64,000 bases of DNA, taken from contig NC_014248.1 in NCBI RefSeq assembly GCF_000196515.1, positions 2,287,001-2,351,000 of the forward strand. Reading direction: 5' to 3'. Origin of the DNA: 'Nostoc azollae' 0708. GTDB lineage: Bacteria > Cyanobacteriota > Cyanobacteriia > Cyanobacteriales > Nostocaceae. The position numbers and the translations under genes were made by a program. Numbering within the stretch: position 1 is the stretch's first letter; every line of letters starts with the position of its first letter. Of this stretch, positions 1 to 64,000 are shown in pieces. The notes below the pieces were generated by a model. The model was not told where the DNA came from. It saw only the letters and a program-made list of their open reading frames with translations, and searched no databases.

Positions 1-48
1 AGTCGGTTGCAATTACAATAAGTAGGTGGGTATTAAAAATTGTCGTTG

Positions 49-92
49 AAAAAAACCCTGCCATTCTCTTTAAATAAGTAAAAAATGGCAGG
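49..92 (-). terminator. Rho-independent terminator of the response regulator gene
   Basis: CCTGCCATT (57-65) pairs with AATGGCAGG (84-92). Read on the minus strand, the stem is followed by a run of seven T (complement of the A run at 49-55). It lies about 70 bp past the stop codon of the minus-strand gene at 163-741, where that transcript should end. Confidence 0.7.
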
Positions 93-162
93 TGTTGTCA
101 ATCTATAGAGCTTTCATCGACTGAAGTATTTTCGGTGGCAAAGATAATAGAAACAGCTAACA

Positions 163-741
163 CTACTTAATTTTCTGTTTAATAAATGTCACAACCTGAG
201 TTAACTGTTTCTTCAAACTATAAATTTCTGCTTGCATTTTAGCGATTTTTTCATTTAGAGCCTGAATTTCTGCGGAAGAAACACCTTCTCTAGAACCTGG
301 TTTTGCTGAAACTGATTCTTTTGGGAGGGGAGTGATTCCTGGGGTGTTAATTTCTGGACGGCCTTTTTTAGTAGCCTTAGCCATAGCTGACTTGATTGCA
401 CTAATCAGCTGTCTCTGGTCAAAAGGCTTGTTAAGAAATTCAAAATATTCAAATGGTTCAGGGATTTTTTCTGTTATCTCTTCCTTGCGACCAGACATAA
501 TCACTAAAGGAATTTTCTTTAATTCTGAGTTGGCCTGAATTTTTTGGAAAACTTCCCAGCCACTCATTTTCGGTAATATAAAATCCAACATGATCAGGCT
601 GACTTTTTCATTTAGGATCAGATTATATCCTTCTAAACCGTCTTTTGCTTCCAATACCTCAAAATTGCCCGGAGGTAACATTTCTCGTACTTTTACCCTA
701 ACAACTGTAGTGTCATCGATAACTAAAATTTTGTTGGCCAC
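163..741 (-). CDS. Single-domain response regulator with C-terminal coiled coil
   Basis: Receiver domain at residues 4-120 with the acidic pair D9/D10, phospho-acceptor D53 in MLDFILP, S83 and K105 in NKPF. No DNA-binding output domain follows. The rest is a Pro/Lys/Ser linker (about 121-155) and a predicted amphipathic helix or coiled coil (about 157-190, AEIQALNEKIAKMQAEI), suggesting signalling by protein contact. The start gives MANKILVIDD, the normal receiver N-terminus. A partner kinase is not adjacent. Receiver proteins of this shape occur in cyanobacterial motility and phosphorelay systems, but which system this one serves cannot be told. Confidence 0.85.
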   Translation of the reverse strand: MANKILVIDDTTVVRVKVREMLPPGNFEVLEAKDGLEGYNLILNEKVSLIMLDFILPKMSGWEVFQKIQANSELKKIPLVIMSGRKEEITEKIPEPFEYFEFLNKPFDQRQLISAIKSAMAKATKKGRPEINTPGITPLPKESVSAKPGSREGVSSAEIQALNEKIAKMQAEIYSLKKQLTQVVTFIKQKIK

Positions 742-1195
742 GACTGATTACTCTACCAAAGACTATAAGTTTAGATGGCTGATTTGCCGCTTGACATTAA
801 GAATCCTCCCACTATATACAAGATTTATGTAAATTGGGGGAGAGTATATTTCTGTATAATTGCCGAAATCGCAAGTCCTTTGTACAATTTTTGCTTGCGT
901 TGTGGTTACTTGTTAGTAAGCTATTACTACATTTACTTTTTTGACTGCTCCCGAACCTGAAGGTACAGGGATTTTTAAGCAGCTCAAAAAAGCACTATTC
1001 AAGGTGTGGTCAATGCACCTCTAGTAACTCCATTGAGATTTAACCCCAATGTGGTTGTTACTTTTCTCAAGCTTCGTGTTCCCTGTTACCTGTTATATAT
1101 TACTACAGGCTTTCAAGGTAAATTAAGGTGCTCAAGGATTTATACTAACCTATACTAGTATATCTTTATAGCTGTATTTTTTTTAGATAGCTGAA
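742..1195. other. Intergenic region upstream of lipA
   Basis: 454 bp between divergently oriented genes. It should hold promoters for both the minus-strand response regulator and lipA. Short open frames are present but none has family resemblance or a convincing ribosome site. I see no RNA gene or IS end here. Confidence 0.5.
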
Positions 1196-2110
1196 ATGTT
1201 TATGAGCTCTTCCAGAAACGTCGAACTCAAATCAGAAATTGCAGCAATACCTAGCTGGTTGCGTCGTTCTATTGGTAAGGCCAGTGAAATTTCCACTGTA
1301 CAACGTATTATTAAGCAGCGCCAACTTCATACCATTTGTGAAGAAGGCCGCTGTCCTAATCGGGGGGAGTGCTATGCCCAAAAGACTGCAACTTTTTTAC
1401 TTATGGGACCGACTTGCACACGGTCTTGTGCTTTTTGTCAAATAGATAAAGGTCATGCCCCTATGCCTGTAGATGTGGAAGAACCGCAAAAGGTGGCTGA
1501 GGCAGTACAGCTTTTGGGATTGCGCTATGTGGTACTGACTTCTGTAGCCCGTGATGATTTAGATGATGGAGGTGCAGGGCATTTTGTCAAAACTATGGAA
1601 ACGATTCGCCAAATCAACCCAGAAACACAAATTGAAGTGCTGACACCAGATTTTTGGGGTGGTACCGATGTCGGTGAGACTGGTCAAAAACGACGGATAG
1701 AAATGATTGTTACTGCCCAACCGGCTTGTTTTAATCATAATGTGGAGACGGTACGTAGATTAACTGGTCCTGTGAGACGAGGCGCAAAGTACGATCGCTC
1801 ATTAAGTGTATTGGCAACAGTAAAAAAAATTGATGTCCGTATTGCCACCAAGTCAGGTTTAATGCTGGGACACGGAGAAACTAGGGAGGAAATAATTGAA
1901 ACAATGGCGGATCTGCTGGCTGTGGGGTGCGATTGCCTAACATTAGGTCAATATATGCGCCCATCTTTGGAACATCTACCAGTTCAAAAATACTGGACAC
2001 CAGAAGAATTTGAGGAACTTAGGAAAATAGCTGAAGACATGGGCTTTAGTCATGTTTGTTCCGGTCCATTGGTCCGTAGTTCCTATCATGCGGGGTCAGT
2101 TGACAGTTAA
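1196..2110 (+). CDS. lipA: Lipoyl synthase
   Basis: Radical SAM enzyme that inserts two sulfurs into protein-bound octanoyl groups to make lipoyl cofactors of 2-oxoacid dehydrogenases and the glycine cleavage system. Both clusters are visible: the auxiliary [4Fe-4S] motif CX4CX5C (C48, C53, C59 in [12 protein letters not shown]) and the radical SAM motif CX3CX2C (C74, C78, C81 in CTRSCAFC). The family C-terminal RSSYHA element is present. At 304 residues it has normal length. The ATG at 1196 is followed in frame by another at 1202; either may be used. It stands alone, with no lipB next to it. Confidence 0.95.
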
Positions 2111-2241
2111 CAGTTATCAGTTATCAGTGTCTCCCCAGTCCCCAGTCCCCAATCTTCACACAAATATTTTTAAAGATTCTGGGGAATTGGGGCTTCTGTT
2201 TGGTATTTGTTAAAAAGTCATCAAGTCAGGAGAACCAAATT
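2111..2241. repeat. Intergenic STRR-like repeats between lipA and psaX
   Basis: Contains CAGTTATCAGTTATCAGT and CCCCAGTCCCCAGTCCCC style heptanucleotide-type short tandem repeats, common between genes of Nostocales. The same CAGTTATCAGTTATCAGT unit recurs at 2391-2415 and 43938-43955. The psaX ribosome site AGGAGA (2228-2233) lies at the end. Confidence 0.55.
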
Positions 2242-2355
2242 ATGACCAAAGGTAAAGCTGCTAAACCTACCTACGCTTTCCGTACAGGTTGGGCGTTGTT
2301 ATTGTTGGCTATCAACTTTTTGGTAGCAGCTTATTACTTCCACATCATTGACTAG
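2242..2355 (+). CDS. psaX: Photosystem I subunit PsaX (4.8 kDa)
   Basis: A 37-residue ORF with one membrane helix (about residues 14-31, WALLLLAINFLVAAYYF) preceded by a basic N-terminus (MTKGKAAKPTYAFRTGWA). The sequence closely matches my memory of thermophilic cyanobacterial PsaX (KPTYAFRT...LLLAINFLVAAYYF). PsaX is a peripheral single-helix photosystem I subunit that contacts chlorophyll, found only in some cyanobacteria. AGGAGA sits 8 bp before the ATG. It is monocistronic; the inverted repeat at 2389-2468 probably ends its transcript. Confidence 0.88.
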   Translation: MTKGKAAKPTYAFRTGWALLLLAINFLVAAYYFHIID

Positions 2356-2388
2356 TTACTAAGTAGACTGGTGCTGCTGAAATCAGTG

Positions 2389-2468
2389 AACAGTTACCAG
2401 TTATCAGTTATCAGTGCATGGTGAGGCTTTTCAGCCCTTGATGTCACTGATAACTGGTAACTGTTAAA
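2389..2468. terminator. Large inverted repeat between convergent psaX and livH
   Basis: AACAGTTACCAGTTATCAG (2389-2407, followed by TTATCAGTG) is mirrored by CACTGATAACTGGTAACTG (2444-2462). The pair forms a long stem around a ~30 bp loop between two convergent genes. It is built of the STRR-like CAGTTATCAG unit and probably acts as a bidirectional terminator. No strong T-run follows, so termination is inference. Confidence 0.5.
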
Positions 2469-3333
2469 TCGTGCCTTTGAATAAACCTTTGGGACGGATT
2501 AGCAATACTAAAATCATGATTAATAAGGCTATGCCTTGTTTGTACTGTGAACCCAGCCAAGGGGTGCTGACTTCTTGAACAATGCCAATGATAAAAGCAG
2601 CTGTGATCGCACCGTAAGGGTTGCCGATACCTCCTAAAATTACGGAAGCAAATAAGGGGAGAATCAAAAACCAACCCATATTTGGTCTGACAGCAGTAAT
2701 TAAACCGTACATACTACCGCCTAAAGAAGTTAAAGTACCACCAATTACCCAAGTCCAGAGAATTACTCTATCAACGTTAATGCCAGAGACTCTAGCTAAG
2801 TCTAAATCATCAGCTACTGCTCGCATGGCTTTACCAATTTTGGTTTTTTGCAGTAAGTAGTGAAGCAACGAAATTGCTACTATTGATAACCCCAGTACCC
2901 ATAATTGATTTTGCGGTACTCTTATTTGACCCAATTCTAAAGCAGGGGTGACAGGGAGATTATAGTTTTGATTTTTACCACCCCAGATAAAAATAATGCC
3001 GTTGCGGAGAAATAAAGCCAGACCAATAGAAATAATGATCAGTGTAGTCGAAGTAGCCCGAATCGACCGCATTTTTGACCATAGTAATTTTTCTGCCAGT
3101 AACATTGCAGCTACTGTACCAACTACAGCTAAAATCATTGATAGCCAAATATTTACCCCCAGGGTATTTACCACCAGTGTTAAATAAGCTCCCAATGTAA
3201 GGAAATCACCGTGGGCAAAATTAGATAGCCGTAAAATTCCGTAGGTCAGGGTAAGTCCAACTGCTGCTAAGGCAATAATACTACCTACAGAAATTCCGTT
3301 AACTATTAATTGAGCTATTAGTTCTGTATCCAT
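2464..3333 (-). CDS. livH: Branched-chain/neutral amino acid ABC transporter permease, LivH/NatD type
   Basis: Inner-membrane permease of 289 residues with about eight hydrophobic helices. The LivH signatures near the N-terminus are clear: NGISVGSIIALAAVGLTLTY and ILRLSNFAHGDFLTLGAYL, plus the cytoplasmic EAA-like loop around ARVSGINVDRVI. In Nostoc sp. PCC 7120 the close homologue NatD belongs to the N-I neutral amino acid transporter with NatA, B, C and E encoded at scattered loci; the isolated position here fits that arrangement. No ATPase or binding protein is nearby. ATG at 3333 gives MDTELIAQLIVNG, the usual start. Confidence 0.88.
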   Translation of the reverse strand: MDTELIAQLIVNGISVGSIIALAAVGLTLTYGILRLSNFAHGDFLTLGAYLTLVVNTLGVNIWLSMILAVVGTVAAMLLAEKLLWSKMRSIRATSTTLIIISIGLALFLRNGIIFIWGGKNQNYNLPVTPALELGQIRVPQNQLWVLGLSIVAISLLHYLLQKTKIGKAMRAVADDLDLARVSGINVDRVILWTWVIGGTLTSLGGSMYGLITAVRPNMGWFLILPLFASVILGGIGNPYGAITAAFIIGIVQEVSTPWLGSQYKQGIALLIMILVLLIRPKGLFKGTI

Positions 3334-3515
3334 TGTTATTAGTTAGCATGAAAAAAATCAGTGTGACTTTTTTAGAAAAGTCTGTAATTAAGTGTTACAA
3401 TCGGCACTGTCAATTATAATTGACAATTAAAAAGGATTTATCCGTTTATATACATAAAAAAAATCCAGTTCGCATTTTCCTGCCAAGCTCAGTTTCTTTG
3501 GCCGTCTAGTTCACC

Positions 3516-5357
3516 ATGCAGCAACCTTCAAGTTTACCAGAACAGAACTCACAGATAGACGGAACGCCAACTCTTTTGCAAACAATCCAGCAACTGCGGG
3601 ATGACTTGTGGTTAGAAAGTAGCTTGAATCAGTTGCAAAGCCGATTGTATGAATGCCTGCTTTCAGCTGCTAACACTATGTCACAGGTGATAACCCCAGA
3701 AGCAGAGATTTTTCAAACCGTTGTAAATGAACTGCATCAGGCTTTAAATGGCAGTTGGATAGGGTGTACGCATTGTGCCGTAGGCATAGCTCAATGTCAA
3801 CCACAAGAAAAAAACGGTAGAATTTGTTATGTTTCTAGGTTTTCTACCGTGGAAACACGAACTACAGAAATTAGCTATAAACAACGGACAAAGCTGGAGT
3901 TTAAATTAGACGCTGCTATCAGATTAGAAGATTTACAGCAAATGGAGAGACAAAAACCACGGATTGCTTGGCCTTTAGTTGATGATTCTAGAGATGTGAT
4001 GGCATGGCTAATTATTGCCACAGCTAAACCACGCGATCATCGTGAGCAAATTCATCCATTACAGATTCAACTGCGATCACAATTAATCACAAAGACAATC
4101 CAGCACTTTAATACAGCCTTAGCACAACTGAGGCAAATTCAATTTTGGCAACAACGTTGTCAACAGTTAGCTAACTTTAATCAGGAACTAGAACGCACCA
4201 ATCAACTCAAAAACCAGTTTCTGGCCAATACCAGCCACGAAATTCGCACCCCGCTTAGTTCTATTATTGGATTCACCCATCTACTGCTGGCACAAGGTTA
4301 CGAACCAGAAAGACAACGCCATCAAGAATATTTACACATCATCCAATCTAGTGGTAAGCATTTGCTAGACCTGATTAACGATATTTTGGATCTCTCTAAA
4401 ATTGAAGCTAACCAACTAGAAGTGCAATGGGAAATAGTCGAAGTATCAACATTATGCCGTAATGTTTTAGCTTTGGTAAAAGAGAAAGCTGCTAACAAAG
4501 GGTTGAAACTACGGTTGGAAATAGAGAATGATGTCACAAATTTAGTAGTCGATCCCTTGCGACTCAAGCAAATGCTATTAAATTTATTATTTAACGCTGT
4601 AAAATTTACAAATTTAGGAAGTGTTGGTTTACGGGTATCTATAAAAGATTTATACTTACGATTTTCAGTTTGGGATACTGGTATTGGCATTTCCCAGGAA
4701 AACCAAACACGCTTGTTTCGTCCCTACAGTCAAATTATTAATCCTGGTGCTGGAAGCAATGAAGGTAGCGGTTTGGGGTTAGTGGTGACACAGCAACTTG
4801 CAGAAATTCATGGTGGTTATTTAGAATTGGAATCAGCAATTGATCAAGGTTCATGTTTTACCATTGTCCTTCCTCTCAAGCCACAGGGGAGAGCTTCGGA
4901 AGCTATCGATATCAAGGCAGAAGAAGATTCAGAAATTAGTCAGGAGGTGAAAAAATATTCTGATTCCCAATCTTCTTCTCGTATATTCATAAATACCTCA
5001 CGAGTAATTTTATTGGTAGAAGATGATTTAGCCAATTCCGAATTAATAAGAGTTTATCTTGGTAGATTGGGTTATCAAGTAACTTGTGTTAAGAATGCTC
5101 AGGAAATGTGGACAATGCTGCCACAAATAGAACCAGCAGTTATTTTAATGGATGTGAGTCTACCAAATGCCAATGGTTTGAACTTGGTAAAACAACTCAG
5201 AGACAATATTGAATATCAGCAGATACCAATAATTGCTCAAACAGCAATGACAATGAAAGGAGATAGAGAAACTTGTCTAGCCGCCGGTGTGGATGACTAT
5301 ATTTCTAAACCTATAGATTTACAACTTTTAGGTAGTATAGTGGCAAAATATAGCTAA
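3516..5357 (+). CDS. Hybrid sensor histidine kinase/response regulator
   Basis: 613 residues. Residues 1-220 form an N-terminal input region without membrane segments, possibly a divergent GAF domain, ending in a coiled stretch (about 205-235). HisKA follows with phospho-acceptor H241 in NTSHEIRTPL, then HATPase_c with N-box LLFNAVKFT, G1 box WDTGIGI and G2 box GSGLGL. A C-terminal receiver (about 495-613) carries D546 in LMDVSLP and K598 in SKP. The protein is soluble and should autophosphorylate and pass phosphate to its own receiver. The ligand is unknown and no dedicated partner is adjacent. Confidence 0.9.
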   Translation: MQQPSSLPEQNSQIDGTPTLLQTIQQLRDDLWLESSLNQLQSRLYECLLSAANTMSQVITPEAEIFQTVVNELHQALNGSWIGCTHCAVGIAQCQPQEKNGRICYVSRFSTVETRTTEISYKQRTKLEFKLDAAIRLEDLQQMERQKPRIAWPLVDDSRDVMAWLIIATAKPRDHREQIHPLQIQLRSQLITKTIQHFNTALAQLRQIQFWQQRCQQLANFNQELERTNQLKNQFLANTSHEIRTPLSSIIGFTHLLLAQGYEPERQRHQEYLHIIQSSGKHLLDLINDILDLSKIEANQLEVQWEIVEVSTLCRNVLALVKEKAANKGLKLRLEIENDVTNLVVDPLRLKQMLLNLLFNAVKFTNLGSVGLRVSIKDLYLRFSVWDTGIGISQENQTRLFRPYSQIINPGAGSNEGSGLGLVVTQQLAEIHGGYLELESAIDQGSCFTIVLPLKPQGRASEAIDIKAEEDSEISQEVKKYSDSQSSSRIFINTSRVILLVEDDLANSELIRVYLGRLGYQVTCVKNAQEMWTMLPQIEPAVILMDVSLPNANGLNLVKQLRDNIEYQQIPIIAQTAMTMKGDRETCLAAGVDDYISKPIDLQLLGSIVAKYS

Positions 5358-5568
5358 TTATCAGAATCAGGATTTGCAGGATTTACAAGATGAAGATATT
5401 TGATTACTTTCCATTTAGGAAAATAATGACTATTGAGAATATTTTGAGGAGTAAAATAGAGAAACTTGAATTGCGATATCATTTCTGGACCAAGTATGGG
5501 AACGAAGGAACTGATTAATGATTACAATAGTAGTGGTCAGGTGTTATTAGTTTTGGGAGGATGGAGAA

Positions 5569-6390
5569 ATGACACTAACAGAAAAACTAGAACAAGTAAA
5601 ACATTTATTTGTGGAAATGGGGCAGGCTTTGATAGCCTACTCAGGGGGAGTTGATAGTACATTAGTGGCCAAGATTGCTTATGATCTGTTGGGCGATCGC
5701 GCTTTGGCTGTAACTGCGGTCTCCCCTTCCCTACTACCAGAAGAATTAGCAGACGCAACAGCACAAGCAGCAACTATTGGCATAGCCCATAAAATCGTCC
5801 AGAGTCACGAGATGGAAAATCTCAATTACACCTCTAACCCTATAAACCGTTGCTATTTTTGCAAAAGTGAATTGCACGACACACTCAACCCATTAGTATT
5901 AGAGTTAGGATATTCTTATGTAGTAGATGGGGTCAATGCAGATGATTTGCATGATTATCGCCCCGGAATTCAAGCAGCAAAAGAAAGAGGTGCGCGATCT
6001 CCCCTAGCAGAAATAGGTGTCACAAAAGCCGAAGTTCGTCAACTTTCTCAACAACTCGGATTACCTTGGTGGGATAAACCACCCCAACCATGTTTAAGTT
6101 CTCGCTTTCCCTACGGCGAAGAAATTACCATAGCCAAATTACACCGAGTCGGTAGAGCAGAAATCTATTTACGAAATCTGGGTTGGGAGAATTTACGGGT
6201 ACGTTCAGAAGGTAATACAGCCAGAATAGAATTGCCACCAGAGAAAATTCAAGATTTCATCTTAACTACAGATTTACCCACTCTCCTGAGTACATTTCAG
6301 AATTTAGGATTTATCTACGTCACGTTAGATTTAGAAGGTTATCGAAGCGGCAAGTTAAATCAAGTCTTACAACAGATTGCAGCCAGATGA
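5569..6390 (+). CDS. larE: ATP-dependent sulfur transferase LarE family
   Basis: PP-loop ATPase with SGGVDST at residues 25-31. LarE activates the carboxylate of the nickel-pincer precursor and supplies sulfur for the NPN cofactor of lactate racemase-type enzymes. Three cysteines stand out: C95 and C98 in NRCYFCK, and C175 in PCLSSRFPYG at the position of the sacrificial cysteine of classical LarE. A three-cysteine set is the pattern described for [4Fe-4S]-type LarE, so this copy may be catalytic rather than sacrificial. GGAGAA lies just before the ATG. No larB or larC is in the window. Confidence 0.85.
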   Translation: MTLTEKLEQVKHLFVEMGQALIAYSGGVDSTLVAKIAYDLLGDRALAVTAVSPSLLPEELADATAQAATIGIAHKIVQSHEMENLNYTSNPINRCYFCKSELHDTLNPLVLELGYSYVVDGVNADDLHDYRPGIQAAKERGARSPLAEIGVTKAEVRQLSQQLGLPWWDKPPQPCLSSRFPYGEEITIAKLHRVGRAEIYLRNLGWENLRVRSEGNTARIELPPEKIQDFILTTDLPTLLSTFQNLGFIYVTLDLEGYRSGKLNQVLQQIAAR

Positions 6391-6519
6391 AGAGCCAAAC
6401 TTAATTAATTTCTTTCTTATACCCACAGGGTTTTGCGACTAACTCCTCATAGCGCAGCATGGCGTAAGCCATACTTCTGAACTCCTCATACCTCACAAAC
6501 CTTGAGCAACCTTATATTA

Positions 6520-7340
6520 GAGAGGTCTGAAAATTTAGAAAGGAGTCTGTATCTGGCTTTCCATAGTGTTAAGATGAGGAAAGAGCCAAGGAAGGAAGCA
6601 GGGTTGGGAATAGTTACGGATAGTTCCTATCCATGAAGATGTTGATGACTAATTCATAACTGACCTCATATCCATAACATTTATGAAATGGGCAAAACTA
6701 ATGAACCAATTCCTAATGTAATGTAACTAAACTACAAATAGTTAGTAAGAATTACTTGTGAGTAAATTGGGGAATCCAGGGGAAATGTTTGTTGAGGTAC
6801 CCGGAATATTTTTACAAGTCTAATGACCTGTTCAACAAAAATCCCCTTGGTGGAAAACTCTTTGTTTCCTGCCTTTTATTCTGAGACGCCATGGCATAAT
6901 CGCTATCATGTTTTTCTACCTGTTCAAGGAGACTAGGAGGGAAAACATTTTGTAATATCTCTAACCAGTAATGAAATGTGTCCTTTGCTTCCGTTTTCTA
7001 TATACCGAAATGGAAACCTAAAACCTCAAATGTTAGAATTTTCCTCCAATAGAACAAGGATAGACATACCTGTTCTTTTATCTCTAGTTTCCCTTTCCCC
7101 CATGCTCCTTTCTGATTTATACCTATGTTGTTACTTTCTATGTCACCTTGAAGTTTCTTATGCTGCATTTCAGCTCGGGCTAACAAGTCTTGAAACTGAT
7201 GGTTAGTTATTCCCAGTATTTGTTTTCTACGATGTGGATATTCTTGAATATAGTTAATTTAGTGGATTTTTCCTTTTGGTACACCCTCAAAATTCCCTTC
7301 TACCATTTTTTTGGCACCAAGTTGATTTTCCTGACAGGTC
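6520..7340 (-). mobile_element. IS5-like element, copy 1 (decayed transposase)
   Basis: About 820 bp with imperfect inverted ends (GAGAGGTCTGAAAATTT on the left, GACCTGTCAGGAAAATC on the right strand) flanked by TA on both sides. The minus-strand transposase is visible as LTFEVLGFHFGI, then a stop, KTEAKDTFHYWLEILQNVFP and SLLEQVEKHDSDYAMA, the HTH_Tnp_4-type N-terminus of IS5-group transposases. Stops and frameshifts break it throughout. Two relatives lie at 13363-13807 and 46735-47568. The right end falls exactly in the stop codon of the SGNH hydrolase gene. Confidence 0.75.
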
Positions 7341-8458
7341 TATTCCATTTGTTGCAAGGCAAATCGCCATACATCATATCCTTCAGGTGATAAATGCACC
7401 CCATCAGTTGTTAAATCTGAACGCAAATTACCATCTAAGTCAGCAAACCAATTATTGATATTCAGATAATAAACGCCTTCCTGTTTCGCAATTAAAGCAA
7501 TTTTGGAATTGATATAACGAATCCGACGGTTAGAAATTTGGGCGTGGCTAACAGGCAGAATTGATTGCACCATAATCTGACTTTTTGGGTGAGTCTGACG
7601 CAAGCTGCGAATAATCCGGCGATGATTAATCAGAATTTTTTGGTCACTAGCACCCCTCAGCAAATCATTAATCCCAATCATCAGATAAATTACTTCTGGG
7701 CGTGTTGTCGAAAATGCTGACAATCTTCTCAATACACCTTCAGACCTATCTCCAGATATCCCTTGATTCAGCCACAATTTACCAGTAGGGAGTTTTCCTT
7801 TAGGAAACCACATACTCAAAGAATCACCCACCAAAATACTCAAACGATTTTTACCCTGACCTTGAGAAATTGCCCTAGCTTCCATAGCTAATAAGCTTTT
7901 CCAGTCTTCATAACTAAGTTTCTGTTGCTTAACTGACTTCGACAAAGACTGTAAATCATCATCATCCACACGAGTGTATATCTGACCAGTCTTCAGGGAC
8001 GCTAATCGGAGATAGTACATTTGACTTCCAGATACTAAACTTTGCTTAGTTTTTTGAGAACTGAAGCTTAGTGAAGTTTTTTTAGGCTTGGGCAAAACGT
8101 AGTTAGTTAACTCTGCTAACAAGATGTCAACACCAGAAGTAATTTTCTGACCTACTTTTAGCTGCGAACCATCTGATACTGATATAAATTGACTGCTAAA
8201 TTCTGGATGAGAGATAACTTTGTCACGTACTCGTGGCTGTAAGCTTGCTGGTTTGGAAGGAACTTGACTACTGAATTCTGGTGAGGAAATATCAACATTA
8301 GAGATGACTTTTTTACCTACTGGCGACAGTGAACGTGCTTTTAAAGCATCCGGCAAACCAGTATTTTCTGGAGCGATACTCGATATCTTTGGGAGATCAG
8401 ATGTTGGTACTGTCAATCCTGTTAACAAGCTGGCTGCCAACAGATAAGGTTCATTCAT
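7340..8458 (-). CDS. SGNH/GDSL-type hydrolase, exported or surface-associated
   Basis: 372 residues. Residues 200-371 form an SGNH hydrolase fold: block I GDS with S213, block III GIND (residues 262-265), and the catalytic DxxH dyad D351/H354 in TTDGVHLS. The first 200 residues are low-complexity, rich in Ser, Lys and Pro, with a repeated SSPEFSSQVPSKP-like motif; the N-terminus MNEPYLLAASLLTG is only weakly signal-like. Known family members are esterases, lipases and carbohydrate deacetylases; the substrate is unknown. The TAG stop straddles the TA target and first base of the IS5-like insertion. Confidence 0.8.
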   Translation of the reverse strand: MNEPYLLAASLLTGLTVPTSDLPKISSIAPENTGLPDALKARSLSPVGKKVISNVDISSPEFSSQVPSKPASLQPRVRDKVISHPEFSSQFISVSDGSQLKVGQKITSGVDILLAELTNYVLPKPKKTSLSFSSQKTKQSLVSGSQMYYLRLASLKTGQIYTRVDDDDLQSLSKSVKQQKLSYEDWKSLLAMEARAISQGQGKNRLSILVGDSLSMWFPKGKLPTGKLWLNQGISGDRSEGVLRRLSAFSTTRPEVIYLMIGINDLLRGASDQKILINHRRIIRSLRQTHPKSQIMVQSILPVSHAQISNRRIRYINSKIALIAKQEGVYYLNINNWFADLDGNLRSDLTTDGVHLSPEGYDVWRFALQQME

Positions 8459-8678
8459 TGTTTTTTATTTCCTTGCAAGTACTTGCTGCTTTTCCATATG
8501 ACAGCCTGACCTGGCTGAATTCAGGAAAATTTTACTTTGCTGATGCCGTATCAATATCCCCCACCAGAATGTTATTTTGCATCTTTGAGTATCAAAAGGG
8601 ACTACCAAGAAAAATGTTAAATTTTTTTATATATACAATAACGTCGTTTAAAGTGCTAAGATTTATGCGAAGTCATTA

Positions 8679-8891
8679 ATGTTTCCATTTAATTCCGTGG
8701 CTAGAGCTAGTACTGCTATTGGTGTCAGTCCAATAATTAAAGAGATTGTGCAAAAACAGGCACATTCTACCCGTCTGACGTTGAAAGAGGTTATCCTCAT
8801 GGGGATGTTAGCAATTGACAGACTTGATGATCAAAGTCGTCAAGAGTTGGCAGATCAAGTCCATCAAATGCAAGTGACTGGTGACATCTGA
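8679..8891 (+). CDS. Small hypothetical helical protein
   Basis: 70 residues, no membrane segment, predicted mostly helical, with an acidic C-terminus (RLDDQSRQELADQVHQMQ). I do not recognise the family. Codon use looks coding and it is the only sizeable frame between the SGNH gene (minus) and the eroded region to the right. The start is ATG at 8679 without a strong Shine-Dalgarno sequence. It could be a small regulator or antitoxin-like protein, but nothing in the sequence proves that. Confidence 0.5.
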   Translation: MFPFNSVARASTAIGVSPIIKEIVQKQAHSTRLTLKEVILMGMLAIDRLDDQSRQELADQVHQMQVTGDI

Positions 8892-10118
8892 ATCTGCATT
8901 GATTAGTCTAAACTCTAAAATCTCAAGTGCAACAAAATGAGCGGCACTCAAGACAATAGTAGAACGGCGACTAATCAATTATCAATTCTTAGCTAGATTC
9001 ATAGCAGTGTCCCATTCCATCAACTTTGTTCAATTCACAAGAGATGCATTGGTATTGTTGAATTTCCGCAACAAAGACCGTTGTATTACAGACTGAGAAG
9101 GGATATCAAACCTGATTCCCTTCATGAATGAAAAACTGAATAAAGATCAGCGTGAAACTCTGATATTAATTAACAGATAACGCACTGGATGGCGTTTAAT
9201 GACCGCTGATTTACAGCGGCATAAACACCATTAACATCAAATATTGGCAATTTCTAATCAGGTAGGTAGCATTGAACTTTAGTTATGCTTTACGGGTTTC
9301 TCGCAAATATAATGTCAATCAGGACAATCATGGAGTTTAATAGCTTTACTTGAGTAAATTTTATCTACTCTCTCTATAAAGCTAAAAAAAATTTTCTTTT
9401 ATTAGACCTCTTGCAAAATTGTTTTTGTGGTATGACAGAGACTCTTAGATTTATTTTATGTATTTTTGGTGTTGTTTGCGAGCGCTAATAGACCTATCTT
9501 TCTTTAAAATAAATTGTATGAGAAAATAAACAGATTAGATGAAAATGTAAGTATCAATAATAAGTCCCTTAAAAAGGATAGAATGATAGGTAGAGGAATT
9601 AAAGTGATTGATTAGAATCAAATATGAAGGTTTTATCACATTAGTAGGATTAGCAGAAAAAAGGCATCGTTATAGTCAGGCGATAGAGACGGTATGTGGA
9701 TTAATTAGGTTACATCTAAATGCTTCATTTATACTAAGCCATAATATTTGAATTATCAGATTTCACATTTACCTTTTTAGAAAGCTATGTTTCTCAAAAT
9801 TATCAGAAATTTTGAGATTTTCATCCCCAAACCCTAATTTTTACGTTCAGCAATGATAGCTGTTGTATGTCAATTATATCTCCTGTAATCCCTTCACAGT
9901 AAGCTTATTAGCTTTTATAGACAGGTCTATTGGGTTAGGTGATGTCAGACAGGTGAAAGCCTGCAATTGCTGTTTGACCCCAGAATCTCCTCCCTTCTAG
10001 GGCGGGTAGTATGTGAATTTCTTATAGTTGTAGATGAGTTTTAGGCAAGAAAAGTGATTTTAACGCAGAGGAATACGGAGGTTAGGACAGAGGTACACTG
10101 AGGATTGATTAACGCCTA
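8892..10118. other. Eroded region without intact genes
   Basis: 1.2 kb with no credible ORF. Positions 9403-9500 resemble the left half of the miniature element seen complete at 37232-37399 (TAGACCTCTTGCAAAATTG, then TGTGGTATGA and TTTTATGTATTTTTGGTGTT). Positions 9600-9750 hold a short frame reading EGFITLVGLAEKRHRYSQAI that I cannot place and that is probably a transposon or gene remnant. The rest shows nothing recognisable. Confidence 0.5.
9403..9500 (+). repeat. Partial miniature inverted-repeat element (family of 37232-37399)
   Basis: Starts TAGACCTCTTGCAAAATTG and continues TGTGGTATGA and TTTTATGTATTTTTGGTGTT, matching the left half of the complete element at 37232. The right inverted end is missing. 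Confidence 0.6.
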
Positions 10119-10150
10119 AAGGATGAAAAAAGATTTTGTTTTTCATCCTT
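10119..10150 (-). terminator. Terminator hairpin downstream of pyk
   Basis: AAGGATGAAAAA (10119-10130) pairs perfectly with TTTTTCATCCTT (10139-10150) around an 8-base loop, 23 bp beyond the pyk stop. The T-rich arm may serve as the release tract on the minus strand. Confidence 0.6.
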
Positions 10151-10173
10151 CCTCATTTGATGCTTGATTCTGT

Positions 10174-11946
10174 TTATAGTGTTCCCACAGCACCAGAGTA
10201 AACTAAACCCCGTTGCATATCTAAAGTTAAAATCGCTCCATCTTTAATTACTTGTGTTGCTTCCTTAACACCAACTATTACTGGTACACCTAAACGTAAC
10301 CCAATGACTGCGGCATGACTTGTGAGACTTTCATCTTCTGTAATAATTCCGCCTGCTTTGCGAATTGCATCTACAAAATCAACGCCAGTACGAGGTGCAA
10401 CTAAAATATCACCTGGGTTAAAGTTACTTGCATCCATACCAGTATAAGCTACCCGTGCGCGGCCACTGACTGAACCCTGTCCTAGTCCTATTCCCTGTCC
10501 TAGTACCGCTGTTACTACTTCAACCTTAATCAAGTCTGTTGACCCAGAAACTCCTTGGAGAGTACCAGCAGTCATTACGACTAAATCACCTTCGTTTAAG
10601 AGGTTTTTCTCTTGAGCGACATTAATGGCTGCTTGAAATGTCTGTCCAGTTGATGGTAATTCCAGCACCAGTAGGGGTTTAACTCCCCAGACCATTTGTA
10701 GCTGTCGCGCTACATTTACATGGGGTGTGATCGCTAAAATGGGTGTTTTAGGTCGGAATTTAGAAACGTTGCGGGCTGTAGCTCCTGTTTGTGTCAAGGT
10801 CATAATTGCTGATGCGTTCAGATTTTCAGCAATTTGACCTACAGCTTGACTAATAGCGTTAGGAATAGAGCGTCTATTATCTCTTGATTGAGGAGAGTTT
10901 AAGTTTTGTGCTTCTTCTTGTTCAATACGTTCGGCGATTCGCGCCATTGTTGCTACTGCTTCCACTGGGTAATCACCAACTGCTGTTTCATTGGAAAGCA
11001 TGACTGCATCTGTACCGTCGAGAATAGCGTTGGCTACATCGGATACTTCTGCACGGGTAGGACGGGGGTTGCTGACCATACTATCTAACATTTGGGTGGC
11101 GGTAATGATGGGAATTCCCAAACGGTTAGCTGTGGCAATTAGCCGCTTTTGCAGTACGGGAACATCTTCCGCTGGTAGTTCTACTCCTAAATCACCTCTA
11201 GCCACCATTACCCCATCACATAAGGATAAAACGGCTTCCATTTGTTCAATCGCTTCGTGTTTTTCAATTTTGGCGACTACGGGGACATTTTTGCCGATGC
11301 TGGAAATTAGTTCTTTAATTTCAATAATATCTTGGGGGTTGCGAACAAAGGAAAGTGCTACCCAATCTACACCTTGGTCTAAACCGAACATGAGATCCTC
11401 TCGGTCTTTGTCAGTCATAGCTTTGATTGATAGGTAAACTCCAGGAAAGTTAACACCTTTGTTGTTAGAAAGTTTACCTGCAACTGTCACACAACAGTGT
11501 AAATCACCTTTATCGCGGTTAATTTCCTCGACTAGCATTTCGACTCGTCCATCATCGAGGAGAATTTTTGCACCGACTGGGACTTCATCTGCTAAATAAT
11601 CGTAGGTAACACAGCTAATTTCTTGGGTTCCTATGACTGGACGATTTGTCAATGTAAAGTGATCGCCCTTTGCCAAAACTATAAAACCGTTTTCAAACTG
11701 CCCCAAGCGAATTTTTGGGCCTTGCAAATCTTGGAGAACAGCAACTGGTCTATTGAGTTCAAAAGCGGTTTGCCGAATTAACCGAATACTACGCTGATGG
11801 TCAGCATGGGTTCCGTGGGAGAAATTAAGTCGCAGTGTTGTTGCACCAGCTTCAATAATTGCTTTCAGCATTTCTGGACTGCTGGTAGCCGGTCCAATAG
11901 TAGCAACAATTTTGGTTCGGCGCAGAGAATCTCTTAATTGCGTCAT
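10174..11946 (-). CDS. pyk: Pyruvate kinase with C-terminal PEP-utiliser-like domain
   Basis: Converts phosphoenolpyruvate and ADP to pyruvate and ATP, the last step of glycolysis. The barrel carries TKIVATIGPATSSPEM, LRLNFSHG, GPKIRLG, KIEKHEAIEQ (active-site K) and VMVARGDLGVELP; the allosteric C domain follows to about residue 475. At 590 residues it is about 110 longer than the E. coli enzymes because of an added domain (about 500-590, GSVSGRARV...DGAILTLDMQRGLVYSG) resembling the mobile phosphohistidine domain of PEP-utilising enzymes, with SHAAVIGLRLGVPVIVG around the histidine. This extension is common in cyanobacterial and Bacillus enzymes. Single gene with its own terminator. Confidence 0.95.
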   Translation of the reverse strand: MTQLRDSLRRTKIVATIGPATSSPEMLKAIIEAGATTLRLNFSHGTHADHQRSIRLIRQTAFELNRPVAVLQDLQGPKIRLGQFENGFIVLAKGDHFTLTNRPVIGTQEISCVTYDYLADEVPVGAKILLDDGRVEMLVEEINRDKGDLHCCVTVAGKLSNNKGVNFPGVYLSIKAMTDKDREDLMFGLDQGVDWVALSFVRNPQDIIEIKELISSIGKNVPVVAKIEKHEAIEQMEAVLSLCDGVMVARGDLGVELPAEDVPVLQKRLIATANRLGIPIITATQMLDSMVSNPRPTRAEVSDVANAILDGTDAVMLSNETAVGDYPVEAVATMARIAERIEQEEAQNLNSPQSRDNRRSIPNAISQAVGQIAENLNASAIMTLTQTGATARNVSKFRPKTPILAITPHVNVARQLQMVWGVKPLLVLELPSTGQTFQAAINVAQEKNLLNEGDLVVMTAGTLQGVSGSTDLIKVEVVTAVLGQGIGLGQGSVSGRARVAYTGMDASNFNPGDILVAPRTGVDFVDAIRKAGGIITEDESLTSHAAVIGLRLGVPVIVGVKEATQVIKDGAILTLDMQRGLVYSGAVGTL

Positions 11947-12409
11947 GGGGTGGTTTCAGGATTTGTTGGATCTATCTGGGAAATAATCGTAAATTAAGCG
12001 ACCTCTCCTTTTCAGTCACTGCTATATCAATAGTTATAAAGTTATAAGCAGTTAGAGTGGGGACATAGTTGTCAGTTAAGGGAGAAGGGGTAAGAGGGAA
12101 TGGGGACAGAAAAATCTTGACCCTTTAACTTTTACTCTTTCCACAGTTACAATTTCAACACTCTTAACCGAGCAGTATTGAGCGTCGTAGTTACGGTATA
12201 GATTTGATATCGTACACCAATATGATTTGCAACCTGTCTCTAGGAGAGCTTCTTTGTCTAAACACTCTTCTAGTCTGGAATCATAGCGCCATTTATTTGC
12301 TAATCAGCAAGACTAAGGATAAATCTTGCTATACAAAGCTTTACATAACTTTACTAATGACTCAGATTTATCTTATGATTTGTAATATTTGATAAAGAAG
12401 GAGTTAATA
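11947..12409. other. Intergenic region between divergent pyk and crtR
   Basis: 463 bp that must contain both promoters. The crtR ribosome site AAGGAG lies at 12398-12403. I see no other feature. Confidence 0.5.
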
Positions 12410-13291
12410 ATGCTCACGTCGGAGGCACACAGGCCACTGACAATCCCCCCCAAAGAACTTTTAGCACCTCCCGGTGATTTTAATCCCACACTACTGCTGT
12501 TTTCTGTAGTGGTGATGATGTTGGTATTATCTAACTTTGGTTACTGGCTGTGGGATTGGCCCCATTGGTTATGCTTTAGTATTAATACTCTGGCCTTGCA
12601 TTGTTCTGGGACGGTAATTCACGATGCGTGCCACCAGTCAGCCCATCGTAATCCCATCATTAATGCCATGTTGGGTCATGTTAGCGCCTTAATTTTAGCT
12701 TTTGCGCTTCCAGTATTTACACGGGTACATTTGCAGCATCATCGTAATGTCAATCATCCTCAAGATGATCCTGATCATTATGTTTCTACAGGTGGCCCGT
12801 TATCGTTGATTGCAGTACGATTTTTGTACCATGAAGTATTTTTCTTTCAACGGAAATTATGGCGCAAGTATGAGCTATTGGAATGGTTTATCAGTCGCTT
12901 AACTGTCATTTCTATTGTTTATATTTCTGTCGAATATCACTTTTTGGGGTATATTCTCAATTTTTGGTTTATTCCGGCATTTTTGGTGGGTATAGCATTG
13001 GGGTTATTTTTCGATTATTTACCCCATCGTCCCTTTGTGGAGCGCAGTCGCTGGAAAAATGCTCGTGTCTATCCTGGTAAGGTTCTCAATATTCTAATTT
13101 TGGGGCAGAATTACCACCTCATTCATCATTTGTGGCCTTCAATCCCTTGGTATAATTACCAACCTGCCTATTATTTGATGAAGCCGTTACTGGATGAAAA
13201 GGGTAGTCCGCAAACTTCAGGTTTGTTGCATAAAAAGGACTTTCTAGGATTTCTCTATGATATTTTCATAGGTATCAGACTTCATCACTAA
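12410..13291 (+). CDS. crtR: Beta-carotene hydroxylase CrtR (fatty-acid-desaturase superfamily)
   Basis: Membrane di-iron oxygenase that hydroxylates beta-ionone rings, giving zeaxanthin from beta-carotene. Histidine boxes are visible: HDACHQSAH, HLQHHRNVNH and NYHLIHHLWP, with hydrophobic helices between them (about residues 25-60, 90-110, 160-200). The total is 293 residues, normal for cyanobacterial CrtR. I chose the ATG at 12410 because AAGGAG precedes it by 6 bp; an in-frame TTG at 12389 lies upstream of that site. It could be another desaturase-family member, but the first two boxes fit CrtR best. Confidence 0.88.
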   Translation: MLTSEAHRPLTIPPKELLAPPGDFNPTLLLFSVVVMMLVLSNFGYWLWDWPHWLCFSINTLALHCSGTVIHDACHQSAHRNPIINAMLGHVSALILAFALPVFTRVHLQHHRNVNHPQDDPDHYVSTGGPLSLIAVRFLYHEVFFFQRKLWRKYELLEWFISRLTVISIVYISVEYHFLGYILNFWFIPAFLVGIALGLFFDYLPHRPFVERSRWKNARVYPGKVLNILILGQNYHLIHHLWPSIPWYNYQPAYYLMKPLLDEKGSPQTSGLLHKKDFLGFLYDIFIGIRLHH

Positions 13292-13315
13292 ATTCATTAG
13301 ACATCTGATGAAGAC

Positions 13316-13338
13316 AGAGGCGTTCCTTGGAACGTCTC
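13316..13338 (+). terminator. Hairpin downstream of crtR
   Basis: AGAGGCGTTCC pairs with GGAACGTCTCT (one G-T pair) around a minimal loop, 24 bp after the crtR stop. No T-run follows, so factor-independent termination is uncertain. Confidence 0.45.
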
Positions 13339-13362
13339 TCAAAAGTTATTCAAAAACTAATA

Positions 13363-13807
13363 GACCTGTCAGGAAAATTAACTTGATGTCAAAGAAATGG
13401 TAGAAGGGAATTTTGAGGGTGTAAGGAAAGGAAAAATCCAATAAATTAACTATATTCAAGAATATCCACATCGTAGAAAACAAATACTGGGAATAACTAA
13501 CCATAAGTTTGAAGACTTGTTAGCCCAAGGTGAAATGCAGCATAAGGAACTTCAAGGTGATATAGAAAGTAAAAAGATAGGTATAAATCAAAAAGGAGAA
13601 GGGGGGAAAGGGAAACCAGAGATAAAATAAGAGGTATGTCTATGCTTGTTCTATTGGAGGAAAATGCCAACATTTGAGGTTTTAGGTTTCCATTTCGGTA
13701 TATCGAAAACGGAAGCAAAGGAGACATTTGATTACTGGTTAGAGATATTACGAGATGTTTTCCCTGCTAGTGTCCTTGAACAGGTAGGAAAACATGATAG
13801 CGATTAA
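13363..13807 (+). mobile_element. IS5-like element, copy 2, truncated by IS701-like insertion
   Basis: Begins GACCTGTCAGGAAAATTAAC after a TA at 13361-13362, in the opposite orientation to copies 1 and 3. The transposase fragment reads PTFEVLGFHFGISKTEAKETFDYWLEI. It stops at 13807 where the IS701-like element starts; about 380 bp of the 3' part is absent from this side. Confidence 0.7.
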
Positions 13808-14658
13808 GGGGACTTAAACAAAAGTTAAGAGTAAAAAGGAGTATGGTGCGGTTTCAGTGTAGCTTTCACGTTAAAAGAAGCTGATGAAAGAAACCACTGC
13901 CACAGCAATGGCACCGTAGTTTGAAAGATGGTGTCATTTGATGATGTATTTACTCATCAAGGGGAAAGAAGAGAGTTTAGACATTATTTAGGGGGATGAT
14001 TGGGTAAAAGTGAGAGAAAAAACCCATTTGAAATAGCAGAGAATGCCCTAGGAGTGACGTACCAGCGATTACACCACGTTTTAACTGAAGCACCTTGGTC
14101 CAGTTCCCAAGTCAATGAGCGTCAGTTAGAGATTATGAACAAGTGTAGTCAGAGGAGAATCACCAGAGGATTTAGCTTAATAATTGATGATTCTGGCCAT
14201 AGAAGAAGCGGGAATTTTAGGGATAGTAATTAGAGATGCTGGATATGGCCACAATACATCTTTCTTATTAAAGATAGAAAATCGGAATTTAAAGTATTGA
14301 GGAGGACTAGCTAAAAATCCTAAAGTCCTTGCCAGTGACCAAGAGGATAGTCCACAAATAATTAGGTTAGATGAATTAGCACAAAGTTTACCCCAAGAGG
14401 CTTTTACAGAAATTCAACTAGAGTTAGATAAACCCAAAACATTATGGGTAGTAACTCAAAAAGTAGAAATATCACCCTTAACTAACTGGAAAGGGGAATA
14501 TTGCTATCGTCATCAACGGTTCTACTTTCTCTCAAGCCACTGATATTGACTACTTTATGACCAATGTTTCTTCATCAGTTGTCACACCCCAATGGATAGT
14601 TTATACATATTCTCAAAGAAATTGGGTAGAAGTTGTTTACAGGGAAGCCAAGGGATGG
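13808..14658 (+). mobile_element. IS701-like element, copy 1, 3'-truncated
   Basis: Starts GGGGACTTAAACAAAAGTTA directly after TTAA (13804-13807), the YTAA target typical of the IS701 family. The transposase is recognisable (GESERKNPFEIAENALGVTY-like, then SSSQVNERQLEIMNKCSQRR, RGFSLIIDDSGHR) but broken by frameshifts near 13990, 14220 and 14300. The last ~510 bp and the right inverted end are missing; an ISAs1-like element begins at 14659 instead. Confidence 0.75.
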
Positions 14659-16162
14659 CAGGGCGAACGCATGTAATTATGGTACATATATACTAAGGAA
14701 CGAGAAAGGTAGGGAGGGCTGATGATATGGAGGTTGACCAATGAGGCTCTGATGGTAAAGTCATTGTAAAAGTAGAAGAAGAAAGTCCCAAAAAGTGTGA
14801 AGCTCAAGCCCACAATCACGATTACTGACCACGTTGCACAGATGGAAGATCCAAGAGTAGAGGGGAGGAAACGACACAAGTTAATTGACATTCTTACCAT
14901 TGGAATTTGTGCAGTAATTTGTGGAGCAGATAGTTGGGTGGCAATTGAACTGTATGGCTGCACAAAATATGAGTGGTTAAAAACCTTTTTAGAACTAGGA
15001 AATGGGCTCCGGTCCCAGGACACATTTGGAAGGGTATTTGCACAATTGAATCCGCAACAATTTCAAAATTGTTTTTTGAACTGGATGAAATCAGTACATA
15101 AGATAAGGGATGGTGAAGTTGTGGCAATTGACGGGAAAACTTTATGTAGTTCTCATGGTAAAAATAGTGACTAGAGTGCAATCCAAATGGTAAGTGCATG
15201 GGCAACTACAAATAAATTAGTGTTGGGACAGGTGAAGGTGCATGAGAAATCAAATGAAATTACAGCAATTCCCGAATTATTAAAGGTTTTAGAATTAGCT
15301 GGATGTATTGTCAGGATTGATGCCATCGGGTGTCACAAAGACATAGTAAAGTTAATTACGCAAGAAAATGCAGATTATGTAATTACTTTAAAAAAGAACC
15401 AAGGTAATCTGTATGAGTCAGTAGAACAGCTATTTAAGTCAGGGATAAGTACAGGTTTTCAAGAGCTTCAACATAGCACATATAAACCCGAAGAAACAGG
15501 GCATGGTCTTCATGAAATCCGCAACTTTGGGTTTCAGCTTGATCCTGATTCAGTTTGGTCAAATCTAAAAAGTGTTGGGATGGTAGAACCTATCGGACAA
15601 GTGGATGATAAAACAACAGTAGAGACTCGTTATTTTATTAGTAGTCTTGAGTCAAATGGAGAACAATTGGCTAATTCTATCCGCAGCCATTGGGCAATAG
15701 AAAATTCATTGCGTTGGGTATTAGATGTAGCTTTAAAACAAGATGACTGCCGGATTAGGAAAGATAATGCTCCACAAAACTTTGCAGTAATGCGGCAGAT
15801 AGCAGTCGATCTTTTGCGTAAAGAGAACCCCGTGAAGCGGGGGATAAAAAATAAACAGTTTTTGGCAGCAATGGATAATAACTCTTGAGAAAGAGTTTTA
15901 GCTTTAGCCTCAACTAACTTGTCAACAATTTACTTAATATTTTCTTCTACTTATTTTTACAGATAAGTTTACTTATTTATGGATGAATAGTTAGCTCATT
16001 TATCCTTAGCTAAGAGTTATTCAATTGGAGATAAGCTAATCCATCGCTTAATAAAAAAGTGATTGATTTTGTTTATATATCCATCAAGCTTTGCACTTAT
16101 ATATATAGATGATTTTAAAATCCTCATTAGTTTTTATTAGGAAATAAGGTGCGTTTCCCCTG
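14659..16162 (+). mobile_element. ISAs1-like element with complete ends
   Basis: 1504 bp bounded by CAGGGCGAACGCA at the left and GTGCGTTTCCCCTG at the right, imperfect inverted repeats of ISAs1 type. The transposase lies at 14797-15888. There is no matching target duplication: the left neighbour is an IS701-like fragment and the right neighbour an IS66-like fragment, each cut at this element. Confidence 0.8.
14797..15888 (+). pseudogene. ISAs1 family transposase with one premature stop
   Basis: A single reading frame of 363 codons starting at a GTG (MKLKPTITITDHVAQMEDPR), interrupted only by an in-frame TAG at 15172-15174. The DDE residues appear intact: D in VVAIDGKTL, D in RIDAIGCHKD and E in HWAIENSLRW. 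The CX2H-like segment of the family is present. The stop falls just after SHGKNSD, where family members continue with Lys or Gln, so one point mutation (for example AAG or CAG to TAG) inactivated it. Apart from that it is the best preserved transposase in the window. Confidence 0.8.
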
Positions 16163-17453
16163 GTGCTAAACCTAACCTTAGTTCAGCTAAATTATTATCA
16201 AGGTCTAGTGCCTAAGGAAGGTAAAAGTTTACCAGGTTCCCCTGGGGCTTGATCAATGAATGAATGGAAGATTCAACTTTTGGTTGAAACTAGGATGGCC
16301 AAGTCAAGAATTCATGAAGGTTTTGGGTTTGTTGGAATAAAGGGTAGTTTTTAAAACCTTCATCTATGAGGTCCATGAATTTTGTGCCAATTTCTTGGTG
16401 ATTTAAGCTAGGAATCTTGATTAGTGTCTTGAAGTGACGGGGTAGGGTAGATGTGCCTGACATTTCTGTTGAGCTTTGACCGGATAATCGTTATAGGCAG
16501 TAAAGTCATCAGAACTGAGTACACCAGAGTAACTTGAACCCACAATGGATTCTAATTCGGTAGGACAAGGAGTATCAGAACCATAAAATCAAGGGAAGTC
16601 ACTATTGGCAAAAATCCATAACCATTATTTCACCCCTTTGACTACCCAGGGTGTTTCATCCCTAAGGATATGAGGCCGGGTTTGTTTTATCCACTGTTTG
16701 AGGCTATGAATACTTTGAGCCACTGGACCATCTATTCCTTCATTGGTACCTACTAATGTTCCCACTCCAATTTCTATTTGACCCAGTTCCCACAAAAACA
16801 AGTGTTGTTTTTCATAGGGTCAATGGCCCTAGTTATTGATCTATCCCAAACAAGATTGTAGTGTGATTCCTATATCTTGTCCCGGTACTATCTCTGGTGA
16901 CCAGTGTGCCATTTGTGTTTCCCTACACACACTGCAAATCCACTTCCATTGGCCTGTCCACCAACTCCCCTACTTGTTGTGTTTGGATTTTTATTGGTTC
17001 GCCAAACAATTGCCCCTGACCTCACCATCCACACACTTGCCGTCCCACTATCTCAAATCTATTCTATCTACTCCACTAAACACCTTTCTCCTTTTTCCCC
17101 TATGCCCTGGTTGTCCTCCTAGTTTCCGTTTTCGTGTCTGCTTCTCTTCTGGTTTCTCTTCATTGTTTGTTCTCGGTTTCTTTGAGGATGTCTCCCGATA
17201 GTGGTTTGGATCATGTTATGGTCTCTAAATCTCTACTGACTTTGAGTTTCTCTATTTCTTTTTCCAGTTCTACTACTCTATTTGTTAGGTTCTCTATACT
17301 TTTCCCCTGGTCAATAATGATTTCTACCAGTTGCTCTGTTCCCAACTGCTTCAATATCTCTCTATCTATTTTTGGTCCCAGCTTCTTTTCCATAACTGCT
17401 ATATTCTGCCTCACCTATCACACTTGTCAATACCCCACCACCTCAATCCTTAC
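16163..17453 (-). mobile_element. IS66-like element, copy A, 3'-truncated
   Basis: Minus-strand relative of the element at 28586-30074. Its 5' end (GTAAGGATTGAGGTGGTGGG on the minus strand) is at 17453; about 195 bp of the other end is missing where the ISAs1-like element begins. The N-terminal transposase frame 17414-17211 is open here (LDREILKQLGTEQLVEIIID-like coiled coil followed by QGKSIENL), whereas copies B and D have a stop at that Gln. Downstream the frame is broken many times. Confidence 0.75.
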
Positions 17454-18258
17454 AGTGTAATAATAGAGAGTTTAATAAAAAAATGAGAGAAAAATTCAGA
17501 TCAGGAAAAAAACATTACCACCTATTAATATATCCATATTTATTCTTCCCAAATGTAAAAAATTGTACGAGGACTTAATCATCTATTTAGTTCTGGGGGT
17601 AACATTCATATTATTGTTTATTATTGTTTATTGTTCCAGATGCTGGTCTATATGGAGTTTATATTGCCACTCACTAAATCCTTACTCAATGAATGATAGA
17701 TAACAGATTGACAATTATGAACTTAGAGAATACCAGAAAACGGGGTGAACGTTGGCTGCTGGAAAAAAGAACAGGTTCAGATAAATTAGGGGAGTATCAT
17801 ATCCATGCAAAACGCATTTAACCCAGATTTAGATATTGAGAACACTACAGATACTGATGAAAGTAGCAGTACACTCTATGCTATTGCTATGGATTTCATG
17901 AAACTTTGGTTATATAGACGTTTATTTAAAATAAGTAAATGAAACAAAAGAGTTGGTGGTAGTTGACACGAAAGATGCTGAACATTATGAACAAGAAATA
18001 ATTATTCTAACTGGAATTAATATCAATATTAAGGCGTAAAATGCAACTGCCAATGATGTAGTTCGAGAATGGCAAAGACGACAAGCAATGATTTTCGATG
18101 TAGAAACGTCAATAACTAAAGGTCTTTATATAAACATGGGAGAAATAGGGCGAAATCTGATTGACGAACTTCGCATAGATACAAATAATCTCCAAATATT
18201 TGAGCCTGGTTATATACATAAAAATCCGAGAATGTTACCAATTTTCAGAGGTTAATCA
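17454..18258 (+). pseudogene. Decayed coding remnants, family not recognised
   Basis: Short frames read MNLENTRKRGERWLLEKRTG (from 17717), MQNAFNPDLDIENTTDTDES (17804-17941) and, after 17942, ETKELVVVDTKDAEHYEQEI, then a stop, WQRRQAMIFDVETSITKGL and IDELRIDTNNLQIFEPGYIH. The last segment looks like genuine protein sequence with one nonsense codon. I cannot name the family. Its position before the fragment at 18259-22486 suggests both may have belonged to one operon. Confidence 0.4.
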
Positions 18259-18370
18259 ATGTCAGAAATAGATCTGACCTAAAGACAATAATTGGAAATA
18301 TTTTTAAGAATGCTATATCAAAGCTAGCCGCTAAAAGATTATCAGGTATTGTGAACAGTAACAGAACTAA

Positions 18371-21300
18371 CGGGACTTAAACAAAAATCAAGCCCAAATT
18401 TAGCCTAAACTGGCTTTATTAAGAAGGAAACACGTCCGGATTCAAGTTCAACCAATCAATAAATAGAAAAGATATGGCTGTTCTCAACACTTCTAAAGCT
18501 TCAGTAAAAGTATTCAACCCACCTTCCGTACCCTAACTCTCACAGATAGTAGTACACAAGAACTCAAGCTCCTTCAAGGAAGAAAAGGTTTAATGAGAAT
18601 AGTATGATTAAAATGGGAATAGAGTGAGAGAATAAAGTTCTGTAAACAAGATAAAAGAAAAGAAAATTTAATGATTTAAAAATTAAATTAGAACAGAAGA
18701 AGAAATGATGTAATGACAACAGGAGTTGTGGATAATTCTGTTGTGAAATAAAAGCTTCAAAAAATGGAAATTCAAAAACCTATACCATTTAGGCATCGTA
18801 GCAGGAATAATAGACGCCATAGGAGTAGTAGAAATAATCGTTGAAATTGGAGAGAAAGTGAGTCCGGGTCATGTAGTAAAAGCCATGATAATCAACGGGT
18901 TAGGATTTGTATAAAAACCCTTATATATGATATTTCCCTAAGATTTTGAAAAAATAGCCTGTGACCATCTAATAGGAGCAGGAGTAAAACCAGAATATCT
19001 CAAGGACGATAAACTGGGGAGAGTCATGGATAAACTATTTATAAAAGGATTGGATAGAATATTTTTTATTGTCGCCTTAAAAGCAGCCCAAAAATTTGGA
19101 GTATCCCTATGAGCAGGGGAGCTAGACTCATCATAAATGGACGTACATGGGCAATATAATACCAGCTTACTAGAAGTAATATTTGAGAGTCAAAAAGTAG
19201 GAAATAATCAAGAACTAGAAGAATTAACAGTAAAATCACCAAAAGAAATAACCATCACCTACGGTTATTCTGGTGACCATAGACCGGAGTTAAAACAGTT
19301 CATCATAGAAATGATATATTCAGGAGATAGAGACATACCAATATATATTTTCAATACTAGCATCGGGAAACCAAGCAGATTCATCATGCTTTGCTAAAAT
19401 AGCAGTAGAGTACCAACAACAATTAAAAGTTAACAGTCTCATAGTAGCAGACTGGGCCTTATATACAGAATCAAATCTAAAAATGATAAATGATGTCAGA
19501 TTTAAGCTGGTTATGTCCAGTGCCATTAAGCATAAAATCAGCACAATGATTAATATCAACATTACCAGAACCAGAATTTGTTGATGGTAACTTACCCCGA
19601 TATAAACTAGCTTCAAAAACAGTAAATTATCCAGGAATAGAACAAAGGTGGTTAGTAGTGCAAAGTCAAGAAAGAAGAGAATCAGACCTAGGTAAACTCT
19701 CACAAAAAATTACCAAGGCACAATCAAAAGCTGTGCAAGATTTGAAAAAGTTATCACCAGAAAAATTTGCTTGTGAGGCTGATGCTATCAAGGGGTTATC
19801 TAACCTATTCAAACAATTCAAATATCACCAAATTAACGAGAGTAAAGTTACCCAAATCAAATCTAAGAAAAGAGATAGGTCAGGAGAGATATCCTATGAA
19901 ATATCAGCTACATTCTCCCAGAATGAAAGTAAAATTAATACAGAATTTCTGAGGGCAGGGCGTTTTATTATTGCTACAAACCTTTTGGATTCCAATGAAC
20001 TTACCGATGACTCCATCTTGAGTGAATATAAAGCTCAATAGTCTTGCGAGAGAAGACCCATTATTTTTTGCAGACAGTATTTTCCTAAAAAGTCCAGAGA
20101 GAATAGAGTCCCTGGTAATGATTATGGTTTTATGTCTGCTGGTTTATACTTTAGCTTAACGACAAATTAGAACCGCTGTGAGAGAGTCTAGATCAAGAGT
20201 AGAAAATCAATTGGGCAAACCAACTGACCGCCCCACTTTACGCTGGATTTTTCCATGGTTTCAGTCTATTCATTTAGTTACTCTTAACCAAGAAGAACAC
20301 ATCTGTTACTGGGCTCAAGAGAGAGATTTCATTGTGAATATTTTACCATATCATTGTTTTCCCTACTATCAATTACTTACCTAATTCTTCTCTCTATTAA
20401 TTTAATTAATATCAGAAAATAACCTCATGTCTTTGATTGATAGCTCTACTTTACTATGTCAATAATTTCTTTTTTTACTTCAATCTATGAGTCTAAGTTA
20501 TGATTTATCTCTTGAATATCTTCATTTATCTGTTGACTCCTCTGGGCGGTGTTCTTTCTTATTGCTCCTTATTGAGAATAGCTTTTGATGCTATTTTTGG
20601 TGCTTTACTGTTTCTCCAATGCCTTTTTTCACTGCATATGTTTCTTTTTATGCTCCCTTGGATTTTTTCTCTCCGTAATTTCTCTCTGTGGAACTTTAGG
20701 GTGCCAAATGTGGGATTCAAAGGTTTCTTAGCCCACTTTGGTCTTAACTCTCCAGTCCACTGATGGCAAAGAATAAAAGTGTAGGCACAGAAAACCAAAA
20801 TAAAATGGCGCAGCGCAGTCAACTGCTGTTATATCGAACTTGATATTCGTTGAGTCCTAACCATCCCTTGGCTTCCCTGTAAACAACTACTACCCAATTT
20901 CTTTGAGAATATGTATCAACTATCCATTGGGGTGTGATCATTGATGAAGAAATATTGGTAATAAAGTAGTCCATATCAGTGGCTTGAGAGAAAGTAGAAC
21001 CGTTGATGAGGATAGCAATATTGCCCTTTCCAGTTAAGGGTGATATTTCTACTTCTTTAGTTACTACCCATAATGTTTTGGGTTTATCTAACTCCAGTTT
21101 AATTTCTGTAAAAGCCTCTTGGGGTAAACTTTGTGCTAATTCATCTAACCTAATTATTTGTGGACTATCCTCTTAGTCACTGGCAAGGACTTTAGGATTT
21201 TTACCTAATCCTCCTAAATACTTTCAATTCCGATTTCCTATCTTTAATAAGAAAGATGTATTGTGGCCATATCCAGCATCTATAATTACTATTCCTGGTT

Positions 21301-21934
21301 GATAACCACGGCTTAAGGTCAGATCTATTAATTTAATTCCTAACTCAGGTTTATTCTCAAATATAGGGTCTTGTTTCCCTTTGGGTCAAGAATCACCGTG
21401 GTGATATAACTCCATATGTAATGCTAAGCTTTTACTGCCATCATATAGATGTGTTATTACTACTACTATTCCATTATCCCTTTTCCCAATTTCTCCAATA
21501 TATTTTCTTCCTACTCCATCCTTAAAATTCCCCCTTTTTCTATGGTCATAATCATGAATTATTAAGCTAAATCCTCTGGTGATTCTCCTCTGACTACACT
21601 TGTTCATAATCTTTAAGCGACGCTCATTCACTTGGGAACTGGACCAAGGTCCTTCAGTTAAAAAGTGGTGTAATCGGTGGTAGGTCACACCTAGGGCATT
21701 CTCTGCCATTTGAAATAGGTTTCTTCTCTCACTTTCACCTAATAATCCCCCTAAATAATGTCTAAAGTCTCTTTTTTCCCCTTGGTGAGGAAATACATTA
21801 TCAAATGACACCATCTTTCAAACCATGGTGCCATTGCTGGGGCAGTGGTTTCTTTCATCAGCTTCTTTTAACGTGAAAGCTACACCGAAACCGCACCATA
21901 CTCCTTTTTACTCTTAACTTTTGTTTAAGTCCCG
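18371..21934 (-). mobile_element. IS701-like element, copy 2, carrying a nested IS1634-like element
   Basis: Ends CGGGACTTAAAC (18371) and GTTTAAGTCCCG (21934), flanked by perfect CTAA duplications (18367-18370, 21935-21938). Without the nested element and its 6-bp duplication it is about 1361 bp, equal to copy 3 at 49460-50822. The transposase on the minus strand starts in the 21814-21386 frame (MVSFDNVFPHQGEKRDFRHY, LIIHDYDHRKRGNFKDGVGR) and runs to 18480, with a stop near 21387 and further lesions. Confidence 0.85.
18518..20714 (+). mobile_element. IS1634-like element, copy 1, nested in IS701-like copy 2
   Basis: 2197 bp with ends CCCACCTTCCGTACCCTAA and its imperfect inverted partner (TTAGGGTGCCAAATGTGGG), flanked by ATTCAA at 18512-18517 and 20715-20720. 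The DUF4277/IS1634 transposase is seen in pieces: VAGIIDAIGVVEIIVEIGEK, LGRVMDKLFIKGLDRIFF, YGYSGDHRPELKQFIIEM and PGIEQRWLVVQSQERRESDL. In-frame stops and at least one frameshift are shared with copies 2 and 3; this copy also has a deletion near 20040. Confidence 0.85.
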
Positions 21935-22486
21935 CTAATCAAAATATAGATGATCAGGAAATTTTGCAACGCTTGGAAACAACATTAGAAGGAATAGTTC
22001 GTGATTTAGTAGGTAGAGTAGTACTATAAAGTATAGTAGCTACAGCACTTGATGAAGCTGATGTTCCTTATAAACGAGAGAAGGAATACAAGTATTTAGA
22101 AGGAGTGATATATGATTTTAGATTCGGATTTTATTGTACCTTCTGAAAATGAACCTGAAGCATTTATAGAAGTGAGAGAATTATCATCTAGACATGCATC
22201 TTTATATGCTAAAGATAAAATATTTCCAGCTATTACTTGGAAAGGTAAGAACAAATATATTCTTGCTCTACTAATAGCAGACACAGAATGGACAGCAGAA
22301 ACATTGCGAATTATCGCAAATATTTTTGATTATCTTGTAACTATTAAGGCAGTTTCTTCAGTGGCAAATTCTATAGCTGAATATTTGCAAGGAGATCAAT
22401 CAAAGTTGCAATGGGTGATTGATTTTCCAATTAAACCCGCAAATGAAGAAGTTACGATCCAGCAGGAAGAAATACGAGAATATTAA

Positions 22487-22908
22487 ATTCTTGCTCCTTC
22501 AGTACTAATATGCGAAATCTAGCAAAAAATCTCACAAAACCTAACCATGTATTAAGCTTAAGGTATAATTTTTAACATTATTTCAAAATAGTACTTCTTT
22601 CCTCCGTTCCCTGTTAAGAGTTCCCACTTTCAGACTGGTAATTTACCATAACAAGTACGGTAGAGTCGTTCTTTCTTAGTAGGAGCAGCTTTAATGGGAT
22701 ACTCTGAGGTCAGATCCGGTGATCAGATCCGGTAGAGCAAAAATTTCCCACAAAGAAAAATACACAAAAAGATATAAGTTTATGGGTTTGTGCGATCGCT
22801 GATTCTGATATTTTAGAAGTTTAAATATCTGGTCATGTTTTAAGGCCTCCCCATGGAAGTTTTAATTACAGCCAGCACAATTGATTGAATATTCAAACAT
22901 TTACAGTT
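22487..22908. other. Intergenic region upstream of lysC
   Basis: 422 bp with a HIP1 octamer at 22793-22800 and a short direct repeat of GATCCGGTAGAG/GATCCGGTGATCA around 22710-22735. The lysC promoter should lie here. I see no gene. Confidence 0.45.
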
Positions 22909-24708
22909 ATGGCCCTTATAGTTCAGAAATACGGTGGTTCATCTGTTGGTTCTGTAGAACGTATCCAAGCGGTTGCAAAGCGGGTTTACAAAACTGTGCA
23001 AGCAGGAAATTCCGTTGTCGTAGTCGTTTCCGCGATGGGAAAAACCACCGATGGACTGGTGAAACTAGCCAATGAAATCTCTAAAAGTCCTAACCGTCGG
23101 GAAATGGATATGCTGCTTTCCACTGGGGAGCAAGTCACGATCGCTTTATTGAGTATGGCTTTGCAGGAAATTGGACAAGCGGCAATTTCTATGACTGGCG
23201 CTCAGGTAGGAATTGTTACCGAAGCTGAACACACCCGCGCTCGGATTTTGCATATTGAAACAGGGCGTTTGATGGGGCAGATTAATTTAGGTAAAGTGGT
23301 TGTTGTGGCTGGATTCCAAGGTATTTCTAGCGCTAGAAAAATGGAAATTACTACTTTGGGACGTGGTGGTTCTGACACTTCTGCAGTAGCTTTGGCAGCG
23401 GCATTAGGGGCAAATTTCTGTGAAATTTATACAGATGTACCAGGTATTTTAACTACAGACCCCCGCCTTGTCCCAGAAGCCCAGTTGATGACAGAAATCA
23501 CCTGTGATGAAATGCTGGAACTAGCTAGTTTAGGTGCGAAAGTATTACATCCCCGTGCGGTGGAAATAGCGAGGAATTATGGTGTGCCTTTGGTGGTCCG
23601 CTCAAGTTGGACCGATCAACCAGGGACTTGGGTCACAACTTCCAGAACTCAAGAGCGATCGCTCGTCAATTTAGAATTAGCTCGTCCTGTGGATGCGATA
23701 GAATTTGATATAAACCAGGCTAAATTCTCTTTGCTGCGTGTACCAGATAAGCCGGGAGTGGCAGCGCGGTTATTTGGGGAAATTTCCCGGCAAAATGTTG
23801 ATGTAGATTTGATTATTCAGTCAATTCATGAAGGTAATACTAATGATATTGCTTTCACAGTAAATACACATATATTAAAACGCGATGAAGCTATAGCAGC
23901 CTCTATTGCCCCGGCTTTGAGAAGTCAACCTAATTCAGATGAAGCTGAAGTTTTAGTAGAAAGTAATACAGCCAAAGTGAGTATTTCTGGGGCGGGAATG
24001 ATTGGCCGTCCTGGTGTGGCTGCCAAGATATTTGCTACCTTAGCGCAAGCTAAAGTAAATATTCAAATGATTTCTACCAGTGAAGTGAAAGTGAGTTGCT
24101 TGGTAGATGCGACAGATTGCGATCGCGCTATTGTTGCTCTCTGTAACGCTTTTGAAATTACTGCTTCCCCCGCTGTCCTTGCTTCCCCAACTCCTGAATC
24201 TCCTGCTGTGCGTGGTGTTGCTTTAGATATGAATCAAGCGCGGTTAGCAATTCGCCAAGTTCCAGATCAACCAGGGATGGCTGCAAAATTGTTTGGATTA
24301 TTGGCAGAATATAACATCAGCGTGGATATGATTATTCAGTCCCAACGCTGCCGGGTAGTGGATGGTGTAACACGTCGGGATATTGCCTTTACTGTGGCTA
24401 GGATGGATGTAGAAAACGCCCAACAAAAATTAACCCAAGTAGCAGATGAACTAGGATGGGGTGAAGTAGTTTTAGATAATGCGATCGCCAAAGTCAGTAT
24501 CGTTGGTTCTGGGATGGTAGGACAACCAGGTATTGCAGCCAAAATGTTTACAGCTTTAGCAGAAAATAAAATTAACATCCAAATGATTGCTACTTCGGAA
24601 ATTAAAATTAGTTGTGTTGTGGGACAAGATGAAGGTGTCAAAGCTTTACAAGTCATTCATACAGCTTTTGATTTAGCTGGTAGTGAAAAATTTGTAGTCC
24701 CAGTGTGA
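22909..24708 (+). CDS. lysC: Aspartate kinase with four ACT domains
   Basis: Phosphorylates aspartate, the first step to lysine, methionine and threonine. The kinase domain (about residues 1-240) opens with VQKYGGSSVG and holds LGRGGSDTSAVALAAALGA and EIYTDVPGILTTDPR. The C-terminal half contains two pairs of ACT domains (about 260-420 and 440-595; FSLLRVPDKPGVAARLFGEI and AKVSIVGSGMVGQPGIAAKM are the starts of paired units), the tandem arrangement typical of cyanobacterial LysC and used for feedback control by lysine and threonine. I use the ATG at 22909 (MALIVQKYGG); an upstream in-frame TTG at 22885 adds eight non-conserved residues. No truncation. Confidence 0.94.
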   Translation: MALIVQKYGGSSVGSVERIQAVAKRVYKTVQAGNSVVVVVSAMGKTTDGLVKLANEISKSPNRREMDMLLSTGEQVTIALLSMALQEIGQAAISMTGAQVGIVTEAEHTRARILHIETGRLMGQINLGKVVVVAGFQGISSARKMEITTLGRGGSDTSAVALAAALGANFCEIYTDVPGILTTDPRLVPEAQLMTEITCDEMLELASLGAKVLHPRAVEIARNYGVPLVVRSSWTDQPGTWVTTSRTQERSLVNLELARPVDAIEFDINQAKFSLLRVPDKPGVAARLFGEISRQNVDVDLIIQSIHEGNTNDIAFTVNTHILKRDEAIAASIAPALRSQPNSDEAEVLVESNTAKVSISGAGMIGRPGVAAKIFATLAQAKVNIQMISTSEVKVSCLVDATDCDRAIVALCNAFEITASPAVLASPTPESPAVRGVALDMNQARLAIRQVPDQPGMAAKLFGLLAEYNISVDMIIQSQRCRVVDGVTRRDIAFTVARMDVENAQQKLTQVADELGWGEVVLDNAIAKVSIVGSGMVGQPGIAAKMFTALAENKINIQMIATSEIKISCVVGQDEGVKALQVIHTAFDLAGSEKFVVPV

Positions 24709-24721
24709 AAATAGATAGCAA

Positions 24722-26185
24722 CTATGAAAGAGGTGTAGGAGTTAGGGTGCTGGGTGTAGAAAACCCTAACTTTAATGTAAAAGCAGTCTCACCAATAAAT
24801 GTATCATCTAACTGCAAATCTCCGTTATGAGCGCGGGCTATTTCCCGTGATAAACTCAATCCTAACCCAATACCTTCAATTTGGCGATTGTGTGACAAAT
24901 CACCACGATAAAAACGCTCAAATAATCTTTCCTTATCCTGGGGAGAAATGTCTTGAGAACTATTGGTGACAGTTAAATAAACTAAATTATTTTTATGTTG
25001 GCAATCAATTCTTAACCATCCAGAAGGAACATTATATTTAATGGCATTGCTAATCAAATTTTGGATAATTTGAGTTAGTAAATCTTTGTCTGCTTTGACC
25101 CATAAATCAGCAGCAATATTTGTTTCCACCTGCAAATCAGGAGCAAGAATTTCTATATCTTCAATAAGATCTGCTAAAATTTTTGATACATCCACATCAA
25201 TTTGATATAATTGCATTTGCCCAGCATCAGCTAAAGATAATAACAGTAGTTTTCTGACAATCGAACTTAAACGTCTGACTTCATTAATTAGGTTACTTAA
25301 ACTTTGCTGAAGTTGGGAGGCGGGTTCAGCTTTTTGTAAAGCTAACTCTAATTCTCCTTGTAAAATTGCTAATGGTGTTTTCAGTTCATGTGCTGCATCT
25401 CCACTAAACCGGGATGCTTGTTGAAAACTGCGTTCTAAACGTTCCATCATTTGATTGAAAACTCCAATTAGTTCGATGAACTCAACATCAGTTGTACCCA
25501 TAGGAATGCGCTGACTTAGTCCTTTGACTGTTACACCGCGAATAGTTGTGGTTACTTTACGGATGGGTTGTAAAGCTGTTCCTGACAACCACCAAGCTGC
25601 GATCGCTACTAAAATTAGTACAATTGGGACTGCAATCGAAAAAACGTTGCGAATCACACTCATTTCGCGGTCAATTTCACTTAGACTAATAGCAATAATC
25701 AAACGGTGATGAGGGGATGTGATCACACCAATTCGCCAAACTTCCTGGTATGTTTGCTTTGTGGAGACTTGAGAAAGTTTCATTGGTGGTGGTAAAGGTG
25801 GTAATTGATTTGGAATCAGAAATTGTCGTTGCTGTCTCGGTGGTAATGGTGGTGGAAACGGCTGACAATTTAATTCAGACTGTGGTGAACATAGTATTGT
25901 TGAATTTAAATCAGATGGCCAATTATTTGATTGATATAATGTTTCTCCATCTCTATCTACTACTAATAAAGCCGTTGATTTCTGTAAAGTATTATCAAAT
26001 CTGGGTGGACGAGTGTTATTTGCTAATAACTGGCTTTTGATTTCTGCATCAAGCGCGTCAACTTTTGTTTTATAAATCAGCAAGCAAGAGGCAAAACCAA
26101 ATCCTATCAATGCACTACCAGCGAGTGAGGCTGACAGTAAAGCAATGCGAAGACGAAATGAACGAATTTTCAAATTAAACTCCAT
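24722..26185 (-). CDS. Membrane sensor histidine kinase, metal/envelope-stress type
   Basis: About 487 residues. A first membrane helix (near residues 15-35) is followed by a periplasmic loop of about 140 residues with a Pro-rich segment (PFPPPLPPRQQ), then a second helix (near 190-205), HAMP, HisKA with DAAHELKTPLAIL, and HATPase_c with NLISNAIKYN and GIGLGLS. It lies 41 bp after the response regulator gene at 26227-26916 and probably shares its transcript. The divergent Spy/CpxP-like gene points to an envelope or metal-stress circuit. The C-terminal tail STPSTLTPTPLS comes from a repeat sequence found between genes elsewhere. ATG 26185 is preferred over TTG 26200. Confidence 0.88.
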   Translation of the reverse strand: MEFNLKIRSFRLRIALLSASLAGSALIGFGFASCLLIYKTKVDALDAEIKSQLLANNTRPPRFDNTLQKSTALLVVDRDGETLYQSNNWPSDLNSTILCSPQSELNCQPFPPPLPPRQQRQFLIPNQLPPLPPPMKLSQVSTKQTYQEVWRIGVITSPHHRLIIAISLSEIDREMSVIRNVFSIAVPIVLILVAIAAWWLSGTALQPIRKVTTTIRGVTVKGLSQRIPMGTTDVEFIELIGVFNQMMERLERSFQQASRFSGDAAHELKTPLAILQGELELALQKAEPASQLQQSLSNLINEVRRLSSIVRKLLLLSLADAGQMQLYQIDVDVSKILADLIEDIEILAPDLQVETNIAADLWVKADKDLLTQIIQNLISNAIKYNVPSGWLRIDCQHKNNLVYLTVTNSSQDISPQDKERLFERFYRGDLSHNRQIEGIGLGLSLSREIARAHNGDLQLDDTFIGETAFTLKLGFSTPSTLTPTPLS

Positions 26186-26226
26186 ATATTTTGTATTCAA
26201 AAAAGCATGAACATCTCTTTTTTCTG

Positions 26227-26916
26227 TCAGATATCACCTATTTTTCCTGATTTACGAAATAAATAACCAACACTACGCACGCTATCAATCCAACTATCAC
26301 CTGCGACTTTTTCAATTTTTTTTCGCAATCTTTGTACGCAAACATCGACTAAATTAGTATTAGGATTGAAATCATAACCCCAAACGTGTTCGAGAATTTG
26401 TGTCCGGGTAAATACCCTACCAGGAGAACGCATTAAATATTCTAATAAGTTAAATTCACGAGTAGTTAATTCTACTAATTGATAATTACAGGTTACTTCG
26501 CGGGTAATCCGATCTAATGCAAGAGAACCGACGCGGAGGATGTTTTGACGTTCTCCAGATATGCGACGAATAACTGCATGAATTCTGGCTATTAATTCTT
26601 CAACAAAAAACGGTTTGGATAAGTAATCATCTGCACCTAAATTTAATCCTTCTAGCCGATCATCTAGTTCATTACGAGCAGTTAATAATATTACTGGTAA
26701 ATTACGTCCAGCGCGACGCAAGCTTTTCAAAATTGCTAGTCCGTCTTTGCCTGGTAACATGATATCTAGTACAATAACATCATATTCGTTTTCCATTGCC
26801 CGGTAATAACCTTCATCGCCATTATCAATATAATCGACAACAAAACCTTGTTCTTTCAATCCTGCACAGACGAAGTTGGCAATTTTCGCTTCGTCTTCGA
26901 TGTACAAAATGTGCAT
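26227..26916 (-). CDS. OmpR/PhoB-type response regulator
   Basis: 229 residues. Receiver 1-118 with D7/E8/D9 region (YIEDEA), phospho-acceptor D51 in LDIMLPGKDG, T79 and K101 in SKPF. The C-terminal winged-helix DNA-binding domain (about 125-222) has LTTREFNLLEYLMRSPGRVF and TNLVDVCVQRLRKKIE. It resembles the CusR/CopR/RppA subgroup. It precedes its kinase on the minus strand, and the likely target, a Spy/CpxP-like gene, is transcribed divergently from 27253. A miniature element (27004-27126) now sits between them in the probable promoter region. Confidence 0.9.
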   Translation of the reverse strand: MHILYIEDEAKIANFVCAGLKEQGFVVDYIDNGDEGYYRAMENEYDVIVLDIMLPGKDGLAILKSLRRAGRNLPVILLTARNELDDRLEGLNLGADDYLSKPFFVEELIARIHAVIRRISGERQNILRVGSLALDRITREVTCNYQLVELTTREFNLLEYLMRSPGRVFTRTQILEHVWGYDFNPNTNLVDVCVQRLRKKIEKVAGDSWIDSVRSVGYLFRKSGKIGDI

Positions 26917-27003
26917 ATAACAGTCCTGTTTAACTCGTGTAGGGGTTAAGTAATGCGCTTTACATTTACGGGTGTATGATTTCTATAGTTTCATGATTTA
27001 CAT

Positions 27004-27126
27004 GACTTACGCAACTGGCATATTATTCATTAAGGTACATCAGACCTATAACTTGGTTAGTATCAAAAGATTTTCTACATCTGACCCACCCTACAAGAAA
27101 CAATGAGTATGACACTTGCGTAAGTC
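27004..27126. mobile_element. Miniature element with GACTTACGCAA ends
   Basis: 123 bp bounded by perfect 11-bp inverted repeats GACTTACGCAA (27004-27014) and TTGCGTAAGTC (27116-27126), too short to encode a transposase. It lies in the region expected to contain the promoters of the divergent response regulator and Spy/CpxP-like gene. Its ends match a TIR type that is frequent in cyanobacterial non-autonomous elements. Confidence 0.6.
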
Positions 27127-27252
27127 CTAATTTATTCATTTATTCTAATTCTCTGGGATTTTAAGAAGAATTACAAATTTGTAATTTAACTGCATATTTA
27201 TCTGTAATTCTTGGCTGCTGAAATTAAGAACATCAACCAATTGAGCAGAAAG

Positions 27253-27792
27253 ATGATGAATCCACGTAATTTTTTTTTGATAGGTGCAGTATCAATTTTA
27301 ATCCCTATTAGTAGTGTGCTAGCAGTAACCAAAACCCACTCAGCACCGATTATTGCACAAGGAACACAGAATCAACGACCAGATCGTGAAGGAGAACCAA
27401 GTGATGGTTTTGCTCCCCCTCCTCCTAGTGGTGGTAGAGGTGAACAAAGAGGTAATGGAGAACTACCTTGGGCTAAGGAAATTAATCTTTCTAGTGAACA
27501 AGAAGCACAAATTAAGCAACTTCATGAAAAAGGTAAAAAAGATACTAAATCCCTAAGTTCACAATTAATGGAAGCTCATAAACAAATGCGATCACTGTTT
27601 GCAAGTGGTGCTTCTCCAGAAAAGTTACGCAAACAATACCAAACAGTCCAAGGGTTACGTCAAAAACTTGATAATAAACGTTTTGAAATGATGTTAGCTG
27701 AACGACAAGTTTTAACAGCACAACAGCGTAACCAGTTAGGGAAATTAATGGAGCAGCGTCAGGTGAGGAAACGGCAATTACAACTGAGGTAA
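27253..27792 (+). CDS. Spy/CpxP-like periplasmic protein
   Basis: About 179 residues. The N-terminal signal peptide (NFFLIGAVSILIPISSVLA) is followed by a Pro/Gly-rich linker (about 55-75, APPPPSGGRGEQRG) and a charged, all-helical domain with two LTxxQ-like motifs: NLSSEQEAQIKQLHEKGKK and VLTAQQRNQLGKLMEQRQ. Spy/CpxP proteins are periplasmic chaperones or inhibitors of sensor kinases, often induced by metals or envelope damage. Divergent orientation to the two-component pair supports feedback onto that kinase. I use ATG 27253, where the signal peptide begins; the upstream TTG 27211 adds a non-signal extension. Confidence 0.8.
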   Translation: MMNPRNFFLIGAVSILIPISSVLAVTKTHSAPIIAQGTQNQRPDREGEPSDGFAPPPPSGGRGEQRGNGELPWAKEINLSSEQEAQIKQLHEKGKKDTKSLSSQLMEAHKQMRSLFASGASPEKLRKQYQTVQGLRQKLDNKRFEMMLAERQVLTAQQRNQLGKLMEQRQVRKRQLQLR

Positions 27793-27829
27793 TCGTAATG
27801 TAAATAGACTACTTTGGTTTAAACTGCTG

Positions 27830-28361
27830 CTGACTTCTAGTGTTCCGTGGTGTGCGATCGCGATTGGTTGCCTATAGGTAATCCTATGCCAGAACCGCCA
27901 GTATTACGAGAGCGATCGCAATTCACCCACCAAAATCTAGCAAAGATTTGTGTATGATGTTCCGGTGCTATTGGCACACCTATATCTTCAACTTGAATAG
28001 TAGCTTGATGGAGATTACTATCTGAAATTATCTTTACTTCCCCACCACCTAAGGTATATTAAACTGCACCTAAAACTAAATTAGATAAAAACCGATATAC
28101 TTGTTCTTCATCACCTACCTAATATATTGATTTTTTCCTGTCTAATTTGAGTTGTCAAAACTGGCTGTTTTAAAGTTGGTTCTATTCTGTCATGAAGTTT
28201 ACCCGCAACCGATTTGAATTTTTCATTTATGCAACCCAATGGGCATGAGCTATAGCCTCATATAACCCAAATCCACATAAACTAAGAATCACTCCCATCA
28301 TAGCAGTATACCAAAGAGCCAAACGCCATCTTGTTAATTTAAAAAGTTGACTATGATTCAT
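27830..28361 (-). pseudogene. rppB: RppB-like sensor histidine kinase remnant
   Basis: The 5' end at 28361 reads FKLTRWRLALWYTAMMGVIL and LCGFGLYEAIAHAHWVA, the first membrane segment of cyanobacterial RppB-type kinases. After about 40 codons the frame is lost and the periplasmic, HAMP and most HisKA sequence is missing or garbled. The far end (27960-27840) retains pieces of the catalytic domain, including RNTGGSGIGLPI-like codons spread over two frames. RppA/RppB (NrsR/NrsS in Synechocystis) regulate nickel or photosynthesis genes. Non-functional. Confidence 0.65.
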
Positions 28362-28585
28362 AAATTGATAATTTTTAGCTTGGGTCACAACCTAACACTG
28401 CTTAATATTCCTGTAGAAGATAGTCCTACGTAAGAATTCAGGAGTCAGAATGTTTGACAAGTTGGTTAATTATCAAATCAAATAGGAATTTTTGGCGTTA
28501 GCCTGAAAAACCTGAATACTTACATTCCTACATCTATTATAAATTTAAACGACAACCAATACCATACACAGTTTGGATTAAAGTA

Positions 28586-30074
28586 GTAAGGATTCAGGTC
28601 TAAGGTAAAGGGATTAAAGAAGGTGTATGGAAAGCAGAGTGAACCATGGCTTTCATAGGTTGGTCAAAAAACTCAATTCGAGAAAGTGCTTGACGGCGAC
28701 AAGTTTGTATAACGGTCAATAAATTGGCAGTATGTTGGAATAGCTCTAGAGAAAGAGAACCACCACAGACTTTTCGATGTGTCAGTGCTAAACCTAACCT
28801 TGGTTCAGCTAAATTATTATCAAGGTCTAGTGCCTAAGGAAGGTAAAAGTTTACCAGGTTCCCCTGGGGCTTGATCAATGAATGAATGGAAGATTCAACT
28901 TTTGGTTGAAACTAGGATGGGCAAGTCAAGAATTTATGAAGGTTTTGGGTTTGTTGGAATAAAGGGTAGTTTTTAAAACCTTCATCTATGAGGTCCATGA
29001 ATTTTGTGCCAATTTCTTGGTGGTTGAAGCCAGGAATCTTGATTAGTGTCTTGAAGTGACGGGGTAGGGTAGATGTGCCTGACATTTCTATTGAGCTGTG
29101 ACCGCATAATCGTTATAGGCAGTAAAGTCATCAGAACTGAGTACACCAGAGTAACTTGAACCCACAATGGATTCTAATTTGCCAGGACAAGGAGTATCAG
29201 ACCCGTGAAATAAAGGGAAGTCACTATTGGCAAAAATCCATAACCATTGTTTCACCCCTTTGACTACCCAGGGTGTTTCATCCCCAAGGATATGAGGCTG
29301 GGTTTGTTTGATCCACTGTTTGAGGCTATGAATACTTTGAGCCACTGGACCATCTATTCCTTCATTGGTACCTACTAATGTTCCCACTCCAATTTCTATT
29401 TGACCCAGTTCCCACAACAACAAGTGTTGTTTTTCATAGGCTCAATGGCCCTAGTTATTGATCCATCCCAAAAAAGCTTGTCCTGTGATTCCTATATCTT
29501 GTCCCGGTACTATCTCTGGTGAGCAGTGTGCCATTTGTGTTTCCCTACACACAGTCCAAATCCACTTCTATTGGCCTGTCCACCAACTCCCCTACTTGTT
29601 GTGTTTGGATTTTTATTGGTTCGCCAAACAATTGCCCCTGACCTCACCATCCACACACTTGCCGTCCCACTATCTCAAATCTATTCTATCTACTCCACTA
29701 AACACCTTTCTCCTTTTTCCCCTATGCCCTGGTTGTCCTCCTGGTTTCCGTTTTCGTGTCTGCTTCTCTTCTGGTTTCTCTTGTTGTTTGTTCTCGGTTT
29801 TTTTGAGGATGTCTCCCAAGGGTGGTGTGGATCATGTTATGGTCTCTAAATCTCTACTGACTTTGAGTTTCTCTATTTCTTTTTCCAGTTCTACTACTCT
29901 ATTTCTTAGGTTCTCTATACTTTTGGCCTAGTCAATAATGATTTCTACCAGTTGCTCTGTTCCCAACTGCTTCAATATCTCTCTGTCTAGTTTTGGTCCC
30001 AGCTTCTTTTCCATAACTGCTATATTCTGCCTCACCTATCACACTTGTCAATACCCCACCACCTCAATCCTTAC
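28586..30074 (-). mobile_element. IS66-like element, copy B (both ends present)
   Basis: About 1489 bp with ends GTAAGGATTCAGGT and its partner (CCTCAATCCTTAC), flanked by an almost exact 8-bp duplication (TTAAAGTA/TCAAAGTA, one mismatch), as expected for IS66. The transposase is visible as IKQTQPHILGDETPWVVKGV, GVLSSDDFTAYNDYAV and LWELGQIEIGVGTLVG, but the frame carries a TAG in the N-terminal coiled coil, a TGA after LETIT and later stops. It is inserted a few codons before the end of rppA. Confidence 0.82.
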
Positions 30075-30641
30075 TTCAAAGTAATACAACCTTTTTCTTC
30101 TAGTTTACGTCTTAATAACCGCATTTAGGCTGCTACTACATTACTGAGAGGTTCTTCTCCTAATTCCCAAAGTTGATTGATACTTTCGTCACGGGTAGTA
30201 ATTTGATGAGGATGTTTAAAAAATATTCTAATAATTGAAATTCTTTATTAGTGAGAGTAATTTCTATATCTTGATCATAAAGGTTAGGAGTCTCATAATC
30301 TAAAGTAAAGTTTTCTAATTGCATTTTTTGGGTTTGTGTTTGTGGTGAGCTTCTTTGTAATCCACGTAGCGTTGCTAATAATTCCGCGATTCCAAATGGT
30401 TTAACTAAATAATTATGTGCACCAGCATCTAAAACCTATGAGTTCATCTTCCATGCAGTTTTTTGCTATGAGCATTAAAACTGCTGATGGGTCATTTTTT
30501 GACCTTAATTTTTTACATAGTTTTAAGCCTGATATAGGAATTAACCAGTCGAAGATGGCTAAGGTGTATTCTGTTGATTGGGTTTCTAGATAGTTCCATG
30601 CTTCGTTACCATGTTACCATCTAATAACTAATCTACTACAT

Positions 30642-32850
30642 CCCACCTTCCGCACCTTAACTGTCACAGATACTACTACACAAGAACTAAAGCTCCTGCA
30701 AGGAAGAAAAGGCTTAATAAGAACAGTATCATTAAAATGGCAATAGAGTGAGAGAATAAAGTTTTGTAAAGAAGATAAAAGAAAAGAAAATTTAATGATT
30801 TAAAAATTAAATTAGAACAGAAGAAGAAATGATTTAATCACAACAGGAGTTGTGGATAATTCTGTTGTGAAATCAAAGCTTCAAAAAATGGAAATTCAAA
30901 ACCTAGACCATTGAGGCATAGTAGCAGGAATAATAGACGCCATAGGAGTAGTAGAAATAATCCTTGAAATTGGAGAGAAAGTAAGTCCGGGTCATGTAGT
31001 AAAAGCTATGATAATCAACGGGTTAGGATTTGTATAAAAACCCTTATATATGTTTCCCCAAGATTTTGAAACAATCCCCTGTGACCATCTAATAGGACCA
31101 GGAGTAAAACCAGAATATCTCAAGGATGATAAACTGGGGAGAGTCATGGATAAACTATTTATAAAAGGATTGGATAGAATATTCTTTATTATCGCCTTAA
31201 AAGCAGCCCAAAAATTTGGAGTATCCCTATGAGCAGGCCATCTAGACTCATCATAAATGGACGTACATGGGCAATATAATACCAGCTTACCAGAAGTAAT
31301 ATTTGAGAGTCAAAAACTAGGAAATAATCAAGAACTAGAAGAATTAGCAGTAAAATCACCAAAAGAAATAACCATTACCTACGGTTATTCTGGTCACCAT
31401 AGACCGGAGTTAAAACAGTCCATCATAGAAATGATATGTTCAGGAGATGGAGACATACCAATATATATTTTTAAAACTAGCATCGGGAAACCAAGCAGAT
31501 TCATCATGCTTTGCTAAAATAGCAGTAGAGTACCAAAAACAATTAAAAGTTAACAGTCTCATAGTAGCAGACTGGTCCTTATATACAGAATCAAATCTAA
31601 AAATGATGAATGATGTCAGATTTAAGCTGGTTATGTCCAGTGCCATTAAGCGTAGAATCAGCACTATCATTAATATCAACATTACCAGAACCAGAATTTA
31701 TTGATAGTAACTTACCCGGATATAAACTAGCTTCAAAAACAGTAAATTATCCAGGAATAGAACAAAGATGGTTAGTAGTGCAAAGTCAAGAAAGAAGAGA
31801 ATTAGACCTGGGTAAGCTCTCACAAAAAATTACCAAGGCACAATCAAAAGCTGTGCAAGTTTTGAAAAAGTTATCACCAGAAAAATTTGCTTGTGAAGGT
31901 GATGCTATCAAGGGGTTATCTAACCTATTCAAACAATTCAAATATCACCAAATTAACCAGAGTAAAGTTACTCAAATCAAATCTAAGAAAAAAGATAGTT
32001 CAGGAGAGATATCCTCTGAAATATCAGCTACAGTCTCCCAGAATAAAAGTAAAATTAATACAGAATTTCTGAGGGCAGGGCCTTTTATTATTGCTACAAA
32101 CTTTTTGGATTCCAATGAACTTAGCCATGACTCCATCTTGAATGAATATAAAGCTCAACAGTCTTGCCAGAGAGGGTTTGCTTTTCTCAAAGACCCATTA
32201 TTTTTTGCAGACAGTATTTTCCTAAAAAGTCCAGAGAGAATAGAGTCCCTGGGAATGATGATGGGTTTATCTCTGCTGGTTTATACTTGAGCGCAACGAC
32301 AAATTACAACCGCTGTGAGAGAGTCTAAATCAACCGTAAAAATCAATTGGGTAAACCAACTGACCGCCCCACTTTACGCTGGATTTTTCCACGCTCTAAG
32401 TCTATTCATTTAGTTACACTTAACCAAGAAAAACACATCTGTTACTGGACTCAAGAGAGAGATTTCATTGTGAATCTTTTACCAGAGCATTGTTTTCCCT
32501 ACTATTAATTAGTTACCTAATTTTTCTCTGTATTAATTTAATTAATATCAGAAAACAACCTAATGTCTTTGATTTATAGCTCTATTTTACTATGTCCATA
32601 ATTTCTTTTTTTACTTCAATCTATTAGTCTAAGTTATGATTTATCTCTTGAATATCTTCATTTATCTATTGACTCCTCTGGGCGGTGTCCTTTCTTATTG
32701 CTCCTTATTGAGAATAGCTTTTGATGCTATTTTTGGTGCTTTACTGTTTCTCCAATGCCTTTTTTCACTGCATATGTTTCTTTTTATGCTCCCTTGGATT
32801 TTTTGTCTCCGTAATTTCTCTCTGTAGCACTTTATGGTGCTGAATGTGGG
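30642..32850 (+). mobile_element. IS1634-like element, copy 2
   Basis: 2209 bp with CCCACCTTCCGCACCTTAA at the left and the imperfect inverse ending TGTGGG at 32850, flanked by perfect CTACAT duplications (30636-30641, 32851-32856). Transposase pieces: 31050-31232 (PQDFETIPCDHLIGPGVKPE), 31257-31517 (YGYSGHHRPELKQSIIEM) and 31610-32290 (LPEPEFIDSNLPGYKLASKT, PGIEQRWLVVQSQERRELDL). The stops between these pieces recur in copies 1 and 3. It interrupts rppA. Confidence 0.88.
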
Positions 32851-32937
32851 CTACATAAGCCTCTTGATTTAGGGTTTGTTTGATAGCTGCACCTAAATCT
32901 GCTTCATCTTCGACTAGTAGGATTTTCACGATTCCAG

Positions 32938-33416
32938 CTACCTGTAAGTTTGAATTCGGACTGTACCAATTGGTATATATGCTGCTATACCCACAGTTCT
33001 AGCATAGAACGGATAGAGCAATATTAGAGTCATGATTATCAGTAATAATCCCATTTAAGAAAATAGAGAGTATAGTTTCTATTGGCACAGGTTGGGCAAA
33101 ATTAATTGTATATTTCCCATTATTACTAGGAACATTAGCATCTATTTTTTTCCCATATTGATTACTGATATCAACCCCTTCAGTCACTTTAATTCCATTT
33201 GGTACATCAATAGAAAGTTGTGAAACTGCTCTACCTTGGATATGTATTTCAAAATAATGAGCAGTTTTTTGTAAGATGACATGATTTGGATGTGCACCAC
33301 TATGAATAATATGAGGAGCTTTTGCATCCCGCAAAGCCCCTGCTCCTAGGGTTGCTGGAATTGGAGAAATGAATAAGAGGGTAATTAGACTACAAATAAT
33401 TATTTTTTTTCATCAT
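32938..33416 (-). pseudogene. DUF2808 family exported protein, frameshifted
   Basis: Reads as a signal peptide (KKIIICSLITLLFISPIPAT), then the DUF2808-like core (HPNHVILQKTAHYFEIHIQG, IDVPNGIKVTEGVDI, FAQPVPIETI) and a C-terminus FYARTVGIAAYIPIGTVRIQ. Two lesions break it: a run of eight A right after ATG AAA puts the start out of frame (seven would restore it), and a second shift near 33005 creates a premature stop. The 33334-32999 part is open. Its end is 8 bp from the rppA start, so it led the rppAB operon. Function of DUF2808 is unknown; members are exported cyanobacterial proteins. Confidence 0.65.
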
Positions 33417-33498
33417 TGAACCTTAATCAAGTCAATCTAAAGTTTGAGCTTTTGAATTGTGATAAATCTTTATGAAATTCAAATGTAACTTAGATATT

Positions 33499-34422
33499 TT
33501 ATTCTACGTTAACCCAAAAATCTGCGGTTTTGATTTTCCCGTTGTGCTTAAATTGCATCCACATTTTATATGTTCCTGATTTGGGAAAATTTGTATGAAA
33601 TTCAATGTTTTCACCAGTCGTATTTTTGATAGCGTGCGCGTGGATATAATCGGAGGCGGTTAGAGGAGATGAGCTTTTGATAATTAGTAAATGTCCTTTT
33701 TCTCCTAAGTATGGTTGTAGGTCTTTGATGGTTTGATTTTTGTTGTCTTTTAAATCAAAGGTTAATTTAATATCTTTACCAGCTTTGATTGTTGGTGCTG
33801 ATAGATTGAGGTTAACTTTTGTATCTGATAAGGTTTTGGTTTCCTCATATTTAGATAAGTTCTTGGGAAGGGGAACTGAACCAGGAATGGAGATGTTTGT
33901 TAATGATAAAGATTCCTTTTGTCCGGTTGGTTTATAGTCACTGAAGAGTGTATATTCCCCTGGTGTGGGAAATTTGGCACTAACTTCAAAGCGACCATTT
34001 TCTTTATAGTCTGGGTGAAGATGGTCGAAATGTTCCAAATCATTACTAACCACTATTAAGTGCATTAGTTTTCCCTGGAAGATATCAAATTTATTGACTG
34101 GTTTTCCTGCAGTATCCTGAATATTAATAACTAAGTTAATCTGTTGATTAGCAGCTAACTTTTTAGGTGCTTTTAATTTGGCTTCGGTAGTGGTTCTTGA
34201 GTTATCTTCATGATTCATATTTTCCATTGTATGGGTATCATGATTCATTTGTTCCATTGAGTGTCCGTCTTGACTGTCACTCATGGATTTTCCCTCTTGT
34301 TTTTCCAGTTGAGAACTGGTTTCACCATTAGCAACATTTACTTCACCTGGTTTAGTTGATGAACAACCAGGAGAAACTAACAATGTTGCACCCACGAACA
34401 TCCCTAGTAAAATATGTTTCAT
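33499..34422 (-). CDS. Lipoprotein with Met/His-rich segment, probable periplasmic metal-binding protein
   Basis: 307 residues, intact. Signal peptide with lipobox LVSPGC (C20). Residues about 46-75 are rich in Met, His and Asp (SMEQMNHDTHTMENMNHED), a composition seen in periplasmic copper or silver proteins. Two beta-rich repeats follow, each with a FDHLHPDY / YIHAHAIKN-type histidine motif and a FPTPGEYTLFSDY / FPKSGTYKMWMQF strand motif, resembling YtkA/FixH-like or CopC-like folds. Downstream of the RND pump remnant and of a related small protein on the same strand. The family is not named; metal binding is inference from composition and context. Confidence 0.75.
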   Translation of the reverse strand: MKHILLGMFVGATLLVSPGCSSTKPGEVNVANGETSSQLEKQEGKSMSDSQDGHSMEQMNHDTHTMENMNHEDNSRTTTEAKLKAPKKLAANQQINLVINIQDTAGKPVNKFDIFQGKLMHLIVVSNDLEHFDHLHPDYKENGRFEVSAKFPTPGEYTLFSDYKPTGQKESLSLTNISIPGSVPLPKNLSKYEETKTLSDTKVNLNLSAPTIKAGKDIKLTFDLKDNKNQTIKDLQPYLGEKGHLLIIKSSSPLTASDYIHAHAIKNTTGENIEFHTNFPKSGTYKMWMQFKHNGKIKTADFWVNVE

Positions 34423-34450
34423 ACTTGTTTTATCCTTAGATTAGAATCTA

Positions 34451-34925
34451 GCGTTTAAATGAAAATTTACCGTTAATTTTTTCACCTTTAATATCAGAAA
34501 GTACAACTACCTGATATTCACCTGTATTTGCTGCTGGTAAAAGCTTAGCGTAGTATTTACCTTCTTATCATAGATAAGGTTGAGGGTTTTTTGTTGTCCT
34601 TTAGGAGTTTTAGCTTGTGCTGTCACCTTTGCATTAGGAACTGTTTCATGTTTGTCACCAGAAAGCAGATAAAAATCTAACTGTGTACGTTTTTTTCTGG
34701 TTCAGGTACAAATTCTAAATGATATTTACCAACTTCGAGAACTTGATCACCTTTACTGGGTTTACTATGTTGAGTTGCGGCCAGTTTTGTTGTTGTAGGT
34801 ATATTTTCAGTCTTTGTTACTGGTTCTGGGTTGTTACTAGCTCCTGCTTCGCTGTTATTATAAGCACCTAAAAATAGAACTCCCATACTGCTGAAAACAA
34901 TAAAGCTCAACTTCACTAACTTCAT
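34451..34925 (-). pseudogene. Small exported protein of the metal-efflux cluster, frameshifted
   Basis: Starts MKLVKLSFIVFSSMGVLFLG and is open to 34677. After a one-base shift near 34690 it continues LDFYLLSGDKHETVPNAKVT, a second shift near 34570 leads to AKLLPAANTGEYQVVVLSDI and ends at about 34451. It lies 12 bp after the RND gene end. At the expected lipobox the sequence is LGAYNN; a Cys where Tyr now stands would be needed for lipidation. The core resembles one repeat of the following lipoprotein. Confidence 0.6.
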
Positions 34926-34936
34926 AAAACTCCTTC

Positions 34937-37231
34937 CTATTCTTCTCTGTCTACTCTATGTCTGTAGTGGTTCGATATGAAAAATCTACCAATTTGAGCA
35001 TATAACGCCCGAATAACTAATAAAGTTAACACTGTGGAGGTAAACAAACCACCCAGAACTAAACTAAAACCGAAAGTGGTTGTAAAATCTCTTTACCAGG
35101 ACCGCCTTCAAAAACTAATGGTGCTAAACCTAAAGCAGAAGCAAAAGCTGTCATTGAAATAGCAATCAATCTTTCCAAAGATCCTTGACTTAAAACTTCT
35201 CTTAATGGTGTACCTTTAGCTAATTTGTTGTTGTAACTATCTACCAGTAGCAAACCGTTCGTGGTAGCTACACCAAATAAAGTTACAAAACCAACTAATG
35301 AGGCAATAGAAATAATTCCCCCAGTTAAAGCGACTGCAATTACACCTCCTACTAATGCCAATGGTAAGTTAATCATAATCATAATCATGATCATGGAAGG
35401 AATAGATTTCACAGAGAGATACATAATCACTGTAATCGTGACAAAAGCGATGGCGCTAAAAATTTATTCTGTATAGCTTTTTCTTCGGCTTCAAACTGAC
35501 CAGCATATTTATTGGATATAGTAATCACTACTAGGAATTTGTACTTCTTGTTTAATTTTCGCTTTAATTTCATTGACGACAGAACGTAAGTTCCGACCTT
35601 GAGCATTTGCACAAAGGACTATCAATCTGGAAAAATTTTCACGGTTGATGGTATTCGATCCTGTTGCATTTTTAATTAACGCCACTTGGGATAAGGGTAT
35701 TTCTCACCGCCATGAGTATCAACTTACATATTACTAATTGTCTGTAAATTTTGTCGTGCTTCTAGTTCTAACCAAAGGAGTAAATCAAAATTTTTCTGGT
35801 TTTCTAAAATCTGATAAACGACTTTACCATTTAAGGTAGTTTCAATATATTCGGGAGTTCCACCGATGGTCAAACTATATCTACTTGCAGCGGAACTATC
35901 AAATTCAATTTGGATTTCTTGAATTGGTAGTTGGGTTTCTAGTTGTAAATTAACAATTCCTTCAGATGTTTTCATCACATCGTTTACTTGTTGACCAATG
36001 ATGCGGAGTTGTGCTAAGTCTGTCCCGAAAATTTTCACGGCTATAGCACTCCTGACTCCAGATAGTACTTCATCCATGTGATGAGAAATAAAACCGCCAA
36101 TATTTGGCGCAACTCCTGGTAATTTATTTAATTCTTCTCGCAGCTTTTCTAGAGACTTCTGTCTGTGTTTCATTCCCTCTTCACTTCATTCAATATCCAA
36201 ATGTGCCAAATTTACACCAGCAGCATCAGAACCACCTAGCGCACGTCCAGAACGCAATTGGACATAAGGAAACATTGGGTCGTTTCTGAGTGGATCTTGA
36301 ACGGCTAAACCTGCTCTATTTGAGGCTTCTAAAGATACACCTGGATATACAGTTAAGGTGTTCACTAAAGTTTGTTCTTGGAATTCTGATAAAAATACTC
36401 TTCGCAAACTGGGAAAAATAATCGTAGCAGCAATTAAACTAGCTGCAGCTAGTGAGATAATAATAGAAGAACAACGCAGAGAGGATTTTAGTAATGGATG
36501 ATAAAGCTACTTAAAAATCTCGCTGCCTAAGGTTCTTTTTCTGGTAATCTCCGATGAGGAAGTAAAATGGCACATAAAGCAGGAGTTACCGTTAAAGCTG
36601 TAACACTAGAAGGTAAAACAGCGACTAAATAACCAATAAATATACTACCTTCCACACCTATTAAAGCAAAAATGGGATGAAAAATAACTATACTATAGTA
36701 TAGTTGCACCAAAGACAGAATCTCTAAGTTCTTGACAAGAATCAGAAATGACTTCTAATACTAGACGAGGATGAGGAGAACATTTACTTTCATGCAAGCA
36801 ACGATAGACATTTTATGCATAAACTGTTACATCATCAACTGCTGAATCAATGGCGACGGCTAAACCACCTAAAGTCATGTTATTTAAACCTTGTCCTAAC
36901 CAATTCAGCGCCATAACTCGTAATAATAAAGGTAGAGGTAAGGCGGTTAGACAAACAGCAAGGTTACGCCAACTTATTAAGAAAGGAATGAGAACAATAG
37001 CAACGATCATGCTAGCATTAATTAATGCTTTACGGACATTTTATATGGAAGAATCTATATAATTTCCTTGGCGAAACTCAGTTGTAACTGTGATATCTTT
37101 TTTTTTATTGTCAATTTCCTCTATTGCTGCTTCAATGGTACGGGTGACAGTTAGTGTATCAGCTAAAGGCTGTTTATTAATCATGACAATAATTGCTTTT
37201 CCACCATTAAAACTGCCATCCCCTCGTTTAA
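34937..37231 (-). pseudogene. Heavy-metal RND efflux pump (CusA/CzcA family), heavily decayed and 5'-truncated
   Basis: Collinear fragments in different frames follow the order of a CusA-type pump: KRGDGSFNGGKAIIVMINKQ (37220), SMIVAIVLIPFLISWRNLAV (37010), LGGLAVAIDSAVDDVTVYA, SSVTALTVTPALCAILLPHR (36620), NTLTVYPGVSLEASNRAGLA (36370), YSLTIGGTPEYIETTLNGKV (35870), LPLALVGGVIAVALTGGIIS (35350) and LGGLFTSTVLTLLVIRALYA (35030). About 250 N-terminal residues are absent; the break coincides with a miniature element at 37232. More than eight shifts or stops. No membrane fusion or outer-membrane partner remains. Confidence 0.78.
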
Positions 37232-37399
37232 TAGACCTCTTGCAGAATTGTGTCTGTGGTATGATACAGGGTGTTAGATTTTATGTATTTTCGGTGTTCT
37301 TTGCGATTGCTAATTTAAATATAACCGTGTAACTCTAACTTGTGGCTAAAACAAAGACAACTCCCATTATAACATAAACTTAATTCTGCAAGACGTCTA
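37232..37399. mobile_element. Miniature inverted-repeat element (MITE), complete copy
   Basis: 168 bp with ends TAGACCTCTTGCAGAATT and AATTCTGCAAGACGTCTA, flanked by A/T-rich TAA-like bases. It has no coding capacity. A diverged relative lies at 49218-49394 and a left half at 9403-9500. The ends resemble those of IS5-group elements, so a related full-length IS may supply the transposase. It marks the truncation point of the RND pump gene. Confidence 0.75.
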
Positions 37400-37461
37400 A
37401 TCTATTATTAACTTGAATAATGTTGAGACTATTTGCTGTTTTCTGAACTCTTCAGCAGCAT

Positions 37462-37515
37462 CTTGTTCCACAAAATCAGCTTGTTCCACAAAATCAGCTT
37501 GTGCCACAAAATCAG
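37462..37515. repeat. Three tandem 18-bp repeats
   Basis: CTTGTTCCACAAAATCAG occurs at 37462-37479 and 37480-37497, and with one change (G for T) at 37498-37515. On the minus strand it would read as repeated ADFVEQ hexapeptides inside a short open frame without other support. Confidence 0.8.
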
Positions 37516-37939
37516 CTTTGACTTCTCATAAGCAAGTTATCTTTCCTACTGGAGTGTAGACTAAAAGCACAAAATGACTCAGGGAGGCTGAGTTGAAAAA
37601 AAGCAGAGTAAAAAATGAGAAAAATTACTTTTCAAGCAGGTTTGGGTCGGGCTTTAGCTGAAGGTGAAGTACGTTTTTTAACGATGGGATAGAGAATTCT
37701 GTGTTGCCTCTTCTGTCCCGTCTGCCAGCTAGGAGATTTACCTGGTAGTTTTGGTGGTTTGGCAGGAGAGGAAACCCTGAGCAAAATCCCAGGCATAGCT
37801 TATGCAACCCATCTAGGAGTAAGTAAGGTCATTTGTTTCTGCCAAGGGAGGGGATTGTCACTGACAATATCACGCGCCAGCTATAACTCCCACGTCATTA
37901 GTGGCATCAAGTCACTCCATCAGTAACATTATTGGGGAG

Positions 37940-39394
37940 TTGAGAATTTGCAGTGCTTTTTTAAGCTTCGGCTACTGAGGTGCTTGTTCTTACAGGCATC
38001 CCTTGATTTTTGTAGTCCCACTACCTAGCGAGCGCTCTCTTTTAGTCTAAAGTCCAGTTATCAAGAAATCCTAGAAAAATACCTGAGCAATAGACAGTTA
38101 ATCACCCTCAAAATGCTGGTGTGGGGACTTCAAACTCAGAAAGAAGTAAGAATAGAAAGATTAGCAGCCAACCTGCCGTTACCAATACAAGAAAATAGTC
38201 GTCGTCCTCATCTACAAAGATTTTAAAAATCAAATGCCTTGAGTATAGTGCTACTATAGTTTCCGATCATTGAAGAAATTTCAGCACGCTCATTTAAACC
38301 GCAGTCACTATTTATTGATTAAACCCCTAGATAGAACTCAATGGAAAGACAATACATACTCTTTTTCTAGCTAAGGTATTGTTTGACACCCTCTTTATTT
38401 GCAGTTATTGTGGTTTCAAAATTGCCTTGTTTGCGGTTCGAAGGGTTTATATTTGCAGTTCGTTACACTTATGAGCAGCAGTATAGAGACCAGGTACTCA
38501 TCAACTTGAAAAAAAGCTCAGGCTTTTGGTTTAGAATTTATCCCTATTTCTGACCCAATGCAATGTGTTTCTTGAGGTAGAGCAAATTAGTGTCAGTCCC
38601 ACATGCTGCGTAGTAAAGCACTATAGCAGCAAATTATTAGATATTTTTGGTCTTTATTACCTTCAAAAACAAAGTATCTTGTTCTTGCACCTTTTGATAC
38701 ATTTTGATTTATATTAATGTACCTCCATGCAAGGGGTTTCACTTATTTTAACTCTTGTTCTTGCACCTTATTCACTTTTTATCCCCCCAAGTCTCTTGAT
38801 TTATCTAGGTTTTTTGTTTATATGGCTTAACGCCACGCTACGTGATCAGCAAGCCCTACATACATTTAACTCGCAGATTCGTAAGACCAATTTGTACCAG
38901 GACTTATACTTAAAAAATTTCCATTGGGCATGTAGAGCATCCAATGCTCATTTTCTTTTGAATATATTGAAAATAAACGCAGAACTAGCCCTTCTTCAAA
39001 AGATATGACCGTATCATACGCAGGTGGCAGTTATATCCCAGAAACTATACCCTTCTCCACTAATTGTATCGTATAGCATACGAATTTCATCTTTTAGACA
39101 TCTCCGAAAACTATCGAAGCCGTTTACTAGAAGGGATATATCCATCAGACTCTTCTTTTTTCAGAGGCGTTTGAAGAATTTAAGTGGAGATTTGGAGGTA
39201 ATTAACATGATTAGCGTTGCTGATTAAGAGTATGAATTTAGTCTTACGCAAAAGTGCAAAGACGGAAAGATTAAAACTGGAGTTTAGACTAAAGGAGAGC
39301 GCTCGCTAGGTAGTGGGACTACAAAAATCAAGGGATGCCTGTAAGAACAAGCACCCCAGTAGCCGAAGCTTAAAAAAGCACTCCAAACTGTCAA
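37940..39394. repeat. 118-bp inverted repeat around a decayed IS4-like transposase
   Basis: The segment 37940-38057 recurs inverted at 39277-39394 with about 93 percent identity by eye (shared words GTAGTCCCACTACCTAGCGA and GCTTGTTCTTACAGGCATCC). Between them lie the transposase remnant at 38053-38580 and roughly 700 bp without recognised genes. Confidence 0.7.
38053..38580 (+). pseudogene. IS4-like transposase remnant
   Basis: Reads SYQEILEKYLSNRQLITLKM, LVWGLQTQKEVRIERLAANL and PLPIQENSRRPHLQRFLK, the N-terminal helical part of cyanobacterial IS4-type transposases, then breaks into fragments such as LIKPLDRTQWKDN spread over frames. No inverted ends were identified with confidence. Confidence 0.55.
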
Positions 39395-39570
39395 CCGCTA
39401 TGGATGTTTTTCCACAACTAAGGGAATTCCGTCAAGCAGGATACCAATTTTTATGTCGGACAAAGGATGCAACATTTGAAATGACGGATGCAATATTGCT
39501 GATACCCAATGCGTACAGTCTGGCAAACTTATCACTGTATCCAGTATTCCGTCGTCAATTGACCGTTATA

Positions 39571-40286
39571 TTTGGACAGGTGAAATTATTGGAGAGATCA
39601 TCACAACCAGATGGAACTTAGAACTTAAAGATAGTCGAATCTATCAAATATTGGATGAGCTAGGTTCGTCTCATCAAAGGGCTCATCGAGATTATGAAAA
39701 TGCCAATCTTGACGCCCAAAAAGAGTGGGGTTCAAGAATATAAAAAATGTCAAAAGTTACAACCACAAGACAAACTGATTTTTACGATGAGTTTGCTGTC
39801 TATGATAGACCCAGTTTGTATTATGCTTGGGCGGAGAAAAATACAAAACCTGAAGTCTCAAGTAACCAGAAACAGCAACAGCATGAGCTGAATGGTGTGT
39901 TGGGTGTAGATGCTGTTAGTGAACAACTTTATTTCCAATTGCACCCCAAGGCAAAAGCGGAAGATATAGCTGCCTACTTTGCTCACTTTTGTCACGACTC
40001 TCTTCAAGAGAATTGCACCAGGATTGACATAGTTTTAGATAATAACTCTACTCATACACAAAAAATGAAGGGTTTGCTTTATGACTATCTTCTATCGAGA
40101 GAAATTTGCGATACAATAGAAGTAAATTTCTTACATTCACCTGCTTATTCACCTGATTTTAATTTAGCTGAGTATGAAATCCATTTACTTCGACTACAGA
40201 AATTACATCATTTACCATCTACTGTTACTATGGAGCAAATCCGATTATCTCTTGAAGATGTCAAATACTTGATGTCAAATACTTGA
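39571..40286 (+). pseudogene. IS630 family transposase, 5'-truncated and frameshifted
   Basis: Winged-helix part WNLELKDSRIYQILDELGSS and HQRAHRDYENANLDAQ (39610-39720), then a shift pair around 39730-39790, then an open frame 39789-40286 with YDEFAVYDRPSLYYAWAEKN, the DDE motif RIDIVLDNNSTHTQKMK and the final acidic motif SPAYSPDFNLAEYEIHLLR. The first half of the helix-turn-helix region is missing. The final E of the triad lies in NLAEYEIH. Confidence 0.75.
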
Positions 40287-40705
40287 TGAATCCTCAGCAG
40301 ATATTCCGGACTTTATCACACCTGAGTGTGACTTGCTATCTAACCCTATTCTTTTAGTAGAAAGGGATCGGCAGTCCTATTGAGGAGCATGTTTTAAAAG
40401 TCACTAGTGGTGTATTAAATATCTTCACATCCCCCTAAATTCACGCCACTTGACCGCAGTAACTGCCCTTAAAAAGCTTCCAATTACCTACTATACAAAT
40501 TCTACCAGAAGAATATTTTATGAAAATCAAATAATCAGACAATTCCGGTTTTTTAGATGTTGTATATAGACTTGACATTATTTATTTATAGAATAAATTA
40601 TATTTTGTAAGGCACACATTAGTATCAATATAAACCCCTAATGCCTAGCTTAACAACTGAAAATATCTGCTAATTACTTAATTTGAAATAAAATTTCATC
40701 TATCT
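40287..40705. other. Non-coding stretch after the IS630-like remnant
   Basis: 419 bp. The first ~25 bp may still be IS630-like 3' sequence. I see no gene, hairpin of note or IS end in the remainder; it should include the promoter of the 40706 ORF if that gene is expressed. Confidence 0.4.
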
Positions 40706-41272
40706 ATGAACATTTTTATTCCTCCTTCACAAATTTTGATTGATCTATCAATCAAAAAATCGCTAGGCTGTGTCAGTAAAGACCGGGTAAAAATAGGAGG
40801 TAGGTTGATAAATATACGTGATGATTTGCTTTGTTACCATGATTTATATCACTTAGAAGTTTCTTGTTTGCCAAGAATTAAAATGGGAAATTATCAAGTC
40901 AGTGGAATTCATGGTATTAATTCACCAATTTTTCATGATACAGAAATCATCTCCGAGTATCATCCTCTTTTAGATGAAGCGCGTGTAGCATTTCATGAAT
41001 GGTTAACTCGTACATCTATTTTCAATACATTGAAACTGATTGGTTGGTCAATTTGGCTAATTACTCAAGGGGTCAACCCTATAGGGGTGTTAATTCGTCA
41101 TTTGAAAGTGTTGAACTGGGATATTATTTTTTATCCAACCCATCACCAAAGGAAATGGAAATTAAGCGCATTACTAATGAATTGCAAAAGGAGTGTCCAA
41201 GCCAAGGAATCAATCCGAAATCCTTCGACTGAGGCTTCTGAACATCCAAAATCCTCAATCCCCCAGATTTAA
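40706..41272 (+). pseudogene. Hypothetical protein, probably frameshifted near 41060
   Basis: Frame 1 from ATG 40706 is credible to about residue 120 (LSIKKSLGCVSKDRVKIGGR, DDLLCYHDLYHLEVSCLPRI, VSGIHGINSPIFHDTEIISE). The overlapping frame 40999-41232 ends more naturally (SVELGYYFLSNPSPKEMEIK, RITNELQKECPSQGINPKSF), suggesting one base was gained or lost between 41030 and 41120 and that the real C-terminus is in the second frame. No membrane segment. I do not recognise the family. Confidence 0.45.
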
Positions 41273-41745
41273 TCTAAGTAGGAAGGCACAAAAGAACCTT
41301 AGACGCGCAGCGGCTTGTCGGAGAGTAGTATGTAACGAAAAGTAAAATCGACTAAAACCTCTTCCCTATTGCATGAGTGCCTCTTGCCCTTCGGGTTCTC
41401 CAGTCAGACCCTGGGGGAAGGCGAAGCGCCTACATGGGGGAAACCACGCCACTTCCTTTATGCCGGGAAACCTTTCCACCGCAGTGGTTCCCCAAGACTG
41501 CTGTGGTTCACCTCTTGCCTTGTCATAACAACAATTGTTAACACCCACCTACTTAATATCCTTTGACTGAGGCTTGTGAACGTTTAAAATCCAAAATCGG
41601 ATAACTACCGTAAATGTGGTGTCTTGATCCAAAAAGCCCCAATCTACAACTCCAAAATGATAACATTTTCAGCTAGTAGTGTTAGAGTGACAGGAAATTG
41701 ATCGGAATCTTTCTCTTCGAGACACTAGGCTAACAGCAAGTATCC
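41273..41745. repeat. Intergenic repeat cluster upstream of the transglycosylase gene
   Basis: Contains GC-rich palindromic repeats of a kind scattered through Nostoc genomes (GGCGAAGCGCC at 41419-41429; CCTTTCCACCGCAGTGGTTCC around 41470) and a CACCCACCTACTTAATAT motif at 41542-41559 that also occurs inverted at 19-36 as AAGTAGGTGGGTATT. No gene is seen. The following gene's promoter should be in the last 150 bp. Confidence 0.5.
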
Positions 41746-43935
41746 ATGCTGAAGAAACTACAAAACAAGCAAATTTATCTGATTGCTGGTGCAGGACTAT
41801 GTGCCTTTTTAGTGGGGGGTATGATATCAGCCCCACAAGCTGGAAAAACCCTCAGTCAATGGTTGAATCTGAGTCAGAATGAGCCAGAACAGTTATCTAA
41901 ATCGAATAAGACCAACTCAATTGTATTTACTTTAGTATCTCAATCTTTACCGGAAAGAGTAACTAAACTAATTGAAATTACTGGGAAAGGGAGTTCTCCA
42001 GATAGGGAACGGGCCCGTTATCTTTTGGCAAGTGATTACATTGAAACTGACCAAGGGGAAAAAGCACTAAGTTTGCTGGAAGGGCTGGAAAAAGACTATC
42101 CTGCTTTAGCAGCTTATATTTTGCTCAAGCAAGCCCAGGCGCAAGATATTCTGGGTGAGAAGGGTAAGGCTTCGGATCTGCGGCAAAAGGTTCTGAAAGA
42201 TTATCCCCAAGAAGCTGCGGCAGTTAAGGCTATATATTTGATTGGGCAACTAAAATTACATGATCAGGCGATCGCAAAATTTCCTTCCCATCCCCTCACC
42301 TGGGAAATTATCCGCAAACGCTTACAAGATAATCCCAATCAATCTAAGTTACAATTAACCTTAGCAAAATATGCTGCTGATGAGCCGGGAATTGTGGGAA
42401 TTTTAGATCAGTTGGTGAAACAGCCTCAACTCACACCAGCAGATTGGGAATTAATTGGTTCAGTATATTGGGAAAATAATCAATTTACCAAGGCGGCTAC
42501 GGCTTATGCTAAAGCGCCAAAAACGGCAAAAAATTTGTACCGCACGGCCAGGGGATTGCAGTTAGATAAAAAGCGAGATCAAGCAGTTGTTCTTTATAAA
42601 CAACAGGTACAACAATTTCCCACCGCCGAAGAGACAGGAACAGCCCTATTAAGATTAGCAGAAATCGCTCCAGGTAAAGGTGTCATATCTTATCTTGACC
42701 AAATTATTAATAAGTTTCCTAAACAAGCGCCTAGCGCACTAGTAAAAAAAGCCCAATTATTGGAAACTCTCAAAGATAACCAGTCAGCTAATACAGCTTG
42801 GAAATTACTGTTAGGTAAGTACAGCAACTCTGAGGAAGCAGCAGAATATCGCTGGAAAACTGCCCTCAATAGATCCAAATCTAGAGATTATGTAGGTGCA
42901 TGGCAATGGGCGCAACCAATTGCTATAGAAAATCCTAAAAGTATTTTGGCACCCAGAGCAAGTTTTTGGGTAGGTAAATGGGCAACTATGCTGGGAAAAC
43001 AACAGGAAGCCCACAATGCTTACAAATACGTACTTAGCCAATTTCCCCAATCTTATTATGCATGGCGTTCTGCCAGCATTTTAGGTTGGGATGTAGGTGA
43101 TTTTAATAACCTGCGGTTGATGAACCCGGAAATTATCCCACCGCAACGTCCTGTACCGACAGCGGGTTCAGATGCTTTTAAGGAGTTATATTTGCTAGGA
43201 CAGGATCATGATGCTTGGTTAGAGTGGGAAAGTGAATTTAAGAACAAAAGCCAACCGACTGTAGCCGAACAATTTACGGAAGGGTTGATGCGGTTAGCAA
43301 AGGGTGAAAATCTATCCGGTATTACGAAGATATCTAAATTAGAAGATCGGGAAACACCCGCTGAATACGAAGAATATGCAGCTTTAAGCAAACAGATTAG
43401 TTATTGGCAAGCCCGTTATCCTTTCCCCTATTTCGAAGAGATTGCCAAGTGGTCTACAGCACGTCAAGTTAATCCTCTCCTGGTTACAGCTTTGATGCGG
43501 CAGGAGTCCATGTTTCAGCCCAAAATTAAATCTACAGTGGGTGCAACTGGTTTAATGCAGGTAATGCCCAGTACAGCGGCTTGGATAGCCCCACAAATCA
43601 ATGTGGATATGAAAACCCTTGATTTGGAAAATCCCAACGATAACATCATGCTGGGTACATGGTATTTGGATCATACTCATCAGCAATATGGTAATAATTC
43701 TATGTTAGCGCTCGCTAGTTACAATGCAGGACCGGGTAACGTTGCCAAATGGTTGCAAACCATACCCAAACAAGACCCAGATGAGTTTTTAGAAGAAATC
43801 CCCTTTGGTGAAACCAGAAATTACGTCAGGCAAGTATTGGGTAACTACTGGAACTATATGCGTTTGTATAACCCATCAATTTCCGCTTTAGTGGCTAAGT
43901 ACTCAGCAGAACAACCGAAATTACCAATACAGTAA
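41746..43935 (+). CDS. Soluble-type lytic murein transglycosylase (Slt family)
   Basis: Cleaves peptidoglycan glycan strands to 1,6-anhydro products in the periplasm. 729 residues: N-terminal signal anchor (IYLIAGAGLCAFLVGGMI), a long alpha-helical superhelix of TPR-like repeats (about 70-520), and a C-terminal SLT domain (about 565-705). Catalytic E587 is in ALMRQESMFQP; the conserved GATGLMQVMPSTA and ALASYNAGPGNVAKW blocks are intact. The size and layout match E. coli Slt70. It is monocistronic and undamaged between two decayed regions, so it is probably needed. Confidence 0.93.
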   Translation: MLKKLQNKQIYLIAGAGLCAFLVGGMISAPQAGKTLSQWLNLSQNEPEQLSKSNKTNSIVFTLVSQSLPERVTKLIEITGKGSSPDRERARYLLASDYIETDQGEKALSLLEGLEKDYPALAAYILLKQAQAQDILGEKGKASDLRQKVLKDYPQEAAAVKAIYLIGQLKLHDQAIAKFPSHPLTWEIIRKRLQDNPNQSKLQLTLAKYAADEPGIVGILDQLVKQPQLTPADWELIGSVYWENNQFTKAATAYAKAPKTAKNLYRTARGLQLDKKRDQAVVLYKQQVQQFPTAEETGTALLRLAEIAPGKGVISYLDQIINKFPKQAPSALVKKAQLLETLKDNQSANTAWKLLLGKYSNSEEAAEYRWKTALNRSKSRDYVGAWQWAQPIAIENPKSILAPRASFWVGKWATMLGKQQEAHNAYKYVLSQFPQSYYAWRSASILGWDVGDFNNLRLMNPEIIPPQRPVPTAGSDAFKELYLLGQDHDAWLEWESEFKNKSQPTVAEQFTEGLMRLAKGENLSGITKISKLEDRETPAEYEEYAALSKQISYWQARYPFPYFEEIAKWSTARQVNPLLVTALMRQESMFQPKIKSTVGATGLMQVMPSTAAWIAPQINVDMKTLDLENPNDNIMLGTWYLDHTHQQYGNNSMLALASYNAGPGNVAKWLQTIPKQDPDEFLEEIPFGETRNYVRQVLGNYWNYMRLYNPSISALVAKYSAEQPKLPIQ

Positions 43936-44184
43936 ATCAGTTATCAGTTATCAGTTATGAAAGGGGTGTAGGGGAGAAGAAGAAATATTCCTTCTTCTTT
44001 CTTCCTCCTGACTTCTTCCTCCTGACTCCTGTTCTTAGTTTACTTTGTAAAGTAAAAGTGGAGTCACTTAGTCATATCTGAGAAATTACATAAAAACTTA
44101 TCTGATGTAAGTATTTTAAATTATGTATGATTTATGATGAGCCCATAATGTTCAATCATGTTAATCACTCAGGGAGCAAAATCT

Positions 44185-44334
44185 ATGCAGCTTATTAACC
44201 GAAATGATACTCAGAACCAACCACAAGTTTCTACTGATAAGAGTGATTCCAATCAAGACAAGTCGAATATATAAACTTTGGAAAATTTGGTTCAAACATT
44301 GGAAGAGGTTGCTAATTACTTAAGTAGTAAGTAA
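44185..44334 (+). pseudogene. Small peptide gene with in-frame stop
   Basis: A 50-codon frame MQLINRNDTQNQPQVSTDKS, then NQDKSNI, TAA, LENLVQTLEEVANYLSSK. AGGGAGC precedes the ATG by 7 bp. The helical, acidic C-terminal half looks conserved in character, so the TAA at codon 30 (perhaps from CAA) probably truncates a real small protein. Family not recognised. Confidence 0.4.
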
Positions 44335-44341
44335 CCTTTAG

Positions 44342-46206
44342 CTACAATGTAGTACTGCACAAAGAGCGATCAATTTCCACTGTTTTAGGATAATTCTCTA
44401 AATAATCTTTTAGTAGTTCGCAACCTTGTTTGATTAAAAAATCCAGCTTAATATCAGACAGGCTGCGTAAAATTATCGTTCTATTACCACTACCAGCACC
44501 CAAAGTTTTACCATCAGGACTAAAACTGATACTGGTCAACTCATCCTTCTCACCCTTTAAAACCATCAGCAAAGTTCCATCCTGATTCCAAAGCCTAATC
44601 TTATCATCGCTGTTAACAGCTAAAATATTACCATCAGGATTAAAACTCAGACTGATAAAACTATCACCATTCCGAGGTAATCGTTTCCGCAAAATACCGT
44701 CACGATTCCAAAGTTCTACCCTACTATCAATACTAAAAGTTAGCAATCACACAACAAGCTTTTTTGGGATGGATCAATAACTAGGGCCATTGACCCTATG
44801 AGGAAAACAACACTTCTTGTTGTGGGAACTGGGTCAAATAGAAATTGGACTGGGAACATTAGTAGCTAATAGATGGTCCAGTGGCTCAAAGTATTAATAG
44901 CCTCAAACAGTGGATAAAACAAACCTAGCCTCATCTCCTTGGGCATGAAACACCCTGGGTAGTCAAAGGGGTGAAACAATGGTTATGGATTTTTGCCAAT
45001 AGTGACTTCCCTTGATTTTATGAGTCTGATACTCCTTGTCCTACCGAATTAGAATCCATTGTGGGTTCAAGTTACTCTGGTGTACTCAGTTCTGATGACT
45101 TTACTGCCTATAACAATTATCCGGTCACAACTCAACATAAATGTCAGGCACATCTACCCTACCCCGTCACTTCAAGACACTAATCAAGATTCCTGGCTTC
45201 AATCACCGAAAAATTGGCACAAAATTCATGGACCTCATAGATGAAGGTTTTAAAAACTACCCTTTATTCCAACAAACCCAAAACCTTCATGAATTCTTGA
45301 CTTGGCCATCCTAGTTTCAATCAAAAGTTGAATCTTCCATTCATTCATTGATCAAGCCCCAGGGGAACCTGGTAAACTTTTACCTTCCTTAGGCAATAGA
45401 CCTTGATCATAATTTAGGTGAACCAAGGTTAGGTTTAGCACTGACACAATGAAAAGTCTGTGGTGGTTCTCTTTCTCTGGAGCTATTCCAACATCCTGCC
45501 AATTTATTGACGGTTATACAAACTTGTCATCGTCAAGCACTTCCTCTAATTGAGTGTTTTGACCAACCTATGAAAGCCATGGTTCACTCTGCTTTCCATA
45601 CACCTTCTTTAATCCCTCTTCCTTAGACCTGAATCCTTACTTTTAATTTGGTGATTTTGAGGATTTTCATTGTGTAAAGCTAGTACAAATAAATAGTCTG
45701 TTCCCTATCAGACAATATTTAACAATGGACTAGTATTCATTGCAAATTTTATCGGTGTTGCTGCCCAAATAGCAAAATCTGGTGCTAATTATACTACTTT
45801 TTACAAAACTTCCTCATTCACCCAGATTTCCATTAGAAATGGGTGAGGTTTGCGAAATTCGTCACGGATTTGATTAATAAAGATTTGCAGTTTATCGAGT
45901 CTTTTTACTGATTCTAAACCCACAATTATTAATGCTGTAGGTTGCTGAATTTGTTGTTCCACATGAATACGAATACTTGTATCAAGACTATTATAATTGG
46001 GTTTCAATAATACTTTTTGAATTTTGTGAGACTCCCCTAGCATTTCCATGAATTTTTGCAGGATTGAATCCCGTAGACTTCCATAATTACAATACACCAA
46101 AACAACAGAAGATTCCCCATGAGTAAAGAGAGATTGCCCTAGCTAAACTGCGTAAGCCACTCTCATTAGCAATATCAATATCTATTGGTGTATTTCTTTC
46201 AACCAT
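44342..46206 (-). pseudogene. WD40-repeat protein with NTPase-associated N-terminus, interrupted and decayed
   Basis: Starts near 46206 (MVERNTPIDIDIANESGLRS). The N-terminal region is readable in 46100-45801 (ILQKFMEMLGESHKIQKVLL, IIVGLESVKRLDKLQIFINQ) and on to LAPDFAIWAATPIKFAMN at about 45750. An IS66-like fragment (44745-45640) then replaces the middle. The 3' part 44746-44342 still encodes two WD40 blades (DSFISLSFNPDGNILAVNSD, LTSISFSPDGKTLGAGSGN) and a helical tail. This layout is common in cyanobacterial signalling STAND-type proteins. Most blades are gone. Confidence 0.7.
44745..45640 (+). mobile_element. IS66-like element, copy C, 5'-truncated
   Basis: Matches the distal part of the IS66-like family, from CAAGCTTTTTTGGGATGGAT (44754) to the end CCTGAATCCTTAC at 45640. 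About the first 600 bp are missing. Protein pieces: LWELGQIEIGLGTLVA and SSYSGVLSSDDFTAYNNY-like in separate frames. No target duplication, so part of the host gene was probably lost with the 5' end. Confidence 0.75.
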
Positions 46207-46734
46207 GATTTAGAGTTTTGGGTTTCTGCTAAGACCGGGTTGATACTAAACCAAGCTCCCTGGCGATCGGGATGTTCAAAAATAAACAAACTGCGTCATA
46301 ATGTATACTATTCAATATCTCCTTTTACTCTTTGTTCCCGCATTACTGGAAAGACTAATTCCCATTCGTGGGGGTCAATAGCATTAGCGCGATAGTCTCT
46401 TTGTCTTTCAATTACCAGTTCTAAATATTCTCGCTCAAAGGGAGGATTTTGTTCTCGCAAACAGTCAAACAGTAATCGTAATAAATCACGAACTTCGCCA
46501 CCACTGATTAAACATAAGCGGCCTAACCTTTCTTGGTGATCAAATAGTCCTGTAATCAAGTTTAAGTGCTCGCTAGGTAAAATGTCAGGAAAAGCCCTGG
46601 CTAAAAATATTTGCCGCATTACCTCTAATCCTTCTGTGTAAATTTCCCCAGAACGTAGTAACACAGCTATCATTGGCAATACTCTTGGTGAAACTCCACC
46701 ACCCAAGGGATGTTGCAGTTCGGTGCTATCAATA
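46182..46734 (-). pseudogene. ATPase-like protein remnant, 5' end removed by IS5-like element
   Basis: From 46734 the frame reads STELQHPLGGGVSPRVLPMI and continues EGLEVMRQIFLARAFPDILP and LCLISGGEVRDLLRLLFDCL, typical of the lid/helical part of large cyanobacterial AAA/KAP-like NTPases. A shift near 46300 leads to QGAWFSINPVLAETQNSKS and a stop at 46182. The Walker motifs would have been upstream and are lost. It overlaps the start of the WD40 gene, so the two were cotranscribed. Confidence 0.6.
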
Positions 46735-47568
46735 GAGAGGTCCAAAAATTTACAAAGGAGTCTGTGTCTGTTTTTCTATAGTGTTAAGATTAGGAAAGAG
46801 CTAAGGAAATAATCAGGGTTTGGAATAGTTACGGATAGGAACTATCCATTAAGATGTTGATGACAAATTCATAACTGACCTCATATCCATAACATTTGTG
46901 AAATTGGCAAAACTAATGAGCCAGTTCCTAATGTGACTAAACCACAAATAGTGAGAATTACTTGTGAGTAAATTCAGGAATTCAGTTCTTAGTAAATTCA
47001 GGAATTCAGGGAAAATCTTTGTTGAGGTAACCGGAATATTCTTACAAGTCTAATGACGTGTTGAATAAAAATACCCTTGGTGGAAAACTCTTTGTTTCCT
47101 GCCTTTTGTTCTGAGTCGCCACAGCATAATCGCTATCATGTTTTTCTACCTGTTCAAGGAGACTAGGAGGGAAAACATTTCATAATATTTCTAGCCAGTA
47201 ATCAAATGTATCCTTTGCTTCCGTTTTGGATATACTGAAATGCAAACCTAAAACCTCAAATGTTGGCATTTTCCTCCAATAGAACAAGCATAGACATACC
47301 TCTTCTTCTATCACTAGTTTCGGTTTCTGTCCTCCTCCTTGCTGATGTATACCTATCTTTTTACTTTCTATGTCACCTTGAAGTTTTTCATGCTGCATTT
47401 CACCTTGGGCTAACAAGTCTTGAAACTGATGGTTAGTTATTCCCAGTATTTATTTTGTACGATGTGGATATTCTTGAATATAGTTAATTTAGTAGATTTT
47501 TCCTTTTGGTACACCCTCAAAATTCCCTTCTACCATTTTTTCGACACCAAGTTAATTTTCCGGATAGG
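46735..47568 (-). mobile_element. IS5-like element, copy 3
   Basis: 834 bp, flanked by TA on both sides (46733-46734, 47569-47570), same orientation as copy 1. The transposase N-terminus is open at 47416-47180 (PTFEVLGLHFSISKTEAKDT) but the rest is broken in the same places as copy 1. It contains a short tandem duplication (AGTAAATTCAGGAATTCAG at 46970-47005). It separates the ATPase remnant from the pstA remnant. Confidence 0.75.
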
Positions 47569-47583
47569 TATTTTACAAAAATA

Positions 47584-48430
47584 TTAATTCCTCCTGCTCT
47601 TACGACTTAATAACCGAGAGATAAGACTGAAAAATACAACTGAACTCAATAATATTATAGAGGTAGTGCAAACTAACTTATTAATTTCTGGATCTGCACT
47701 GTTGTAGAGATTAAAAATTAATACAGGTAATAAAGCTGTGGGATTCATTAAACCATCTGACCAGTTTTGACTAAATAAAGCTGTGAAAATGTAGTGCTAC
47801 TGTTTCACGTGCTGCACGTGCGATCACTAGAGAAATACCTGTAGTAATGCCTAGAATTGCTGCCGTGACAACAATCCTAAATGTAGTTTGAAATCGAGTT
47901 TCACCCAAAGCGGCTGAAGCCAGACTTTGTTAGATAGGTATCAGTTTTAATGCTTCCTGTGTTGTTAATACAATTACTGGCAACATAATTACAGATAAAG
48001 AATAGCCACCAGCTAAGGCAGTAAATTCTTTAGAGAAGAATTACCCCATAGGCAAACATACCAACAGCTATGGCAGGTATACCTGTGAGAGTAGAATTGA
48101 AAAAACGCACGAAATTAGTAATTTTATTAGTTCTACTAAATTCTGCTAGAAAAATTCCGGTCATGATACCTACAGGAATGCTCAAAAATGCCCCAATACC
48201 TACCTACCATGAGAATAGTTTCAATAATGGCATTAGGAAAGCCATTTTCAATCAAGGGACTGTATAACATTTCTGGTTTAAATCCAGACATTCTCCGCGA
48301 CATAATTGCGCACAAAATTGATGATAAGGGAACAAATACTAATAAACTCAATCCAAAGGAAATGAAATTCAGTAGGTAAATAATCGTCTGCCATTTGGTA
48401 GAGGATCGATTAATTATTGAGATAGGGATT
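47584..48430 (-). pseudogene. pstA: Phosphate ABC transporter permease PstA, decayed
   Basis: Collinear fragments: LLVFVPLSSILCAIMSRRMS and LYSPLIENGFPNAIIETILM (48340-48190), FSRTNKITNFVRFFNSTLTG and IPAIAVGMFAYGVI (48140-48040), SVIMLPVIVLTTQEALKLIP, AALGETRFQTTFRIVVTAAI and LGITTGISLVIARAARETV, ending SRLLSRKSRRN with stop at 47584. At least four shifts or stops. The EAA-like loop is recognisable. PstA is one of two permeases of the high-affinity phosphate importer. Confidence 0.75.
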
Positions 48431-48604
48431 CATCTATTTCAGAGTTTAGGAATTTATAATTTATTCATATCAATTAGATACTTTTAATGAGATTTTTAGT
48501 GGACAATAAAAAACTATCTTTGTGCCTTATGTATTTTTTCAGTATTAATTTATCAACAGTCACTTGTGTCCAGATTATTGATTTGGATGATAGATGAAAG
48601 ATGC

Positions 48605-49118
48605 TTATTTATTTTCCTTTCCAACCCATTGCACTAATAAGATAGCACCAATCTTCACAGCTAAAGTTAATGCAAACAAAACTAAACCTAAATAGCTTAA
48701 TGCACCAATATGTAATGCAGGTTCACCTTCAGCAGATTCATTAGCTAAAACAGCAGGAATTGTATAAGCTGGATCAAGTAAAGATATACTAATTTAATTT
48801 GCATCACTAGCACCAAAATCCACAGTTCCAGCAGTTCCAGCAATAGTTTGACGAATACTAGCACCACTACCAATTGCTTAGTAATTAACTTTTAAGTCAG
48901 GATATTTCTGCTTAACTTCACTTGCATAAAGTTCGTAAAGTGGAGCCGGAAAAGTTGCTCCTGCACGGTTGAGAGTTTCTCCTTGAGCAATTACTGTCAA
49001 AATTGGAGTAAACACAACAGCCCCTGTTAGCACTGAAGTAGTCACTACACGGTTCAGAATGGTTCAGAATGGTTCAGAATGCTTCAGAATGGTTCAGAAT
49101 GGTGGTCGAAAAACTCAT
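48605..49118 (-). pseudogene. pstS: pstS 5' part fused to pstC 3' part by deletion
   Basis: From ATG 49118 (SFSTTILN), after a 10-bp repeat expansion, the frame continues RVVTTSVLTGAVVFTPILTV, AQGETLNRAGATFPAPLYEL, KQKYPDLKVNY and AIGSGASIRQTIAG...TVDFGASDAN, the mature N-terminus of the phosphate-binding protein PstS. Near 48785 it changes to SLLDPAYTIPAVLANESAEG and YLGLVLFALTLAVKIGAILL, the C-terminus of permease PstC, ending at 48605. The rest of both genes is gone. Stops at three codons. Order pstS-pstC-pstA matches the usual operon. Confidence 0.75.
49051..49100. repeat. Five tandem 10-bp repeats inside the pstS signal sequence
   Basis: GGTTCAGAAT occurs at 49051, 49061, 49071, 49091 and, with one change (GCTTCAGAAT), at 49081. 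On the minus strand the unit is ATTCTGAACC. A single copy would keep pstS in frame (SFSTTILNRVVTTSVL); five copies add 40 bp and shift it. Confidence 0.9.
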
Positions 49119-49217
49119 ACTACCTCAAGATTTAAGGAATATTTTCCTGAGAAAATTACAGCCTGAAATAAAGTTCATACTTGGTGATTAACTAGAAATT
49201 AATAGAAGTTAAAGAAT

Positions 49218-49394
49218 AGATCTAGTACACAATTCTTTCTGTGGTATAATGGAGAGTTATAGATTTTATGTATTTTTGGTATTCTCTGCGCTCGCTAATT
49301 TAATTAAATATATATAACCGTGTAACTCTAACTTTTGGCCAAAACGAAGACAACCCCCTTGTATAAGATAAAATTAATTCTGCAAGAGGTCTAA
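49218..49394. mobile_element. MITE related to 37232-37399, diverged left end
   Basis: Shares TCTGTGGTATAATGGAGAG-like, TTTTATGTATTTTTGGTATT and ATATAACCGTGTAACTCTAA words with the complete copy and ends AATTCTGCAAGAGGTCTA. The left inverted end has drifted (AGATCTAGTACACAATTC). Confidence 0.65.
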
Positions 49395-49459
49395 TAAATT
49401 AAACTATCTTTAAGATTCTTCCCAAAGGAGTAGTGATTTTATTCACCAATTCATGTTAA

Positions 49460-50822
49460 GGGGACTTAAACAAAAGTTAAGAGTAAAAAGGAGTATAATG
49501 GGATTTAGGTGTAGCTTTCACGTTAAAAGAAGCTGATGAAAGAAACCACTGCTGCAGCAATGGCACCATGGTTTGAAAGATGGTGTTAAAGGTTTGATGA
49601 TGTATTTACTCATAAAGCGCAGAAAAGAGAGTTGAGACATGATTTAGGGGGATGATTGGGTGAAAGTGAGAGAAAAAACCTATTTCAAATGGCAGAGAAT
49701 GCCCTAGGGATGACGTACCACCGATTACACCACGTTTTAAATGAAGCACCTTGGTCAAGTTCCCAAGTTAATGACCGTCGCTTAGAGATGATGAACACGT
49801 GTAGTCAGAGGAGAATCACCAGAGGATGTAGCTTAATAATTGATGATTCTGGCCATAGAAAGAAAAAGTGGGAATTTTAGGGATGGAGTAGGAAGAAAAT
49901 GTATTGGAGAAATTGGGAAAAGGGATACTGGAATAGTAGTAGTAACAACACATCTATATGATGGCAGTAAAAGCTTACCATTAGATATAGAGTTAGATCA
50001 CCACGGTGATTCTTTACCCAAAGGGAAACAAGACCCTCTATTTTAGAATAAACCTGAGTTAGGAATTAAATTAATAGATCTGACCTTGAGCCGTGGTTAT
50101 CAACCAGGAATAGTAATTATAGATGCTGGATATGGCCACAATAGCTCTTCCTTATTAAAGATAGAAAATCGGCATTTAAAGTATTGAGGAGGATTAGCTA
50201 AAAATCCCAAAGTCCTTGCCAGTGAACAAGAGGATAGTCCACAAATATTTAGATTAGATGAATTAGCACAAAGTTTACCCCAAGAGGCTTTTACAGAAAT
50301 TCAACTGGAGTTAGATAAACCCAAAACATTATGGGTAGTAACTAAAGAAGTAGAAATATCAGCCTTAACTGGAAAGGGCAATATTGCTATCATCATCAAC
50401 ACTTCTACTTTCTCTCAAGCCACTGATATTGACTACTTTATTACCAACGTTTCTTCATCAATTGTCACACCCCAATGGATAGTTGATATATATTCTCAAA
50501 GAAATTGGGTAGAAGTTGTTTACAGGGAACCCAAGGGATGGTTAGGACTCAACGAATATCAAGTTGGAGATAAAAGTAGTTTACTGCGCCATTTTATTTT
50601 GGTTTTCTGTGCCTACACTTTTATTCTTTGCCATCAGTGGACTGGAGGATTAAGACCAAGGTGGGCTAAGAAACCTTTGAATACTTTTACTGCAGCTTTA
50701 GAACCGTTGAGAACAGCTATATCTTTTCTCTTTATTGATTGGTTGAACTTGAATCCGGACGTGTTTCCTTCTGATCAAGCCAGTTTGGGCTACATTGGGG
50801 CTTGATTTTTGTTTACGTCCCG
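49460..50822 (+). mobile_element. IS701-like element, copy 3, complete ends
   Basis: 1363 bp, ends GGGGACTTAAACAAAA and TTTTGTTTACGTCCCG, flanked by TTAA at 49456-49459 and 50823-50826. The transposase is traceable over its full length: SSSQVNDRRLEMMNTCSQRR, GRKCIGEIGKRDTGIVVVTT, YQPGIVIIDAGYGHNSSSLL, IVTPQWIVDIYSQRNWVEVV and FILVFCAYTFILCHQWTGGL. Breaks include a shift near 49870, a TAG after KQDPLF at 50044 and a TGA near 50186. Confidence 0.88.
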
Positions 50823-50999
50823 TTAATGGTGTGGCGCTAAGGAATTTCATGATTAGTGGCCAAAATTTGAATGCCTAGTAGCACAAGGTATAAATCAAAT
50901 GTCATAACTAATACAGCGTAAGCTTTCCAGCGATTTGGAATGATTGGTTTATTTAAGGCTTGCTGAAAAAGTCATGAAAAAGCAAGAGAAGAATTGACT

Positions 51000-51431
51000 A
51001 TATTACAAACCTATACAGGAACATCAGATGCAGAAGCAATAGAAGCACAAACACTTTTTGAAGTTTGGCTGGCAATACCTCGAAAATCTCGTCCTCCTAA
51101 AGATAATCTTCTCCCACTCAGAATCATTTATATGTCTGGTAACTCTTGAGAAGAAGGTATTGAAGAAAATATCATATAAGGCTTGCCAGTTAGCATATAT
51201 TCTTTGCCTAAAACACTTGCTGATTATTTTAAATTTTGCAACAAAATTGGTCTTGATGTTGTATTGGAAGAATTACACGAATGTTGGCGAGAAAAAAGAG
51301 GCTCAATGGATGAAATATGGTATTATACCAAAATTTATCGAGTACATAATGTAATGCATCCTTATCTAGAATCACTCAAATCACATCAAATAAGCCTATT
51401 AATATCGCTTGTACCTATCCAAGCTAAATAA
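51000..51431 (+). pseudogene. AbiEi-type antitoxin/transcriptional regulator, two nonsense codons
   Basis: One frame reads FEVWLAIPRKSRPPKDNLLP, LRIIYMSGNS, TGA, EEGIEENII, TAA, GLPVSIYSLPKTLADYFKFC, NKIGLDVVLEELHECWREKR and VHNVMHPYLESL. This is the C-terminal half of AbiEi-family proteins of type IV toxin-antitoxin systems (typical IPRKSRPP, YSPAKTLADCFKYRNKIGLDV and MRPYLE motifs). The winged-helix N-terminus is missing beside the IS701-like copy. No AbiEii toxin partner follows. Confidence 0.65.
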
Positions 51432-51501
51432 CCAAAGAATGTAATAGTTCTGGTAATGTAACCTCAATAGCAACTGAACCATCTTTAATAGGATGATAAA
51501 G

Positions 51502-52104
51502 TCACGATTTTGTCGCCCATTTCAAACTATCTTTAGAACTCTTAGCCTTAACTAAATCTTTTAGCCAATCAGCAACTAAAATATCAAACTCTTGAGGAGA
51601 CATTTCCTGTGGAGAAATATGAACTTTTTCTGCATAGTTCTTAATAATTTCATTGGCATCGAGATCATAATCTGCCGATTTATCAAAACTACCAAGTTTT
51701 TCTTCCTTCCACAAATAAAAGTTATCAGGAAAAGCAACGAAGAAAAAGGGAGTATTTGGTATAGCTGAATGTACTAGCAAATTACCTATGATTTCTGTGG
51801 CACGTAGTTGAGCAGATTTTCTCAGTAAAAATATCTTCTTAACCTCTGCTATTAGCTTAATTTTACCTTCAGCATTAAAAATGGCTATAATCGGCGCGAT
51901 GCCTTAATCTAGCACCTTTAATTTCCCATTCTCGCCTGCGTATCATTTCATCAAGGCAAGAGCGGCAGACATTAACTTCTTTACGTACTGGGGAATACCA
52001 AACAGCAGTGATAGCCGTCGGTGAATCTTTTGCAATACATTTTTCTGTTTGAATTTGACAAATATCTTTTAGTATACACCGCTGGGTTCTACTCTTGTAA
52101 TCAT
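51502..52104 (-). pseudogene. Zinc-ribbon protein with nuclease-like C-terminal domain, frameshifted
   Basis: ATG 52104, with AGGAGA just upstream, begins MITRVEP. A 2-base gain gives LKDICQIQTEKCIAKDSPTA, ITAVWYSPVRKEVNVCRSCL and DEMIRRREWEIKGARLR; a second shift at about 51905 leads to APIIAIFNAEGKIKLIAEVK, then the open frame 51780-51502 (FFFVAFPDNFYLWKEEKLGS). The CX6C and CRSC pattern suggests a zinc ribbon. The FNAEGKIKLIAEVK and YLWKE motifs look like the core of a restriction-nuclease-like fold. Family not named. It overlaps the preceding gene. Confidence 0.55.
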
Positions 52105-52107
52105 AGT

Positions 52108-52702
52108 TATTCTCCTGACTTCAATTTATTCGCCAACCACTCAGTTAGTCTATCTCTTGCATCTTCTATTAAGTCTTCTCTATCTTTGGGGTTAAGTACA
52201 GTTTGAAAGGAAGCATTTAAGGTTGTTTCAGCTTCATCTATAAGTATATCAGGCATATCCAGTAAGTATATCAGGCATATCCATGGGTCGCCGATAGCCC
52301 CTGTCGAAACGTTGCATATGTGATAATTCATGAGCTAAACAGGCAGGCTAGTACAGACATTCGGGAACTTGCACTAGAGTTATTACCAGGATAGGCATGT
52401 GCTCCTAAATAAACAACATTTTTATCTTCTATAAAACGTGTTCGAGAACTATTTACTTTTACTTCATCCGTCCGTAATCAGGATTCGATCTTCATCCCCG
52501 CATAAGACTTACTAACCTTCAATACAAGATTGTATTTGTCTATGGCTTAACCCGTTACGATTTCTTTGTCCTCAGAAAAGTGAGTGACATATATGATAAA
52601 ACTACCGCCGGATAAAGAAGCAGAAGCTTTAATTATTTTTTTAACTACATGATGTCCGCAAGACAACTCATAACGAATAAGGAGTTGAGACTTATCGGCC
52701 AT
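52108..52702 (-). pseudogene. HELSH-motif metallopeptidase-like protein, decayed
   Basis: ATG 52702 opens MADKSQLLIRYELSCGHHVV. The frame carries TAA (after KEIVTG) and TGA (after MKIES), yet continues DEVKVNSSRTRFIEDKNVVY and LGAHAYPGNNSSASSRMSVL. A small insertion then shifts the frame before AHELSHMQRFDRGYRRPMDM, and a 22-bp tandem duplication at 52232-52277 shifts it again before IDEAETTLNASFQTVL and REDLIEDARDRLTEWLANKL. HELSH is a zinc-peptidase HEXXH motif. The N-terminal GHHVV and basic segments have no named match. Confidence 0.55.
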
Positions 52703-52715
52703 CTGATATTTTTTA

Positions 52716-53003
52716 TCAAAAATGTGTTCCTAAACTCTGCCCGTAAATCACCTCAATATTGCTACCAAATTCCAATTTATCTAAGGATTCTGTGAAAAAC
52801 ACAAAACCCTTATAGGCCGTCACGTACTTATATATTTTCGTAAAATAACCTTCACTGGTGACAATAACAAGTGGCTCTTTACTCTTGGAGAGAATATTTA
52901 AAAAATTCTCTAATTTTACACATACACCAGTACCTCTATGAGTGAAAAGACTTCCACCAATACCAGCAGGTTGAGTAACTGCGTCACCACTGTAATAAGT
53001 CAT
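52716..53003 (-). CDS. Hypothetical 95-residue protein, first gene of the HELSH cluster
   Basis: Open frame MTYYSGDAVTQPAGIGGSLF to IEVIYGQSLGTHF, predicted mostly beta-strand, no membrane segment or signal peptide. It ends 13 bp before the HELSH-type gene on the same strand. Unlike its two followers it has no visible lesion. Family not recognised; Gly-rich N-terminus and the VIVTSEGYFTKIYKYVTAYK region might help a profile search. Confidence 0.6.
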   Translation of the reverse strand: MTYYSGDAVTQPAGIGGSLFTHRGTGVCVKLENFLNILSKSKEPLVIVTSEGYFTKIYKYVTAYKGFVFFTESLDKLEFGSNIEVIYGQSLGTHF

Positions 53004-53042
53004 TTGGCGCTAAGTTTTACTTATGTAATTGACCTGCTGATT

Positions 53043-53456
53043 TTAAACTTTAGTTTTAATTACTGGCTGTGAAGTTTGTAACGTTTGGGGTAAACTCCAA
53101 TCTGGACGCAGTTTAGCTGCTTGACGTAAATAAATGTGGTGAATGGGTGCTGAAGTTGGTAAATTGGCGTGAATTAAAAAGCGGACGCAACGCTGTAGAC
53201 TACCTTCAACATGCATTTGCTGGACATCCAACATAGCTACACTGTCCCATAAAGGACGACTGCGAGCGATCGCGGCGGGAAAAATAGCGTCTATGTCCTG
53301 TGTGACGGAAAAAGTCACGCTAATCATGTCTTCGGGTTGAATGTTATTTCTCTTTTCCAGTTCATCCAGTAATTCTGTTACTGCTTCTCGAACTGCTTCT
53401 ACACTATTTTCTGCAACAGTTGTTGCACCACGAATCGCCCGCATTTGCCATTCCAC
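53043..53456 (-). CDS. aroH: Chorismate mutase, AroH type
   Basis: Rearranges chorismate to prephenate for phenylalanine and tyrosine synthesis. 137 residues, the size of monofunctional trimeric B. subtilis-type AroH. Family marks: RAIRGATTVAENSVEAVREA, DMISVTFSVTQDIDAIFPAA, RPLWDSVAML and RCVRFLIHANLP. A strong AAGGAGG (minus strand, 53470-53464) favours the GTG at 53456 (start MEWQMRAIRG) over the TTG at 53462. sppA lies upstream on the same strand, 105 bp away, so they could be cotranscribed. Confidence 0.92.
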   Translation of the reverse strand: MEWQMRAIRGATTVAENSVEAVREAVTELLDELEKRNNIQPEDMISVTFSVTQDIDAIFPAAIARSRPLWDSVAMLDVQQMHVEGSLQRCVRFLIHANLPTSAPIHHIYLRQAAKLRPDWSLPQTLQTSQPVIKTKV

Positions 53457-53560
53457 TTGCAAAATCCTCCTTAATTAGTAATTAGTCATTAGTCATCTGA
53501 TCAGTCAGTTGTCAACTTTTGGTTTTTATCACTGACCATTGACCACTGACTACTCACTCT

Positions 53561-54382
53561 CTAGGGTCTATATAACCACAAGGGTAAACCACTTGTAGAG
53601 ACTTCGAATTCAAGCCAATCAATTCCAGCCCTGATTCCTGATTTTGTCTGACGACTACCAGGTAGAACTCGACTCAACAATGGTTTACGTTCTTCTAGCG
53701 TATAACAAGGAGTTTTTTCTGGATCAAGTCCGACTAATTCCGCTGTCCAGCGACGTGCATCTTCTTCTGTTCCCAGACGGTCTACAACTCCCAATTCTAC
53801 CGCTTGTTCTCCAGTGAAAATCCGTCCGTCAGCAAAGCCTTTCACAGTTTCTACAGCTAAGTAACGTGCTTCAGCGATAGTTTGTACAAACTGCTGATAG
53901 CTGACATCAATTAATTGTTGCAGGATATTCTCTTCTGCTTCTGTTAGTTCTCTGTCAAAAGACAAAATATCTTTGTAAGGCCCAGACTTAATCACTTTAA
54001 AGGAAACACCGACTTTTTCCAGTAGGCGTTCTAAGTTATTCCCACGTAAAATCACGCCTATGCTGCCTGTGATTGTGCCTGGGTTGGACATAATGTGTTC
54101 TGCTCCCATACCGATATAAACACCCCCAGAAGCCGATATATTGCCAAAACTAGCAACGATTTTAGTTTTTTTACCTAATCGCTTCAGGGCGCTGTAGATT
54201 TCTTGAGAGTCTCCCACTGTACCACCAGGACTATCAATGCGTAGCAGTAAACCAGGAAATTTCTTTTCTTCTACAGTTTTTAGGGCTTCTAACACTCGCG
54301 TGCGGGTAGCGCCTGCGATCACACCAGTAATTTCAATCCGCGCAATTTGTTTACGAAACTTGGGTTTAAAGGGCCAAACCAT
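53561..54382 (-). CDS. sppA: Signal peptide peptidase SppA (36K type)
   Basis: Membrane-associated serine protease that degrades cleaved signal peptides; some cyanobacterial SppA act in light acclimation. 273 residues. The S49 core has VIAGATRTRVLEALK, LLLRIDSPGGTVGDSQEIY, the nucleophile serine in FGNISASGGVYIGMGA and the general-base lysine in SGPYKDILS. I chose ATG 54382 (MVWPFKPKFRKQ, with a basic, non-cleaved start); the GTG at 54397 would add MIRLL. No N-terminal membrane anchor is visible, as in several short cyanobacterial SppA proteins. Confidence 0.92.
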   Translation of the reverse strand: MVWPFKPKFRKQIARIEITGVIAGATRTRVLEALKTVEEKKFPGLLLRIDSPGGTVGDSQEIYSALKRLGKKTKIVASFGNISASGGVYIGMGAEHIMSNPGTITGSIGVILRGNNLERLLEKVGVSFKVIKSGPYKDILSFDRELTEAEENILQQLIDVSYQQFVQTIAEARYLAVETVKGFADGRIFTGEQAVELGVVDRLGTEEDARRWTAELVGLDPEKTPCYTLEERKPLLSRVLPGSRQTKSGIRAGIDWLEFEVSTSGLPLWLYRP

Positions 54383-54815
54383 GAGTAATCTAATCACTTA
54401 TTAATAAATTTAATATAAAATGCCTAACGGTCAGATGACCTCGTTCAATCTGTTAAGAAAAGTGCTTAACCATGAAATTCTTTAGAATCTTAAGGAAAAT
54501 TTTAGATTTTGTATATAGTTTGATTTGCTATCCTTCTTCATGAACGTAAATTCTCATATTCCCCCAGACTAGGATTAAAATAATTGCAGGCAAGCAAAAT
54601 TTAATCACCTCAATACAGAAATCTGGTGCTAGTAAATAATAAATTTCATTAGAGAGTGTAGTCTTTAGTAGCTAGTAACTAATGAGTGATTTTCTTTTAG
54701 GTGGATAAAATTTTAGCCATAGCAACTCTGAATCTGAGTTAGAAACAGCAACACAGTTTATTTTGAGTTAGGTTAATTGATCCGGCACCTAAGAATAGCT
54801 AGGGCAAATGTGTAA
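54383..54815. other. Intergenic region between sppA and a small membrane protein gene
   Basis: 433 bp, AT-rich. It should contain the sppA promoter. I see no ORF, inverted repeat or IS end. Confidence 0.45.
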
Positions 54816-55112
54816 TTAGGAATCAATGCGGAGAATTTGATATCGGTAGTAAGCATAAATATCAAATAAACCGCCTACAAAACCAGAAGTCAAACTAATC
54901 ACAAATAAACCATTCATGGGACTCCCAGTACCAAAGGTTGCGAGGAAATGGAAAATCTGAGTAGGAATATCCTCAGTTAAGCCTTGTAAGACTGGAACGT
55001 AAACGGAAAGGCACAAAAATACCAGCGTACTGCCCACGAAGAAGATAGGGGCAATAAAACTGAAAATAGTAGTAAGTAGGAGTGATCGGAGAAAATTAGT
55101 AAATATGCTCAT
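54816..55112 (-). CDS. Small conserved membrane protein
   Basis: 98 residues with two or three membrane helices (about 10-42 SLLLTTIFSFIAPIFFVGST, and about 70-88 LFVISLTSGFVGGLFDIYAY). The loop PVLQGLTEDIPTQIFHFLAT is the most conserved-looking part. No signal peptide. I believe it is a cyanobacterial protein of unknown function; the family is not named. Stands alone. Confidence 0.65.
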   Translation of the reverse strand: MSIFTNFLRSLLLTTIFSFIAPIFFVGSTLVFLCLSVYVPVLQGLTEDIPTQIFHFLATFGTGSPMNGLFVISLTSGFVGGLFDIYAYYRYQILRIDS

Positions 55113-55511
55113 TAGCAGGCAAGCTCCGGAAGTAACGTAGACAATGACAGAACATTTACACGTCCATCTCTACAATACTGGTGATCGCTCATGAACGGTG
55201 AATCTGTCAAAAATCTTAAGTTTTCATTAAAAGCAACGGTTAATAGTTCCCACAAATGATGGGTTAATTTCAACCACTTCTAAACCGCGAAACCCTTGAT
55301 AAATTAGGGTTATACTTAGAAAGTATGAATTGAAATGGGATTTGCTGAGCTGAAAAGCGAGCTTAATTTTCCGAGAGATTCTTTAAGTTAAGTTAACCTT
55401 TACTCAAAAAGCCATAGTAATCAGAGAATGAAGAAAGTTGATGATGATATATGACAAATGACCAATGACTTTCGCTATTCTTAAAGCAGTTACCGAGTTC
55501 ACTAGAGAACA
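55113..55511. other. Intergenic region upstream of the MlaE-type gene
   Basis: 399 bp. Nothing recognisable except promoters expected for the divergent genes on either side. Confidence 0.4.
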
Positions 55512-56309
55512 TTGAGCCAGACTATATCTAAATCCAGTTTAGGTACGTGGAGTCAGCGATTGCTGGCAGCGATTCTTTTAGGTGGACAAGTAATAGTTCA
55601 TCTAATGAAAGGTAAAATCCATCGACGTAACACCTTAGAACAATTAGCCGCAGTAGGGCCAGACTCCCTGTTTATAGCCTTATTGACAGCCGTTTTTGTC
55701 GGAGCAGTATTTACCATTCAGGTAGCGCGGGAGTTTATCAACTTTGGTGCAGGAAACCTGGTGGGGGGGGTACTTGCAGTAGCATTGACCAGAGAACTCA
55801 CACCTGTGTTGACAGCAGTAATTTTAGCAGGACGGGTCGGGTCTGCCTTTGCCGCAGAAATTGGCACAATGCGAGTTACAGAGCAAATAGATGCTCTATT
55901 AATTTTAAAAACTGATCCAATTGATTACCTAGTTATTCCCCGCATCATCGCTTGTTTATTGATGCTGCCTATATTAACTCTTCTGTCTTTACTGGCCGGG
56001 ATGTTTGGGGGATTGATAATTGCTACCCACATTTACAACCTATCAGACACAGTCTTTTTAGACTCAGCCCGTAACTTTCTCGACATCTGGGATATTTGTA
56101 GCGCCATGATCAAAGCAGGCTGCTTTGGCGTTTTAATCGCCATCATTGGCTGTAGTTGGGGTTTAACAACCACAGGAGGAGCAAAAGGTGTAGGTCAATC
56201 AACGACAACGGCTGTTGTTACAGCCTTGCTAATAATCTTTATCAGCAACTTTTTCCTTTCTTGGTTAATGTTTCAGGAAACCGGTGGTGGATTGACTCCA
56301 GCGCTGTGA
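55512..56309 (+). CDS. mlaE: MlaE/YrbE-type lipid ABC transporter permease
   Basis: 265 residues with about five membrane helices. The MlaE family marks are clear: ERR-like region VAREFINFGAGNLVGGVLAV, the ELTPVLTAVILAGRVGSAFAAE motif, DPIDYLVIPRIIACLLMLP, and a C-terminal GVGQSTTTAVVTALL. These permeases move lipids between the inner and outer membranes. Start is TTG 55512, preserving MSQTISKSSLGTWSQRL; no strong Shine-Dalgarno. DUF3119 and DUF3086 genes follow on the same strand, an arrangement I recall from cyanobacteria, and may share the transcript. Confidence 0.88.
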   Translation: MSQTISKSSLGTWSQRLLAAILLGGQVIVHLMKGKIHRRNTLEQLAAVGPDSLFIALLTAVFVGAVFTIQVAREFINFGAGNLVGGVLAVALTRELTPVLTAVILAGRVGSAFAAEIGTMRVTEQIDALLILKTDPIDYLVIPRIIACLLMLPILTLLSLLAGMFGGLIIATHIYNLSDTVFLDSARNFLDIWDICSAMIKAGCFGVLIAIIGCSWGLTTTGGAKGVGQSTTTAVVTALLIIFISNFFLSWLMFQETGGGLTPAL

Positions 56310-56411
56310 AGGAAAAAGGGTGTAGGGGAGAGAAAATTTAAAATTTAAGATTAATATACTCTGCCCCATGCCCCATGCCCCATGCCCAATACTTTTTTTA
56401 CCAAACACAAT

Positions 56412-56798
56412 ATGAAGAGTTCATTTACCCCTAACACCACTTCAACAGTGGAACTCAAGCCTACTTACAATATCCCTCTCGTCTTAGTGCTTGGTTCAAT
56501 TCCACTGATATTAGTACAACCCTGGGTAGGAGGAGTTTTCGCACTGCTGGGATTATTTTTGATGTTGCAAGCTGTAACACTGCGATTCCAATTTACAGCT
56601 ACTGACTTTGAACTTTATCGGGGCGAAAAACTAATTCGGCTTTTTCCTTACCGAGAATGGCAAAACTGGCGAATTTTCTGGAATAGAGTTCCCATCCTGT
56701 TTTATTTTAAAGAAATCAACAGCATTCACTTTTTACCAATTTTATTTGACCCTAACACCTTAAAATCTTGCTTGGAAGAGCGTTGTCCACGTATTTAG
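56412..56798 (+). CDS. DUF3119 family membrane protein
   Basis: About 128 residues with two close membrane helices (PLVLVLGSIPLILVQPW and GGVFALLGLFLMLQAVTLRF) and a small PH-like C-terminal part (FTATDFELYRGEKLIRLFPY, WQNWRIFWNRVPILFYF, LPILFDPNTLKSCLEERCP). DUF3119 proteins are restricted to oxygenic phototrophs; their role is unknown, with the next gene DUF3086 frequently adjacent. I use the ATG at 56412; the upstream ATG at 56382 adds a segment that reads like spacer sequence. The MlaE gene ends 102 bp upstream. Confidence 0.85.
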   Translation: MKSSFTPNTTSTVELKPTYNIPLVLVLGSIPLILVQPWVGGVFALLGLFLMLQAVTLRFQFTATDFELYRGEKLIRLFPYREWQNWRIFWNRVPILFYFKEINSIHFLPILFDPNTLKSCLEERCPRI

Positions 56799-56950
56799 TC
56801 AGTATTCAGCGGAAAAAGGCAGAAGAAAGATAAATATTGATTCTCCCCCTACAGGCTAAAGGCTACAGCCTACAGCCTTACTCCCCTATCCCTAACTCCC
56901 CTATCCCTACCTTCGATCTATTAGCACTATTAGGAATAACAGTATTTTTT

Positions 56951-58201
56951 ATGAACCCAGAGGAATCTCAAACTCCAAAACCAATTGATGAATGGTGGGA
57001 AGAAACACCAGAACAATGTTCTACAGGTCTATCTACTGATTCAGAACCAAAAACAGAAGCACCAACGCTATTAGATGAACTACTAGAAGATACTGTTATT
57101 GAGTCAGCTATCACCGTTACAGAACCGCAAGAACAGGAAATAGTATCAGCACAAGAGTCTAGTGAAGTAAAAACTGGGGTGTTGGAGTCAGAATTAGAAC
57201 TTAATTCACTATATGCACAGGCAGCGCAACGAGTGACTGAGTTGCAAGTAACTGAAGCAGATTTGAAAACAGAAATATCCCAGCTACAAATTACCTACAA
57301 AACTCTCCAGGGACAAGTGAGTGAAACGCAAACTGCACTCTCGAAAATGCTGCAAGAGTCCCTAGCACTTTTAGAACAACGGAAGCAAACCCTGCAAATT
57401 TCTGTAGAACAACTCGAACGAAGACAAGAACGCATTCGAAATGAAATGCGAACTACTTTTGCGGGAACATCTCAAGATTTGGCAATTCGGGTACAGGGTT
57501 TTAAAGACTATCTGACAGGTAGCTTACAAGATTTGGCTGCAGCAGCAGAGCAATTGCAACTTGTACCAGTGACTGTCAAGGAAAGAGAGAAACCAGCAGT
57601 CAAAGAAGCTAAACCTGTTGAACAACAGTCTGCGACCCTGCAATTAGCCCAACAACAGTTTCAAGATACGACAAAACAAATTCGCCGTTTAATTGATCAA
57701 TATCGCAACCAGCCTGATTATTATGGACCTGCATGGCAATTACGCCGTACCTTTGAACCTGTTCATGCAGAAAGAGTCTCTAATTGGTTTTTTACCTTGG
57801 GGGGACGGGGTGCTTTACGGACGATGGGTAGCAGGTTACAGAATATTTTAATTGCTTCGGCGGCGATTTCGATCTTAAATAAACTGTATGGTGATCGCGT
57901 GCGGACCCTAATTTTAGCTAATAGCCCAGAACGTTTGGGTGAATGGCGACGCGGTTTACAAGATTGTCTGGGAATTGACCGCCCAGACTTTGGACCAGAC
58001 AGAGGGGTAGTTTTATTTGAATCAGCAACAGCTTTAGGACAAAAAGCAGACAGATTAGTTAAAGCCAATCAAATGCCTTTAATTATTATTGATGATTCGG
58101 AAGAGCAAATTAGTTTAGGATTACTACAATTTCCCCTTTGGTTAGCTTTTACCCCAGATCCCAAAATGATGCGAGACAGGGGTTTTGATGATGAATTTTA
58201 A
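56951..58201 (+). CDS. DUF3086 domain protein with long coiled coil
   Basis: About 416 residues. An acidic N-terminus (EESQTPKPIDEWWEETPEQ) leads to a coiled-coil region (about 95-200, VTELQVTEADLKTEISQLQI, LALLEQRKQTLQISVEQLER) and a C-terminal globular DUF3086 domain (about 225-415, KQIRRLIDQYRNQPDYYG, GGRGALRTMGSRLQNILIAS, LIIIDDSEEQISLGLLQFPL). The family is cyanobacterial and uncharacterised. ATG 56951 is used; 38 codons upstream, from 56837, contain repeat-derived PYSPIPNSPIP. The last residues RGFDDEF precede plsY by 58 bp. Confidence 0.85.
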   Translation: MNPEESQTPKPIDEWWEETPEQCSTGLSTDSEPKTEAPTLLDELLEDTVIESAITVTEPQEQEIVSAQESSEVKTGVLESELELNSLYAQAAQRVTELQVTEADLKTEISQLQITYKTLQGQVSETQTALSKMLQESLALLEQRKQTLQISVEQLERRQERIRNEMRTTFAGTSQDLAIRVQGFKDYLTGSLQDLAAAAEQLQLVPVTVKEREKPAVKEAKPVEQQSATLQLAQQQFQDTTKQIRRLIDQYRNQPDYYGPAWQLRRTFEPVHAERVSNWFFTLGGRGALRTMGSRLQNILIASAAISILNKLYGDRVRTLILANSPERLGEWRRGLQDCLGIDRPDFGPDRGVVLFESATALGQKADRLVKANQMPLIIIDDSEEQISLGLLQFPLWLAFTPDPKMMRDRGFDDEF

Positions 58202-58259
58202 TTAATCATAGGGCATTAGGCATTGGGTTAAGTTTTTAAATTTTGAATTTTGAATTGTT

Positions 58260-58940
58260 ATGGCTATTTGGTTAACTTTGTGTGGGGCTGTTGTTTTATT
58301 AGCTTACCTATTGGGATCTTTTGCCACTGGGTATATTGCTGGAAAGGTGTTAAAGGGTATTGATATTCGGGAAATTGGTTCTGGTTCTACTGGTGCAACA
58401 AATGTACTCAGAACTTTGGGGAAAGTTCCTGGGGCTTTTGTATTATTGATTGATTGCTTGAAGGGAGTTTTAGCAATAACTTTTGTTTACTTCTTGTTCA
58501 ACTGTGACTGGGGGCAAAATCTGATTCCCACAACAGTAGATGTGCGATTATGGCAACCTTGGTTAGTTACTTTAGTTGGGTTAGCTGCCATGTTGGGACA
58601 CAGCAAATCTATTTTTTTAGGTTTTACTGGTGGTAAGTCCGTTGCTACTAGTTTGGGTGTTTTGTTAGCCATAAGTTGGCAAGTCGGTTTAGCAACATTG
58701 GGAATATTTGCTGTGGTATTTGCCATATCCAGAATTGTCTCTTTAAGTTCTATTTCAGGTGCTGTTGCTGTTTCTATTTTCATGGTAGTTTTCCACCAAT
58801 CCTTAGCATATATTCTGTTCAGTATTGCTGGTGGTTTATATATTATAATTCGCCATCATAGTAATATTGAGCGTATTTTGGCTGGTATTGAACCCAAAAT
58901 TGGGCAGAAAGTGGGCAACGAACCAGAACAAACTGCATAG
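58260..58940 (+). CDS. plsY: Acyl-phosphate:glycerol-3-phosphate acyltransferase PlsY
   Basis: Inner-membrane enzyme that transfers an acyl group from acyl-phosphate to the 1-position of glycerol-3-phosphate, starting phospholipid synthesis. 226 residues, several membrane helices. The three conserved motifs are present: GSFATGYIAGKVLKGIDIRE with GSGSTGATNVLR, AAMLGHSKSIFLGFTGGKSV, and SGAVAVSIFM near the third. It follows DUF3086 on the same strand and may be part of the same unit. The last ~15 residues (PKIGQKVGNEPEQTA) are variable. Confidence 0.92.
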   Translation: MAIWLTLCGAVVLLAYLLGSFATGYIAGKVLKGIDIREIGSGSTGATNVLRTLGKVPGAFVLLIDCLKGVLAITFVYFLFNCDWGQNLIPTTVDVRLWQPWLVTLVGLAAMLGHSKSIFLGFTGGKSVATSLGVLLAISWQVGLATLGIFAVVFAISRIVSLSSISGAVAVSIFMVVFHQSLAYILFSIAGGLYIIIRHHSNIERILAGIEPKIGQKVGNEPEQTA

Positions 58941-59367
58941 GTGATACCAATCCAAAAATTCAAAATTAGAAATGCATAATCGTAAGCATTCAGCTTTTTC
59001 AGGCTAACGCCAAAAATACCTATTTTATAATTAGGGCTTGCGGAAAAAGTTGTTAGTGACGATTAGGAGTCAGGAGTTAGGAGGAAGAGGAGGAGGATTT
59101 AGAATCATCTAGAATCTGAAAAAGTGTTTGAGTTTTCATGGTATCACAGCTTATCTCCTGCATCTTATCCACCTTGAATAACCCTTGAACTATTGATTTA
59201 TCCAGGTTTGAAGTTTATTGAGCAAGCCCTAATTAACCAGTTTCTCAAACATTCTGACTCCTGACTCCTGAAATCTTACGCAGAATCTAATTTTTAGTTT
59301 ATGACTTTCTATCTGTCAACTTCTTGTTTGTAACTGATACTTCCCATTGATAAAATATTATTTTTGA
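58941..59367. other. Intergenic region between convergent plsY and speB
   Basis: 427 bp. It contains a segment (58989-59024) that recurs inverted near 28485-28520 (TTTTTGGCGTTAGCCTGAAA) and the miniature element at 59031-59232. No gene. Confidence 0.5.
59031..59232. mobile_element. Miniature element with TTAGGGCTTGC ends
   Basis: 202 bp bounded by TTAGGGCTTGC (59031-59041) and GCAAGCCCTAA (59222-59232). No coding capacity. A similar end (GGCTTGCTGAAAAAGTCATG) lies at 50957-50976, so the family has other copies. Confidence 0.6.
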
Positions 59368-60408
59368 CTATTGTTGATGGGATAAATCTAATAAATTAGC
59401 TAACTTATAAACTATTCTTGCTCCTACATTACCATCCCATTCAGCATCCCCAACTTCACAAATATCAAAACCGATAATTTTCCTACCGCTATTAACTAAT
59501 TCTCTAAACAAACAATAAGTTTGCTCTAATTCTAATCCACCAGGAACTGGAGTACCAGTATTTGGGCAGAGTTTAGGATCTAATCCATCCACATCAAAGC
59601 TGATATAAACATTTTCAGGTAAATTATTGATAATTTCTTGACATATATCAATCCAATTCATGCCGGAATATAATTTCTGTTTAATGGCTTGATCATAATA
59701 AGCAGTAATCCGACCATTAGATTCCTGAATTATATCTACTTCATCTTGACAAATATCTCTGATAGCCACTTGTACTAAGTTAGAAATTTGTGGAATCTTT
59801 ATGGCATTGAACATGATAGATGCATGAGAAAATTCAAATCCCTCATAAGCATCTCGTAAATCAGCGTGTGCATCTATGTGGAGAATGCCATAGTTTTCAT
59901 ATTTGGTAGCTAATGCTTGAAAATAACCCAAAGGTAAACTGTGATCACCTCCAATTACAGCCACTTTTTTACCCTGATTCATCGCGGCTTGACACTGGGT
60001 AAACAGCCATTGATTTATCTGTTCACCAGCTTGATTAATTGCTGTGAGTACAGGAGTTAAATCTGGTGTTTCTGTTAGTGCTTTACCTTCGGCTTGTCGT
60101 TGCATAACTTTGGCTGCTTCTTGACGATAGTAATTATTTTTCTCCAAAATATCTTTGGGAATTTCTTCGAGAAAAATCCCCTGTTTCCAACCGTCAGGAT
60201 GATCAAAATCAAATAAATCTATTTGATAGGAAGCATCTAAAATTCGTTGTGGTCCGTTTGCTGTTCCTGCACCGTAGGAAACGGTAACTTCCCAAGGTAC
60301 AGCAAAAATAATCAAGTTTGCTGAGTTATAATCATCAGGTAAACCCAGGATATTACCATTGATTTCAGCTATACCATTGGGGTTGTAGTCTTGGTTGTGA
60401 TTATTCAT
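59368..60408 (-). CDS. speB: Agmatinase/arginase-family ureohydrolase
   Basis: Mn-dependent ureohydrolase of 346 residues; the best match is agmatinase (agmatine to putrescine and urea). All metal-binding blocks are intact: VIGGDHSLPLGY, HIDAHADLRDAYEGFEFSHA and FDVDGLDPKLCPNTGTPVPG, with PWEVTVSYGAGTANGPQRIL near the start. Guanidine-hydrolysing relatives exist in cyanobacteria and belong to the same fold, so the substrate is not certain from sequence. No polyamine gene is adjacent. Downstream of it (right side, at 60498) begins the small-RNA array, whose RNAs would be on the same strand and upstream of this gene. Confidence 0.85.
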   Translation of the reverse strand: MNNHNQDYNPNGIAEINGNILGLPDDYNSANLIIFAVPWEVTVSYGAGTANGPQRILDASYQIDLFDFDHPDGWKQGIFLEEIPKDILEKNNYYRQEAAKVMQRQAEGKALTETPDLTPVLTAINQAGEQINQWLFTQCQAAMNQGKKVAVIGGDHSLPLGYFQALATKYENYGILHIDAHADLRDAYEGFEFSHASIMFNAIKIPQISNLVQVAIRDICQDEVDIIQESNGRITAYYDQAIKQKLYSGMNWIDICQEIINNLPENVYISFDVDGLDPKLCPNTGTPVPGGLELEQTYCLFRELVNSGRKIIGFDICEVGDAEWDGNVGARIVYKLANLLDLSHQQ

Positions 60409-60497
60409 CGCTGAGATTTCGGGTCTATATCAGCAGACAAAATCTGCTTTGTCTTTATCTTCATAATTGTAGCATTATAGACCAGTAAAATACATTT

Positions 60498-60611
60498 TAA
60501 AAAAAGGTTTGGTTTACTGCCAAACCTCTATAATTGCTGTGCTTAACAACGTACTAAATTAATTTAGTTCTAGTCTGCTTACAGATCATCTTCCTAAAGG
60601 ATGTATCCAAA
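60498..60611 (-). ncRNA. Tandem small RNA unit 1
   Basis: Minus-strand unit: conserved 5' box (ATCATCTTCCTAAAGGATGTA on plus, 60586-60606), AT-rich middle (AAATTAATTTAG), then hairpin AGGTTTGG/CCAAACCT (60505-60527) and a T-run. This is the copy closest to speB. Confidence 0.55.
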
Positions 60612-60712
60612 TGTCCTAACAACTGATACAGCCTTACTTGGTTAAAACTTTCAATCAAGTCAATTAGGTCCAACATTTTCGTATAAATCTAATTCAGTAA
60701 ATATCTTAGGCA

Positions 60713-60824
60713 TAAAAAAGGCTTGGACTAGATCCAAGCCTTGGTATATACCAGGTGTTTACCATATATAGTTAATTTAATCCCTATTTAATTAATGTTC
60801 ATCTTCCTATAAGATGTGTACAAA
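60713..60824 (-). ncRNA. Tandem small RNA unit 2
   Basis: 5' box CATCTTCCTATAAGATGTGT (60800-60819 region), middle TATATACCAGGTGTTTACCA, hairpin AGGCTTGG/CCAAGCCT (60719-60741) followed by a 6-T run on the minus strand. Confidence 0.6.
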
Positions 60825-60945
60825 TTTTTTAAAAGCTGCTAATGATTCACATTTTTATGAAGACATAGTTCAACAAGTTGATCATTAATATACTCGGTAA
60901 ACTTCTAACAAGCATTTCTACTACTGAATTAGGAAATGAGAAAAT

Positions 60946-60966
60946 ACCCTGAAATAAGTCCAGGGT
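60946..60966 (-). ncRNA. Tandem small RNA unit 3, degenerate
   Basis: Only the hairpin position is kept: ACCCTG/CAGGGT stem with weak T-run at the place predicted by the ~220-bp spacing; the 5' box cannot be recognised. Confidence 0.3.
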
Positions 60967-61162
60967 AAGAAATATTTTCAGGTATTAATAAATAGAATAT
61001 TACTCTTAATAAGGAGATATTTCCACTATCTACAGCATAATAATTTTATGCATTTATGTTCCAAGTATTTTTTACATGAAAATCTGAGATTAATTTGATG
61101 ATACTGGTAAATATTGGAGGTGATTAATTTACTTTCCCAGTAAGTTTAGTTTGATATTAGTA

Positions 61163-61275
61163 ATAAAAAAGGCTTGGTTGTTAGCCAAACCCAGACATAT
61201 ACCAAGTGTTTACCATATCTAACTAATTTAGACTTGCTTAGATTTCAATTCATCTACCTGTAGGATGTATACAAA
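61163..61275 (-). ncRNA. Tandem small RNA unit 4
   Basis: 5' box CATCTACCTGTAGGATGTAT, middle CATATACCAAGTGTTTACCA, hairpin GGCTTGG/CCAAACC (61171-61191) and 6-T run on the minus strand. Closest in sequence to unit 2. Confidence 0.6.
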
Positions 61276-61430
61276 GATGAGTGAATCTGTTATTGATTAC
61301 CCTAACTAATATCTAAATCGCTAGAAAGATTATACCGTATTTATTTTGAATTTTGTTGGTGCAACTCTTCTGAAAGAAGCATTTTTAATTCGGGGCGGTA
61401 CTAGGAGTATCTGAAATTAAACAGACTGAA

Positions 61431-61536
61431 AATAAAGACTTGGTGCAATACCAAGCCTTAACTGGAAGTATAATATAGTACCATACATTAGCTAATTTGT
61501 TAGAGAGATTAATCAGCCTATAGGAAGAATACAAAA
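61431..61536 (-). ncRNA. Tandem small RNA unit 5, diverged
   Basis: Hairpin GACTTGG/CCAAGCC, middle TAGTACCATACATTAGCTAA and a shortened 5' box (CCTATAGGAAGAATACAAA in reversed symmetry). The T-run is interrupted, so termination may be weaker. Confidence 0.4.
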
Positions 61537-61572
61537 TTTTCCAACTAATATGTCTATGTAATTTTATAGATA

Positions 61573-61686
61573 ATAAAAAAGGTTTAGCACTGTGCTAAAC
61601 CTCCATAGGAAGCAGTTATTCGACACACCAGAATTAATTTAATTCTCCTCTTTTTTATAGTCATCTTCCTATAGGTATCTATCCAA
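61573..61686 (-). ncRNA. Tandem small RNA unit 6
   Basis: 5' box CATCTTCCTATAGGTATCTA, hairpin GGTTTAGC/GCTAAACC (61581-61602) and 6-T run on the minus strand. It is 143 bp from unit 5, closer than the other spacings. Confidence 0.55.
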
Positions 61687-61914
61687 GAATCCCTTAATAT
61701 GATAGTTTTTCAAGAAATAGGAGTTTGGGATAAGTCTACTATCAAAAGATAGATTAGGAATTTAATGTATTAGTTCCTAAAGCTATACTATAACTAGTAC
61801 CGCAATGAATTCAAAATGCTTCTTTCAGAAGAGCTGCGCCAACAAAATTCAAAATGAATATGGTCTGAGCGTTTCAGAGATTTGGAATGGTTGGTTTATT
61901 TACGCCATGTTGTA

Positions 61915-62045
61915 CTAAGTAGGTGGGCGGAAAAATTTATAACTATGTCATGGTAAATGCAGCAAAGCGGAGTCAAGCAATCCCAAGGGTTTCAAGTAAT
62001 TTACATTTTGTTCTATAGTTATGTTTATTTGTGTCTACCTACTTA
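61915..62045. mobile_element. Miniature element with CTAAGTAGGT ends
   Basis: 131 bp bounded by CTAAGTAGGT (61915-61924) and ACCTACTTAG (62036-62045), with extended similarity (ATAACTATG inside both ends). Similar AAGTAGGTGGG sequence occurs at 20-30 and inverted at 41546-41556, perhaps single ends of the same family. Confidence 0.6.
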
Positions 62046-62058
62046 GGTTGAAAAATAG

Positions 62059-63118
62059 GTAAGGATTCAGGTGGTGGGATATTCACAAGTGTGATAGGTG
62101 AGGCAGAATATAGCAGTTATGGAAAAGAGGCTGCCACCAAAACTAGACAGAGAGATATTGAAGCAGTTGGGAACAGAGCAACTGGTAGAAATCATTATTG
62201 ACTAGGCCAAAAGTATAGAGAACCTAAGAAATAGAGTACTAGAACTGGAAAAGGAAATAGAGAAACTCAAAGTCAGTAGAGATTTAGAGACCATAACATG
62301 ATCCACACCACCCTTGGGAGACATCCTCAAAAAAACCGAGAACAAACAAGAAGAGAAACCAGAAGAAAACCAGACACAAATTTCCCCAAAGGAAACCAAG
62401 AGGACAACCAGGGCATAGGGGAAAAAGTAGAAAGGGGTTTGGTGGAGTAGATAGAATAGATTTGAGATAGTAGGACGGCAAGTGTATGGATGGTGAGGTG
62501 AGGGGCAATTGTTTGGCGAACCAATAAAAATCCAAACACAACAAGTAGTGGAGTTGGTGGACAGGCCAATGGAAGTGGATTTGCAGTGTGTGTGCGGAAA
62601 CACAAAGGGCACACTGGTCACAAGAGATAGTACCGGGACAAGATATAGGAATCACAGGACAAGCTTTTTTGGGATGGATCAATAACTAGGGCCATTGACC
62701 CTATGAAAAAGAATACTTCTTGTTGTGGGAACTGGGTCAAATAGAAATTGGACTGGGAACATTAGTAGGTACCAATGAAGGAATAGATGGTCCAGTGGCT
62801 CAAAGTATTCATAGCCTCAAACAGTGGATAAAACAAACCCAGCCTCATATCCTTGGGGATGAAACACCCTGGGTAGTCAAAGGGGTGAAACAATGGTTAT
62901 GGATTTTTGCCAATAGTAACTTCCCTTGATTTCATGGGTCCTGATACTCCTTGTCCTAGCGAATTAGAATCCATTGTGGGTTCAAGTTACTCTGGTGTAC
63001 TCAGTTCTGATGACTTTACTACCTATAACGGTTATGCGGTCACAGCTCAACAGAAATGTCAGGCATATCTACCCTACCCCGTCACTTCAAGACACTAATC
63101 AAGATTCCTGGCTTAAAA
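62059..63118 (+). mobile_element. IS66-like element, copy D, truncated by IS1634-like insertion
   Basis: Starts GTAAGGATTCAGGTGGTGGG at 62059. Transposase fragments: REILKQLGTEQLVEIIID, stop, KSIENLRNRVLELEKEIEKL (62130-62290), QIEIGLGTLVGTNEGIDGPV (62720-62929) and CPSELESIVGSSYSGVLSSD. The stop in the coiled coil and the TGA after LETIT are also in copy B. The 3' end is cut at 63118. Confidence 0.78.
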
Positions 63119-64000
63119 CCCAGCTTCCGCACCCTAACTGTCACAGATAGTAGTACACAATAACTAAAACTCCTTGAAGGAAGAAAAGGGTTAATAAGAA
63201 TAAGTATCATGAAAATGGCAATAGAGTGAGAGAATAAAGTTTTGTAAATAAGATAAAAGAAAAGAAAATTTAATGATTTAAAAATTAAATTAGAACAGAA
63301 GAAGAAATGATTGAATCACAACAGGAGTTGTGGATAATTATGTTGTGAAATCAAAGCTTCAAAAAATGGAAATCCAAAACCTAGACCATTGAGGCATAGT
63401 AGCAGGAATAATAGACGCCATAGGAGTAGTAGAAATAACCGTTGGAATTGGAGAGAAAGTAAGTCCGTGTCATGTAGTAAAAGCCATGATAATAAACGGG
63501 TTAGGATTTGTATAAAAACCCTTATATATGTTTCCCCAAGATTTTGAAACAATCCCCTGTGACCATCTAATAGGACCAGGAGTAAAACCAGAATATCTCA
63601 AGGACGATAAACTGGGGAGAGTCATGGATAAACTATTTATAAAAGGATTGGATAGAATATTTTTTATTGTCGCCTTAAAAGCAGCCCAAAAATTTGGAGT
63701 ATCCCTATGAGCATGGCATCTAGACTCATCATAAATGGACGTATATGGGCAATATAATACCAGCTTACCAGAAGTGATATTTGAGAGTCAAAAAGTAGGA
63801 AATAATCAAGAACTAGAAGAATTAGCAGTAAAATCACCAAAAGAAATAACCATTACCTACGGTTATTCTGGTGACCATAGACCGGAGTTAAAACAGTTCA
63901 TCATAGAAATGATATGTTCAGGAGATGGAGACATACCAATATATATTTTTAAAACTAGCATCGGGAAACCAAGCAGATTCATCATGCTTTGGTAAAATAG
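63119..64000 (+). mobile_element. IS1634-like element, copy 3, running off the window
   Basis: Left end CCCAGCTTCCGCACCCTAAC at 63119, inserted into IS66-like copy D. Transposase pieces 63528-63710 (PQDFETIPCDHLIGPGVKPE) and 63735-63995 (YGYSGDHRPELKQFIIEMIC) match copies 1 and 2, with the same TAA before the first piece and TGA plus TAA between the two. The right end lies beyond position 64000. Confidence 0.85.

Follow-up and report, generated by a model that had tools for sequence, protein, structure and literature searches.

Heterocyst-forming cyanobacteria serve as a model of cell differentiation in bacteria, and to our knowledge the multi-copy small RNAs (sRNAs) so far found in bacteria are mostly near-identical siblings. 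The sRNA NsiR1 is transcribed in a HetR-dependent, heterocyst-specific manner, and one of its arrayed copies is antisense to the 5' region of hetF. In Nostoc 7120, NsiR1 is present in 12 copies, in an array upstream of hetF (PMC9045159), and an array of 12 repeats is likewise described upstream of hetF in Nodularia (PMC3610870). A 51-nt sRNA of Nostoc 7120, 4547237r, is encoded 319 nt from the sRNA NsiR8 (4547556r), and its transcription was verified by Northern blot and primer extension (PMC4734099). The same study found that the level of 4547237r increases during prolonged nitrogen deficiency as well as at high density, and that homologues are confined to heterocystous genomes, 12 of the 27 having one (PMC4734099).

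Array layout and comparison with NsiR1

The locus described here lies in a window of 64,000 nucleotides from 'Nostoc azollae' 0708 (contig NC_014248.1, positions 2,287,001 to 2,351,000). On the minus strand, from 61678 to 60499 (C1 about 2,347.5-2,348.7 kb), this nitrogen-fixing filamentous cyanobacterium carries a row of six co-oriented promoter-terminator units (Table 1), essentially the span (60498-61686) in which the original prediction had placed six minus-strand units. Read along that strand and assigned with type profiles, the units follow the sequence C-H-E-I-D-B. Each has its own 5' segment, and the units are not copies of a single RNA. Units H and I are the most diverged of the array; for H, decay of the unit is conceivable, while unit I was recognised solely through the units of relatives and not through the hairpin family of the other five. 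Folded singly, the six predicted RNAs gave z values from -1.26 to -3.75, those of C and E being unremarkable, and the minimum-energy fold of I departs from a simple terminator.

Table 1. Features of the array and its surroundings in window coordinates, with scores (bits) against the profile of the unit's own type and fold z of the predicted RNA
Feature	Position	Strand	Elements	Profile score	Fold z
Unit C	61575..61678	-	dyad box 61678-61662; -10 TAAATT 61641-61636	94 (profile contains close relatives)	-1.76
Unit C predicted RNA	about 61629-61575	-	starts GGTGTGTCGAATAACTGC; terminator GGTTTAGC/GCTAAACC plus T-run
Unit H	61430..61527	-	box-like CTTCCTATAGGCTGATT 61527-61511; decayed -10 TAATGT 61490-61485; terminator GGCTTGG/CCAAGTC	45	-3.54
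Unit E	61165..61267	-	box 61267-61251; -10 TAAATT 61230-61225	83	-1.26
Unit E predicted RNA	about 61218-61165	-	starts ATATGGTAAACACTTGGTATAT; terminator
Unit I	60938..61040	-	variant box CTGTAGATAGTGG; RNA with TTAATACCTGAAAA; no clear -10; terminator of another kind, ACCCTGG/TCAGGGT	42	-2.87
Unit D	60714..60816	-	box 60816-60800; -10 TAAATT 60779-60774	85	-3.75
Unit D predicted RNA	about 60767-60714	-	starts ATATGGTAAACACCTGGTATAT; terminator GGCTTGG/CCAAGCC
Unit B	60499..60603	-	box 60603-60587; -10 TAAATT 60566-60561	96	-3.14
Unit B predicted RNA	about 60554-60499	-	starts GTACGTTGTTAAGCACAGC; terminator GGTTTGG/CCAAACC
Inverted repeat, 93 nt	61312-61404 and 61794-61886		arms 83% identical
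Arginase-family gene	59368-60408		91 nt downstream of array
69-aa frame	62720-62929		no Pfam match

Several other features surround the units. One arm of the inverted repeat lies between units H and E and the other upstream of unit C, and a diverged pair of the same repeat occurs in a locus of the same genus (L046). The arginase-family gene scores below the agmatinase equivalog cut-off (152.2 against 174.3 bits), and the 69-aa frame resembles what we take to be a fragment of an IS66-type transposase.

The original prediction had offered two identities for the array: an NsiR1 array displaced from hetF, or a different multi-copy sRNA family. The former would suit a heterocystous host and tandem units of about 60 nt with their own promoters and terminators, as NsiR1 has (PMC9045159), and the NsiR1-type units of the host genome also carry a TAAATT-like -10 element. 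However, that genome has its own hetF-linked array. Its HetF equivalog (NF045509, 1450.6 bits against a cut-off of 1200; L016:4695-7202, C1 about 28.7 kb) is preceded on the opposite strand, in the layout published for NsiR1 (PMC9045159), by an NsiR1-type array (L016 1539-4586, C1 about 25.5-28.6 kb) of seven units that each have TCCGGA ahead of the RNA. Six of these form the array proper and one lies immediately before hetF; a further, eighth TCCGGA in this region has no unit. The window array lies about 2.3 Mb away from this array rather than upstream of hetF, TCCGGA (the DIF1 motif, found near -35 of each NsiR1 unit) is absent from window positions 60000-62200, and the RNAs of the two arrays differ in a by-eye comparison made within the host genome. 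Whereas NsiR1 units are near-identical, sit at hetF and carry TCCGGA, those of the window are unlike each other, stand elsewhere in the genome and have another promoter box. Given the separate hetF array, the missing TCCGGA and the different RNA sequence, we rejected NsiR1 as the identity of the array, and the chance that it is a displaced NsiR1 array seems to us close to nil. The second suggestion was correct in that the family is a different one, but its members are six distinct, separately conserved sRNAs and not copies.

Relation to RF02596 and distribution among relatives

A covariance search with the Rfam family RF02596 (cyano_het_sRNA) scored unit B at 36.8 bits, above the cut-off of 35.7, and units D, C and E below it (30.8, 23.1 and 19.7 bits), while units H and I gave no match. 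The host genome contains one canonical RF02596 copy (C1:1330116-1330171, 81.3 bits) with the same exact box, located 336 nt downstream of the 5' end of NsiR8. In two relatives (L019 and L039), the Rfam starts of RF02596 and NsiR8 are exactly 319 nt apart, and NsiR8 lies upstream, above cut-off, at 14 of 20 canonical RF02596 loci, including that of the host. Because this spacing and layout agree with those published, we conclude that RF02596 is the Nostoc 7120 sRNA 4547237r. The window units resemble it in their dyad box, TAAATT -10 element, length and terminator, with unit B above the family cut-off. RF02596 has been described as a single sRNA next to NsiR8; in contrast, the window array consists of six further types, their 5' segments are different, and five of the six fall below the cut-off or are unmatched. 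An Rfam scan of the window found no NsiR8, so the array lacks the position downstream of NsiR8 that characterizes 4547237r. In the literature on RF02596, 4547237r, NsiR8 and tandem sRNA copies, supplements aside, we found no description of the array; the other array members were not recognised in the portion consulted of the Nostoc 7120 sRNA table (PMC4734099).

The conserved middle that the original prediction had attributed to all six units was not borne out; a middle segment, ATGGTAAACACYTGGTAT, is common only to the units starting at 61267 (E) and 60816 (D). Units were gathered by script from the collected loci by box, -10 element and terminator alone, yielding 226 distinct units with a spacing of 20 (186 units) or 21 (40 units). 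By 5'-end patterns drawn up after inspection of the unit list, 223 of them sort into types (A 32, B 41, C 43, D and E together 56, F 30, G 15, H 6); type I was identified separately from this collection. Mean pairwise identity at RNA nt 3-24 is 0.90-0.98 within types A-F, and lower in G (0.58) and H (0.75). The promoter spacer (0.46-0.73) and the 30 nt above the box (0.55-0.72) were unselected in the locus collection. The box itself, at 0.77-0.90 in types A-F, is less conserved than the transcribed 5' segment. Figures for box and -10 element are inflated, since the loci were gathered via the box or RF02596.

The order of the types is fixed across relatives. Among 48 distinct arrays, counted as at least three co-oriented units with type-profile matches of at least 40 bits, 45 strictly follow the order C-H-E-I-D-B-F-G, and in the remaining three the D position is taken by a unit whose best score is to the sister type E. 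Arrays contain three to eight units, with type C present in 41, H in 19, E in 40, I in 38, D in 29, B in 44, F in 33 and G in 15; one weak G match (25 bits, L112) is out of order and under the threshold. In one genome (G010), a six-unit array is present in duplicate, the copies being about 5.3 kb apart (L164, C1:3131500-3141500). The arginase-family gene flanks 10 of 44 loci examined, and because flanking genes differ between lineages, we rejected neighbouring genes as a guide to array function.

Distribution was assessed with several searches. RF02596 matches 133 of the 217 genomes of the host's family (E <=0.01), and the box followed by N20 and TAAATT, with at most one mismatch, occurs in 150 of them, against 8 matches in 8 genomes for the reversed-pattern control; part of the matches to the box pattern are not sRNA units. 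A covariance model built from 52 units of types A-H matched 135 of the 217 genomes at E <=0.001 (1 to 9 matches each), a number that includes the host and about 20 family genomes that match by construction, since their units were built into the model. The model found no match in the other 82, so the array is dispensable or has been lost in parts of the family. In an order-wide sample, 57 of 388 genomes matched (E <=1e-6), all 57 from the host's family, and a stricter box pattern searched in one genome per species (84,980 species) matched 32 stretches, all from genera that we take to be heterocyst-forming. The nearest named locus compared, that of Sphaerospermopsis aphanizomenoides, aligns to the array locus at 84.5% over 3866 bases; identity to Sphaerospermopsis kisseleviana NIES-73 is 75.5%.

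Promoter element and terminators

The conserved box that had been predicted exists as a degenerate 17-bp dyad, best written CATCCTnTAGGAAGATG and common to most units, although the exact 10-mer originally given, TCCTATAGGA, is absent from 60401-61800. Five units differ from CATCCTnTAGGAAGATG by 0 (two units), 1, 3 and 4 mismatches and the sixth by more. Units C, E, D and B have exactly 20 nt between the box and TAAATT; unit H has the box, 20 nt and the decayed TAATGT, and unit I a variant of this layout. Across relatives the spacing is likewise 20 nt, or mostly 21 in type A. Genome-wide, the exact box occurs at three places, all at units of the RF02596-related group (the canonical copy and two window units), which is beyond what chance would give, and with at most two mismatches at 17 places, compared with 6 for the reversed control. 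A logo of 183 spacing-20 units contains additional conserved bases as far as -74. If TAAATT is taken as -12 to -7, the dyad occupies -49 to -33 and has its centre at -41, a usual position for activator sites. The NtcA site of NsiR3 is also reported at -41 (PMC3610870).

Across the family, matches to box plus TAAATT in or before protein genes are too few to name a regulator. Similar matches lie upstream of protein genes at five loci, one (L158) whose product we presume to be a PRC-barrel protein and four (L151-L154) whose products look to us like sugar-binding proteins. In six family genomes (L145-L150), a related box, CAGTCnnAAGRCAGATGA, is followed by 20 nt and TAAATT. Behind it lies a different conserved intergenic segment, about 100 nt long, that ends in a CAGAGTAAAAA/TTTTTACTCTG hairpin; this segment has no Rfam match at E 0.01 and may be a tenth sRNA belonging to the regulon. 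In the host genome itself, a lone box with two mismatches, TAAAGT and a GGCTTGG/CCAAGCC terminator (C1:2802534, plus strand; L076 1501) may mark an extra member whose RNA falls outside the named types.

A hairpin with T-run had been predicted for all six units. Five have one of the GGYTTRG type, whereas that of the unit at about 61040-60938 is different. Covariation in the stem, also predicted, is upheld by an alignment in which many genomes contribute a total of 52 units (types A-H): 99.8% of the 416 cells of the 8-pair terminator stem are paired, and both sides have changed in 36 cells, compared with a shuffled mean of 11.8 (0 of 500 shuffles reach 36). Double changes affect three stem pairs, a number equalled by 21 of 500 shuffles. 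This covariation supports a role in termination, and is by itself no proof of a regulatory role.

Possible function of the array

At the level of sequence, our analysis establishes the architecture of the units, their colinear order across genera, the type-specific 5' segments (near-invariant in most types), the dyad shared by most units and the covarying terminators. We consider it fairly probable that the locus is a cluster of six different sRNA genes with their own promoters and terminators, paralogous to RF02596, acting by 5' pairing and controlled by one activator. Such an activator would bind the dyad centred near -41 and turn on the whole set, perhaps when nitrogen is limiting or in stationary phase, the conditions published for 4547237r (PMC4734099). 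The 5' segment of each RNA (about 25 nt) would base-pair with mRNAs, and because the target set would differ for each type, one signal could be spread over several sets of mRNAs. Counting against this reading are the divergence of units H and I, the poor -10 element of H, the lower RNA conservation of types G and H, the array members not recognised in the consulted portion of the Nostoc 7120 table, the 82 family genomes with no match to the covariance model and the outcome of the target searches.

Searches of six genomes with the complements of the D/E/F and A/B cores identified no conserved mRNA partner. The D/E/F complements gave 55 matches (13 being the sRNAs themselves) against 14 for the reversed pattern, and the A/B complements 31 (12 self) against 11; the contexts of part of these matches had no orthologous gene in common by blastp. 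A 15-nt stretch exactly complementary to type A occurs about 38 nt before a gene that we take to be nrtA, encoding a nitrate transporter, in three of the eight nrtA-bearing genomes among 11 searched in one genus, with duplex energies of -31.4, -34.2 and -27.4 kcal/mol (each reached by 0 of 300 shuffles). It is missing in the other five genomes and before nrtA of G210, G202 and G102, and the host genome gave no match at 1e-100. We treat this complement as lineage-specific or a chance occurrence.

The main activity of the RNAs might instead be to bind a protein or to sponge other RNAs, which would suit their long, near-invariant 5' segments with no obvious target and the self-complementarity of some types: H-H, D-D, G-G and F-F were lowest among 55 uncorrected pair tests, in which signals between types were weak. 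Yet if all types bound one protein, a motif common to them would be expected, and the 5' segments are strongly unlike between types, so that we regard this mode of action as unlikely. What most types have in common is a promoter element and a terminator, as expected if the boxes titrated a transcription factor or the units were transcriptional barriers with the RNA as a by-product; such a role is made quite improbable by the fact that the 5' segment is more conserved than the box in types A-F.

Very short peptides are another conceivable product, as types A, D and E have an ATG within a few nucleotides of the predicted start, and ATGGTAAACACYTGGTAT is present in D and E. In types B and C, however, that place lacks an ATG, and read by eye the C-terminal parts vary, the frame ends vary among D units and a change of ACT to TCT between D and E alters a residue, which makes coding very improbable. 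The units also bear little resemblance to a functionless intergenic repeat that spreads: the types are distinct, conserved in type-specific fashion and fixed in order, and matching genomes hold few matches each, which outweighs the lineage-dependent flanking genes and the doubled array of G010 and leaves an extremely slim chance for this explanation.

Returning to the cluster of different sRNA genes, its broader form, a regulon found so far in one family of heterocyst-formers in which up to eight arrayed sRNAs and RF02596 would obey one activator and each would address its own targets through its own conserved pairing region, carrying one signal to many messages, seems to us evenly poised between true and false. 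If true, a widely conserved and ordered group of dissimilar sRNAs that share a promoter type would be the operon's counterpart at the post-transcriptional level. With the array, the orphan sRNA 4547237r/RF02596 now belongs to a family and has a promoter motif and a defined knock-out set, which makes its regulator and targets testable.

The array resembles Qrr, OmrA/OmrB and LhrC in that paralogous sRNAs would stand under a common regulator. Those siblings largely share their pairing region, whereas the window array and its relatives have type-specific 5' segments and a fixed order of types. The best reading is thus of a known kind, clustered sibling sRNAs, with distinct pairing regions, fixed order and a common switch as its new features.
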